From Diprion similis (taxonomy: Eukaryota > Arthropoda > Insecta > Hymenoptera > Diprionidae): DNA of 64,000 nucleotides. The notes beneath the pieces are model-generated. The model was not told where the DNA came from. It was given only the letters and a program-made list of their open reading frames with translations, and did no database searches. Location of the stretch: positions 6,014,001-6,078,000 of the forward strand of contig NC_060114.1 in the NCBI RefSeq assembly GCF_021155765.1, read 5' to 3'. Positions 1-64,000 of this stretch are shown in pieces; the stretch's first letter is position 1, and every line of letters starts with the position of its first letter. The position numbers were made by a program, and so were the translations under genes.

Positions 1-2753
1 TGTACCGCAATCATGAATATATAGCTAATATCAGCGCTCGGTTTAGGTGACTGTATGCGTTCGTGTCCAACGTCCATGAGTGCACACGCGAATCAGCAGC
101 ATTACTAGCGGTAAACCCGTTTACCGAACCACAAAACAGGCCACAAGGCTTATAATATGACACATAATACAATGCGATATCACACGCTGAACGATGACGA
201 CGACACGTCGTTTGTAAAATCGCGGTGTAGAAGATAAATGATGACCGTTTCTGACCGCTAACCGAAAGACCATTCAGTTCTCCACGTTGTCTCTTTTCTA
301 CGCACATTTTCATTCAAAAAAAAAGGAAGCTAGTGACCAAATCAACGGCAAAAAAAACTCGCGATGTTACCGAACGAAATTTCTTTCGGTCTATTGTGAT
401 AACAATTTGGATACCATCGTCAAAACTTTAATCAGATTTCAAATTCCCGACTTTGTATAAGCTTATGAAATTAAATTCACCACCAACTGCTGACTATTGG
501 TATTCGAATCAGAATCGATGTTGTATTAAAACGAAATTCTTCAGTCACTCAAAAATGGATTTTCCCAGTCTTCACTCATTCAAAAACTCAATCAACATAC
601 CGAATTGAACAAAATTTTCTTAAAAATTTCCCTCTTGACGTACAGTCACACCATTTTCGATTCTCCCAAACTTTTTAATCAAGAAAGTTTCCATCTCAAT
701 TTTTACCAACGTTTAGTTAACTTCATCTTCACCAATCACATACAATACCTAATGCATCCCGAATTATAATGTAAATATTACATAGAATTGCAACGGTCAG
801 CAACGAGGAATTGCAATAGTTTGAGGGCAATAATCGCTGCATTCAATTCGCACTATCAACACAAACGCTCAACTTGTACATCGAAATTAGCTGTTGCGTA
901 CAGAGCAATAATATTTAGACAACACCCAGCTACCGGTGTTTCGTACGCAACTACAGCAATTAGGTCATGTGGGTATTACAGTTGTCCTCACCGAGAGTAG
1001 TACACGGTCAAGAATTATTATTGACACGGTGAACAGCCAACGCGTTTCGAAACATTAATTTGATGCTTGTACCGCTTGATCATTGACACCACTATTAAAA
1101 TTTGTTCACGAAATTAGAGAACCAGTTTACAGACTCGCTAATTATCTCCTGTATAATTATACAGGAAATATATATACATATATTATGTGAGTAGAACAAA
1201 TTCGGTCATGCTGAGTATATTTTTTTTTACTTTCTTTTTTTTTTAGCTTCTATTATTATCAATTTTTGCGAAAGGAAAAGATTATTCTAGACTCCAGATC
1301 AATAATCAAGTTTCAGGCTCACTTGACTCGGTGTGTTTTACGTAGATAATAATTAGTTATCGAACGGAATGTTTTTTTTTTTTTTTTTTTTTCTTCACCA
1401 GATAAAATTTATACTAGACTATTCGGGATTTTTATAGAACAACGTCAGCGGATTCTGCTGAGCAAAATATTGACTGGCGATTTTATTTGGTTTGTTTTAC
1501 GGTGTCAAATTTACATTGGATTAATTTTCAAATAACCTTTACCCGTCACATCGATTACAATGTACGTGGAAACTTCAGTTTTGTGGAAAGAAAACGAGAT
1601 CGAAATGTACTTGCAAGTGTATGATTGACTTAATTTGTCACCTTCTTTCAATAGCTTTGCTCCGTTTTTATAGCATGCAATATAGGCTGGATTGAGTTTT
1701 ATAATTTAGACTAAATTAAGACAATTTTAATTAAGACATTAGAAAATGCTGACACGTTGGTGATAGAGCTTAAAAATAACAGTTTGAACAAAAATCTTAG
1801 AATCGTGTTGAAATGAAGACATTTTTATTAATTAGAGCAGGTAACTAGAGAATTTAGGAAATTTTCATCATTTTTAAAGGGTTGAAACTTACATTTTATC
1901 GCAATTTATATTTCATGAAAATTGATGGTGCTATTGAAATTGACGAACGTAACGATACGTCTATTTGTAATCAATGTCAGCGTAATGGAACAAGACGAAA
2001 CAAAATAAAACAAAACAAAACGAAACCCAACCTGACTGTCTCCGGCGGCATGGCATGCAAGAATTGGGGTAGCCCGGCATCGCAGGGTGGATGGTGGAGG
2101 TTCGGTAGGGGGGGGGGGGGGGGGGGGGGCTGTGAAGAGGAGCGATAATAGGGCAGGAATTCCAGGGGGACACGTGCTCGCTGCTTTGGCGTAACGCACC
2201 GCGATTCAACTCGACACGCGCCAATGCGCGCGGCGTTTGAATTCAAATTTTTAAATTCATCGTTCGAAGCGCGCGCGTGAACGGTCAAATTTAAAAGTCG
2301 ATTGATTATATTACCGAAGAATAATGCGTCTGGGCGAGAAATTGATTCAAATGTTGTTGCGGGTGATGTATAAGGTTAATAAACGAAGGTAGAGAAAGAC
2401 AGAGTCACGCAAACGGTTTTATTTGTTCTTGTTAAATACGTGCTGAGTACGAGAAGCATCTTGAGAAGCAGAAACTGTCAAGAAAGTGATTGAGAACACG
2501 CCACAGTAATCGATCTCCTTGCAAACTAACCTGCGTGAGATGTTTTTTTTTTTTTTTAATGAAAGGAAACCAAGAAGAGAAAAGGTGAACGAAAATCGAA
2601 ACAGAAAGAGGAGAAAACTATAGGAATGATAGCATTATCGCACGCGAGGAAACACAACAAACGAATAAACACAAGTAAAGACGGAGAAAGAAGGAGAGTA
2701 AGAGGAAAAGAAACAATACGTATATATAAAAGCTTGAACAAGCGGACACTCAC
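1..2753. other. Non-coding stretch, probable first intron of u-shaped/FOG
   Basis: I see no convincing exon here on either strand. The stretch lies immediately downstream, on the minus strand, of the first coding exon of the FOG/u-shaped gene, so it is inferred to be part of a long first coding intron that continues past the left edge. It holds T-rich and A-rich tracts, including a long T run near 1372-1392, an uninterrupted run of 22 G at 2108-2129, and a short CpG-rich patch at about 2160-2285. The short ORFs across these tracts are low-complexity, for example proline-rich readings of the G run, and are not supported as genes. Confidence 0.5.
2108..2129 (+). repeat. Homopolymer of 22 G
   Basis: This is an uninterrupted run of 22 guanines on the plus strand, followed by a C at 2130. 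Such a tract can form G-quadruplexes and is prone to slippage, so its true length in the genome may differ. It produces spurious glycine- or proline-rich ORFs on both strands. Confidence 0.95.
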
Positions 2754-2793
2754 GCTTTATTGGCTTTGGGTTGCTCTGCTTGCGGCGTGACAT
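2754..2793 (-). CDS. ush: FOG-family zinc-finger cofactor (u-shaped), first coding exon, partial gene
   Basis: The gene encodes a Friend-of-GATA multi-zinc-finger cofactor that binds GATA factors in the nucleus. Only the first 13 codons plus one base are in the window. Read on the minus strand from the ATG at 2793 they give MSRRKQSNPKPIK, and the exon closes at a strong donor, gtgagt, whose first base is at 2753. This is the FOG repression motif at the extreme N-terminus of ZFPM1/ZFPM2, known to recruit NuRD; the SNPKPIK continuation fits FOG better than the related N-termini of SALL or BCL11. No later exon was found down to position 1, so the rest lies beyond the left edge. An upstream ATG at 2810 opens an 18-codon reading frame that overlaps this start in another frame and ends at 2757. 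The 5' UTR probably runs up to the CpG-rich region near 3.7-4.1 kb. Confidence 0.72.
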
Positions 2794-3699
2794 CCTCTTC
2801 GTTCTGCCATCACCAAATAAGCGGCAACATCATCATGATTTTTGCTTGTTTTCTTAACAACAGTTGCAGTTTGACGTTAATGTGGGTGTATAATATTATA
2901 GTATAATATAGTACTTTGTACGTTTTAAACTATGCAACTGAGAACAACAATGACCTTCGTTACTATTGTTTTTATTGTTGCTTTTTTATTGTTATTATTT
3001 TATTATGTTTAGTTATTTTTGGAAAAATTACTATTATTACCATCGAATGAATCGAATAACTGTAACAACAGTGAAAAGTTAAAATCACAAGAACAAAACT
3101 TTCGTACAATAAATGTTCGAACAATAAAAAAGACAAAAATAATGAATGACAAAACGAACGAATTAACGAAACAAACGATCACGTTTTACACAAGCATTTG
3201 CATAGCACGACACCGGGGACGAAGATGACATTAACAGAAGGATAAAGACTGATTAAAAAAAAAAAACAATGATAAAAAATAATTACAAAACACAGAACAA
3301 AAACAATAAAAAAAAAAAAAAATCGAACCACCGCAATTGGTAACTGGTATAACACAAGAAAAAAAAAACAAAGTCAACTAATTCGTATTTGAATATTGCA
3401 ACACGCACACTGCTGCTCAATTTTAGCTGGGAAGATTCGTTTTTAAATTTATACACAATACAGAATGTGTATTAAATAAGCGTCAATTCGTGATTGGTTG
3501 TAACAAAAAAAAAGCAAAAAGTTGGAAAAAAGATCGATTAGAACAAAAACTACACGACGAAGACACGCCTCTCTTTATACAGTTTGACGAGTCTATAATG
3601 TAAATTGTTTTCGTTATTCTTTTATTCTTATTACTTCGCTTGGTTTTCTTCTTGTTTTCGATTTTTTGATTTTACAAACGATGAATAGGAAAAGAGACA

Positions 3700-4115
3700 G
3701 ACGGACAAACACACGTGGAAGTAAATCTCGGAAGAGACGGCAAGGCGCGTATTGATACTACATACGATACTACCGCCCCCCCATGCGGACACGCGGCGCC
3801 GTTGACGTTTCCTCGGCCGCTGTCAGCGGGTAACTAAACAAACTTGAAGCCAAACAAAACTCCCCCACCAATTCTGTCTCTGTGTAACACCGCGCGCCGC
3901 GCGTTTACTATGAACGCGCCGCTAACGCCGGACGACTTTGTCGGACGCCGACGACCAGCGCCGGAAAACCTCGCGCGGCGCGGTGATCGAGATTGTAACG
4001 AACCTGCATCTTTACCGACCGTTGGTAACGCGCTTCGGAAGGCCGTTTCGCCGTTCCTGACCGAGGGCAGCTGGGGAATTTCGGTATTACCAGCTGCTGG
4101 TAAGACAACAAATGA
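3700..4115 (-). promoter_or_regulatory. CpG-rich promoter candidate for u-shaped/FOG
   Basis: This segment is much richer in G, C and CpG than the AT-rich DNA on either side, with words such as GCGCGCCGCGCG and GGCGCCGTTGACG. It lies about 0.9-1.3 kb upstream of the minus-strand FOG start codon, which fits a promoter and 5' UTR. Open frames across it (3844-4125 plus, 3908-4111 minus) match nothing I recognise and are best explained by GC content. No TATA box was assigned, and the transcription start is inferred, not seen. Confidence 0.4.
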
Positions 4116-7100
4116 TTTTTATTGAAAATAACGTACCGTTTGAATACTGACTGTAATGCTAGACTTCAATTGACTACTTGTTTGTACACGATAAGGAGGG
4201 TGGTTGGCCAAAAACGATATTCCTGTTGATTTTGTTGTAAGAAATTCGTACATGGAGCATTTATCAAATTATTGTATTCGCAAACTACGAAAATTTCTTT
4301 GAATCATTAACGAAAGCTTGGATATCGACGCTTCACTTCGAATCGCTTCGAAATTGTCGAAAATCTAGTAGACTCGTTTGCTTTATTCTACGATGGCTCA
4401 TTTTATTGAGGAAATTATTTTTTACAACGTTACTGAAACGGATTTTCTTTCTTCCGTAGTCAGTTTAATGTTGCCATTTGTTGATCATAATAGATATCCG
4501 TGTAGTGTTGTAAAATTAAATATTCAACGATGGCCGCCTTATATCAAAAAAGTGTTTAAGTGAATTTGTAGAAAACAGTCTACTAAGTGAAACTAGCCAC
4601 CGTAGAGTGAAATCGATCAAATTTACTAGATTTCAAACACTTTTCGAACAATTTGAAATGAAGAATGGTATGTAAGTCTTTGGTTGCAATTTTGGTATTT
4701 TTTAAACTTAAATTTTCTAAGAAATCTTCATAGCTTATACAAATATAATGTATCGATAAATTATACCAAATGTACGACTATCTTCTAAAGTAATTAATAA
4801 AAACTAATGATTTTTGGCTAATCAACCTTCTTAAGTTGCTCTTGGGCTGCAGATTGAGCTAAGAATGGCGATTCCAAGGAACCAAATCTCTAAAACCAAT
4901 TTTGATCATTGAATAATTTTCATATCTGGAAACAAATGTTTTACTCAATTTATGCAGGCTGAGTAACTTTTTTTGGATGGTCAGGAATCTTAAGAAACAT
5001 TTTTTTTTGATACCTCACTCTAGCATAGAATTTGAAAGTTTATTGATATGTCTGCTTACTTATATATTTTCTCAATTCGACTCCTGATAGAAAAAAAAAA
5101 TTATGTCTGATGTATCTCTAAAAGCGATAAACAATATGTGACTTATACTAGCTGTGATTTTGCGTTCCGTTGGGAATAAGTGAAAAATTCAAATATTTTA
5201 ATTTTGAGGCCTTTGAATAATATAGAATTCTAAATATTGTTTGAATAACGAAAAAATTCTTGCAACAAATAAGGCAAACAAAGTGAGAAGAAAAAAACAA
5301 ACGAGTTCGATCAGATGTAGGAAGTGCACGCGTCTGAATAGGGCGTGGACATCAAGTGCAAATAAACTTTGTATATAGCTACGCGTATAATATGTAGAAA
5401 ATATTTTGCAAGTGTACGAGTTTTAGGTCAAAAGAAGATTCTGAAATTCTGCATAAGAACTTAAAATCAAACACTGAAATCCATTCAAAATTTTATAGAA
5501 AGTCATTAGAGCTTCAATGTAACGAATTTATTATTGAACAACGTAGAGGTTAGAATAACAGTTTTGTCTTTTTTAAGAAACTTCACATTCGTACAACTGA
5601 GGACAAGTGATATTACAAACAATTGAATTTGAAGAATTGATTAGATCAACAAAAACTGTAATTGTTCAAATAAACACAACAAACTTGCAAATTCACAAAT
5701 AACTGAAGAATAATTTTGATTACTTGTGCAATAAGCTTCGATCAATCGGAAATAAATTTGAAAAATGTTGAATTCGGTATCTCACGGTAATTCGAAACTC
5801 AGAGGAATAAGAACAAAAGAAAAAATGCGTCCTACAAGATTACCTGAAGCTTTGTAAATTCGATCAAACTGAAATTAAGCAGAAGCTGTGCTTGGCTGAC
5901 ATCTGCTGTCGGTAAAACAGAGCGCATTTAACCTTTTGCATTTTTTTAAACGTGGAGCGAATCGGTCGGTAATAAAATCAGTGAGATAAACAAGTGCGAA
6001 ACGGATGTTGGCACCTGGCGGCAAGTGCCGCGTGGATCCGAGTACAAACTGAGCGGAGCTACGAGGCAATAACAAGAACAGCTGATTTCTGTCACCTCAT
6101 TTCAGGCGCATATAGGCATGGAGTGGAGTGTCAGACACAGTTGTACGCGCGTAAACGCAAACGAAATCGAGCGTCTCTCATGCCACTCGAAACGGCAGTC
6201 ATGATGAATAATTCTATTCATGTGAAAAAAAAGTAGAGGACGACTTTCTCGACGTCATCGCGTCGTCGTCTCTGGTCACTGAGCAATTATTGCGTTAACA
6301 ATGTGATCGTTACAATATCAATGCTCAATTTCATGGTACAATATGTCTCGAGACGGATTCTCGGAATTGAACGACGTTCCTATTATAGATGGAATATTAA
6401 TACACGGTTGCTTATTTCTATACTCGCGAATTGCGACATCATGAATCTCTCACGTCCTCTTGCTTCCAGCAGCTGATATCGCTCTTTCACGACTCTATAT
6501 GTAACGCTACATATACTTGATCGTATCAACTCAACCTTATCAATGGTATTGCCGGAGAGCGGTATTTTATTTGTTTGCTTTTTGCCAACGAGATTTTCTA
6601 ACGTCAGCTAGTCCACATATATGCACGCATGGAAAACAACCTTCAGTATTTTTTACCCGTGTCTAACCACTACTTCTTTCTATCATTTTCTTTCTCGTTC
6701 ATTTTATTAATCTGACCTTCGTCAAATCTGCTCGTTTATTGATATCTTTTCGATTTCAAAAATTGTGGTCTCAAATTGGAATACATTTTTTAAAACATCT
6801 GACCTAAGCGACTTTGAGACGTCTTAATCTGCCCGATGTAAAAGACATCTGCAATTTGAAAATCTAATATAAATAGAGCCTCTTTGTGGGTTCTCAGTTT
6901 TGAATCTAAGCACTTATAAGACTTTTGAAATACACGCAAGGCGTCTGATAGACATCTATGAACTATGAATTTTTGCTTCTTCTAACATAACCGGCGTGAT
7001 TAGCAAATTAAGGTAAGAAATTAAAGGTCGAAGAGGAAAATGGATATGTTAATCGATTTGGGCATAATCGCTTGTTTCGCATGACGAGCTTGAACCTGTA

Positions 7101-8416
7101 TAGTTCGTGACCTGGAACGACGCATACTTCTAATTGAAAACGAAATAACTTGAAAAATCTAATTCTACGAAATAAAGAAGAGAATAGTTAGAAGAACCCG
7201 CTTAACTAGACTGGATCGTTCGTTATACTCTGGCCTCGAGCCGTCAAATCGAAGGTTCCGCACAGCGTTTACGTTTAAGCTGAATTTATAATTCTAATGA
7301 TATTGTTTTGTATTTTTATTTTTGTTTTTTAGCATTTCCGAAGAATGTGTTCTAATAAAATATATCATTCTTTCAAGGAAAATGGAAATAAAAAAAGATC
7401 ACCATCATCATCATCATCATCATCATCACTGGAAAAGAAGAAAACAAAGAGAAATACAAGTGAAATGAACTGCGTATAAAATGCGATTATCTCAGCACGT
7501 ATACTGTATGCACAAAAGGCATCTGACGCTGCCAACAACGCACACACGTCGAATCCAACAAAATGTAATTGAAATCTTAAATAAATGTTAGAGTATTTGA
7601 CTTTCTTTACATGTAGAAACTCTCAGAGCAGGTTGTTGACTGAAAATGATGAAACATTTCTGTGAAATTCGAGTTATTAGTGGCGGGTGAATCGGTTTTG
7701 GAGCATTTTGAGTGAATTAATTTCAAATATACATAAACATTTCGGATTTCTACGGAAAATGGAGTTGATATTCAAATTAAGAAGAGGCCAAGAAATCTGA
7801 AAGAAACGTTTCTGGGTATCAGCAGTTTTTAATTCTATAAGTAAACACCCAAATTATCTTAATGGTTAAATCCAAGGGGTGCATTGAAGGAGCTGTAACA
7901 TTCCGAAAACAATTAAAAAGTTTTCAAATCTGTTTTCACGGATAAACGCAATGAAATCATTCCGTATGTGTTATTTTTAGCCGATATTCAAGAGATTAAA
8001 AACTGAGAATTATTTATAAATATTGTCAGTCCAGCTCATTATGGCAAGAAATCGTTCTTTGACTCGAAAATAATCTTCAAGACGTATTTTGACTGGCACA
8101 GAAGTCTCGAGAAGTAATCTTGCTGTATAGGTATTGCGGCTTAGATAAGACACAGAAAATGTGTGCTTTCAGACTTCAACATTACGTCTTAAGATCTAAA
8201 ACGTCGTCTAAGAGTCATGTTAAATTTTCCGATTGTTATCTGAAAAGTCTTTTTCAGAAAAAGTTGGGCATAAAGATGACTCAAAAGCGTATTAATAATA
8301 TTACACTTCTCACAGACATTTCTTTTGCTTTTCACACCCGCAACTGAATTCTAGAAACTGCTAAGACAAGAAAAACTTTGAGCGAATCGAAACCGCACGA
8401 CGTAAAATTATCCAAA
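4116..8416. other. Intergenic stretch between divergent ush and cabut, no gene seen
   Basis: This stretch lies between the minus-strand FOG/u-shaped gene and the plus-strand cabut gene. I found no exon with recognisable protein similarity. It contains a moderately GC-rich patch at about 5980-6260 and an ATC/CAT microsatellite at about 7401-7430. The rest is unremarkable AT-rich DNA. Long stretches between two developmental regulators commonly hold enhancers, but no specific element can be named from the sequence. Confidence 0.5.
7401..7430 (+). repeat. (CAT)n microsatellite
   Basis: About ten tandem CAT/ATC triplets. They account for the run of aspartates in the minus-strand open frame at this place, which is therefore not treated as coding. 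Confidence 0.9.
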
Positions 8417-8750
8417 CCTTGATACCCAAGGAATTGCTATGGGTGTATGAAAATTGTATATTAGGAACCCGACGCTTCTGTTAGGTCTGTTTTTCTGGGT
8501 TTTCCCACAACCTTCAAATTCCAATACGTCTTCATTCCGGAAAGTTTCGAGTCGAAAAACGTGAATGAATCTGTTAACCAACAGGCGCAGAGTTATATGC
8601 ATAAACCTGGCTAATCAAAGAATTGCTATATTAAACATTTTTCACGTGTCTTTCGTGTTTTCAAACCATCAGAATTCCAGTACGTCTGAATTCTGGAAAA
8701 TTCGGCCACTTCGAACACGAGCGAACCAAAACGATAGACGTCGAATCGTA
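8417..8750 (+). repeat. Diverged direct duplication, about 190-bp unit
   Basis: Two diverged direct copies lie next to each other, roughly 8417-8560 and 8609-8750. Shared words include AAGAATTGCTAT versus AAGGAATTGCTAT, and AATTCCAGTACGTCTGAATTC versus the related word in the first copy near 8516-8536, each followed by a GGAAA-TTCG motif. The block ends just before the GC-rich cabut promoter. Confidence 0.6.
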
Positions 8751-8799
8751 TATAAACTCTATTCCCTAAAAAATAGTTTATAAAAGTGCATTATAACTG

Positions 8800-9345
8800 C
8801 ACGCGTAATGCATGCGTGATCGTAACGAAAAACGGCCGTTGAGGTTCCTCGAGGTACCCCGAGGTGTCGGAGGCTGGTCAATGGGCTCGACTTTAAGTGC
8901 ATCTCTGTTCGATCCGAAGGTGGGGTCACGACTCTCGTCGGTACGTTCGCGGCGGCGTGACGCTCAGGGTGCGCCATGACGTATCGACCGTACGCCACGC
9001 GGGGTGACGTCACGATCACGGCCTCAGTCAGGCCGCGAACACGTGAACATCACGCCGGTGATCACGCGGTGACCAACTGGGAGCCGAGCGCTGATTGGTC
9101 GGTGAGGACGAGCCCCTCGTCGGGATTGGTCGATCGACCGCACGCTGCATGATCGGGCGCACACACCCGACAACAACACGTCCTGGGCTGCTGGTGCTGG
9201 CTGGCTGGCTGGCTGGCTGATGCCCGACGACGTGAGAAAGTCTCATTACACATCGGGACGTTCGGTAGCGAGGCGGGATTTGCATTTTCCGCTCCTTGCT
9301 GCACTTCGTCTTTTATATATTTTTTTTAAATAAATAATACGAGAA
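8800..9345 (+). promoter_or_regulatory. cabut promoter: CRE, E-box/ChoRE-like site, two CCAAT boxes, TATA
   Basis: A GC- and CpG-rich island ends about 260 bp before the cabut start codon. It contains a palindromic full CRE, TGACGTCA, at 9005-9012, and a second TGACGT half-site near 8978. A perfect E-box, CACGTG, at 9040-9045 is followed after five bases by CACGCC, resembling a Mondo/Mlx carbohydrate response element with an imperfect second half. Two inverted CCAAT boxes (ATTGG) lie near 9093 and 9124, a (GGCT)n run near 9198-9219, and a TATA-like TTATATAT at about 9313-9320, which places a start of transcription near 9340-9350. Stress, CREB and sugar-sensing inputs into cabut are known in Drosophila; their use here is inferred. 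Confidence 0.6.
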
Positions 9346-9389
9346 AAACTCTCTGTATTTGATATTTGGTCGTTATTTCTGTTCATCGA

Positions 9390-9605
9390 ATGTCAATTAA
9401 ACAAACAACGTACTTAAGAGATAAAGGAAGACCAAACCGAAAGGACCAAAAAACTTTTGAATTGAATTCAACCCACGCATGTACTACATGTACACGAGTT
9501 ACACTGTACGTTGCATTGATTGTTGTTCAAACGACAATTTTTAAAAAAAAAACAATAAACAAAAAAGAAATACCGGAAAGGAGTGAGGCGAAATATATAA
9601 AGTAA
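9390..9605 (+). other. Upstream ORF in the cabut leader
   Basis: If transcription starts near the TATA-like box at 9313, the leader contains an ATG at 9390 that opens a 72-codon frame. It ends with TAA at 9603-9605, one base before the cabut ATG at 9607. The peptide is lysine- and threonine-rich and unlike any family I know, so it is more likely a translational control element than a protein. It depends on the leader being unspliced here. Confidence 0.35.
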
Positions 9606-9606
9606 C

Positions 9607-12106
9607 ATGGAAATTGTAGAGACTCCTCTTTCGCCCCCAGCGTCACCAAGGCTCAGGCCAACACACGTAAGTTTTACTTGATCCTAAAATGTGAAAAAGC
9701 TTATTTCAGTTGGAAAACCGCGTGTAGTAATATCACGAAATTAAATTACGCGCCTTTCGTTGTATTATGAAAATTTTCTAATCTTTGTTTTGTTTCCTTT
9801 CTTCTTTTCCAACAGGTAGAACCAATGCAATTGTCCTTCAGCGTAGCTGCGCTTCTCGGTGATAAACTATCCGAAAAAGGATGTTGCAACAGCGGTAACA
9901 ACTCCATGAGCATCAACAAAAACAACAACAACAAAAACAACAACAACAATGGAAACGGCATTATAAAAGTAAACTTGAACTACAGGACGGCTTCGACGCA
10001 TCCTGACCTACCGCCAACACCGCAACCATCCGATGGTGAGGATGATGAACCACCGAACAAACGACGATGTGTCGAGAGATGCGAGCTTGCCAAGGTGATT
10101 ATCTTATCTGATTTAGCATTTATTATATACGTATTTATCTACATATATGCAGCGTGCTATAGTCTACGTGTCGATTCAAACCGCATTCTACTGCGACTTA
10201 TTATCCCGATACTTTTCTGTAATGCGGATTTCGATATTCAGTCCATGAACAATACCGTGCAAATCGAGGTCGATTCAATCCAGCCCACCGGAGGACGCAA
10301 CAGCTGTCCAAACACGTTTGCGTGTATGCAGATGAAGATGCACAAAGAAATTCGGTACATGTAATAAATGGAAAAAAAAAAAAAACTCATGGCACGACCG
10401 CACGAAAACAAAGGTTTTTCCAAAATAAAACTTAGCACTGAAACCTGACTTACGCGCCGAAAATACCCGCTCGAGTAATATATAATCGATTCTAAACAAT
10501 GGGATTTTTTCTTGATTGGATCTCTTATAGTCGTTGCTCAAAATATTGAAACGGCTTATAACCGTAAATATACAAATTCGCACAGCGAATCATGAGTAAC
10601 TTCACATTTGAATCTATTAAACTGAACATACCCTTCAGACGTATTCACGATTGATTATTATTGAGGCGATCCAAGTTTGATGAATGTGATAGTACTATTG
10701 GAAAAAAAAATAGGGCATCTTGTCAGCACGACCTTCGCACAATCCTGAAACACGATTTCGTATAAGATCGTTATCAAGTTTGGTAATAGTCATTGATATC
10801 GGAACGTTAAATCTTTTAAAGCATTCTTGTATGATTTCTAGAACACCTTTAAGATTTTTATAACGAATGACGTCTTTCAGATAAAGCTAGCTTCAAAACT
10901 GGCATATCTTATTTTGATACGAAATTCAATTGACCAAGTATACAAAATTCGAGAAGATTCTTCCACTAACATTACACTTTGCTTTACATAAAATCAAAGA
11001 TGCCTGAAACCCGGAGGCATACACATATATCGATTTCAATACGTCTTCTTATTGACACAATTTCCAGGAGCTTTATGCCCTAATTGTGGGCGCGAAAAAT
11101 GGTTACACAACACACTGACAATGAGTATAATAATTCGACCAAAGTGCACAACTGTAACTATATTTAGCCGAGTCGATATAAGTCCCCGATACGTTATACA
11201 TACAAGACTGCAATAGCTAACTCATCTCTAATCAAACCGTCACTGATGAATTGGTTACAGTTACTGTTGGGAGGAGAAACGCCGCCACCGAGTCCGGAGC
11301 CGCCTCGAGCCTCGGTGATAATGCGAGCGAATCGTGATGGAACATGCAGCCCGGCGACTCTGTCGGATCTAATCTGCAGACCCGGAAGTTCAACCGAAGC
11401 GCGGGAAGAGCGTCCAGCCGCAGCAGCGCCGCCGCGTCGGCCATCGCCAGACCCGCAGACGGAGAATGTGCTGAAGAGCTTAAAATTCAAAATGGGAACC
11501 CGAAAAGAGGAGATATTTGTGAACAGCAAGAACACGGACCGAGACACCAACGTGGCTCAACCAAAGCTCCAACTCTTGGCGCCAAAACCTGCTCCCGTCA
11601 CAATGGTTACCGGAATCGTCGGCTCTCCTTTGGTCCTTCCGCAAGCTCCGCTCTTCCTGGTCACAACTTCGGCTGCCGCACCGTCGGCGGCGCCACCGTC
11701 AACGACTCCGTCAGTATCCGCATCGGCCGCCCGACGTCGCGTTTGGGAGTGCGAACACCCGGGTTGCGGCAAAAACTATTTCAAGTCGTCTCACTTGAAG
11801 GCCCACACCCGGACGCACACCGGCGAACGGCCCTTTCCCTGCCCTCACGAGGATTGCGGGAGGCGGTTTTCCAGGAGCGACGAACTCTCCAGACACAAGC
11901 GGACGCATACGGGCGAGAAGAAGTTCGTTTGTCCTGTATGCCAGCGCCGTTTCATGCGTAGCGACCATCTCGCGAAGCATGTCAAACGGCATTCTCGAGA
12001 CAGAGTTCAACCCCAGCCGCAGCCTCTGAGGCTCAGTCTGCTGCCCGTTATTGCGCCCCGAGTTCAAAATCAGCAGAATCCACTGCCTCCTAGATTGGCA
12101 GCGTGA
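9607..12106 (+). CDS. cbt: KLF10/11-type zinc-finger transcription factor (cabut)
   Basis: A nuclear DNA-binding factor of the TIEG/KLF10-11 branch. Coding exons are 9607-9666, 9816-10094 and 11261-12106, joined in phase 0 with GT-AG introns, giving 394 residues. Residues 277-357 hold three C2H2 fingers joined by HTGERPF and HTGEKKF linkers. The recognition helices KSSHLKA, RSDELSR and RSDHLAK are the KLF/SP pattern for GC or CACCC boxes. The N-terminal exon has clustered SP and TP dipeptides (TPLSPPASP). Exon 2 has an [10 protein letters not shown] helix that could be a Sin3-interaction motif, an Asn-rich run and an acidic [12 protein letters not shown] patch. The C-terminus is short and proline-rich. 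An in-frame TAG shortly before the exon 3 acceptor rules out a longer exon 3. Three fingers at the C-terminus with this N-terminus fit cabut better than SP1 or luna. Confidence 0.82.
10095..11260 (+). other. cabut intron 2
   Basis: This 1.17 kb interval separates coding exons 2 and 3. It starts with gtgatt, a usable but weak donor, and ends in ttacag. Reading through the donor adds about 90 meaningless residues before a stop, so the interval is treated as an intron. I see no other gene or clear repeat in it. Confidence 0.6.
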
Positions 12107-12770
12107 TCAATGCTCGCTTGATCATGATTCAACGTGTGACTGTGATTTTCACATATTGTATATAACACGATATTTTTCAGAGATATAAGAAGGAGAGAAT
12201 GTGACTGCTTGTCTGTGTGTGATAACGAGAATGTTTGGAAGAATGAAAAAGTGAGAGTATTTATTTTTCATTAATATCGTTCCCCGTATGTATGATTTTC
12301 TTTACAATGTGTATAACTGACTCTGTGAAAATGTAACAGCCGTTTTGTTACATCGTAGAATAATCGTTTTTTTTTCTATTTCGTACACCGGGTACTCGGG
12401 GCGCCTTATATTGTAAAGTATGTACATAATTATTATAGATTGTATCATACGTATTGTGTGTCCACGATACAAAAAAGGAAAGAACCACACATTGTACATT
12501 ACGAGCTTACCGAATTAAGCTTCTGTCAACACAAGACTTATTACGGATAATGAATAAAACAAAAAACAAAGAAAAATTTGTACATGAAACCTATAATATA
12601 TTATACAAATATATACATATATATCTACGTGCAATAAGACTAATTAAATAAGACTTGCATACTTTGGTAAATCATTATTATTATTATCATCATCATATAG
12701 ATATATATAGTATATATATATATATGTCTATATGATATATCAAATAAATACGCAAAGATGTTTACTCGAT
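12107..12770 (+). other. cabut 3' UTR with candidate poly(A) signals
   Basis: The AT-rich trailer after the cabut stop codon contains ATTTATTT near 12259, an AU-rich-element type word. AATAAA signals occur at about 12551 and 12743-12748. A near-perfect AT palindrome spans 12692-12738 just before the second signal. Three overlapping ATTTA words follow at 12782-12794, probably just past the cleavage site. AU-rich trailers are typical of short-lived immediate-early messages, which matches cabut biology; instability is inferred. Confidence 0.5.
12692..12738. repeat. AT-rich palindrome near the cabut 3' end
   Basis: The left arm, starting ATCATATAGATATATATA, is almost the exact reverse complement of the right arm, TATATATGTCTATATGAT. 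The stem is about 18 bp. It sits a few bases upstream of the AATAAA at 12743 and could form a hairpin in the mRNA close to the cleavage site. Confidence 0.7.
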
Positions 12771-13299
12771 TTTGCTTGCTTATTTATTTATTTACGAATC
12801 TCGTCACCTTGCCGCTCCTCAATCTGATCATCTTTTACTAAACTAGATGAAAACATCGCCTCTATGTGCATTGTGTCTGTATACGAATACCGCGAAGTGG
12901 GGCATCATTTTATCGGTCAAGATAAAAATTGCTAAAATTAGGATACTATCCGTTGAGTTGTTATTGAAACGTGGTATTGGAACTCATTCTACGCCCACTT
13001 CTCCGCTAACCTCACCTATGTCTAATAAGCCGAGGTCTCTGACACTTGTCCCGAAAAAATTCCATCGAAAACACTCGTCTGACCGCGAATTCGAGGCTGA
13101 CATTTTACCCGTGGACAAAATCTGACTATGACGATTATATTCTCGGACTGATGTTACAGCGGGCAACTCGATTGAAGGAGATTGTACACGAGATGGTTTT
13201 GTATCCAAGAAACCTATACTGTATATTTCCAGACAATGTATCCGTTTGAATTAGCTAAACACGACTCTTTTCAGATGTTTTGGAATAATAGCTATTTAT

Positions 13300-13421
13300 G
13301 TGGTATGCCCGTAAACCGCCTGTTTTTTTGGCAAGGATAAAGATTTCAGGACGAGCTGTAGGCAAGCCGAAAGCGAGTCCTGAAATTATCCGAGCCAAAA
13401 AACGGTTTACGGGCATGCCAC
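13300..13421. mobile_element. Foldback element, arms about 45-50 bp
   Basis: The left arm 13300-13352 (beginning GTGGTATGCCCGTAAACCG) is the imperfect reverse complement of the right arm 13377-13421 (ending CGGTTTACGGGCATGCCAC). The loop is about 24 bases. There is no coding capacity. This is a MITE-like or foldback structure; no target-site duplication was securely identified. It abuts a second TIR element that begins 4 bases later. Confidence 0.75.
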
Positions 13422-13425
13422 GTAC

Positions 13426-13663
13426 AATATTTTTTACGATATGGGCGTTGAAAAGCAAAACGAAGAGTGAGGTTATGTCGCGATCTTTTCGACGAAGCTA
13501 CTTTATTCGGCAGTTTGGGATGCGCACTTCGAACTGCGCATCAAAACTGCGGAATAAAGACTTTATTCCGCAACTTTGTTCACTGCCGTATAAAGCGTCA
13601 CTTTACGGAACGAAAACTGCCACAAAAAGCGGACTTTTCAATGCCCATGCCGTAAAAAGTATT
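13426..13663. mobile_element. Hairpin-rich MITE-like element with 30-bp terminal inverted repeats
   Basis: The left terminus, 13426-13455, ends GGGCGTTGAAAAG and the right terminus, 13634-13663, begins CTTTTCAATGCCC; they are imperfect inverted repeats of about 30 bp. Inside are nested palindromes. One runs from about 13501 to 13559, with CTTTATTC and GAATAAAG at its base and GCGCACTTCGAACTGCGC near its tip. Another has perfect 12-base arms around A13560. The 238-bp element would fold into several stems as RNA. It is non-autonomous; its family is not recognised. Confidence 0.7.
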
Positions 13664-15229
13664 AAATGCGTTATAGATGTCCTCTAAAAAAGTTCTTGAT
13701 ACGCGTGTTTCTGAGACGTCTTTGTTGCGTCGGAATTCATTTCACCGTCTTTTGTCTCTTGTCTTATTTGAGAATGCTTGTCAAAAGTTCAAAATTGATT
13801 AACTTTAGTAGATTTATATGTATTTTCGCTATCCTTTCGACAACATTTTCTTTTAACTCTAGTTCGAAAGCCGAATGACAGAAAGGAAAAATTACGTCTT
13901 TAAGACACGTTGAAAGCATTGAGGTTGAGATTGCGTCGAATTAAGGTATCAGCCAAAATGGCCAAAGGATATTAGAAACATACAATTTGTCTTGGCGATT
14001 CTATTAGATCTGGAAGAAGTTCGAATCAACAGAATGTGAAAAGACCATTAGTTTCCGAAGCTGGTAAAGCAAAAACCATAACGCGTGGGCACTATTTCCT
14101 TTCGAGATCATTATCATCATCGTCATCATCGTTGTCGTCGGACATGTGTGTATTACAATAATTATGCGAACATAAACCCGGTCGATCAGCATTTCGCTCG
14201 TCTCGTGAAACCGTGCGGCATCTTGCATCAGCCGTAGAGAAGGCCCAACCTCTTTTTTGCAGTAAATTATTACTGCGAATGAGATGTCTGTGACAGGATG
14301 GCAATGAATTGAATTGGAAAATTAATTCATCGAGTTGATTTCTGTTTCCGATATTCATAGATTGCTTTATAAATAGTTTCATACATACCACAGATTCTGC
14401 TCGCAAGTGCGTACAATTACAACGGCGTGTAGGTGGATAAAAAATGTGTATGGAAAAATTTAAGTGTGAATAAATAGATGTATGAATATATTTACTGCAT
14501 GGAGCAATGTGGCTACAAGGTACAACGTTTCTTGGTAATGACCAAGAGTCGTCGGAAATTACCACCATGATTAGACTTTCGGAGGCAAAAACTGTATTTA
14601 TTTCAGTCAAATCATTTCCTCGTTTCAGATTAAGTCGCCCCGGTAGGTGTGTAGATGTACTTATATGTATACATAGTATATGAGTACATTTATCCTTATC
14701 ACGGCTCTTAAGCGTTCGCTATATTTAGGACGATATTGACCTATGAATCTCTAATTCATTAAAATCTATTATCCGGTAAAGAAATATTAATTGCCGATGA
14801 AAAAGACTACCGAAAAATGCAAGTTGAATTTTCAGGATGGTCTGACAGATTATGCTTCGCAAATTAAAACGGAAAATTGCAATCAGTTTAATTGTAACAA
14901 TGGATCGAGTAAGTTCGTGAATATAAGCAAACTCAAAAGTAATGATGTACATCAAGATTCACAACAGCGAAGCCCCGGCAGAGAGACTCAAATCTCATCT
15001 GAATTGAATGAAGCGTAATTAAATCTCGCCAATATATATGATTGCTAATCACTTGTGATTTTATTGCGTTCATACTTTTAGTATATAATTAATCAATTCG
15101 TCGACGATCGCAAATCTGCACACATTTCATGATGAGAGTAAATTACAGTCGGCGGTTTATTTTTTCAGATTATCTTTTATACGAGCAACAAAAGTTGTGC
15201 GGAAAACTAACAGATATAATTATAAATTC

Positions 15230-15420
15230 ACCTGTAAATCACGGGCTACGAACAACGCCTGAAGCATGCTATAAAATTCATTACCGTATGACGAGTTGCA
15301 GACCACACGGCGCAACTATAATTGCATATACAAGTATCACGAGATACTAACAGCGCCTAGCGGATGCTATGAAGTTCGTTGGCGTGAAACCAGTTGCAGG
15401 CTAGAATGCCAACTAACCGC
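15230..15420 (+). repeat. Diverged tandem duplication of about 100 bp
   Basis: Two adjacent direct copies share CGCCT, ATGCTAT-AA-TTC, a CGT-TGA or CGTGAAA core and AGTTGCAG in the same order, at about 15255-15305 and 15353-15402. The function is unknown; it may be part of a degraded transposon. Confidence 0.5.
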
Positions 15421-15615
15421 ACTGTAAGCTGCATATCGCATGGCGCACATAGAGGTTTATAAATATATGTACAAAACTTCATTTCTTTTAAATTCTAACT
15501 CACAAAACAAAACATAGTTCACTACGCAATATGATTTGAGTTCTGTAAATCAACCAACCGATAGTTTGAAATCACACACACACACATGAGCTTACAAAGC
15601 TGGACTGCGCGGCTA

Positions 15616-15846
15616 TGCATCGAGCTGAAGTCGTAATTAGAAAGAGAGAGAACAACAGCTGAAGCCGGCCTTCTCTGTTGCATGATAGGAAAAGTGGGGA
15701 GCAATTGCTAGGCGGAAAAAGCCAATCAGGAAAGCGGGGAGGTATACTTTCAATAGTGGTGTTTCCTCATCAAGTCACCGATTAGAGTGTGAGGTCCGGC
15801 TCCAGCTGTTGCTCTCTCTTTTTAATTACGGCTTCAACTTGATGCA
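15616..15846. mobile_element. Inverted-repeat element, arms about 52 bp
   Basis: The left arm 15616-15668 starts TGCATCGAGCTGAAG and ends GAAGCCGG. The right arm 15796-15846 starts CCGGCTCCAGCTG and ends CAACTTGATGCA. The arms are inverted copies with a few differences and share an (AG)n-type GAGAGAG core. The spacer is about 127 bp and has no ORF. It is most likely a non-autonomous DNA transposon or foldback. Confidence 0.7.
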
Positions 15847-17087
15847 CAGACCGCGAGAAAGACCTGCTGAAAACTATGGCCGCTCTCCTTTTACTGTAAT
15901 TTTTTAACACAACTTGATACTAAGTGATTTCATTGGACAGATCTAACGGAACAGACCAATGAAAATAGCCTATAACTCAAATTTTTATATTTGGGGTGGT
16001 TACAGTAACTTCCTATTTTCTCTGAAAACAAAGAACCTGAAAGTTAATCATGCAGTTAGTATGAACGAGCTGGAAAAACATAAATTTTTGCAATACTTTT
16101 AATCACCATGAAATGGAGAGAAGAGTCTGTCGGTCGAATAGTTGGAAAATCTGAAACTCACAGGACCTGGCAGCCTAATGAAAAAGTATTAAATGGAAGA
16201 CAAAAAAATCTCAACGAATACAAAATTTAATATATTTTTTTTTTAAACTAAATGAATTCGGAAGACATGATTGTTCGTTTAGAAAAAGTATAGGTTTCTC
16301 CGTTAAACATTTCGAATCGAATTATTTCCGGTAGAACCGGAAGTTCAAATTAAACGGGATATGGCAATTTTTCATGCCCATCATAGTAAAATCCTGTTTT
16401 AAATTTTTTCATCAAGCCGTTTAAAGAGATCTTCAAAGGAGTTTGTCGGATAGACCGACAGACCGACTTTGCTTTAAAAACCTGTTTTCCGGATTCTTAG
16501 AGGTTTGAAAACGTAAAGATTCGTTGAAATTAGAAAAAGTGATTTTTTACCCAAACTAATACTATTATCCTATCCCTCTTATATCAATAAAGATAATGAC
16601 AAGTAATATAATTTTACCTCTCATAAACAACAGCGACTTTTCCATGCAAAATTATACCTGTACGTACCTTATATCTTAAAGTATATCTGTAACAAACAAG
16701 TCGTTCAGGATTCGAGGACTTGTGATGGTTTTTGGCGAAATTCAGCGAGGTAAATTCATACAAACATTTTATATTAATAATAATTTATAAACTGTTTCAA
16801 TTACCATTAATCATCAAAAAATATATCATGTATATACTAGCTGTATGCTGCGGATAATTCTCTCCCGCTCTTTGTATCGCAGGTACAACGTGTGATTGTA
16901 GGGATTGCCGTATCGCAAATCCTCAGAACTGCAGCCTGCGTATTTCGTAGATTAGAACCTATTTGAGAACTGTATACCAGTAAATCTGAGCTGTTTGTTT
17001 ACTGTTTATAAACGGATCTTGAATCGATCGATCGAGGAAAAAATATTTTGTCTTTTGCTCTTTTTCTTCGTCATCTTCTATAATTGT

Positions 17088-20000
17088 TTACGTCTGGTGA
17101 AATTTTTTCGAAGAATCGGCCGCCATGTCACGCAACGTCTGCGCCGGTGTAAATGCGACGCCGTAATCGTTCTGGAATTCGGTCATTTTTGCGACTAGCT
17201 TGTTCGCCCCGTAATAATCAACCCAGCGGAAGGGACCGCCGGTAAATGGCGGAAAACCGAGGCCGAAAACTGCGCCGATGTCGCCCTCCAACTGATCGTG
17301 AAATAAGAATAAGTGAAAATCATTTCAACGGACGGAGACAAATTCGTCACTTCACTCTGAATTACACTTTCCATTCTGTTTTCATCCATACCTTGCAGAC
17401 CCGATTTCCTGCCCCATAAATTCCCCACAGCACAAGCCAAAATAAAACCAGTCAATCTCACACAGTTTTATCTTTCCAGATACACACAGTTAGGGTCAAT
17501 TCACCTCTCATTTAGTCAAGATGAAAACACATTTTGTACCCACCAAAGCAATGATTCACATCCTGTCATTTTCTTCAAATAATTTAGAATTCACTACTTA
17601 CCGGATTCGCCAGTATATTTTCCTCCAGACAAAGAACAGCCTCGTTTACAAAGCGGGACACCATTCTGAGTTGACGATCCTCATCGGCGATGCTGCCTTT
17701 TGGTTCTAGCGAATACTTTTTCAGTATATCCAACGCTCCGACGTTCACATCCTTGTTTTTGGAGCCTTTTTCGTACACGAATATACCTTTGCCGGATTTT
17801 CGGCCTGTGAACGAGAGATTGAGAAGTTGAGTATAAAAGCGAACGATTGTGGCAAATTTATGAAAATTTAAAAATCCGAAATATATTTTTATACAGCTGA
17901 TTTTGCTTACCAAGGAATCCTGCCTTTACCATGTCGCCCATAATGTTTACATTTCCACCATCGAATCTTTCACCGAGAGCTTTTCGGAGGTCTACGCTGA
18001 TGTGAGATCCAACATCGATTCCAACCTCATCAGCTAGCGTCGCTCCTCCAACTGGAAATCCGAATGTCTTAGTCAGCTTGTCGAGTTCGACAGGATCGAC
18101 GCCTTCCTGGATAACAAAACAAGATGCGTGATTACAAATTCAATAAACTTAAATAAAGGATGATGCACAGACTTTAGAAAATGAAACCGAAAATAAGTGA
18201 TCAACTCACCTGGAGCAATCTGATAGCCTCAGAAAGCATGGCGCTGAGTATTCTGGTTGTGTAAAATCCAGGGCCATCTCCAACAGTGATGACAACTTTT
18301 CCCTGTTTCAGGCCAAGATCCACAGCAGTCTTTATCGTCTCTTGGGAAGTTCCTTTGTGAGTGATGATTTCTAGTAACTGCATCTTGTCGACTGGAGAGA
18401 AGTAGTGCATACCTATGAGCTGGAAAAATTGAGATCATTAGCGATTTTCAAGCAGCGTGCTGGCAAAATATTTTTCGCCAATTGTATTTGGTCTGCCATT
18501 TATTCCACCGCACCTTGTCTGGTCTTCCACTTCCAGCTGCGACCTTTCCAATCGGAATAGCTGACGTATTTGTTGCTACAATGCAATGCTCTGGGGTGTT
18601 AGCCTCTATTTCTTTGATCACTTTGTGTTTGATCGCTAGATCCTCAAATACGGCTTCGATTACGACGTCAGCCTTCTTGAATTTATCATAGTCCAACGTC
18701 GCATTCAGTTTCGATAGATAAATGTCTTTGACGATACTGAAAATCGAGAATAACACTCAGAAAGAAGAAAGAAAAGCCACGGTAAGTTGTTACTCGGTAT
18801 CGATGTGTATAAATTTGATTTGATTGATAAAATGAAAGGAGAAATCGGTAAAAGTATAATATTAAATCGTATACCTTGAGTATCGTTTCCTCTTAACGGC
18901 GGTCTCAAATCCAGCCTGAATCTGGCCCAGGCCTCTGTACAAACCAACATTATTCGTGTCCTTCAAAATAACGTTGTATCCCTTATCGATAGTGACTTGG
19001 ACGATACCGGCCCCCATCAAACCGGCTCCAACTACTGCAACGGTCCTGAATATGTGACGAAAACGATCAATTGTAGCGAAAAATCGATCTGAAATGAGAG
19101 ATTCATGCTCGTCGATGTAATTTTGAATGAAACAGTAATAAGACTAACTTGACTGCGCTTTTGGGTGTGCCAAATCTATTCTTCTTGCAGGCGGTCTGTC
19201 CGAAGAAAAGACTGACAAGGCCTCTCGATTCTGGAGTTACACCGAGTTGTCCAAAGGCTCGAGCTTCTGCCTCGTAGCCAGCTGCAGGGCCTTTGTCAAG
19301 TCCAGTACGTACGACATCGAGGATTTTTAGAGGCGCTGGGTAAAGGCCTCCGGACAATTTCATGACCTGGCCTCTCGCCTTTTTGAATATTTGATCTTTC
19401 ACGAAATCGTATGTGAACAATTTATTCATGGCCTTTTGAACAAGGGACTTCGGACTGCGGTTTATTTTCAACTGTCCATTCGCTATGTCTCTCGCCGCCT
19501 GTATCGCCGTTTCCTGAAGGTATCTCGCCGTGCTGTTGAAGATAGCGAAATGTGAAAAACTATCGGGAATTTTCCCCTTGTAAAGAAATTTGAGAATAAA
19601 CAAGATTTACTTTTCTTCTGGCGTAGCGACTCCTGGACCAAGAGGATCGACTAATAGATCAACAATTCCAAGTTTCTTTGCCTTGTCAGCCTTGACTGTT
19701 TTTCCAGTGAGTTGAAGATCGAGGGCATCAGGCAGAGAGATCAGTCTTGGTAGTCTTTGGGTGCCACCACCACCAGGTAAAAGGCCCAGCATAACTTCAG
19801 GCAGTCCCAAACCAGTCTTTTTGTCTTTCACAGCAATACGGTAATGACAAGCTAGAGCAACCTGGAAAAATAAATATTTCAGTTGGATGATATATATGCG
19901 TTATTTTCAATAACCAGCAATTTTCTACTAAATATTTGACTTTATATTAATTATTGCCATACCTCCAAGCCACCGCCTAGGCAAGAACCTTGAATAGCGG

Positions 20001-21661
20001 CAACAACTGGCTTCCTGCTTGATTCGATCAGAGCTAGAATTCTCTGGCCATCTTTGGAGACGTTGTAGATGCTTTGCTCGTCCTTCAAATTTTGTAGCAT
20101 CGTTATGTCAGCCCCGGCAATGAAACATCCTGGCTTCCCAGATATTAGAACTGCAGAATTCACCGATGCGTTTGACTCTATCTCTTTCAGCAGCAATTCA
20201 ACCTCTTCCATTATCTCTTTGTTCAAGGAATTCACCTGTGCAACAAATTAGAGTGAGTAATCTCTCTGAAAGGCAATGACTTACGAATAATAATTGCTGC
20301 TGAGTGGAGTAAAGTTGAAATTTTTATTCTATTTCTTCTATTTTGCAAAGTGAAACATATTTCAGACACTTTTCACCTTGAATGAAAATGTTCAAGATGA
20401 AATTGAAGACTTTGAACTGATGCTTCTGATTGCAAAACAGAATGTTATTTCTATTTAATTTTTTTTCATGTCTGAAAGTGGTAATGATGATGTTATTTCA
20501 ACGCACAGACAAAAAGCTTGAAGAAACTATGTGAAATTAATTGAATTTCAGAGTAAAAATTCTACCTTGACGCCAGGAGAGTCGATCGTGACGACGGCAA
20601 CACCTTGAACAACTTTGCATTTTGTGTGTTTTCCTCCTACAGCTGCCGAGAAACACCTCAGGGGCTGGGAGAATGCTGGAAATGAAATGAGAGTAAAAAA
20701 AATTGAAATTGGACTTTGCTGTACAATATATGGAAAAAGAAATAATAAAACTTAATGTCATTCGTTATTATAAATTGTATAATCCATGTATCAAGACAGA
20801 TTTCTCTATATTTTACTGACACAAAATCAGACGCGGATTAACTTCATATCTGCCAATTAAGAATGTATCAGATGTACACTCTGAACAAAAAAGTGCCGAA
20901 AACATAAAGAGAAGTGATATACAATAACAAAGGCTCATAAAGTTTTTATTTGAGTCAATTCAATCGAATCCAAAAAATGTATACTCACGAAATTCAAGTC
21001 AATAATTTCAGATACATTAGTTTTGGTTCATAATAGTTTCATTAATATGCATGTCAATGTATTATAATAAAAAAATTCGTTTTCGTTGATTTGTAAAGTA
21101 ACTATTACAGAAAAAGAAAAATAGTTACCAATTATGTAATTTCACGAAAGTTATTATAATTCAATGGTTTTTTATTTAAATTTGGGGTTTTTAATATTGT
21201 TTCATATGTAACGAATAACTGGGACAGTCCTGAATGAGCAATAAGCATTTGAGCGAAAAAAAAAAAAAAAGAAGACTTCTAGGAATTTTCAACTTTGATC
21301 AACATCAGTTTCACTTTACGAACCCCGAGTTGATCATGTCCAATATCTGATTAATATTTTGATCGGACTGTACGCTTACAGACACAACCTTAAATCAACT
21401 TGCAATCATTAAGGCCGAGAGCTTGATCAAAGGTTAATTCGACAAGAATGAACCCGATTACACGATTCGCAAGATCTTAAAACCGATGGCTAATTGAGAA
21501 TATCGAGCGAGGATCTACTTGTTGACGTATTTATTGTTGAAAGTAACAAAATGAGGAGGAAAAACAGCGAATAAACGATACTCACCTGTGCGATGAACAA
21601 GGCTGGTAGGTCTTCTGCCTGAGAGCCGGGTGAGCGCACCGAATAATCTGCAACTCGCCAT
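17088..21661 (-). CDS. HADHA: Mitochondrial trifunctional enzyme subunit alpha
   Basis: This enzyme catalyses 2-enoyl-CoA hydration and L-3-hydroxyacyl-CoA dehydrogenation of long-chain acyl-CoAs at the inner mitochondrial membrane, in complex with HADHB. Minus-strand exons, 5' to 3': 21661-21586, 20675-20566, 20235-19963, 19861-19611, 19532-19149, 19045-18875, 18736-18514, 18419-18210, 18106-17911, 17804-17602, 17291-17088. All phases close, giving 766 residues (human 763). Residues 1 to about 37 are Arg-rich with no acids, a mitochondrial presequence. The hydratase half has [13 protein letters not shown] and the two catalytic glutamates, E153 (end of GSCLGGGLE) and E175 (GLGLPEV). The dehydrogenase half has the NAD loop GAGLMGAG at 371-378, catalytic His 501 in GMHYFSP and its partner Glu in MQLLEII. 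The C-terminus ends in KKFHQT. Nothing looks broken. HADHB, which is head-to-head with HADHA in vertebrates, was not seen upstream. Confidence 0.96.
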
Positions 21662-21960
21662 GTTTGCGATTCAGCTGTTTCGATTGTCAGGCTTGGAGTC
21701 GATGGATTCGGGTAGCGAACCGAGCTAAGGGCGCGAACCGGTGTTAAAAAAAAGAACGACGATGAGAATAAACGAATAAAAGAACGGCGCTGCTCCGGAT
21801 CTAGCGAGTCTAGCGACTAGCGACTAGCCATGCCCTATTTACACATCGGCTTATGGTCTAAGGCCGTGACTGATCACGACGCCCCGCCCGTCGGAACTTT
21901 AACCCCACACGTGGTGCTCGATGGATGAAATGGACTCGAGCGTCGACTAGCCTCCCTTTA
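21662..21960 (-). promoter_or_regulatory. HADHA upstream region with DR1/HNF4-like, GC-box and E-box sites
   Basis: The region upstream of the HADHA start codon is richer in GC than its surroundings. On the minus strand it carries GGGGTTAAAGTTCC at about 21893-21906, a DR1-type repeat close to the HNF4 consensus. It also has a GC box (CCCCGCCC on plus, near 21882) and an E-box CACGTG at 21908-21913. An initiator-like TCAGTC on minus puts a possible start of transcription at 21871, but no downstream promoter element matches. Regulation of beta-oxidation genes by HNF4 is established in flies and mammals; binding here is inferred. Confidence 0.4.
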
Positions 21961-23180
21961 ACCGCGGTTTGGTACGCCTGTTGATCGCTGTTACAAGCTG
22001 CAACTGAAATTTCATCTCCAGCATTTTCTTTTCAATACTCGAGTGTAATCACACCGTGGAGCATATACTACTGGAGGCAGGCAGCTACTCATCCGCGAAA
22101 AATGCAGCCGAGTTTTAAGAGAGATATACATATACATATGTATGTATATATATTAGAGCTACTCCGTCTCTCTCATGCTGAATTTGATTGGCTCAGAGGA
22201 AATGCATCGGCCGATAAGATGTACAGCGAGAAAAATAGATCGTAACCAACATATACCTTTCTCTCTCACTCCTCCGCTACACTTTCTATACGCGCAAAGC
22301 TACCTTCGGTAGCATTAAATGTTCTGAGAATCACACTATTCACAAGTGAGAATTCTCTAGAACCGCCTAACTATTCAAAATATCCCTAGTTGGAATATAA
22401 TAACAAGAATTATTAATTCGAATGTAAAACCATGTTACAAGATACTTGCACTAACCGAAACTATAATATTGTTATTTTAGTACTTTAAGTAACTAACACC
22501 GTTATATCAAATCGTTATATAAGACTTAACAATGCCATTTGTGAACACCACTTAGTGAACACGCAGTTTAAGCCGCATTATAGGCAACCCATGCTACACT
22601 ATACAGCTTCGAAATAGATAAGACTGTAATACAATATATTATATATGTAATCGATAAAATATAGAGCTAAACCCATTGCTGCAATAATCTATAAAACCGG
22701 TAACACCGAACCTCCGAATTCACCGATCCGTGAATAAAAATTATCTAGCAGCTCACCGGATAATTCTGTGGGGCGAAGCAATTGAATATCAATCCTAAAG
22801 CTATAATGACGAGTTTATCACTATAATAACATTAAACCCTCAAGGGCAATAGCATCCATACTAATTGTGAAAATGAAGTGTAACAATATGCAGAACATCA
22901 ATTCTTTACAAAGCCAGTAAGATTTCTAAGAAGTGACATAAATTACGTACGTGCAATATAATGCAAATATTAATTATGATAGGGACGACCTTGGGTCCTA
23001 TTCAGTTGACCAAATACGTTAACTAAATTCACAAAATATTATAGGTTAGTGAAAACAAAATGAGTCACATTCCAGAAATTTATCTCGGAACAACTTAACG
23101 AATAAATATCATCTTACCCATAGATGTAGGGATGCAGTTGAAGAAACAGTCAATCAGGTGTCTAATTATTTTCACGATAG
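21961..23180. other. Intergenic AT-rich stretch, no gene seen
   Basis: This stretch separates the HADHA upstream region from the Ig-receptor locus. It has a TATG/CATA microsatellite near 22125-22150 and no open frame with recognisable similarity on either strand. Confidence 0.55.
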
Positions 23181-23189
23181 TTTGTTGAG

Positions 23190-23295
23190 GCAGCGCCACC
23201 AACGAGTATGACAGTAGCGCCATCTATGTACGTCAGCCACTCCGGGGGTTTTGTGCGGCTCAGTTCTCGCTGGTCCGCGCCAGCGTGAAGACGTA
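23190..23295 (+). promoter_or_regulatory. Textbook Inr-DPE core promoter with CTCF-like motifs
   Basis: TCAGTT at 23260-23265 matches the insect initiator TCAKTY exactly, with A+1 at 23262. AGACGT at 23289-23294 falls at +28 to +33 and matches the downstream promoter element RGWYVT exactly; the spacing is the canonical one. Just upstream, CAGCGCCACC (23191-23200) and TAGCGCCATCTATG (23215-23228) resemble insect CTCF cores in the same orientation. The transcript could be the leader of the Pvr-like gene, a transcript of the decayed copy that begins about 400 bp further on, or a retroelement promoter. No TATA box is present. Confidence 0.55.
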
Positions 23296-23644
23296 GTTGT
23301 ACGATTTCGTTACTTAAAGTAAATAAACTTTAGTAAGGAATTTCTAAAAACCTTCCAATGGTTTTTTTTATTTGAAATTTGAAAAAATTAAAGCAAAAAA
23401 AAAAGAATAATTTCATAAATTTGGTTAATTAAGGAATGTAAAACTCCCTCAATGGCACCTCTTAGCTATTTGTCACCTGCAACTCGGGACGATCCCCCCC
23501 CCCCCAGTCCGCCGCTGTTTACAATGTCGAAGCAAATTTATTAAACTATAAGACCGAACGCACGTTCCATCCATCCAGTCTTAGAATCGAATTTGTTGAC
23601 GGAAAAATTTTCACTTCCAGGTCGACGATAATTTTAGATGTTCT

Positions 23645-24330
23645 TTTAACATGAAATCTATTTTCAAAAATGTATCATTTTCAGCATGTAATACTCACAG
23701 GTGTGACTTATCAGTGTAATGATATTACATTGCGCTCTGTCTACTAAGAAATAGTATTTTTTGTGGCGATGTAATATTTTCATGGTATAAATTGTGCCGT
23801 AATAAAAGAATACCAAGTGAATGCGAAATTATCAAACACCTCTAGCTATTTTTGAGTTATTTTATGGGTAATTTAAAAAAGCTTCTCGATTCTCCCCCTC
23901 CGATTTTCTCTTGCACTCAACCGTGATGATCAGGGTTATAGGGGATCTGACGTATAGAAGCTGCAACGTGGTTGGTTGCATCGAAGCCATTGAGCCAATT
24001 TTCATTTCTGGTTAGTTAATTCCATCGCCCATAAACGGTTGTAATTTTTTTTGTAACTCTGCTAAGCGTGGTAACATCGTCATAGCTTCGATCGATATAT
24101 TTACCAAAAAGACTTTTGTGAAATGCATTCCAGAAAGGAAATCTATTTCAAATCAAAAAACCGAATTTTCCAATCGTTACTTCAAATCTCTGATGTGAAA
24201 ATATCGGATTCTGGAAAATAAGTTTACAGAGCTGCGAACAGAACGAACCATAACGAGATAGTGTCTTATGAGTTGTTGGTGATGACTTATGGTGATTACA
24301 TATTGTATGAACTGAGTTCACTAAACATAT
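23645..24330 (+). pseudogene. Decayed duplicate of Pvr-like Ig exons 10-13
   Basis: This stretch aligns by eye, introns included, with 29360-30310 of the intact receptor gene in the same orientation. The counterparts of exon 10 end, intron 10, exon 11 (about 23880-24027), intron 11 start and exon 13 (about 24133-24270) are present, while most of intron 11 and exon 12 are deleted. Breaks: a Cys codon of the exon 11 ACATGTAGAAGC stretch reads TAT instead of TGT; the exon 11 donor gtgagt has become gttagt; in exon 13 the codons for Glu-Tyr have become Lys and a TAA stop at 24219-24221; and the Ig Cys codon beside it has also changed. Because introns are retained it arose by DNA duplication, not retrotransposition. 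Confidence 0.82.
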
Positions 24331-24927
24331 TTTCGATTTTATTTTAAAACATTTGAAAACTTGAAAAACTGTTCACTGTCACTATCAGAGCCCGAAAGTA
24401 TCTATATTTTTGGTTCGATCTGGAACTGCATGATCACATCATATCAAAATGGTGAAAAATTATAATGATCTGAATAATTTTATCAATAACTAACGTTATG
24501 CCACATCGTTAATACGGCCAGACAATCCATGCAAACTATTGTTGCATTAACAGCAATTCGCTTTAATCGGTGATGAAAATCCATAAGTCGCTTCACATTG
24601 ATAATTGGATCGATAGAACGTTTCTCTGTTGAACAATGCTTTCATCAAATTTCATTATACGTTCAGATAAAACTTGAATACTACGATTTGAACGCTTGAG
24701 CGTCGCAACGTTCGACTGCGTGGCTCCCCGCGTGCTCGTCATGCGCCAATGACGTCGATGCTTTTATCCCCAAGTTTCTCTGCGATATTCAGACTGATTG
24801 AGACAACGATGAGTATAGGACATTAAGTGATCTACAAAGCAACAAGATTGATTGTCAGTTACTCTGTCTCAACTGAAGTTCTCCTTTGATTCCTTCATCG
24901 GGTGATTTCGGCATACAAAGCAAGAAT
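24331..24927 (+). promoter_or_regulatory. 5' region of the Pvr-like gene
   Basis: A short GC-rich patch at 24695-24765 includes a TGACGTC word. A perfect initiator, TCAGTT, at about 24856-24861 would leave a leader of roughly 70 bases before the ATG at 24928; no matching downstream promoter element follows it. Either this start or the stronger one at 23262 could drive the gene. Confidence 0.35.
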
Positions 24928-27900
24928 ATGGAACGTGTCGGTTATACCTGGGCTTTGGGAGCTTTGGCATTATCAGGTTTATTTCTGGGTAATTTTAATG
25001 AACACATACTTAAGGGGTAGTTGCACATCTTTTTTTTCAAAAAAATCGACTTTTTAAAAACTATAGATACTTGCAGTAATTATACGTAGAATAAATAGAA
25101 ACTACTATTTCAACTAGAAAGTTCGAGAACCGGTTGAAAAATGTGAAACAATGGAAAGATCTTAGTAAAAAAAGGAAATCGCGGTTTTCTCGAAATAACG
25201 TTTTTGACGCGGCTGACATTTCACAAAACGAAACTATTGCACCTATCAATCTGAAAATTTAACGGCTTATTCCTCATATGTATATGCTATATACTGAAGT
25301 TCCATTAAAATTAATTATTGATATTTAATCCATTGTTCAAATAATTTAAGTTGAAAAAAGGTCAAAAATTTCAAAAGTCGGCAAATTTTTTTTTTTTTTT
25401 CATCAATAGAATTTGCATAATTCTGTTTCAGGCGATTGCAACAAGTGTACTTTTTGACAATCTCTTTTTTTTCCTCAGAAGTTTTAAAGTTGAGATATCG
25501 TGTCAGCCAAATTTAAAAAGGAGTAACTTTAGACGACCATACCAGCGAAATTTACCATAAAAATAGAATCAAAAATTCTCTTTCATGTGTCACAAATTTG
25601 AAATTATTAAATGAAAATTCATTTGAAAAAAATGTTATTAAAAAAAGTCATTAAGATGTGAGTGAATTATATTAAAAAAACTTTTTTACGAGGAGTTGTC
25701 CAATTTTCGGCCTGACATACTTTCGAGTATTTATAATAAATGTTGAGTTTTGAAGCCCAAAATACTTCGTACCACAAAGTTTTCTAAATATTCAATCTGC
25801 ATTTTCACTGCTGATGAATATGCAAGTAGAGCATGAAGTTCGAGTTTTTCGATAGCACACTATTTTCATATTTCTTGAATACCGTAACGATCTCGTGCAC
25901 GTAATTGAAATTTCTTTCCTAATTTCAAAATTATACGCCTACGTGTGGTTTCAGTCTTATTTTTATCACGGTCTTACTTTTCTGGTATTTATAATAAAAT
26001 TGCTGCGTTCGTCGTGTTTGTTTTCGATTTTCCTGCTTCTCTTTCGCATGTGTGTAATCATTCACCTCCGATAAGACAGCTACACTCGTGGATATTCCGA
26101 GTTCATTAGGCCAAACTTAATCTCTACGGGTCGAAGACTGAGTCACCTTGAAATTGCAACTTACTCATATTCTCACTCGAGTTGTTGGATCGTGATCTTA
26201 GGTAATGAATAGGTACTGCAATAGACTCAAACGATAATCTCCCTTCATACGGTAGTCATAAGACCGAGGCTTTCAATTTTAGAATATCATGATCACTGCT
26301 TTCGTTACGAGTCAGTGAATGTGATAATATTTATTTGGGTTCAGCTGTTTACTGATCTTTTTAAAGCTCGATTAACGTTACTCGCAGTTGATCTGTAATC
26401 AGTCGACAAATTTATAATTAATCAATCGTTACATCCTTCTCAACAAAAGTCACCTATTTTTCTGCAGGTATCACGGCTCGGAAACCAAACATGATTCCTG
26501 CGAAAGCTGAGTTGCTCATTCAGGAAGGAGACAATCTGATAATATCATGTCAGGGTGACGACGACATTCAGTTTTCATATATGGATATTCCGTATCATGC
26601 ACGTGTTGTTTCTTACGCTCATATATGTATTCATTGACGCTCGCAGTCCGATGATGACGGTTCTGCAACATTCTAAAAGATGTGTATAATCATTATCGAT
26701 AATGAATTTTTAGGATCTGCACTGGTATTACAATGTCACGTTTGACAAGAATTCTGGCCTGCATACGTTCATTCGTCCTAATGCCACGTCGGAGGATACT
26801 GGATGGTACGCTTGTGCTTACAAGGATATAAAAATAAAGAACGATGCAGAAACTATCGAGCATCCTGACGAAAATATCACTTGGATTTACGTCTACGTGA
26901 ATTGTAAGTAATAATGACTTTAAATATCTGTGAAAAGTTCTCATATACCTGAATATCTTAGAATGAACCTTTTATAATCGTTTTGCTGGATTAACGCTTT
27001 TACTAGCTAATCGAATTTTTACTACTGGATCATGTATCGCCTGGTAGTAATTTTGAATCTTTCAGCATCTAGCATATTCGCGCCTGATCCACCGATCTTC
27101 GAACATTACTTAAAGCATTTCATTGGGCAAAAGACCGGAGGATCACTGGTCATACCGTGTCGACTGAGTACGCCCAAAAAGCTGTCAGTTTCGTTAAAGC
27201 ATTTCAGCGGTTCGGTAAGTGCAGCGTGCAGATGAGACCTATTGAAGGTGAAGTGCAGTTTATAGAATCGAACTGGAGAAAGAAGCTTCTCTGAGGAACT
27301 CATTGTGTCGCAGTTCAATAAGCTTCTTTTTCAAGATAGTACATGCAGTACATTTTTAGGGTTTTATAACTTGAAAACAAACTTTGTAAACTTTTTAACA
27401 TTTGCACAGTGAACGTGTAATACTAATCGTACATTGCAAACCTAATATTTTTTTACATTATTTCACCACCATATTTCGGAACTCAGTTATGTAGTGCAGA
27501 TTCAATAATTGAATTGAGTCTATTAACCGAAACGATTTCTTTAACTTCTTGGTCGGTGGTATTTCCTGACGTGCTATTAGATTGGCGTTCACTTTCAAAC
27601 CAACTATATTGTACCAGTGAATGTATTTCGTATAGTTTCAACCTCCTTGATTATGATACCTTATGTTTATTATTCATAGAGTTCGAAGTTGTCAGCTGCT
27701 GGTTTTCAATACGACCCAAAAATTGGATTTATCAAACACAATGTTAGTGAGTCGTCGAGTGGCACATATATGTGCCATATATCACACAGACATCACTACT
27801 TAAATCCAAGTTGGTTTTATCTCACAATGCTGAATTATGAAGTTTTAATAGGTGATAAACTTTATTCAATAAAGATTTCAATAGTAACTATAGAGTGTAA

Positions 27901-30900
27901 CGATAACAAGTAGACACTTATTTCGACAGACACCATTCTTTTTTTTTGTCGATATTCTAGCTTGTGTTTGAAATGGTGGAATCTTCTTAACTTTTATCCT
28001 CATACCATTACGAGGAGGTGCTAAAAATATTTTTCAATATTCTGTAATACTTTCTCGATCTATAGCCGATCAGCTTGGCGAACCACTGCCACCACTCGTT
28101 GACAGGGAAGAATTTCGAGGTTTGGCATGGGGACAAAATCACACTTTTAACTGTCATTCGGCAGATGATAATGACGTACCGTTGCAAGTGGAGTGGAGAG
28201 TTCCATTTTCGGTACCCGTAAGTATCACTGATAACGGTATCGAGCGAAATTTTCGAAAATACTTGTATCCTGTATTTAGCGATCGCAAAAAAAATCGCGT
28301 TAACTAACTTTCACGGGGTTGGAATAGTTTCAAGGCAGTCGAGGTCGTTGAATTTGAATTTTTGAAAGTATTCTCGAGTTTTCTCGATCCATGAATTTGC
28401 GCTAACTCCAGAAACCGGATAACAATATGGTGGAACATCGATTCGAATACTATAGTTAATAACTTGAACTAAACACCGAAATTTCAGAGAGAGAGGTTGC
28501 TCCAAATTCACAATGACGAAATGAGAGCAGCACAATTGACATTATTCGATGCTCAGGAAAGCGATCGCGGGGATTATACGTGTACCAAAATAAAACGATA
28601 TGTAAAAAGTAGTGTAACGATGCATGCGGAATTTAACGGTGAGGGCAATAATCTGAAAATCGCAATAAAAATGAGCCGATTTTTGAACGATGCGAAACAT
28701 GTTACGATTTTCCCCAGATCCAGATATTAAGTACATCAACGTGACCGCGTCCAGTGGGAATGCATCTTCCGTGACTGTAGTTGAAAGAACAACGGCAATT
28801 TGGAATTTGTCCATCGACACATATCCCAAAGCATATACCGTTGAATGGTAAGCCATGCTCTTAATTCTGAATTCTAATAATGTGCGAAAGTTTAAATGAA
28901 CGATATATTTTGGATGAAATTATTGTTTTCGTCAGTTGATATTTCATCGTTAACGTTAATAATGATTCCAGGATGGACAGATATAATCGGCTAATTACAA
29001 ACTCTAGCAAGTATTTGCACACTCAATCACGAACGAACAATACTTTCAAAATATTTGATGCAACAATGGCTGATATCGGTGTGTACACACTTTTCATCAG
29101 CACTCTAAACTACTCCAACTACTATGAACTCAAATTGATGGTTTTAGGTAATACCCCATAAATCCGCATTCAAATCGTCACCAATTAAGTTGACCAAATT
29201 CTTCTAACATGGCCGATGAATTTACTTCACAGCTCAACCAGTCGTTCGTATTGTCAATTCTGTTTCCTATCACACACAAGGACAACCTGCCGTCTTTTCC
29301 TGTTCCTCAACAGGCTCACCGTTACCAAACATAACGTGGGAATATTTGGAATACCCTGACTTTCCGTCGAAATCCGTTTCCAAATACGCATCATTTTTGG
29401 TAAGTAAAACTCATAGATGTAACTTATTAGTGCTGTAATATTGCATTGGGGGCATTCAGATGAGAAATAATTCTATTCAAGTTATAGCGTAAACTGTGCA
29501 GGATTAAAAGAAAATCAGGTATACACGCAAAGCGATCAAACATTTCTAACTTTTTTATTTATCGTAAGAGTAATTATTGAATTTTCTGCATCAAATCCAG
29601 AAAATCCGAGACGAAACTCATTCATTCTACTTCGAAATCCTCTCGCATTCAACCATAAGGATCAACGCGACAGGAGATCTGACATGTAGAAGCTGCAACG
29701 TGATTGGCTGCAGCGAAGTCGTTGAGCCAGTTTTAGTTTCTGGTGAGTTGATTCCACTGACCATAAACGGTTAAAATTTTTTCTGCCGAAGTTTCTACTC
29801 AGCAAAACATCAAATTTTCAATAATTATCCTTAAATTTTGAATAACAGACGCAAACGGATATTTCGGTGTAATGGATCCAGGCACTGTGGCGGAAGGTGA
29901 TACTGTCAATTTAACGTGTGGCGCTTCCGTTTATAATTTCACCAATAATATTGCCTGGGAGGTAAACAACTCCACGGAACACGGTAACGTCGTCAAAACT
30001 TTGTTTCACATCCTTTGATATGCACCTTGGATTCGTATAAACGAGCAGACTCAATTATATTTACTAAATAAAGTTTCGTGAATTTATTCCAGGAAGGGTA
30101 TCAATTACAAATCGAACGACAAAATTTACCTTCCAATCGATACTTCAAATCTCTGACGTGAAAATATCGGATTCTGGAGAATACGTTTGTAGAGCTGAGA
30201 ATAAAGAAAATCACAACACGACGACGGTGTCTTACGAGTTGTCGGTGAAGGGTATGTGCATTATGGTGATTTCTGTTTAGATGTACCGAGTGAACTGAAC
30301 GTATATTTATCATTTGCGCCGGTTTATACTACTAGAAAGAATAGTACATGTCGATATAAGGGCGACATGATGGGCATTTACAGCGAGTGCGATGTTTTTA
30401 GCACGAACCGTAGTCGAGGCGAAAGTAAGTGCTAAAAACATCGCACGAGTCTCAACACCTCATGTCGCCCTCTTATCGAACACTGTTTTTTATAACAAAT
30501 GTATGAAAAAGTTGCGCACAATTGTGACACAGTCTCTGGACGGTATGTCACGAATTACGATGCCCATAACTGAAATGGCTAAACCACGTGGCGCGCCAGA
30601 AAGGAATTGTGCGGCACGTACCGAAAACATCGCGCCAGATTGAAATACGCTCAGAGATGGCGCATCGATAGCATAAATTGAGCTTGTTATGCTCGCTAGA
30701 CATGCGCAGAACGTTTTGCGCAGGTCTGGCGCGTGATACTGACGGTGGCTCTGCAAATGTCAGAAAAGTGCCACAATATGACCGCTTCCGAGGCCCAAAC
30801 AAGCAACTTTTTCATACATGCGTTATAAAAATGAAAATACAATTAATATAAGGTACTAGAACCACAAAGTCTCAGAAAAATCTGAAATTTCTATGCATTT

Positions 30901-33191
30901 CAAGAGTGCAGGTTGCTCATGTTTTCAATTGACTGTTTTAGATGCGCGTGTTCCATCAATCAGTGATAAATCAACCACAAACAATACTGAAATTGGAATT
31001 GACTTAACAAACGACGAACACGCCGAAGTGAGACTAACTTGCTTTGCACGTGGGTTGCCATACCCTGAAGTAACATGGCTGAAGGTAGTTACAAATATTT
31101 CATACCACCAAATATGTATTGACAGCTAATTTCTTCGTTGATGAAATAATTGTTTGAGCAAATTTCGAGAAACATCACTTACATATGAGTTACTATGAAA
31201 AATTATAAAAAAATCAAGAATTTTTTACGTACAACAAAATGAAATTAGAGCCTAAAATTTATTCATTTATTTTTCACTAAAATTTTTGAGTGATGTAACT
31301 GAATTTCTTTGCATAAGTTATTCAATTGAAAAGGCCAAAAGTTGAAATACTGTTGATGAATTATTAACTTAGATTGATTTATCTTATGAATTTTTTCAAA
31401 TAAAATCGTGTATACATTTGAAGGATTCTTGATTCCAATATTTAAGGTACCTAACAGACTTGAATTCGAACTTTTCTAATTAGTTTCATACGCAATAATC
31501 GCATATTGGATATTAATGAAATTCATCTGCTCGTGAGCTAATAGAATTTCCTTTAGATCTCCTGAAAAAAATCTTAAAATTTTAAAATTCCTTAGCTTAA
31601 ATATGTATTTTTTCTCTCAGAGTATTTCAAAATTAGGAAAAACCCACCAGATTTGATCGATATCATTCAACAGATTAATATTCTAATGGATTAAAAATCT
31701 GTTCAATATGTATTCATCCCTATCTGTGCGCACTTTCTGAAAATAGCAATCATTTTGCAAGAAATTCTGAATCAATTCAAAGTTTTACGAAACATTGAGT
31801 GGATGCTCGTAAAAACTCTTAAATCAGTCACGTGTCACCACCCTCAAAACACCTCAATGCGAACTATTGCAGTGTGAGGTTGAATGGTATTAGGATAACG
31901 GCAAGAATTCGTGAACGAACAAATATCCGTTGCTGTAAACCGAAATATAAAGACATGGTTACTGAAATTACATTCAAAGGTTCTCGTATTACATTTATGT
32001 ATACGTCTTTATTATAAATTTCAGTAATCGCATGAAATAAACACAGGCCAAAAAAAACGATTATCGTATTTATGACTAAAGTGTTAATTTGATCGCATAT
32101 CACATTGAGTTGATCTTTGAAGTCATTGGAGTCAATAAACTTAAAGAAGTTTATTTGATTGTATTGTTAGTTTATAGAGTCTTGTTGATACTGTATAATA
32201 TGCGACTCAAAATTCGGATACGTATTTCAAAAACAGTTGCAAATTTGTTTCAATTTTTTTTTTTTTATCATTTTAAGTGTTCATTACAGTTGTAATCAAT
32301 ATAATACTTTCAATTCAAATCAATAAAAATTCCATTGGCAAATCCTTCGCGTAGTTGGTTCGATGACATGGCTTTGAATGAGTTACCTTCGAGCAGTTGA
32401 CTTACAAACAAACTGACGACGAGTGTTGGTACAGCGAGGATTGTCCAACCTTATGGTGTGGTTGGCAGTATTTCACTTATTTCTCAATGTACTCATCTTA
32501 TTCCCGTTTGAATTTTGTACAGGATGGCAAACCACTCGTCAAGCACAGCGAACAGTACGCAATTTCAAAAAATAATTTTGAGCTGTATATCAAATACTTT
32601 CGCGGCCTCGCAGACGGCGGAAATTACTCGTGTCAAGCTAAAAATCGTGTTGGCACAATCGAGAGATATATGAATATTATAATCACAGGTAAAAATTTCT
32701 CCGAATGATTCCAAAAAGTAACTTGTACAGTATAATATTCATTAATGTCTTTCGCTTTTAGCTATCTTCTCATTTTCACTTTCTTTCAGACCGAAAAAAA
32801 GTTAGCCGAAAGCGAAAGGCATTAATGAATATTATTGTATATCACCTAAAAACCAAAGTAATGACCGTGATATAATTTACAGATAATCGGTCATACAATT
32901 ATATAATATGGATCAGTTCGATCTGTGTTCTGATCGCAATACTCGTTGCACTGATAATTTATACGAGGTTGAAAGTTAAAGGACCAAAGGTAAGTACATT
33001 GTTGGCACTCTTGCGACAAAAATCAACACAATATTTACTTAATTTTATTTACACAGAATTTGAAAAGGGAAGTCCGAAGGATGGCGTTGTCGGAACTTGA
33101 TCAACAGCCCTATGACGACTCTGTGAACGACGAAGATGAGGTAATATCCAATAATCAAGAATCCTCTCGAGACCGACTTATTCGACTGTAA
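24928..33191 (+). CDS. Kinase-less VEGFR/PDGFR (Pvr)-like receptor, seven Ig domains and one TM helix
   Basis: A cell-surface receptor-like protein. Exon 1 (24928-24988) encodes a signal peptide. The other exons are 26468 to about 26590, 26714-26903, 27066-27214, 27680-27851, 28066-28217, 28488-28638, 28718-28847, 28972-29147, 29233-29399, 29601-29742, 29849-29983, 30093-30251, 30942-31084, 32523-32688, 32883-32989 and 33057-33191. There are two exons per Ig domain with phase 1 between domains. D1 has DLHWYY and ends in WIYVYVN, D2 has LVIPC and SSGTYMCH, and D4 lacks both Ig cysteines, as in VEGFR/PDGFR D4. Many N-glycosylation sites. The TM helix runs from YIIWISSICVLIAILV. The tail has SELDQQPYDDS, like the receptor juxtamembrane segment, then stops at TAA 33189-33191 before any glycine loop. 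No kinase motif follows. It is probably a decoy or co-receptor (inference). The donor after D1 exon 2 is unresolved: no good phase-0 GT was found. Confidence 0.75.
24989..26467 (+). other. Pvr-like intron 1
   Basis: A 1.48 kb intron between the signal-peptide exon and Ig domain 1. It holds T- and A-rich tracts and a segment around 25010-25700 that reads like a degraded transposon, but clear termini could not be set. I see no gene in it. Confidence 0.5.
30351..30479. mobile_element. Foldback element in Pvr-like intron 13
   Basis: The left arm 30351-30404 (TCGATATAAGGGCGACATGA to GATGTTTTTAGCAC) pairs with the right arm 30429-30479 (GTGCTAAAAACATCGCAC to TCGCCCTCTTATCGA). The loop is about 24 bases. 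The arms are long enough to form a stable hairpin in the pre-mRNA. Another TIR element starts about 11 bases downstream. Confidence 0.75.
30490..30828. mobile_element. MITE with about 28-bp TIRs in Pvr-like intron 13
   Basis: The left end, 30490-30519, starts TTATAACAAATGTATGAAAA. The right end, 30800-30828, is its near reverse complement, ending CATGCGTTATAA. The element is 339 bp with no transposase. It carries AGATGGCGC at 30655-30663. TTATAA at each tip could be part of the TIR or a palindromic target duplication; this cannot be decided from one copy. Confidence 0.7.
31085..32522 (+). other. Pvr-like intron 14
   Basis: A 1.44 kb intron that splits Ig domain 7 after VTWLK. It is AT-rich with no coding exon that I can recognise. 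The neighbouring introns 10-12 and 16 are only 67-201 bases, so this one has probably been enlarged by insertions. Confidence 0.5.
32728..32840. repeat. Near-perfect hairpin in Pvr-like intron 15
   Basis: The left arm 32728-32763 (beginning about CAGTATAATATTCATTAATG, ending TTTTAGC) and the right arm 32802-32840 (GCCGAAAGCGAAAGG to TTATTGTAT) are inverted copies with few mismatches. The stem is about 36 bp and the loop about 38 bases. It could be a tiny MITE or a microRNA-like hairpin transcribed with the host gene; no known microRNA was recognised. Confidence 0.7.
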
Positions 33192-34390
33192 AGATTTACA
33201 TTATTATAGTCAGTAAAAGCTTGTCAGATTTTTATACTCAGGCAATATTTGTTTACGAATAATTTGTTTTATACTCCAAGTTCAATTATACGATGAACCT
33301 GCTTGTACATAATATAAATTACATGAATTTGTATATTAAGTATTTCTTTCCCCACTCGTTCGGTAACGGAAAAGCATCGGAAAGAATACTACTGAGGTAT
33401 ATACGTACAGTACTTTGATTAATTTTATGTTATTAAGCTCTTTTTAGGTTAGGGCTGGTTTTGAGTACTTTCTTTCATTTCGTTTTGGTAGGGAGCAGGT
33501 AATCATCAGGCAACGAGGCTCTAAATCATTGGAAGTTACCGAAGAACTTTCCTTGTAATAAAGTTAAGACCATCTGTTCATTAGCTTATAAAATTTTTAC
33601 GTATGGTAATAATCTTATGTTATTGTCTGTTGTTCAGTTGCAAACTTTACGCTTGTTATGAGCATTTATAAACGAAACTAATAATCATTCGGGAATCTTG
33701 CATTATCGCATTATGTTATGAAGTAGAGGTCAATTGCTCTCTCTTTCTAAGAATTTTATAGGCTGTGTCGATTGCTGCGTAGAGCTTGCCAGGGACGTAA
33801 TATATACGAGATCCCCCGATGCTCCAGTATTGTAACAATCTCGAATGACCAAGAAACAATTTGGGGTGCGTTATTAAAAGTTCTGTAACATTTTTGAGTA
33901 AGAAAAAAAAATATACTGATATCTTTAAATTGTAATTTACGTACATTTTTATTTTATCCTAACTAATCCTCAATGTTTACTAAGAACATTGAGTTTCCAT
34001 ACAAATTTGAAGTTTAAAAGTTTTTAACCTTACAATAATTGATGTGTTATAAAAAAAAAATTTGCAATTTCGGTCGCGGGTCGCAAAATTATTAATCGAG
34101 GAACCTGCCTCTATCAATATCGTCACCCGATTGCATTTTTTATTTATCTAAATCAAAACATTGGTATCGTCAATCAGTAGTCGTGTTCTGCAGTGCCGGT
34201 AAAGCCTGTTGAAATTGTCGGTAACATTATTATCGATCTGAATTCTATGATGTCGATGTTTTAATAAATAAAGTTTTCGATTCTTGTCTTATGGAAAATT
34301 TCTCTTAACACGTATTTCACTGCATCAAAGCTTCTCAATGCGTCGTGAAAAAACAAAAAATTCCCAAGACCTTCCGTTCGTGATTTTCAA
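33192..34390 (+). other. Pvr-like 3' UTR and downstream repeat
   Basis: No kinase exon or other coding exon was found after the stop. AATAAA signals occur at 33557-33562 and near 34263-34270. The segment 33960-34075 is a copy of a dispersed repeat also found at 40478-40590, sharing the exact word CTAAGAACATTGAGTTTCC and an A-run. The segment 33716-33740 shares GTAGAGGTCAATT with the same second locus. Confidence 0.5.
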
Positions 34391-36284
34391 ATCTTCGACC
34401 GCCGCTGCCACACGCAAAATCTGGTTGTCTTGTGCGCAACTGCCGTGCGCAGCGTAGTTCGATCAATCGATACCGGTCTTAGATATACCGGTCAAAACCG
34501 CGAGCCGTAACATTTCCATTCTAGGGCTCATTCGGCTCGAGTCGGTGCTCGCCAGCAGTCGCGTATGAAGAGCAGAGTTGGCCCCGATTCAAACAGCTCG
34601 AGGAGAGCTGCGTACTTCGGTGTTGTAGAATCCAAATCGCAGTATTATAATCAGTACATATTTCTAGTGAATTACATTCGGTGATTACTATACAACATGC
34701 AGACAAGTAGCTCAGAGAATCAAAGTATTATGAGCATCAAAACAGCCTGCAAATGTTGAAGGTGAGTTACATTCGTCGCATTTAATTAATCATCGTAGGT
34801 ACGTGTAACTTGAAGTTGCCTCTGTCCGCAGGGCGTTGTGTTTTGTTTTTTACCCGCGCATGTTTGGTAACTACTCGATCGATATCGACTGTTGAAAAAT
34901 CTCTCGGTATGAAATCAGCAATCTGAAGTTAGGTGCATGTTACGAATTATTCATGTAGATTCTGACTGTCACCGGCTGCGCCGACACCGAATTTACAAAA
35001 CTGTAAGCGAGTTAAACAGTCAGCGAAGAATTCAACATGCGTATTACTTTTTTTATTGCAATGAGGAGATACGTTGGTTGTATGGTGAATTGGGTTGATA
35101 AAACGGGCCTTGCGAGGAATGACCTTCGATGGAATCATTATTTCTGATTTCGAATCGCACGTAGCGCTCTTGCAGGTCTATAAAATGTAATTATCGCGTT
35201 TAGGTCACTTTAGCACCGATTCTTGCGTATTGCAAACAAGTTAAATGAAAAAAAAATAGTGTCGGTCGAGCTTAAGGATGCATTGTTTACATTTAGTGGC
35301 GTTTGTGGTGGCGGCTCGTGCAGCTTACCCTTCGAAAACATACCGAGACTCGTGTTTATCACTTAGCGAGTGTTTGTTTGAATTACGAATCAGCAAATTC
35401 AACTTTCTTCACGTTTCTTTCTGAGGATCGATATTATAATAAGTCGTTTCGTATTTTATTATATTGTCTTATATCAGAGTTTCATATATTACCACGTTAC
35501 TTATTTTCGAATTTCGAATACCTCGTACATTTGGCAGCTTAGTTTTCTCGTTTTAAAATTATAATCTTGTTATATGTATGTCTGACGACGACGAAGTATA
35601 TAACGATAAAAACCAAGGAACGTAAACGATTAATTATTCTTCAATCATCGTATTATTTTTTGTGGAAATAATAGTTACATTATGCTTGATTAGTAGATCA
35701 TTGATAGGTATAAACAATCGATTATATTTTTTAAGTTTAAGTATAATTATTATAACACGTACATGGAATTTGGAAATGAAATATTAACAAAATCTGGTGT
35801 TGTTTTATCTGATTACAGAAATAAACTGCAGCAAGACTAATCGAGGTTCGCGATTATTTAAATTGAGGCCAGCAATAAACATCGAAAAATGAAATACAAC
35901 ATCTGAACAGGCCTCAGTGCTGTTGAAAAATAAAAAACAGGTAACGCCAAATTCACTGTAAGAATGTTGACCTTTTTAGTTGAAATTCAGTATTATTCAC
36001 TCTTTAATTACATTTCATAAAAATGGTAGTAAATCTTCAATGCTTTCTGTTAATGAATCTGTGGTTCATTTATCAGTGCCTCAAAAATTACTGAATTTTA
36101 TGGAAAAAAATTGTTTGAAATACAGTTTATAATGAAACAAAATCTGATTCAAGTATGTTGCACGAGCATTATTCTGTTATATTCTTATTGCAGTGTAAAA
36201 AGTGCATCACTTCACGATTCAACCTAAGATCTACCAGAGCTACTACATCTGAAGTGTGGAGCAGCCCGGAGGAGGTGAAAATTG
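34391..36284 (+). ncRNA. Candidate three-exon transcript: lncRNA or distal 5' UTR of CCDC28
   Basis: A GC-rich promoter-like patch (about 34390-34620) precedes an exon that ends at 34761 with the strong donor gtgagt. Two more segments have good splice signals: 35819-35940 (acceptor gattacag, donor gtaacg) and 36194-36284 (acceptor attgcag, donor gtgagt; an alternative donor ends it at 36274). Spliced together they hold only tiny frames, such as a 20-codon one starting at 34698. The next plausible acceptor on the same strand is at 42344, just before the CCDC28 start codon. So this may be a distal leader for that gene; otherwise it is a non-coding RNA. Recognised from splice consensus only. Confidence 0.35.
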
Positions 36285-37607
36285 GTGAGTTTGCATGTGT
36301 TTAGGTTACGGATATTTCCCTGGTATTCCCCTGTCACGTGGCGTGGCGGTAACAATAATATTACATCAATCTTCGATTTTTTAGCTGCATGGGTAGGCTC
36401 ATTCGCAATCGCAACGGTGCTTGACTTTTTTGAGTCATTATTTTTTTTGTACTTTGATCTGCCGTAGCTTACTCAAAGTTAGAAATTTTGCACGTTGCTA
36501 AATGTGGAATGAGCATCGCGACAGGTAACCATCACTCATTCGCAAATCACAAGATCGAATCTTGTTTCGCTCCTGATGTAATAATCTAGATTTGGAATTT
36601 AATAATTATGTCGTTTAAGTGGTGGTTTCACCTGAGGTCTGCATGTATTCAGTTATTCACATTATTGTTGAATCGATGAAACTACAAAGTCGAGCATAAA
36701 ATAACGTAATGAAATTGCATCTTATATTATAAATCATTTTCAACTTTTTAATTAGCAACAAGTATATGTCACCTGCAAGCTTAGCTCGTTTAGAAAAATG
36801 CTGATTGGCATACAGGATGTTTTTAATCCATTTTACAAAAGGTTGGTGTACCAATAGTCTGCCAGTATTTTATAAAATAATGCATACAATATTATGGTTG
36901 GCGTGATACAATCGAGATACTGTATTCTGAGCAGGCGGACTATGGTACAAAAACATTTTGCTCCCTACAGGTAATCAACGAAAAAGTAAGTGACAGTGAC
37001 CACGGCGCGAATGAGGAAGAATGATGTGTGTTGGAGAAAATGGAGAATCGCTTAGATCGAATATAGGTAACCGGGGAGGTAGGTGGTCGTTTTGGGATCC
37101 GTCGCGGGGTTTGATGTGGATGTGCGTGTGCATCTCTTTTCAAGAAATTTTCGCTGGGTGGTTCCGTTGGGAATCAGGCGAGGGTAGGAAGGTCGCGATG
37201 TACCGTGATGTTACTAACTTTTGTAATCCACAGCGTCAAACTATCACAGAAATTTTTCTCCGACAACACTCGAAAGACTGTATACGAGTCTGTGGACCAT
37301 TTGTCAGTATTTAAATATTAAGGAGGTGGAATTTTCCATTTATTCTCACTTTGCAATTATTTACCAGCTGTTATTCAATTCAATTATTCAGTCGTTATCC
37401 ATTATTATTTGATTAGATTAATCTCTGTGATCGTTTGAATGGGCAAAACGCATCTCTGGACAATCTATCGCGTTCCGTGGTACGCTAGATTGGGAGAGAT
37501 GCTGAGCTCGAAGACTTCGCGTCGAAGAGGACCGCCGACCGTCACGCCACACAATAATGCATGCTCTCCAACCTCCCTCCCGGACTTGATTCGTATCTGA
37601 GAACGAC

Positions 37608-37916
37608 AATCCGCATCGTAGATGCGGATTGGGTTTCTACAGAGTTTTTACGACAAGTCCTACATATAAGAAACTGTTTTACAATTCAATCCATAGCGCC
37701 TTTTTGTGCGCTGAGTAATCACTGAAACTGGTCACGCTTTTAACGCGACAATTGATGATGCGAATCGATAGATTGCGCCTTTTGCGCATTGATTTCGCTA
37801 ACAATACGTGGAAAAGTAAAGCACTCTTGATATGCTAAGCTTTCAGCTGTTGAGTCAATTTTGTTATGAACAAACAAGTTTTCAAGTTTGACCGCGCCTT
37901 TTGCGCGTCGACTTGA
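37608..37916 (+). other. Cluster of short hairpins with a shared GCGCCTTTTGCGC-type core
   Basis: A perfect 10-bp stem with a 3-base loop lies at 37608-37630 (AATCCGCATC, GTA, GATGCGGATT). Three further hairpins share a GCGC stem around a CTTTT-type loop: 37695-37712, 37774-37788 and 37893-37907. The last two can be extended outward by imperfect pairing (CGAATC with GATTTCG, and TCAAGT with ACTTGA). A weaker one, GTCACGCTTTTAACGCGAC, lies at 37731-37749. The recurrence of the same core argues against chance, but the function is unknown. Confidence 0.55.
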
Positions 37917-38304
37917 TACCTTGTGGTTATAAGTGAGAGCGCGGCATATGTAAGCCGGTGCTCAACGCGCGGAGATCAAAATCGCAGAGTGTATAGTGAT
38001 AGTAAAGAACCTTGGCCTAAGTATTTATGAAATATATCTGAGGTGCACAAAATTATTTGTTTTTCAACCATGGTATTACTTTTTCTTCCAGGACAATAAA
38101 TCAATTTTTCTTTACAAGTACACTGATACCTATAAATTCCAGTTGAAAAAAATATTTATTTTAATAACTCCTGGTGAAAAGTAGATAATGAATAAAAAAA
38201 TATGCACTTTGTTGTCATTATTGAAAATAATTGAGTTAAATATTGTCGCGGCGAATATCATGTTGGACTCTGCATAGATTTTATCACTGTACTTGTAGCA
38301 ACTT

Positions 38305-39360
38305 ACTCTGTTTCAGCTAATCAAACCTTTCCTCTGTTTCAGCTAATTAAACCTTTTGTCTGTTTCAGCTTATCAAACTTTTCCTCTGTTTACGCTAATC
38401 AAATCATTCCTCTGTTTCAGCTAATTAAGCGTTTTCTCTATCTCAGCTAATTAAAACTTTTCTCTATTTCAGCAAATCAAACCTTTTGTCTGTTTCACCT
38501 AATTAAACCTTTTGTCTGTTTCAGCTTATCAAACTTTTCTTCTGTTTCAGCTCATCGAACTTTTCCTATGTATATGCTAATCAAACCTTTTCTCTGTTTC
38601 AGCTCATTAAAACATTTCTCTATTTCAGCTAATCAAACCTTTCCTCTGTTTCAGCTAATCGAACCTTTTGTCTGTTTCAGCTAATCAAACCTTTCCTCTG
38701 TTTCAGCTAATTGAACCTTTTGTCTGTTTCAGCTAATTGAACCTTTTGTCTGTTTCAGCTAATTAAACCTTTTGTCTGTTTCAGCTAATTAAACTTTTTG
38801 TCTGTTTCAGCGAATAAAATCTTTTATCTGTTTCAGCTTATCAAACTTTTCCTCTGTTTACGCTAATCAAATCATTCCTCTGTTTCAGCTAATTAAGCGT
38901 TTTCTCTATCTCAGCTAATTAAAACTTTTCTCTATTTCAGCTAATCAAACCTTTTGTCAGTTTCACCTAATTAAACCTTTTGTCTGTTTCAGCTTATCAA
39001 ACTTTTCTTCTGTTTCAGCTCATCGAACTTTTCCTATGTATATGCTAATCAAACCTTTTCTCTGTTTCAGCTCATTAAAACATTTCTCTATTTCAGCTAA
39101 TCAAACATTTCCTCTGTTTCACCTAATTGAACCTTTTGTCTGTTTCAGCTAATTGAACCTTTTGTCTGTTTCAGCTAATCAAACCTTTCCTCTGTTTCAG
39201 CTAATTGAACCTTTTGTCTGTTTCAGCTAATTGAACCTTTTGTCTGTTTCAGCTTATCAAACTTTTCCTCTCTTTATGTTAATCAAACCTTTTCTCTGTT
39301 TCAGCTAATTAATCCTTTTTCTGTTTCAGCGAATTGAACCTCCACTCTGTTTAAAGCTGA
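38305..39360 (+). repeat. 26-bp minisatellite, about 40 copies, each unit resembling a 3' splice site
   Basis: The typical unit is CTAATTAAACC followed by TTTTGTCTGTTTCAG, 26 bp, repeated about 40 times with substitutions. Each unit contains a branch-point-like CTAAT about 20 bases before a pyrimidine-rich tract that ends in CAG. There is a higher-order period: the block starting at 38371 recurs at 38839, exactly 468 bases or 18 units away, with the same variant units (TTACGC and AAGCGTTTTC types) in order. It lies between the candidate exons at 34.7-36.3 kb and the CCDC28 leader, in the sense orientation. Confidence 0.93.
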
Positions 39361-39924
39361 TCAATTTTTCCTTTTTATGACCAATCATAACTCTTGGTTA
39401 TCTAAGCTAATTTCTTTTTTGTCTATTTCAATAATAGTTATATTCTCATTTGTTCCATATCACTGAGTTTAATTGGCTCCACTGAAAAATCAACACTTAA
39501 TTGTTTAGGCCTGGTTTAGGTATATTGGCTGTAAACCTGTATTGAAATTATCTCATACGTGTATAGTTTATTAGTATATAAGTAGTATAACTGTCAGGAT
39601 ATTAGTATGCACCAACATTGAGAATTTCATTAATTACAACGTGAAAATCAAATGCCAACGATTCAAACTAATCATTTTTCTGCCATCATTTGTCTCAATT
39701 TCAAGTGAAAAATCGTAATGTATGACATCTAGTTGGATGTCGCATTTCGGAGAAACAAAAATTAATCTGAAACTGTCTAGTTGAGTCGGTTACATTTTTC
39801 GTTTTCACAGTGTAAAATTTGTCAAATATATTATTAAAATGTATTAAATATAGTTTATAGTAATGATTGTCTTCGTCTACTTATGGATATATACACAAGA
39901 TTGAAAGGGATATCAATTGAATTA

Positions 39925-40320
39925 TATTATTACAATTTATTGTTACAATTGTTATATGGATCTTATACTTTTTCAAGCAACTGGAATTTTTAGAATAATC
40001 ATCTTTTATATTATGTCAACTAAACGCTGTTTTGTTTCAAATATAAATCACTCAATGTTGGAACATGAATCTAATTAAATCTACCTTAAATCTGTACATG
40101 TTTATTATACATATTAATATATTTTAATAATTGAAATATATTGTTGCAATTGTTACATAGATCTTAAACTCTTTTGAAAAACTGGACTTTTCTAGAATAA
40201 TCATCTTTTATATTATGTAAACTAAACGCTGTTTTATTTCAAATATAAATCACTCAATGCTGGAACATGAATCTAATTAAAACTACCTTAAATATGTATA
40301 CATATTTAATATTGCAACTG
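39925..40320 (+). repeat. Tandem direct duplication, about 200-bp unit
   Basis: Two adjacent copies, about 39925-40120 and 40126-40320, are offset by about 201 bases. They share long words such as AGAATAATCATCTTTTATAT, AACTAAACGCTGTTTT and GGAACATGAATCTAATTAAA. Divergence is modest, so the duplication is fairly young. There is no coding capacity. Confidence 0.85.
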
Positions 40321-40477
40321 ACGGTGGTCAGAGCATATTTTGAATCTGCAGGGCTGTGCTTATACGGGTATGTTATCGACATATAGTATTGACTGCGGGA
40401 TCCGAACATTAAGTTCAAAGGCCTTTGAAAAGTGTCCACTAGAGTTGGACAAAGAGGTAACGAGGTGGAGGTCAATT

Positions 40478-40590
40478 CAATCACTAAGAACATTGAGTTT
40501 CCATACAAATTTGAAGTTCGAAAATTTTGAATCTTACAATAATTAATATGTTACAAAAAAAAAATTACTAGTAATTTCGGACGTTTATTT
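40478..40590 (+). repeat. Dispersed repeat, second copy of the 33960-34075 sequence
   Basis: This segment shares CTAAGAACATTGAGTTTCC, ATACAAATTTGAAGTT and CTTACAATAATT, followed by an A-run, with 33960-34075 in the same orientation. The flanks at 40456-40475 and about 40693-40712 form an inverted pair around a GGTCAAT core. It looks like an unclassified dispersed element. Confidence 0.6.
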
Positions 40591-40996
40591 TATTGCAAAT
40601 CTGAATACATAGTGCGCGCCAAAATTTGTGTTGGCCCAGTGCGTTGAGGGCCCTAAATCATATTGCTACGCTCTTGAATAAAAAGAGACGGAGATTGACC
40701 TCCACTGGCTGTTATCTCTTTCTACCAGCCGGCCATGTTCTACCCAAAGAGTATTAGAATCAATGTGAAATGTAAAATCAATTAGTAAGGGGTTACTATG
40801 TCCAAAAGTAGAGCAAGTTATTATTCTAATTGTCATTGTTAAAAAGTTACTCTGCGCAAAGGTATTTTTCAATACAAGTTTCTAATTGACACGTCGCTAC
40901 TCTGCCCCAGAGCTGATTTAATTTAAAAGGGTATCCGTGCCCACAGTTACATTCCGTCGAGTACAATTGCGGTACATCATTTTAAAGTCAAATTAT

Positions 40997-41375
40997 TGTC
41001 AGATTGTAATACAATTCTTGAACTAGTACTCAATCTTAAAAAAATATCATGGTTAAAGTTAAAATTCAAATTCTTTATTAATTCCAAAACCAAATATGGT
41101 CAATCAATTCCTCAATTATCGACAACTTGCGTAACCGTCACGGAAAAAACTCAACTTGAGTGTATATTCGTACCCCCAACATATAGATGATACTAAAGTT
41201 GTATGAGAAAAAAGTTGACGTTTTTTTTCCGAGAGGTTTACGCAAGTTGTCGGCAATTGAGGAATTGATTGACCATATTTGGTTTTGGAATTAATAAAGA
41301 ATTTGAATTTTAACTTTAACCTTGATATTTTTCTAAGATTCAGTACTGGTTCAAGAATTGTATTACAATCTGACA
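40997..41375. repeat. Long inverted repeat, arms about 160 bp, spacer about 50 bp
   Basis: The left arm 40997-41159 and the right arm 41212-41375 are inverted copies of high identity. Both show, in opposite orientation, TCAGATTGTAATACAATTCT, AAATTCTTTATTAATTCCAA and CCAAATATGGTCAATCAATT. Opposite-strand open frames therefore encode nearly identical peptides, which explains their apparent protein conservation. If transcribed, the RNA would be a long hairpin able to feed siRNA production. It could equally be a foldback transposon. Confidence 0.9.
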
Positions 41376-41830
41376 ACCTTCGCCGCTCTACGGGGGTCAT
41401 TAGCTGCAGATTAACTATGATTTCCAATCGAGTTCTTTCTCTTTATATAACAATTATATGATAATTCCATTACGCGGATTTTTGATGCTTGATTACACAT
41501 GAGTGTTTAATCGATCTTTGCGACCCAAACTACTGATCGTACTTTTTTGCGATTCAATTTTGAGCCCAAGTCTTAATTTGTCCGGAATTAACCGTTAGAA
41601 CGTCACAGTAACTTGAATCTACGACCTTGAAGCTAGCGCTGCAACAGCGATTCCGCTCTCTCTGATTAGATTTCTGAAATTAATTGTTATCTACTATCAA
41701 TAGATGCAGTAAATATGGATTGCTAAAATCAACAAAACCCATTTCGTGTCAGAGGTTGATAGTGAGTCGGCAACATGATAAACCATTGAAAAACACAGGC
41801 TTAGGCATGGTGTAAGAAGACAAGGTTTGC

Positions 41831-42426
41831 TCTAAAACGGCGATGCGCAGTAGCAAAGTCACGTGATAGCCCGCACGTGACGTCACGGCGACCATAATTG
41901 AATCTAAATGACGTCATGTGCGGCCATATTCTCAATAGCCAAAGCCGCAGCGCATGCGCAAGAACACAAGAACACACCTTACTTTCTTACACCAAGGGCG
42001 AGTGTTCTCTCAGGCTATTTTCTAATCAACGGAATAAGAACTGTCATACGTGAATACAGAGTGGAAAAGCATGCATCTTCGAAAACTTCTGACTCAAAAT
42101 CAAGACGCACCCTTTGTTTGAAAACAACAAATGGGTGGATAATCGCAAGCGCGATAAGCGATAACAGGAACGGATGTGTCGCCGTTTCGCAATCCATTCG
42201 CATTGCAGCGTCACGTGCGTAAAACGTTTAAATAAATATTTAGTTATGTGTAAATACTCATCAGCTACTCAGCCTCAATAGTTGTTTGACATCAGACGAG
42301 TAATTGTTGTTATTTATTAGAAATTGAAAATTGATGCTCCCAGGTGTCGTCAGGAGTTGCGGCATCAGAATTGACCTACCTAGAGACAGAGTCTAGCATC
42401 CAACACTTCTGGACTGCTGCCTCAAC
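41831..42426 (+). promoter_or_regulatory. Promoter and 5' UTR region of the CCDC28 gene
   Basis: A GC-rich island at 41836-41990 holds CACGTG words at about 41860 and 41876, the latter fused to a full CRE (CACGTGACGTCA). It also holds a second TGACGTCA near 41910 and the palindromic NRF1 site GCGCATGCGC at about 41950. NRF1 and CRE sites are typical of housekeeping promoters. An acceptor (gctcccag) at 42343 opens the segment 42344-42426 that leads into the start codon, so the leader is probably spliced. The NRF1 core is an exact match; the binding is inferred. Confidence 0.5.
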
Positions 42427-44081
42427 ATGAACATCGAAGGCTCTGGCTGTGGAGAATTACAGCAATTGGTCCAGGAGGAGGAGGGCGAGGAGCCTCCGAG
42501 CCGTGGTGCAGAAGTCACGCCTCCTTCAACTCCTGCCAAGTCAAATCGGCAGAGTAAAAACGACCCGCAGAATCTTCACACCTCGGTAAGAGCAATGATT
42601 CACTTGAGGACAATGCGTAAAATTTCAAAAGTTCAAATTCATACACTTGTTTTTCTGTAAAGGATGGTTGATTGTATAGTATTTGAAACCATTTCTCCTG
42701 AACTGCACAGTCATCCTCTTTCAGCAACAGGGATTCTGGGAAAATAATACTCGGACGTCGCCGATAATAAGTAAAGAGAGTTCCGGGCATGCGACAACTA
42801 GTCAAGGATCTATGGCCTCTGGTAGGGCGATGAATGTCTCAAATCAGACTACAAATCAACCGAAGCTTGTCTACATGAATGAGAAAGAAAAGCAGAAACC
42901 TAGCCGTCCGGAACCACCGAGAATAAACAAGCAACACAGAGGTAATTCTTGACGAATCGTGATCAATATAGATAGATCATCAATTTGTTGCGGAAAGATC
43001 AGTATTCATCTCTCTTGGTAATGTAATACACAGTATACAAGTTTTTTTCGTAAAGATTTTCAATATTCATATTTATTAGTGTAAATGTTCCGTATTCTTC
43101 TGTTTTGCAATTAGCAATGGTGGCACATTTATATTATAAAAAAACATGATCTTCAATTTTAATTTTGCCCTCATTTAGCAGATAATTACTTTGCACAAAG
43201 ATATTTGGTTTTATTTATTTACACAAATCCCATTTCGTTCTTAGAAGTTTGAGAATTATTTTGCACAGTACTAAAACGTAGTTTTTATCCAATTATCAGC
43301 ACCGGCGTATTTGTAACGTGTATTATATGATATTTTATTCACTTTCTCTATCATGCGTTGAATGCTCTTCTTACGAATACGTAACCCACATCAGTAAGTT
43401 GAAGTGTTTTATTCCTTCGGTTGGTTTTATTTACTTATTTTAAAGTGGAAATGTTTCTTTGTTTTCTTGGGTTTTTTTTTTTTTTATTTTTGTTTTTTAT
43501 CTCGTAAAACACGTTGTAATCTGAAGCGGTCGTGCCATGCAGACACCATTGCTTTCTGTCAGAGGTACCGGATGTCAGGCGAATGGAACAGGCTCTCCTT
43601 CATCTGCTTGAAGACTTTCACAGCGGAAACTTGAGAGCTTTTGGTAAGAACAAATCATCGACATTAAATACCAGTATAATAGAAAAAGTTTTCAACCCAA
43701 CAGCTGATTATGAATATATATAATATAATGCTGTTTCAATTACTGAAAACTGGATTAGCCTGAATATCTAAGTCAAGTACATTAAAGTTAAATTCTCTTC
43801 GAAACGTTTTTGTATTTCCATCGAACGAATTGAAAACCAAAGTTTGAGAAAAGAAAAATATTTCGACAGGTAAAGACTGCAGTATGGAGCAGATGACTGA
43901 GATAAGGGAGCAGCAGGAACGATTGGCTCGACTTCATTTTGAGCTGGGTCAGAGACAAGAGACTGGAACTGCGGTTAACGGCGAGCAATCAGGCCTTAGA
44001 CAGTCCACAGCGAACATGCGACACTTGCTTCATCGTTTGCAGCAGCTAAGCGTTTGCATAGAAAAATTACATAGTAAATAA
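42427..44081 (+). CDS. CCDC28: Coiled-coil domain-containing protein 28 (CCDC28A/B-like)
   Basis: A small coiled-coil protein. In vertebrates CCDC28B interacts with BBS proteins, modifies Bardet-Biedl syndrome and affects cilia length and mTORC2; the insect role is not known to me. Exons are 42427-42585, 42725-42941, 43527-43643 and 43870-44081, with phases 0, 1 and 1, giving 234 residues. The first two exons are low-complexity, rich in Glu, Pro, Ser and Gln, starting MNIEGSGCG in a good start context (CAACATG). The conserved C-terminal half has SEVPDVRRMEQALLHLLEDF, then FHSGNLRAFG, then CSMEQMTEIREQQERLARLH and a final leucine-rich helix ending IEKLHSK. That is the family signature in order. 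The exon 3 acceptor (ctgaag at 43526) is weak but keeps the frame; an alternative AG at 43542 would not. Confidence 0.88.
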
Positions 44082-44787
44082 CTGCTTGCCAATGGAGAGA
44101 CGTCAATTTATATGTCCATTTAGCCAATTCCCATTATTCGTTTTTACTTTCTATTATCCTTAATTTTTCTAGCAAACTTTTCGTTTTCACTGTCTCATTC
44201 CGCAGTGATTGTACAGCTCTAGACAGAAATATGCGGGACGATTGTGTTGTTTGTTGTTTCCCTAATTAGCTAGAAATTTTTATAAACATTTTTTAGGGGA
44301 TCCGTTTGAATCATCTTGATGATCGGAGTAATACATGGATCGAATTGATAAAGACTTGTGATTATATGCTCAGATATAGTAAAACTGAATACTTATGACT
44401 AACGCAAAAACGTTTTATAAAATACATTTCAACCCCTCTGAGGTAGCTCAAGTCGATCGTATGTTGTCTTACACTTTTATCATGCATAGCATCCCTTATT
44501 GTAGATCTCGTAGTGTAATAGAAATATGATTTATGCACTTGTGTATAAAAAAAAAAAAAAAAAAAAACAACAACAACTTTTTATGTATACATACCTATGC
44601 TGTTTGGTATGCATGAATGTGTACAATTTGCTGATGAAATTTATTAAAAATAGTTGAAAATCATGTTCGGAATTATTTCTGCTACCTTCGCGTATGTCAA
44701 GATTCGGTGTACAGTCTCCATGTGACTGACAGATCTTTTTTCTATCTTCGAAGAGGCTCCGTCGATCAGTTAATTCGGCACTAAATT
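44082..44787 (+). other. CCDC28 3' UTR and short intergenic stretch
   Basis: About 700 bases separate the CCDC28 stop codon from the next start codon on the same strand. There is a run of about 20 A at 44547-44567 followed by (CAA)n, and no classical AATAAA was found close by. No extra gene is seen. Confidence 0.5.
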
Positions 44788-47700
44788 ATGTCAAGCTGCA
44801 AACAAGACGTAGTTGGCTTCTTTGAAGAGCCAACGACGTACAAACATGATTTCTCCAATTATCCATCGTATAAACCGAGAGTGAGTTGAATTCGGAGACG
44901 CCATGTTTTGAATCGTTAATTTTCGCGTTATACTTTCATTTCACATTTATTTACGCCTATAATTTTACACTTGTCGCAATTGTACCGAGAGATTAGTCAG
45001 TTCATTTATCAATTCAAAGGGAATAGACTTTATGCGAGTTGAACAATTTCTTATACGATTCTCTAGAACATTCGTTTTAGAATTTTTCTGATATTTTTCA
45101 GGCTTTAAACTCTGAACACACTGTAAGATTTTTGATAAATTTTGTTAAAAGTACTGAATTTCAAACTTTATATACACAGATTAAATAAAATTCTATGAGA
45201 TTTTTCAACTCCTTTAAAATCTCTGGAATTATATGAAATCCAGTGCAACCTTGTGAAATAATTTGACATCTGAAAAAAATTTGAGATCCTTGAAATCGTA
45301 CAAAGTTCTAAAATTCTTTGGATTCTAACGAAGTTTTGAAAAAAATCTTTTGGCTTTTCTGAACTTTTTGGAATGTTGCAGTCTGAAAATCTGATTTTCA
45401 ATTTTTTTGATGAACGGATAATTGGTGCTTTTATTAGGAAATGATGAAGCAGGAACGTCGAACGGACTATTTTATTCCACTGCCGATTCAAAATCCTGCA
45501 CGATTACCCCGCACATTAACGAGCAACGACACGCTTCAAAAATTAGATTACAAATCGCGACTTCCTTTCGATGCGATGCTGAGACCCAAAGAGATAGTCA
45601 GTTCAGATCCGAGGGAACCGTTTTGTGTGAAAAACATAACGGATGATGGAATGGAGGAATCAATCAAGTAACGATCCGAAGATCGTGCCAGGGATCAAAG
45701 GCCTTCCACTAAAGTCGGTGAAAGTGATAAAATCGGCCATTTGTTTTTGTAAAGTATCAAAAAGAGTAATTGTAAAAATCAAAATACGATATATCTTTAC
45801 ATTTTTTAGAATTGTTTATACTGAAGTGGAAGAGTGATTTTTTTCTTGAACATTGTCTTGAACAGAAATTCTAAGCGATTAGCGGATCTACTAATCTAAA
45901 CGAATTTAAGGAAATCAGTAATTCTCTTGAAGGAAATTAGAAAACTTTGTACCGATCTGAAAATATTTTTGTTTATAAAGAATTTGAAAATTTATCGAAA
46001 CCGATATTTAAATTTCGAAATATCGATCTATATTATTTTGGCAATTGTATACCGCTGGTTGAAGATTCATAGAGAATAAAAATTTGCGCATCGATTGAAG
46101 ATTTTGGGAGTTTTTAAGATATTATGAAGATAATTAAAATCCAGGAGTAGAATATTTGTTTTTAGAAACTTCGGGAAATTAGGAAATCTAATTTAATAAT
46201 TTTCTAACGATTTAAAAAAAATCCACATTGAAGCCATTTTTGACTTGTTTTCATTATTCGAAATTTTTCAATTACGATTAGAACAATTTTCTTGAACTTA
46301 GATTCAAGTGGAAGACCAATATTTAGTGGATCACGGCAATTGAATAGCATTAAAAAATCCCCAGGACGAGACCTAGGCAATACGTAAGTCCCGGGATAAG
46401 TCTGGATGACGTTGATGACCGGGAAATGAGAAAACTCATGATAGATTTCACGTACATGACGACAACCGGTCGAGCTTCTAAAGAAGCATGGTCAGAATTC
46501 CGTCCCAACGAAAAGTCGTCTCTGCCGAATACAGTGTTCGAAAAAAATGTCAATCCAGTAAGTCGCATCTCAAATTATAGGAAAAATTCTATGTCACTGT
46601 GTCGTTTAATTTTTTTCCGGAATTCTTTATCTCACGAGGAATCTATTTGTTGTTTTTTTTTTCTCTGTTGTGACATTTATTTTCAGTTTTTTGCATTTTT
46701 AGAAGGTGAAAACTTTTTTACTGTTGGAATTCACCAACAAATAATGATAAATGACGATTTGTCAAAGTATTTGACATTTTAAAACTAATCGATTCTTCGT
46801 TTTAATCATTCTCTAATTTCTTTTTTATTGACTAACAATTTATTGTTTTTAACTCAATTTCATAATGATCAAAACTAAATATTTAGTCTGAAATTATTCA
46901 AAGTATCATATTTGCATCAATTTAAAAGAATAGAACCGCTTTTACAATATTTCGTGTCCAATATTGAAATATCTAAATATTTTCACATCGGATGATTTTT
47001 ATAGATATTTGTTCAAAGGTATCAATTTTTTCAACACTTTTCCTATAGACATTTTTTTTTTTTTTTTTACACAAAATTCTGCAATTTTACCTTGCACATG
47101 AAACTTGACAAGCTATTTTGTAAGTTCTGCGCTGCAATTGCAATATTCAACAATAATTTATTAAACAAATTGAAGGGAAAATTTTCGACGTTCTGTTTTT
47201 TCTGCTCCATTCGTTTTGCCATCATTTTCTACTATTACTTGCTAGCTAGCGCTACGTCTAGATCTTCCCCCTAATATTCCGGACGATATTCTAAGCGAGG
47301 CAATGAAATCGGAATATTTACGAGAACCGTACAATGTCGACTTGACTTCCAAGTTTTGGAAGGATAGAAGAAACGCCAAGTGGGTATTTTTCCAAAGAGA
47401 AAAAAAATGTCTAATTAAATTTTGATTACAGATTTTATAGAAAGCGATCAACTTTATTATTTTGGAATAAATTTTCCTGGCACAGTTTTATAATCTGAAA
47501 ATACTAGGTTTAAGTTTTGACATGTTGATAAGTTGAAAATTTTCGAAAAATTGTTTCAAAATGGCCTTTTTTTTCGATGGCTTAAAGAGCAAATTGAACC
47601 TTTTGCATAAAAAAATCTATATTTTTATCCTAAAAAAAGAAAGAAAAAAAAAATTGAAAATTGTAGACAATTTCTGACATTGAAAAATTTGAGCTTCTTA

Positions 47701-48334
47701 ACTATCTAAATATATTTCGATTGATTGTTCTCAGTGTTGTTAGTTTATGTGTATCTAGTTCGACATTAAAACATCGAATCAAATCCCATGATCATTAGCT
47801 CTGAGAAAACTATGGTGGAACTGATAAGTAAGGAGGAAAAGGATAAGGTACGGAATTTGATAAAGGACAACAAGCTGCGATTACCTTATGACAAAATACC
47901 GTTGTCATACGGAGGATTCAGACCTCGATTCGCGATGAAAGTACCATTAGAAGCCAAGGAATTATCCCCGCTAGATCCAAATTTGAGCGTTGCCAAAGCA
48001 ATTGACGCGTGAGTTGAGATACCGTCGAAAAAATTACTCTGGGATTTATAAAATAGTGAACCAATTTCACCGTGTGTAAAAGTCATATTTTCACTGTTTT
48101 TTTTACTATTTTTCGTTGCTTTTGTAGTATTTTTTTTCATGAGAAAGTGATCAAGTGTTTAATAAAGTTCACAACTCTAGTCGAGCGTATTTTTTTTTTT
48201 TTTTTATCCGAATGGTTATAAATTTGCTTTATAATTTTTCCAACCGTTTTACAGTTTCAGAGAATTGTTTGATGATTGTTTTATTTTTCTTCTCTGTTCA
48301 TTTCAGGAGGTTTGCTACCGATCATAGATCTTGA
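44788..48334 (+). CDS. SMRP1/SPMIP6-like sperm microtubule-associated protein (tentative)
   Basis: Six coding exons with GT-AG introns and closing phases: 44788-44880, 45438-45667, 46365-46557, 47246-47379, 47799-48008 and 48307-48334, giving 295 residues. The gene structure is well supported; the family is less certain. There is no signal peptide or TM segment, and the protein is rich in Pro, Lys and Arg with short aromatic motifs, as in proteins inside ciliary microtubules. Exon 3 QYVSPGI, then MIDFTYMTTTGRASKEAW, and exon 4 REPYNVDLTSKFWKD, then exon 5 LRLPYDKIPLSYGGFRPRF follow the same order as matching stretches of vertebrate SMRP1 (C9orf24/SPMIP6, about 260 residues), a manchette and sperm-axoneme protein. 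Similarity is weak and from memory, so no symbol is given. The exon 3 and exon 5 acceptors have poor pyrimidine tracts. It lies in tandem with CCDC28. Confidence 0.55.
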
Positions 48335-49258
48335 ATAGAGTTTATAACAAGTTACGAAATCTCAACGATGCATATATCACTTTTTATTTGTATACATATA
48401 TTTATATAATTCCATTAATTAAAAAATAATACTACAATAGAAGGTATTTAAATAGAACATAATCAACTCTGGGGTAAAATCTATTATACAAATTCAATAA
48501 ATACAATGCGTAGATTATTTCTCAGGTGTCTGTAAAAATTTGATATCACTATTTTGGTCTTCTTTCATCAACCGAATCTCTCGTTTTTTATTATATATAT
48601 TTTATTTATCAAGTTTTTACCACAAACACGAGATTCTCAAGCTATCAGGACCGAAAAAATTATACAAGTACAAAGTAAATTCGTTGTTCCTTTATTTTTT
48701 GGCTTCGTTTTGATTTTGCATACCTCTAAGATTTTTGGTTTTTATTCGATTATTACAGCAGAAATAAAAAATCGAAAAGAAATCTAAAATTTTCCGTAAA
48801 GACTGTTTCATTTTCAAGTTTTATCTTTCACTTTGTTCATTTTTATGACCGAAATTAGCGATTTTTATTACAGTCTTCATCAAAAACGAGAGATTTGAGC
48901 TCCAATTAGTGGATATAAAAAAAAAAAAAAAAAAATTAAATTTTTTCTTACAGCAAAGGTTGAAAAATCTCAAACTTTTTCATCATCGAATTATAATTCG
49001 CATATTTACAATCGTACTTCGATATTCACCCGGATTTTCTACGATTTATTTCTTTATTATTGATTAATAATGAAAATCGTCAAAGAAAAAACTCCACATT
49101 CAACGAAAAGATATTCTCGCAAACCTTTGCAAACTTCTATTCCGATAAAAATTTATTATAACTTTTTAATAAAATTTTGTAAGCAAAGTTTAACGCCGCT
49201 GGAAGATTATTATTGAATGCTGCGTTATTATGTAAATTCTGCGAATCTTATATACAGA
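48335..49258. other. Convergent 3' ends of the SMRP1-like gene and MROH1
   Basis: The plus-strand SMRP1-like gene and the minus-strand MROH1 gene end toward each other here. An AATAAA at about 48497 could serve the plus gene, and TTTATT (AATAAA on minus) at about 49151 could serve MROH1. The rest is AT-rich with A-runs near 48918 and has no recognisable gene. Confidence 0.5.
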
Positions 49259-52200
49259 TTAAAGAGTGAAACACATCGAGAGCGCTTTAGCTGCTCGGGA
49301 TCGAACGATACTTTCGGTGTCTCTTAAAAGCTGCAAAAGTCGCTGAACGTCGTCGGGTTCTGGAGGATTCAGAAAGCCAAGAATGAGGGCCGACGTTGCT
49401 CTGACGTTCGGATTCTCAGATCTAGAATATCCTCTGCTGACCGAGTTCCTGCCAAATTAGAGTTACTCTTTTTATTGCAAATGAAAAGTAGAAAAAAAAT
49501 AATATATATATTAACAATTTACCAAACATGGCGAATCACAAGTGACGAAATATTTTTTGATCAAAAATAAATCTGGTTTTCACGCAATAACTCAAATTAT
49601 GATTATTATTTTGTTGAATCAAATGACATTTCTTTAAATAAAAGAAACATTCATTGCACCAGATCTCATTGAAATTTCCACGTTTGAAAATAACTGCCAA
49701 AAAAATTGCCAAAAGAATTTCAAAATTAAGAAAGCCATTGACAAATTCTATGAAGAGCTATTGCCAAAAAAAAAAAAGAATAGTGCTGGACAAGAAAAAT
49801 TAAATAATTACCCAGAACTTTGAATTTGATGTCCGAATATCGTTTGCTCACCTGAGTTCAGTAACACGTTGAGGAATTTCTCGAATCATGCACTGTATCA
49901 AAGCGCAGACGAATTTTTCGACATCCAATTTATTCTCTGCCTTAAGATGCGTATGAATAATAAACGCCAGTGATTCGGATTGCAGGAAATTCGCCGAATC
50001 ATGCAGCGTATCTCTTACAGCCTGTTAAAAATTCAGGAAAAATGACATGTGACGTTGAGAATTTGAATTAAATTAATTGAGTTTTGATTCTTTTTGCTGA
50101 AATTTGTCATAAATTTTGTGCAGGTAGGCAAAAGAAAAATGAAAAAATTCATTCAACGTACTAAATAAGGAATAAAATAAATTTTTTGATCACTTTTTGG
50201 TGAGTCAAAATGACGTTTCTTGAAATAAAAGAGAAGGAAACATTCCTTTTGTCGTATTGATAAATTCAAAAATTCATTTTTTCTTGTTACCAAAGTATCT
50301 TCATCAGCCGAAAAATTAAATATGTTTAATACTCGAAAATTGAAAGCTCAAATCAGTGCCTGAAAAATTTTGAATATAGTTCCAAACTTTATTTAATAAT
50401 TTTAGAAAGTATATTTTAGCGACCTTAGCAACCGCCAGATTTGGATCTTCGAGTCTGACGATGAGGCAGGGCAAACAGCCAAGAAGATGATCAGACATAA
50501 CTTCGTCGGCGTTGCTGGACAGCGATTTCCAGGTGTGAGCAATGGCGCCGAGAGCGTTAATGGCGGCCAATCTCATTTCCCAATTTTCCTTCTCGATGAA
50601 AGGCTTCAGGGAAAGAATGACTCGTGGATTTGGCAGCCGCTGACCTTTTATCGACAAAAGCACTGCCAAGCCACGAAGCGATTCCAGAGCGACTCCATTT
50701 CCACCTTCACTTCCGGCCGGCACCTCGAGCTGCTCTAATAAAGTGTCTATTGAACTTCCTATATGCTCTTCGATCTGAAAGGAGGAATTTGGCATTCATT
50801 ATTATTTCGGATTGGAACAGTTTGACGAAAAAATATGTACAGATTCAATTATTATGACAATTGATTTGTAGGTTAGGCCGTGGCTAAGGAATATGGCGTC
50901 GAAAACTGGGCTGTCAGCGGATTGTTTCAGGCCAATTACTCAAACATAGAAGTACAGACGTCTCAGTGCAATCTCTGAGGCCTTAGTTTTTGTGCAAGGA
51001 ATCCATATGCTGGGAAAAATACGATGAAAAAGGTATTTTATAATTAAATATGGCATGGTTAGTGAAGTGCAATTTTTTTCCACCAGATGTCCACAATTCA
51101 CTCGAAGATCACATGAATAATATCAGTCAATTGACATTGATTTCGAATGATGTTTATCAATTTTCAAATTTTTAATAAATTAGTCAAGTTTCATTAATGC
51201 ATCATACTGATGATCGATTTCTGGATAAGGGAAATCACAACACATACCTGAAAATCACCCAAATTGTTGAAAATAAATGGAAATCGTATGATAAATCTGA
51301 AATCGACGAAAACACATGATCAGAAAAAGTCTACGTACAAAAAACTTATTTTTTAAAGTGAAAAGAAAGACGTTGAAAAAAATTCCCGTAAATATTATCG
51401 ACCTCGATGATGCTGAACACCAAATAAAACAACATCTCCAATATTTGAAAAAGATGAATCAATATACCTGCGGCGTAATTTATTCGCCATGTGACTCCAA
51501 AGGGTTTTCAATACTTCTATAGTTACCTCGATTAATTCTTCATAATTTCGAAGGACATTTTTAACTCATTCGACTTCCTTGGAATTACAGTTTTATTTAC
51601 AACTATTGACTCAGCGAGTCCTTGAGTCGAAGTTGAACCTAAATATCTTACCTGATCAGAATCAAGGTAAGACACTCGGGTCAGTCCGATGATGGCAAGT
51701 CTTCTAACGAGCGGAGACGAGTCTGCTGTTGCTTCGTGAAGCGTGTTCAGTATCGCCTCGAGCCAAACGTCGCCACAACCAGGCCTGCCAACAAGTTCCG
51801 AATAAAAAGCAGCAGAGACTGCTCTCTGGGCTGGAATCGTGCTGGTGGCCAGCTGGCACAGCGACCTGGCCAGAGTGACTATCGTGTCTTTGCTGGTCAT
51901 GCATCGAACCACCGAACAGACGGTGGATATGAGATTTTCCTCCGCTTTGCAGTCGGACTCGAACACCTGGAAGATGAGCAAACGTTGTAAGCTGCCGGAA
52001 TAAAATGTCAGAAAAAGTGTCAAATGGAAGTCTCAATGTTCACAATCATTCCGGTGGTAAAGAAATTTCGGAAAATACTTACAATTTCTGATTTTGAAAT
52101 TACTCAGAAATATATAATGTTTTTGATAAGTTCTGAGATTATTTTGTATTGTTTCAGGCAATCTTTGAACTATTCTCATGTCGATTGAGCGAGTTCAAAA

Positions 52201-55200
52201 TTTTTTACACAGTTTAAGGAAACACGATTAAAATCCTAAAATATTTACAGAACGTTTTTAAGGCCTTCGAAATTTTTAAGACTATAGTGGATTCCTATTT
52301 CCTTTGGTCTCCAAGCAACACTTACAGATCCATTCAATATCCCGCCAGCGACGTTCGGATTGACGACGTTTAGGACTTGGGTAAGTGCAGTGTAGGCTTC
52401 GTGATGAGGATTTATTTTGTAGGCTTCTTTGTTCGGGACAAATCCAAACTTGCAGTTTGTAGGCGCTATTGGAGCGTTGGCGTAAAGCCAAGCAGCCATG
52501 CTGGCCAGGAGAGCGAAAATCAGCTCGGGCAGTCGCTTCTCAATGAGCAAATCTGAGTTTGTTGCTTGGAAGAAATGACCGAGGGCTACAACCGCCGCCA
52601 ATGAAGAAAACGAGGCGACGTTAGTCTTCTCTTGGCACATCGCACTGACTCCGTTTTCTTCCAACATCTTGTTACTCGTCAGTTGCTGGAGAAGCAGGTC
52701 CAGAACCTGCTCAAAGAAAAGAGAGTTACTGATCAATTGCCACCAAGTATAAGTTCCATGGATTTGAAAATATAGGCGAAATGGATGCTAAGAAATTTCA
52801 AAAAGAACTTTAGAAAAAAAAAATCAACTGAGTGAATCCTAAGATCGAATCTTGAGTCGAATTTTTGTCGAATAAATTAAGAACTCAAATCAACTGGAAA
52901 TGAAAAATAAATATAACCATAACGATGAGAATAACTGAGGAAGATTATGAACTTAGGAAGCTTGATCTGGCTTGATCAATGAAACGAGAAATACGAGTCG
53001 AAATAATTTTTTTTACCTGTATTCCGATTTCGTCACTTGTTGCAAATTCCTTCCAGCAGATCTCGGCGTCTTTGCTTAAAGGCAAAGGTTGCCTGAGAAG
53101 AGCCTCAACGATTTCGTGTGGATGATGAGTCGCGAGTGTCTTAATTGCATTGATGGCCCCTTTTTTACAGCTCACATTTTCAATGTGTCTAAGTTGCGTC
53201 AGGATTTCAGCTGAAAATTTGACCCGTTATAATGATAAAATGCTAGAAAAAATTTTACTGGGCAGAGGTCTATTCATTATTTTTCATAAAAAAAATTTAC
53301 TGTACAGAATAAAGACGTTAAAAAAATATAAGTCCATCAAAAATGCAACAATCACTAAAGAAATGGCGATAGTAAGAAAAATTAAGCTTATAGTTAAAAT
53401 AATCAGTATTAATATAATTTATTCAGTTTTGAAAATGTTGAGAGCATAACAATTCTAGGATAGAAAGGCCGATTGCAAGGTAATACTTTTTTTGTACTTT
53501 TACAAAAATTGCAAACGGTAAATTTTTTCCCAAACACTCGTGTTGTTCTCTACAATTCTTCAATTTCAAACTTTCAATTTATTGTTAAAGAAGAATGGAA
53601 AAGCGGAAAAAGATTCACGAAGCTGTAGGTGTAATATATCGTATGTTAATTGCGTGATTAATATGGTTAAAAAAAATTATATCGAACGCATATTATAGAT
53701 ATTATATGTACATATTCTGCGTACAAGTTAGGTGAACAGCAGCATGCGCCAGGTCGGTGCCTCTGACCTTAAAATGTTGAGCTAAAGAAATGGCTGAAGC
53801 CAAACAGCCGTCCCCTCGACTATTTAGATCGAGAATTAACCCCTCTGCCAAAGCGACGGCCTCGCCGCCAGCGACCCTTTCGCTAGCAGCTGCGGCTAAA
53901 GTCTGTAAGAAGAAGTACCAATAAAAGGTGTTGGTTGGATTATAAAGATCGTTAGATTTTATCAATTATTTTAGAGCTGGTCTCGTATTTATGTAATCGT
54001 GTATTGATTATTTCGCGAAATGTTGTGTACAAACAAACCACAAAGATCTATTTAAAGAAAGAAACATTCAATATTTCGGTATGGCTTGGATACAGATGCT
54101 TCATTTCTAATCATTTCGAGAAGAGTAAGGATCTAATGATTTTGGTGGTAATGGTAGAAATAGTGGCAACATTAATAGCAGTAGTAATAATGGTTTTAGT
54201 GGCATTGATAGTTAAAACAGTGGTAATAGTGGAAATAGTGGTAATAGTGACTTTAGCGGTAATAATTGAAATAGTGGAAATAGTGGTACCACTATCAATA
54301 GTGGTAATAGTGATTTTAGCGGTAATAATTGAAACATTGAAAATAGTGGTAACAGTGGTAATAGTAGTAATAGTGCATTTAGTGATAATAGTTAAATAGT
54401 GGTAAAAGTGGAAATAGTGGCAATACTAATACCAGTAGTAATAGTGGTTTTAGAGGTATTAATAGTTGAAACAGTGGTAATAGTGGAAATAGTGGCAACA
54501 GTGTCAATAGTGGTAATAATGATTTTAGCCGTAATAATCGAAGCAGTGGAAATAGTGGTAACAGTGGTAATAGTAGTAATAGTGCTTTTAGTGGTAATAG
54601 TTAAATAGTGGTAAAAGTGGAAATAGTGGAAACACTAATACTAGTAGTAATAGTGGATCTACAGGTATTAATAGTTGAAACAGTGGTAATAGTGGAAATA
54701 TTCATAGTCAATAGTGGCAACACTAATACTAATAGTGATAGTGGTTTTAGTGGTATAAATAGTTAAAACAGTGGTAATAGTAGAAATAGTGGTTACAGTG
54801 TCAATAGTGGTAACAGTGATTTTAGCCGTAATAATTGAAGCAGTGGAAATAGTGGTATGAGGTGGTAATAGTAGTAATAGTACTTTTTGTGATAATAGTT
54901 AAATAGTGGTAAAAGTGGAAATAGTGGCAACACTAATACTAGTAGTAATAGTGGTTTTAGAGGTATTAATTGAAACAGTGGAAATAGTGGAAATAGTGGC
55001 AACAGTGTCAATAGTGGTAATAGTGGTTTTAGTTATAATAGTTGAAACAGTGGTAATAGTGGCAATACTAGTAACAGCGGGTTTAGTGGTAATAATAGTT
55101 TCAGCGGTAATAGTGGTCTTAGTGGCTATAGTAGTAATAATAGTTACGGTGGTGAGTGTCAAAAACATTGCGCATCATTTAATATCATTTCATAGAATTC

Positions 55201-58200
55201 CTTAATTAGTTCGTAGAATTTCATAGAATACTTTGGCAAATATTTCACGACTATACAGAGAGTTTCTCTTTCTGTGGAACGATGCGTGCGAATTATTTAT
55301 GCAACTGGATTTACAGCCCATTTTCAGGTCGAGCATCATATCTTGCCACAGTCATCCTAAACGTCAAATATCACTTGTTTTGACAACGGTTCGGACACTG
55401 AACTATAATATGGCGCACAAACTGAAGTGAGAGCTGTAACTCCGATTGCTTGAAACTGAAATGTCTTGTTTCCAATAAGTTTTGTTATTGTTTTGTTTGA
55501 CTCACCTTCACGCCCTCGTAAAGCGTGTTCATATCCTCGTTTATTATCACTCTTTTTATTTCGCTAAGATCGTGATCTATGTTGTTGTCAGGCAGCGTCG
55601 ATCTATGCTTGGCACTTATACTCAGTATTAGAGCGACGCAGTCGACAATCAACGATCTGAAAACCGGCTCTGGATCTGTGCTTCGCGACAAAATTCTTCC
55701 CAGTAATTTTCCCGGCTCCAGTCTACCGCCCGGATATGTGTACTTGAGTAAATCGTGATACGATCTGTAACGCAACGACGTCATAAATAATTTTTACACT
55801 GCATCATAAAACAATTTATATCAAAATAACATAATCATAAAATAATTTTTTCAATCGTCAAGTTAATCAGTGATTAATAGAATATTCTAAAAAGGTAAAA
55901 AAATAAAGAAACTGATTAACTATACTATTTTATTTCTATTTTCAGTTATATCATTTTCTGTTAAGCTTTCTATTTGACTAAGAGTTCTTGAACGTTTTTT
56001 TTTTTTAATTTCGTTCTTAGCACGTCAGTAAAAAAAAAAGATTAAATATAAAAATAATTATGAAAATGAACTCTTTATTTTCACTTTTTTGGGGAAGGAG
56101 GGGGGGAGGGGTTCACTTTTTTCCCACTTCCAGATGAACAATACTAGAATTGTCTAGCTATTTCAGTAACTTTATGGAACTGTTATTTAAAAAATTTTTA
56201 TTCCAATTTCTCTGAAATTACTTGATTTTATCGCAGCTTTTTGAGTGACTTGAAATTCTACTAATTATCTACCTGAGGGTGGAGCGAAGGGTGAGAAGTG
56301 CAGCTTTCCTCTCGTAATAGAGGCCAGTTTGCATCCAAGGTAAAAGAGAATCGCTCAATTCTGCCAGTGCGTCTGAAGAATCTGCAACAACTTCGCTGCA
56401 AACGACTCCCAAGCTATTCAATACTTGCATTTCATCCGGTAGCAGCAATGAATTAATCTAAAAGATTCGAAAACATTTTACAACAGTTATCACCCGAAAG
56501 TGAATATAGAACACTCAACAAAAAAATTGCAATCAGGTTGTAACTATTGTATTTATGAAGCCAGGGTTATCGAACCAACGAAAAAATCAGAGGTTTAGGC
56601 TTTTGAAACTCATAATATGAAATTTTTTACCATCATATATATGTATATGAAAAAATAACACTGAAAAACGAATTGTGGTTTGGGAAAATAGTAATTTCTA
56701 TCATTTGTCGTGACCACATTATCAATTCCCAACGGTTGATAAACTGTAAGCCTTTTTCTATATTATGCGAAAAATTTGATTTTTTGAAAACCGATTAAAA
56801 CAAACTATAAATATCGTGCTAATTTTGTATCCAAAATGAAAAAATACTTACTTCGGTACTCGCAGGGACAACTTTGTGAATCAGTGTGCTGAGCAGGACT
56901 TCTCGTTCTTCTGGACTTAGGAGTGGTGGTATCCTTCTATGAACCGTGTTAAGGATCAGACATTTGAGGATTAAAAAAATTCAGTTCTTGGAATCGGTAA
57001 TTATTCCAAGTCCTATTCTACTAGCCGATAAGAAGACACTCAATTTGTTCAGATTTTTCAAATCAAACGTTCTAGAGTTTTAATTTTTTTAAATCGTCTT
57101 TTTTTTAAAAAATGACGTTTAGGTAAAAAAAAAAACGTGAGGATTGACAAAAAAAATTTCATTCAAATAAAATGCTCAATTCGATTCAAAATTTTATAGG
57201 ATAAAAAAAAAAGTGAACAAATCTACAACCTCCTCAAAGATGATTTTTTCCGTCACAAAGAACTGAGTTTTTTGTTTTTATGAAATTTTTTTTCTCAAAC
57301 CTCACGCGTTTCCGCTACGCGGTCTTGAAAAATGTAATATTTTCAAAAAGACGATACGAAAAAAAAAAATCATATCCCGAAACTGTTTGATTTGAAATAT
57401 TTGAAAAATATTGAGGGTCTTCTCATCGGCTAATAGAATTTCGAAAAAAAATTAAGAACTGAATCCGAAGATATGACGTCAAAAGTGGGTCGACTTCAGC
57501 CGGATGCTTGCTTTGAAATAAACAGACTTTAATCGTTGCTTGGTTAAACGAAGGATACATCAGCGAGATGACTGCCTTGAGTATCGCTGAATAGAGCTGA
57601 AGCGGCCTGTGTCCAGACGATGTCTGAAGTAAGGCTAGGACAGAAGCCAAGGCTGGTCCTCGCATGCGGAACCCAGTGCTCTCTGGTAATCTGTTGGGAT
57701 GAGCAGCCCCTCCGACCTTAGAAATTGAAAATGGAACTATAACGCTCATTGTCAGTGGAATATTGGTACGATTGGATGTATTTTCTTCCGAATCTGAATT
57801 ATTTTTAATGGTGCGTTGATATTTTTTTTTCAAAATTATCGATACAAAACTTTGATATAATTTCGTGATCGTAAATGATTCAATAAAAACGCCATTTGCA
57901 ATTTTACTACACCTGGAAAAAATTGTATGAGTAGAATGAAAAGAATAATTTTGTCTTCCCAGTGATATTGAAAAATTTCTTGTTCATATTTGGTGGTGGT
58001 TTTGATAAGCTAGATGAAAATAAGCATAATCTTGTCATTTTTATTATCTTGACGAAAATGAGGAAAAACTTGTCTGTATAGGTGAAAATAAGGATAGTCT
58101 AGCCTATTTGATTGTCTAGATGAAAATGAGGATAATTTTGTGATCATCTACATGAAAATCTAGATAAAAATTGGAATCATCTGATCTTTTTCATTATCTA

Positions 58201-61200
58201 GATATAAATAAGGATAATCTGATATTTTTGATTATCTAGATGAATATAATGATAATGTTGTCTTATTGATTATGTACATAAAAATAAGAATAAGCTGATT
58301 TTATTATTGATCTAGATAAAAATTAGAATTATTTCATCTTGTTGATGATCTAGATGGAAATAAGTATGATCTTATCTTCTTAATTATCTAGATATAAATG
58401 AGGATAATCTGGTATTTTTGATTATCTAGATAAATATAATGACAATATTATCTTGTTGATTATCTACACAAAAATAAAGATCATCCAGTTTTCTCGATTA
58501 TCGTGATGAAAGTAAGGATAATCATATCTTCCGGAAAGATAATTGCATGAGAGATAATTTTTCATTTTATCTCGATTAATCTCTTCAGTAATATGAATAA
58601 TCTCATCCAATTCATCTATAAATAATAATAGCATTAATTACATCTTGCACAAGACTAAATCATGCTTACCTGTTCAAGAGCAACTAGTCCAGCGAGCTTT
58701 GTCGATATTTCCTTTGCCTCGTGCAACTGTCGATTAATCCAGGGTAAAATATGATCGTCGAGAGGTGAAAACAGATCCTTGGCATCGCCTCTCCTTGCGA
58801 TTTCAGCATAGGATCTAAGAAGTCCAGCCTTGGCAGCCTCGACGGTCGCAGCAGCTTTGAGGTCCTTCATGAGTCCTAGAAGCTTGACCGGAACTTTTCT
58901 CGAATCCTCGATGACGCAGGATTCCTCCATCAGCTTTAGAACCGTCTCCAATTCGTGTTTTGCACAAATTCCTACGCCTTTTGCGTAGCAACTATCGTCG
59001 GGACGAGTTCTTGCCAGGTCGATCAAAAGCTGCGTGTGCGAAACGTCCTGTGTCACGGAGGCCAGGAAAGGAGCTACTCCTGGTTTGTTCGCCACTCGTG
59101 ATACCAAATCGCTCGAAAGCTCTGTGCTCCAGGATTCTTCCTCAAGCAGAACGCTCTCTTCTAGTAATTCTACGATCTCTTCTTCCCAGGGATCCGCGCT
59201 GTGACGAAACCAGTTTCCAGATTTAGTTATTGTTTTTTTTTTTGCAAAGAGATTCCATGCGAGAGGAAGACACACTTAAGTTAAATTCTTTTATAAACTT
59301 CTGTGAATCGACTCAAAATTTAGTGTGCTATTCACAGTTTTTTCAAAATTTATATAAAATGACTTAATGAATTAATTTCTGGCAAAAAAAATTTTTAGTT
59401 TTCACGATTCTAGAAATTTTCCGACAATTTTTTGTCCACTCATTAACGATTGCAGCAGTCGTGAAATTTTATGATATTGCAAAAGTAGTGAGTCGAAATT
59501 TATCACAAAGGTAGATGAATGGAAAAGACAAGGGAGTGACGACGAAGTTTTACCGCCAGAATTGAGTGAAAATGAAGAAATTGAGAAAATAGTAATAACC
59601 TATTTTTACGATAAGGATATTCAACGTTGAAAAATATCTGCAGAATGGTTTCTCCTACCTATAAGAATGATCTGCTTTATTCGCTGCCGGATCGTTTTGC
59701 AGTTTGTTTATTATTTTCGTCAATTTCGGAACCCAAAGTTTTTCTAAATGGGATCCGATCAGCGGAGCTGTGGACCTTAAAAATGACAGCACGGCAACGT
59801 GATTTTGATGATCACCCAATAATTCCAGGCACTTTCCGAGCACAAGGGAAGCATGGAAATTATTTCTTAATCTCTCGTATTGCTCGTCTTGGATTATTTT
59901 CACAGCCATTGACGTCAGTGCACGCGTCACTGGAATTACCTGCAAAATGAAGGAAAAGTAAGTCGTTCGTTGTAATTTTAAATTGCTGAAATTGAAACAA
60001 TTAAAAAAACTAAATGATTTATAAAATTTGTAAAAATATGACAAAAGATGATCACAAAATTGAAATATTGTGAAGAAACGATAAAAAATTAAGATAAATT
60101 ATTGAGAAAATGATATCAAATTACGTAAAACAGTGAGGAACGGACCACGCAAAATGAGTGAAAGACCTTTGAAAAACTGTGGAAACGGTTTGTAAACGAT
60201 GAATAAGGATAGAAGAGACTTTGCCGAAAAATGGTAACAACGTCTTTGAAATAATTTAAAAAATGTCTTAAACATTAAATAAATCTCTAAAATCGATAGA
60301 GAATCTGTCTGAGCGATTGAAAAACCGTAAAAATTAATAATTATTGAAGAAAAAGACCTGTACAAGAAATTTTGAAAAACAATATGTTAAAGAACAAAAT
60401 TTTGTAGCTTACAGATGATGTAGAAGAAAGAGGATCGACCAAAGAATTCAGCAGAAGAGACCACAACCAGCTTTCGGCACCATCGACTGTTGTCGCAAGT
60501 AAATTGAGGGCCTCTTCGCAGGATTGTCCTTCGTCGGTTTTAGAACTGCACTGCATTACCTGTAAAAAAAATGAAAAAATTGAATACCAAATTGAGGCGA
60601 TTTAAATAATTATTTGGATAGAATAGATCAGCAAAATGTGAGTAATTTTATAGATCCCTACCATGAATCGGACGAAACAAGCTCGCTGATCAGGAGTTAA
60701 AAGCTTCATTGATCTTGCAGCGATTGCTGCGATAGCTCCGACCAACTGTCGCGCGTTTCCCTCGTGCAGAGATTCCTGTAAGCTTAAAGCTATCCGCTGA
60801 AGGGCTGAATCATCCTGAAAAATTGATGAAATCGTTGTTAAGAATGAATGGAGATTTTTAACTGATTTTTTCTCCTTCCCATTAAGCTTTCCATTCAGTG
60901 ATTCAAGCATTTAACTCGCTGGTGGTATTCTGGTCTAGAAATTAAAAAAAAATCTTTAAGAATGACGAACAAAAAAAAAAATGTCGCGTTTGAAATGGAA
61001 GAAGGAACATTATGTGAGGCACGGATTGCTGATGAAAAAAATTTAGGTATAACATAAATTCCCAAAGTTGAGAAAATAAGACAAAAAAATGACATCGATT
61101 AACACATGGACGCCGTTTTGCGAAATTTTTTTTTTTTTTTCAAATCGCCTACGTCCGACTAATCCTACACCCTTTTTTTTTTACGAATTCACAAAAAAAT

Positions 61201-63267
61201 TTATGTTCCCAGGAGACACAATTGTTTGAGAGTCCCCAGTTCATCGGTCTGTAAAAATGTCAATTTTGAATTTATTTTTTTTCTATATGCATTTTTATAC
61301 TTTCAAAATGTCATTAAGAAAACTAATTGATAAAAATGGATACTAAAAATGTTTTTTTTTTTTCTTTTGCGTGAGTAAAATCACCTCAAAATCAAGCCTC
61401 TAGATCAGAATATTCTCTTAACGAAGTGACAACAGTAATCGTGTTTCATGGTAAACGATGCGCAAAATGCAAGATTTTTCAAACCTCGTTAGGAAGCGTG
61501 TTTATCAAATGTCTAAGGACGACCAGTGCTCTGGACCTTTGAACAGCGCTGGGGGATTTGAGCTGCTGTAAGAATCTGAAAGAGCGAAAAACAACCGATT
61601 AACACAATCGACGGATAATTCGCCGGTCAAATCGTTTACCTATCAAGTCCCTCTCCGGCGTAAAGCGAAACAAGTGCGTTGGAGCATCTCAGTACTTCGT
61701 AATGTGTTAAAACTGCCTCTCTGGAGGCTTCGAAAGGCGTGATGCAAACCATATCCGAAAGAGTTGTGTGAATATGTTCGATCATCGGATATATAACCAT
61801 TTTGTTTTCCTCGTTCGCGGAATTCAGCAAGGTTGCCAGTACTCTGAAAATCGGTAACGATTATTGTCTATTTATTTTTTTTATCAAAGTCAAAATTAGT
61901 CGGAGATCACACATTTTCAAATAACGGGATTTATACGGCGACGGCTAATCGTTTAATTAGATTGCGGTTTCTTTTATTCAAAAGAATGTTCGTCGGACGT
62001 CGTGCACATATTTTTTACAACAGATTTAGTTGATAGGAAGCATTGCTATTGCCGATAAGGTAACAACCATTTTATTTGATGCAATAGTTTTGTGGCCTCT
62101 ACGATATCTCAAAAATGGCTCAGCCGATTTAATTCTAACTTCAAGATACTATTATTGACTAATTTACTTCTTGACTATGATTAGAAATAATTTTTTTTCT
62201 CTTCGCTCAACAAAATGCCGATCATTTAAAGGCGATGTCCAATTTTTATCGAAAATTTACGATTTTCGAAATTTATTTGACGAGAAAATATGATGGCTGA
62301 ATGAAATCTTGAGTTATGATGAAGAGGGTATATATACTATCCAAAAAAGTTGTCTGCAAATTCGGAGCAAATCGATTAATTAAGGAAGCCATTATTTGGT
62401 AAAAAAATTTTATTGGGCCGCTTCAGATGTGTTTGAAATCGTTGAAAAAAATCTGTGTAAAGATTCAAGCCTCTACGTCAATTGAAACAAGTGCTTCTAA
62501 GCTCCGAAAGTCTTAAATGTAAAATACATGCAGTTTTTATAAATAATCAGTTATTTCGTTTTGTATGAATTTGGTATAAATTGAGGGATCGATTTGAAAC
62601 TTGGCAGAGTTGTTGCTTGTAATGATAGAAGAAACAAACCCTGAAAATTTTCAAACTTTATAATCATTATTTCCTTATATATAAGTCTCATAAAAAGTGA
62701 TGCTATTGAGTTTATATAACAAAGCAATACATTATAAAATTTTGAAATTTTCACGGTTTCTTCCTATCAGTTTCAAATTTCAATAACAGTGCATCCCATT
62801 TATAGATTCTAACTAAAAAAATATTTTCTCAAAGCTTGATCCGTACTCTTTTGAAAATAAAACAAACTCCAATTGGATTCAATAATGTGATCTCAAGCTA
62901 TAAATTCCCAAAATTCATTCACTTGTTCAGCTGGTTTATCGTACTAAATTACGTGCAATAAATCGGGAATACCTCGTTGCAGCTAATCGGAGATTCGATC
63001 TCTTGCACATGTTCAAAAGTATCGGCAACAATTTGGCAAGTCTTCGACCCTGTGGATCCGGAGGCAGGAGAGTCGATATCGGACCAATTGCGGTTACAAT
63101 TGCCTGCGTCGTTTCATGATCTCGACTAGCCGGCAGCCACGTGTGTGCCAAGGTGTCATAAGCTAGCAGCATCTCGGTATCGAACAGATCTTTGCCGATC
63201 TTTGAGTCCGGCGCTTCTTCTATGTTCACCAAATACTCGTGTATTGCCTCAGAAAATTTTCCTATAG
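49259..63267 (-). CDS. MROH1: Maestro heat-like repeat-containing protein 1, 3' part of gene (5' exons outside window)
   Basis: A large HEAT/ARM-repeat scaffold, linked in mammals to lysosomes; no catalytic site. Exons, 5' to 3' on minus: 63267-62973, 61843-61640, 61575-61485, 60814-60662, 60559-60413, 59939-59659, 59198-58670, 57716-57478, 56936-56852, 56457-56273, 55764-55506, 53902-53725, 53210-53017, 52706-52326, 51966-51652, 50774-50424, 50021-49852, 49448-49259. Phases close throughout, giving about 1,414 residues. Human MROH1 has about 1,640; roughly the first 200 are missing at the right edge. Signature stretches in order: TLAHTWLPASRDHETTQAIV, RALVVLRHLINTLPNE, TTVDGAESWLW, YAKGVGICAKHELETVL, LTLRSTL, INAIKTLATHHPHEIVEALL, LEDPNLAVAK and a last HEAT repeat ending in MCFTL. 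Weak donors at exons 8 (gtcata) and 12 (gtacgc) were chosen to keep the frame. The exon 3 to 4 join is 7-10 residues shorter than in vertebrates. Confidence 0.88.
54143..55152. repeat. GTAATAGTG-type minisatellite in MROH1 intron 11
   Basis: About 1 kb of degenerate tandem triplet-based repeats, built from GTGGTAATA, GTGGAAATA and GTGGCAACA units, lies between exons 11 and 12. Longer blocks recur, for example the segment starting TTAAATAGTGGTAAAAGTGG near 54391, 54600 and 54898. Because most units are multiples of three, several stop-free frames appear on both strands (Val/Ile-rich on plus, Thr/Ile or Leu-rich on minus); they are artefacts of the repeat. Confidence 0.95.
58005..58520. repeat. 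38-bp minisatellite in MROH1 intron 7
   Basis: About 13 degenerate copies of a 38-bp unit of the form GATTATCTAGATGAAAATAA, then GGATAATCTTGTCTTTTT. The ATTATCTAGAT core is a near palindrome repeated at each period. It lies between exons 7 and 8 and shows no coding potential. Confidence 0.85.
61844..62972. other. MROH1 intron 1 of the window
   Basis: This 1.13 kb intron separates the first two MROH1 exons present. It includes text such as TCTACGATATCTCAAAAATG near 62098, which reads like transposon-derived sequence, but termini could not be defined. No nested gene is seen. Confidence 0.4.
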
Positions 63268-63321
63268 CTGCAATAAAGCGAGAGTATAGATAAGATGATC
63301 GCTTCGAAGAGTGATTGATGA

Positions 63322-63922
63322 TTAACCCTTTGAGGGGTACCTATTTCTATGGAACAAATTTTCAAAATTATAGGTGTTCTAAGAGTTTTTGGGGTCGCTG
63401 ATTACAATTCTGACGTTAGAATTACAAAATTCAAGATGGCGGACCTAAAATGGCGACTATTTTAGGTTAAGTTCGTGGTTTTTCGTTCAATCGGCACCAA
63501 ATTTGGTATAGAGGGTTTTTTGGGGTCGCTGATTACGATTCTGATATCTGATGTATAACATAAACTTTTTTCTTCGAAATTGGATTTTTAGAAAATTCGA
63601 TAATTTTTTGGGGAAATTTGAGCCTGCCGATATATCTGAAAATTTTTTATAACTTAGTAATAGACCTGAAGAATATACGAAAAAAATTTTAAAGCGTTTC
63701 GACACTTTGTTTGAGAACAGCTGAATTTATTCTGAAAAAAACGAGTTTTTTGCGTTTGAATTATGTATAATTAATTATAAATAAACAAATATCCACTTTT
63801 TTCCTTAAGTATCTTTTAGCTTGAACTTTCAATATACTAGAAATGACTTAGAAGTATAAAGGTATTGGAAAATAGAACGGCAATAATGAAAAAATGTGTA
63901 CCGCTGCCCCTCAAAGGGTTAA
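63322..63922. mobile_element. Non-autonomous piggyBac-type MITE
   Basis: TTAA at 63322-63325 and TTAA at 63919-63922 flank a 593-bp element whose ends are perfect 12-bp inverted repeats, CCCTTTGAGGGG and CCCCTCAAAGGG. TTAA target duplications and CCC-starting TIRs are the piggyBac hallmark. Inside, the word TTTTGGGGTCGCTGATTAC occurs twice, near 63390 and 63519. There is no transposase ORF, so it depends on an enzyme from elsewhere. It sits in the intron upstream of the first MROH1 exon in the window. Confidence 0.85.
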
Positions 63923-64000
63923 GGGGACACATCCAAGTATGATATTTTAAAAAGCAATTTCCTTTTTTTTCACTTTTCTGAAAGTAAATTGCATCATGAA

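Follow-up and report, generated by a model that had tools for sequence, protein, structure and literature searches.

A Pvr/VEGFR-type receptor gene without a kinase domain in the genome of Diprion similis

Insect Pvr drives the survival of blood cells, migration and wound responses, and a fourth Ig domain (D4) without cysteines is a feature of the Pvr/VEGFR receptor tyrosine kinases (RTKs). Soluble FLT1 is a secreted VEGFR ectodomain without a kinase, a ligand trap that alternative RNA processing yields from the gene of the full receptor, and planarian nou-darake is grouped with FGFRL1. The passages of PMC2754479 drawn on here present FGFRL1 as a genomically encoded, membrane-anchored RTK paralogue without a kinase, and the title of that paper places it in all major metazoan phyla; functions beyond that of a decoy are described in the abstract of a review. 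According to the relevant passages of PMC7041946, SDR is secreted and acts as a decoy for the insulin receptor of Drosophila, and DAF-2B of C. elegans is a splice form, not a gene, that is probably soluble and may sequester ligand. In a passage of PMC5977540, the VEGFR orthogroup is reported as expanded in two polyembryonic wasps, and kinase-less members are unmentioned in that passage. Among open-licence papers, we found no kinase-less Pvr paralogue.

In a window of 64,000 nucleotides from Diprion similis (contig NC_060114.1, here C10, positions 6,014,001 to 6,078,000), we confirmed a kinase-less VEGF/PDGF-type receptor gene at 24928-33191 on the plus strand. It shares a related Ig ectodomain with a VEGFR-type D2, the transmembrane (TM) exon and the juxtamembrane exon with class III/V Pvr/VEGFR receptors, represented in this genome by a copy on contig C11 (copy B), but it terminates with the juxtamembrane exon, whereas those receptors continue into a kinase. 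Like FGFRL1, it is a membrane-anchored RTK paralogue without a kinase and with a gene of its own, although FGFRL1 belongs to the FGFR family and carries two or three Ig domains, while the window gene belongs to the Pvr family and carries seven. SDR and DAF-2B likewise are receptor ectodomains without a kinase, but of the insulin-receptor family and secreted or probably soluble, whereas the window gene encodes a TM helix. The window receptor shares with soluble FLT1 a VEGFR ectodomain that lacks a kinase, but it has a TM helix and is encoded by a gene of its own. This helix, at residues ~752-771, led us to set aside a soluble decoy of the sFLT1 or SDR type. With the polyembryonic wasps, an expansion of VEGFR-type genes has already been noted in insects.

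Seventeen exons splice into an open frame of 824 amino acids, from an ATG at 24928 to a TAA at 33189-33191 (Table 1). All 16 introns have GT-AG ends, the donor of intron 2 (26608) being weak, and the eight that fall at domain borders share phase 1. A copy on C11 (copy A) matches residues 20-67 and then 73-131 as separate blocks, and the split at residue 67 fits the exon 2/3 border. The architecture given by the original prediction, with a signal peptide, seven Ig domains of two exons each, a cysteine-less D4 and a TM helix, agrees with the exon model and with hydropathy, the signal peptide being a hydrophobic start judged by eye. D4 (residues 339-440) contains no cysteine, the other six Ig domains contain at least two each, and hydropathy reaches its maximum of 3.13 at residue 752. 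A broken partial copy of the gene, in which exon 12 is mostly gone and stops occur, precedes the start codon by about 0.6 kb.

Table 1. Features of the receptor locus in window coordinates; copies A and B are related loci on contig C11.
Feature	Position	Strand	Evidence or remark
Exon 1: ATG and hydrophobic N-terminus, taken as signal peptide	24928..24988	+	by eye; phase 1 donor
Ig D1, exons 2-3 (26468-26607, 26714-26903)	26468..26903	+	gene model; exon 2 donor gtttct weak
Ig D2, VEGFR ligand-binding type, exons 4-5 (27066-27214, 27680-27851)	27066..27851	+	PF21339, residues 153-221
Ig D3, exons 6-7 (28066-28217, 28488-28638)	28066..28638	+	gene model
Ig D4, without cysteine, exons 8-9 (28718-28847, 28972-29147)	28718..29147	+	gene model
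Ig D5, exons 10-11 (29233-29399, 29601-29742)	29233..29742	+	gene model
Ig D6, exons 12-13 (29849-29983, 30093-30251)	29849..30251	+	gene model
Ig D7, exons 14-15 (30942-31084, 32523-32688)	30942..32688	+	gene model
TM helix, exon 16	32883..32989	+	hydropathy; TM exons of A and B align with it
Exon 17: juxtamembrane exon coding for the short tail, with its TAA near the point where copy B passes into the kinase	33057..33191	+	
Possible poly(A) signal, first AATAAA/ATTAAA-type hexamer past the stop	33557..33562	+	pattern match only
Partial, broken duplicate of exons 11-13	23908..24282	+	78-80% identity to 29640-29782, 30056-30248

In Pfam searches, D2 matched the VEGFR-1-like Ig model PF21339 with 30.5 bits (cut-off 27) and several Ig families also matched the protein, while the VEGFR N-terminal, VEGFR fifth-domain and PDGFR D4 models remained below cut-off. 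A genome search with PF21339 returned no match and is no evidence of absence, since even the intron-split D2 of the window gene was missed. Beyond the ectodomain, the single TM helix and the juxtamembrane exon of Pvr/VEGFR receptors are present, the tail having diverged and lost the LPYD motif. The cytoplasmic part is short, as predicted, although the hydropathy-based tail measures 52 residues (773-824) instead of about 60. PYDDS, previously read as a juxtamembrane motif, did not hold up, being out of register with the family's LPYD motif, whose position is occupied by EVISNN; the RDRLIRL end, in turn, lines up with RENLKL(G) in copy B and is similar to RDRLKLG in VEGFR2. The TAA that closes the juxtamembrane exon falls about where copy B enters the kinase, in keeping with the expected stop at the kinase border. 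The split tyrosine kinase domain of Pvr/VEGFR receptors is absent, which makes the window gene a kinase-less paralogue and not a receptor kinase; it has the attributes of such paralogues, namely a gene of its own, an RTK ectodomain, a TM helix, a short tail and kinase-bearing relatives.

The separate kinase-bearing Pvr expected elsewhere in the genome is copy B, which comprises a TM segment, a juxtamembrane exon (ELLPYDKKWEFPRENLKLG) and a kinase N-lobe (GKQLGSGAFGVV), the latter two finding their best PDB match in VEGFR2. Copy A, ~6.5 kb upstream, has a TM segment and a short tail exon ending in a stop, and genome kinase searches gave no match between the two copies. A third truncated candidate, on C7, has its juxtamembrane match interrupted by an in-frame TAG and lacks an N-lobe match. 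The kinase-less receptor of the original prediction is thus present, but not as a lone gene: it is one of a group of kinase-less copies, at least two and perhaps three in number, within a large Pvr-family expansion. Searches with the N-lobe and juxtamembrane exons found 19 Pvr-type kinase loci genome-wide, none near the window, and identified as Pvr-type the kinase matches at model positions 4-73 and 122-233 that had been candidate SR-protein kinases. The C-lobe motif alone is unspecific, its second and third ranks being other receptor kinases (C12:12351348, 58%; C6:9815500, 53%). A D7-TM query found no Ig domains at the other 16, more distant kinase loci of Pvr type; that these loci are Ig-less is unproven, with an Ig match ~4 kb upstream of one (C10:18580917) in a search that scored 150 of 511 candidates and whose list omits even the Ig exons of the window gene. 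Seven of 10 PDGF/VEGF domain matches in the genome exceed the cut-off, so that possible ligands are present.

Across D7, TM and tail, identity is 61/129 between the window gene and copy A, 49/130 between the window gene and copy B, and 48/128 between A and B. The tail exon alone gives 17/41, 9/43 and 10/41 for the same pairs, whereas the D7 exon places B and A equally close to the window gene (27/52 and 28/52) and the TM exon has A and B as its closest pair (18/35). Of the two copies, A is the somewhat nearer relative in this region, mainly through the tail. In most comparable D5-D6 blocks, A is 53-55% and B 39-45% identical to the window gene, one block of B at D5 reaching 53%, while in the second half of D1 B and a further copy, C, reach 55% and A 49%. 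All three copies lie within C11:6617-6647 kb. Genome searches with the juxtamembrane exon of copy B retrieved neither the window tail nor that of copy A (E up to 10), and the tail of A found the window tail only at E 0.17; tail homology is thus argued from exon position, phase and alignment. A single kinase loss likely lies behind the window gene and copy A, a history weakened by the exon-by-exon identities, whose uneven pairing makes two separate losses possible. Between these two genes, dN is 0.38 and dS 1.6, a ratio of ~0.24 that shows constraint weakly, given the near-saturated dS and a comparison of only three sequences.

Two alternative readings concern what the gene is. In the PDB search, titin and DSCAM were the top matches, outscoring VEGFR1 through D6-D7, as would befit an Ig-superfamily adhesion molecule unrelated to Pvr; this is hardly credible given that VEGFR1 (5t89) aligns to residues 37-643 (E 3.3e-18), that D2 fits a VEGFR model, and that the C11 and C7 copies give the best ectodomain matches genome-wide outside C10, two on C11 and one on C7 preceding Pvr-type kinase exons. 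The same copies, together with the seven Ig domains, speak against an FGFRL1 orthologue, the locus L032, taken to be FGFR from its kinase sequence, giving only two weak ectodomain matches in one place (E 6e-4 and 0.004); as a source of ectodomain relatives, 27 kinase loci yielded no convincing match, that of L032 being the best among them. An ordinary Pvr with its kinase exons farther downstream or reached by alternative splicing could draw on the donor-like GTAAAG overlapping the stop at 33188 and on the gtaata string after GATGAG near 33140. It is nevertheless strongly disfavoured and very improbable: gtaata, flagged earlier as a possible donor into a kinase, lies mid-exon in copies A and B, and the predicted lack of a downstream kinase was borne out by tblastn of the window with five genomic kinases from eight loci, which gave nothing convincing (best E 0.12). 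No kinase match among those listed by the genome searches falls in the window, and C10 has its closest Pvr-type kinase matches at 3.46 and 10.45 Mb.

The remaining readings concern what the gene does. That it is a decaying, truncated duplicate yielding no useful protein is unlikely: the weak intron 2 donor, the broken copy just upstream and the C7 copy, which indicates that the family yields broken copies, would fit decay, but all 17 exons are open with every splice site GT-AG, the dN/dS ratio, though near saturation, points the other way, and the kinase-less plan is common to copy A despite only 47% identity across D7, TM and tail; if both genes share one kinase loss, the frame is long-lasting. 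Somewhat less improbable is that the short tail of the kinase-less receptor itself serves signalling or adhesion, beyond ligand trapping. Such a role would be in line with the acidic NDEDE(V/L)I block common to the tails of the window gene and copy A, with the tyrosine at 799 and with the functions beyond decoy reported for FGFRL1 in the review abstract cited above, whereas the final 15-20 tail residues differ between the two genes and no Pfam domain was found in the window tail at E up to 0.01.

The evidence supports a Pvr/VEGFR-type receptor paralogue without a kinase that ends at the juxtamembrane exon, with kinase-bearing family members elsewhere in the genome; the earlier interpretation as a candidate Pvr-type decoy is, overall, partly supported. 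The reading we consider probable, as judged from sequence, is a duplicated Pvr paralogue that lost its kinase exons and became a membrane-anchored seven-Ig receptor that would damp PVF-type signalling, its most likely function being membrane-bound ligand trapping or dominant-negative pairing. A Pvr (PDGF/VEGF-receptor) gene would have been duplicated and the kinase exons lost from a copy, probably once, in the tandem copy on C11, a descendant of which would then have moved to C10. D2-D3 may bind PVF-type ligands, which would be sequestered, or the protein may pair with full-length Pvr-type receptors via its membrane-proximal Ig domains, so that signalling would be damped without phosphorylation. 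More tentatively, the locus may belong to a dedicated kinase-less Pvr subfamily of at least two, perhaps three, loci, born of kinase loss in a tandem array and selected as membrane-bound traps that would buffer an unusually large Pvr/PVF system.

Fixed kinase-less receptor genes are already on record in two families, those of the FGF and insulin receptors, and none for Pvr turned up among open-licence papers. If the window gene is a Pvr decoy, it would provide an example outside vertebrates of VEGF trapping that arose via gene duplication, not alternative RNA processing. A kinase-less Pvr may constitute a built-in brake on growth-factor signalling, and its setting within a large Pvr/PVF expansion, with 19 kinase loci and seven PDGF/VEGF domains, makes the idea of dosage balance testable.

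Joined, the exons of the receptor gene in the window (hereafter the window gene; see table) yield an open frame with no stops, and every intron is GT-AG. Eight introns sit at domain borders, following exons 1, 3, 5, 7, 9, 11, 13, and 15, and all of them have phase 1; one further intron splits each of the seven Ig domains (D1-D7). D4 contains no cysteine, each of the other six domains contains at least two, hydropathy places a transmembrane (TM) helix at about residues 752-771, and a signal peptide was called by eye. The seven-Ig plan of the original prediction, with its cysteine-less D4, two exons per domain, and TM helix, is thus borne out; its cytoplasmic part is indeed short, though with 52 residues rather than about 60. 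Pfam Ig families match all along the protein, and a VEGFR-1-like Ig model exceeds the curated cut-off at D2; the VEGFR N-terminal, VEGFR fifth-domain, and PDGFR D4 models all score below cut-off. In the PDB, titin and DSCAM rank highest via D6-D7, followed by VEGFR2 in third and VEGFR1 in fifth place, the VEGFR1 alignment (5t89) spanning residues 37-643.

Receptor gene, its relatives, and neighboring genes (window coordinates unless a contig is named)
Feature	Position	Strand	Description
Window gene	24928-33191	+	17 exons, 824 residues
Copy A	C11:6617.3-6621.9 kb		Matches to window protein; tandem array of three
Copy B	C11:6628.5-6635.1 kb		Matches to window protein; tandem array of three
Copy C	C11:6640.4-6646.3 kb		Matches to window protein; tandem array of three
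C7 matches	C7:6736.8-6744.2, 8132.1-8141.0, 9302.8-9303.2 kb		Matches to window protein
C2H2 gene	11168-12103	+	Three-finger protein; neighbor
HEAT gene	58658-59275	-	Maestro-type HEAT-repeat protein; neighbor

Within the gene, intron 15 carries a 104-bp near-palindrome (32732-32835) and intron 13 (30487-30831) inverted repeats of 29 bp with about 290 bp between them, both suggestive of small mobile elements. A repeat of about 95 bp occurs twice (33979-34073 and 40483-40580, 88% identity), one copy just downstream of the gene. ORFs at 17.2-20.2 kb on the minus strand presumably resemble mitochondrial trifunctional protein alpha; the single ORF tested there had no Pfam match.

The spliced window protein gave at least 69 matches in the genome (55 of 123 candidates scored; 269 Mb in 60 contigs, the window being C10:6014001-6078000), of which 16 are the gene's own exons, two a broken upstream piece, and the remainder lie elsewhere, the best listed being on C11 and C7. 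In copy B, the second D7 exon is followed by TM, juxtamembrane, and kinase N-lobe exons, the juxtamembrane exon ending in AELLPYDKKWEFPRENLKLG and the N-lobe exon starting with GKQLGSGAFGVV. VEGFR1 and VEGFR2 account for all of the best 16 PDB sequences for this stretch, with PDGFR, FLT3, CSF1R, and KIT coming next, so the assembly does hold a separate kinase-bearing relative, for which the original prediction had proposed a search.

At the window locus itself, the predicted lack of a kinase motif agrees with the following searches. Five kinases extracted from eight genomic loci gave nothing convincing by tblastn against the window (best E 0.12), and a genome-wide kinase-family search (at least 147 matches; 124 of 423 candidates scored) placed none inside the window among the matches listed. 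Genome-wide queries with the Pvr N-lobe (29/29 candidates scored), the juxtamembrane region (20/20), and a C-lobe motif (116/116) had no match near C10:6.05 Mb. The C-lobe motif was modeled on the crustacean PVR1 consensus as given in PMC11024359; its best genome match is the copy B C-lobe (73%), and since the second and third best are other receptor kinases, it proves little by itself.

The frame was also said to stop where the kinase should begin, and in the three-sequence alignment the terminal RDRLIRL, which resembles the RDRLKLG of VEGFR2, falls at B's RENLKL(G), so that the window stop aligns at, or within one codon of, B's splice into the kinase. One finer point of the prediction fails, since PYDDS is not the counterpart of the LPYD motif. 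The possible donor GATGAG|gtaata, whose use would have counted against the prediction, lies mid-exon, where copy A has GATGAGCTGATACCA. An NDEDE(V/L)I block, common to the tail exons of the window gene and copy A, aligns at B's AELLP. These tails have diverged: B's juxtamembrane exon as a genome query (E up to 10) retrieved neither, and A's tail reached the window tail only at E 0.17. Tail homology accordingly leans on exon position, phase, and alignment.

In copy A, the second D7 exon leads to a TM exon and then a tail exon closing in a stop, and the kinase-family, N-lobe, and C-lobe searches found no match between A and B; copy A therefore reads as a second kinase-less receptor of the window gene's design. 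A third truncated candidate, possibly broken, lies on C7 at 6736.8-6744.6 kb: D7 and a TM match are present, TAG interrupts its juxtamembrane match, and the genome queries gave neither N-lobe nor C-lobe match behind it. An isolated D7-like Ig match (C11:6701135-6701290, minus strand, 46% to copy B), with juxtamembrane and N-lobe matches absent nearby, is another fragment or kinase-less copy.

On the simplest history, the A lineage of the C11 array would have lost its kinase once before a copy moved to C10; two separate losses, in the window gene and in A, are possible. Across D7, TM, and tail, the window gene has 61/129 identities with A and 49/130 with B, while A and B have 48/128 with each other. 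The D5-D6 region (A 53-55% and B 39-45% to the window protein in most comparable blocks) and the tail exon (17/41 with A versus 9/43 with B) pair the window gene with A. Other parts differ: the D7 exon is near-equal (28/52 with A and 27/52 with B), in the TM exon A and B resemble each other most (18/35), D1 in its second half favors B and C (55%) over A (49%), and one B block in D5 reaches 53%. About 0.6 kb upstream of the window start codon, a broken piece of exons 11-13 (78-80% identity) indicates that copying also went on at this locus.

The wider family is large. Nineteen N-lobes, on C1, C5, C7, C9, C10, and C11, are 50-100% identical to copy B, each with a juxtamembrane match nearby, while the remaining four of 23 query matches (37-46%) resemble other receptor kinases. 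The 19 loci form a close group of three and two groups of eight (61-62% and 50-54% to B), with an Ig match upstream of one of the 16 more distant. Their juxtamembrane and N-lobe matches lie apart, as though by introns, so these loci were probably duplicated as DNA. The ligand family looks expanded too: seven of ten PDGF/VEGF domain matches (C2, C6, and C8) exceed the Pfam cut-off and one lies just below, four of the seven falling inside 0.2 Mb of C8 (11406-11598 kb). VEGFR orthogroups are reported as expanded in two polyembryonic wasps (PMC5977540).

As to function, the main rivals are signaling via the short tail and decay of the gene. The window-A comparison gives a dN/dS of about 0.24 (dN 0.38; dS 1.6, near saturation). 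Ectodomains of kinase-bearing copies also change fast (B and a C7 kinase receptor share 44% in D7 and 87% in the N-lobe), and thus fast ectodomain divergence alone is no mark of decay. Kinase-less RTK paralogues are an already known kind; for insect Pvr/VEGFR, we found no description in the open-licence literature. In the insulin receptor family, the kinase-less SDR and DAF-2B have a shown or proposed binding or pairing role without signaling (PMC7041946), and for FGFRL1, from another receptor family, a decoy role was proposed first and other roles were given later (PMC2754479 and further abstracts). With an intact VEGF-binding type ectodomain and a TM helix but no kinase, such a receptor could capture ligand and form pairs with full receptors, passing no signal. 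Given these precedents, we consider it fairly probable that the window gene's product acts as a membrane-bound trap or dominant-negative partner, the structural part of this reading being nearly certain.
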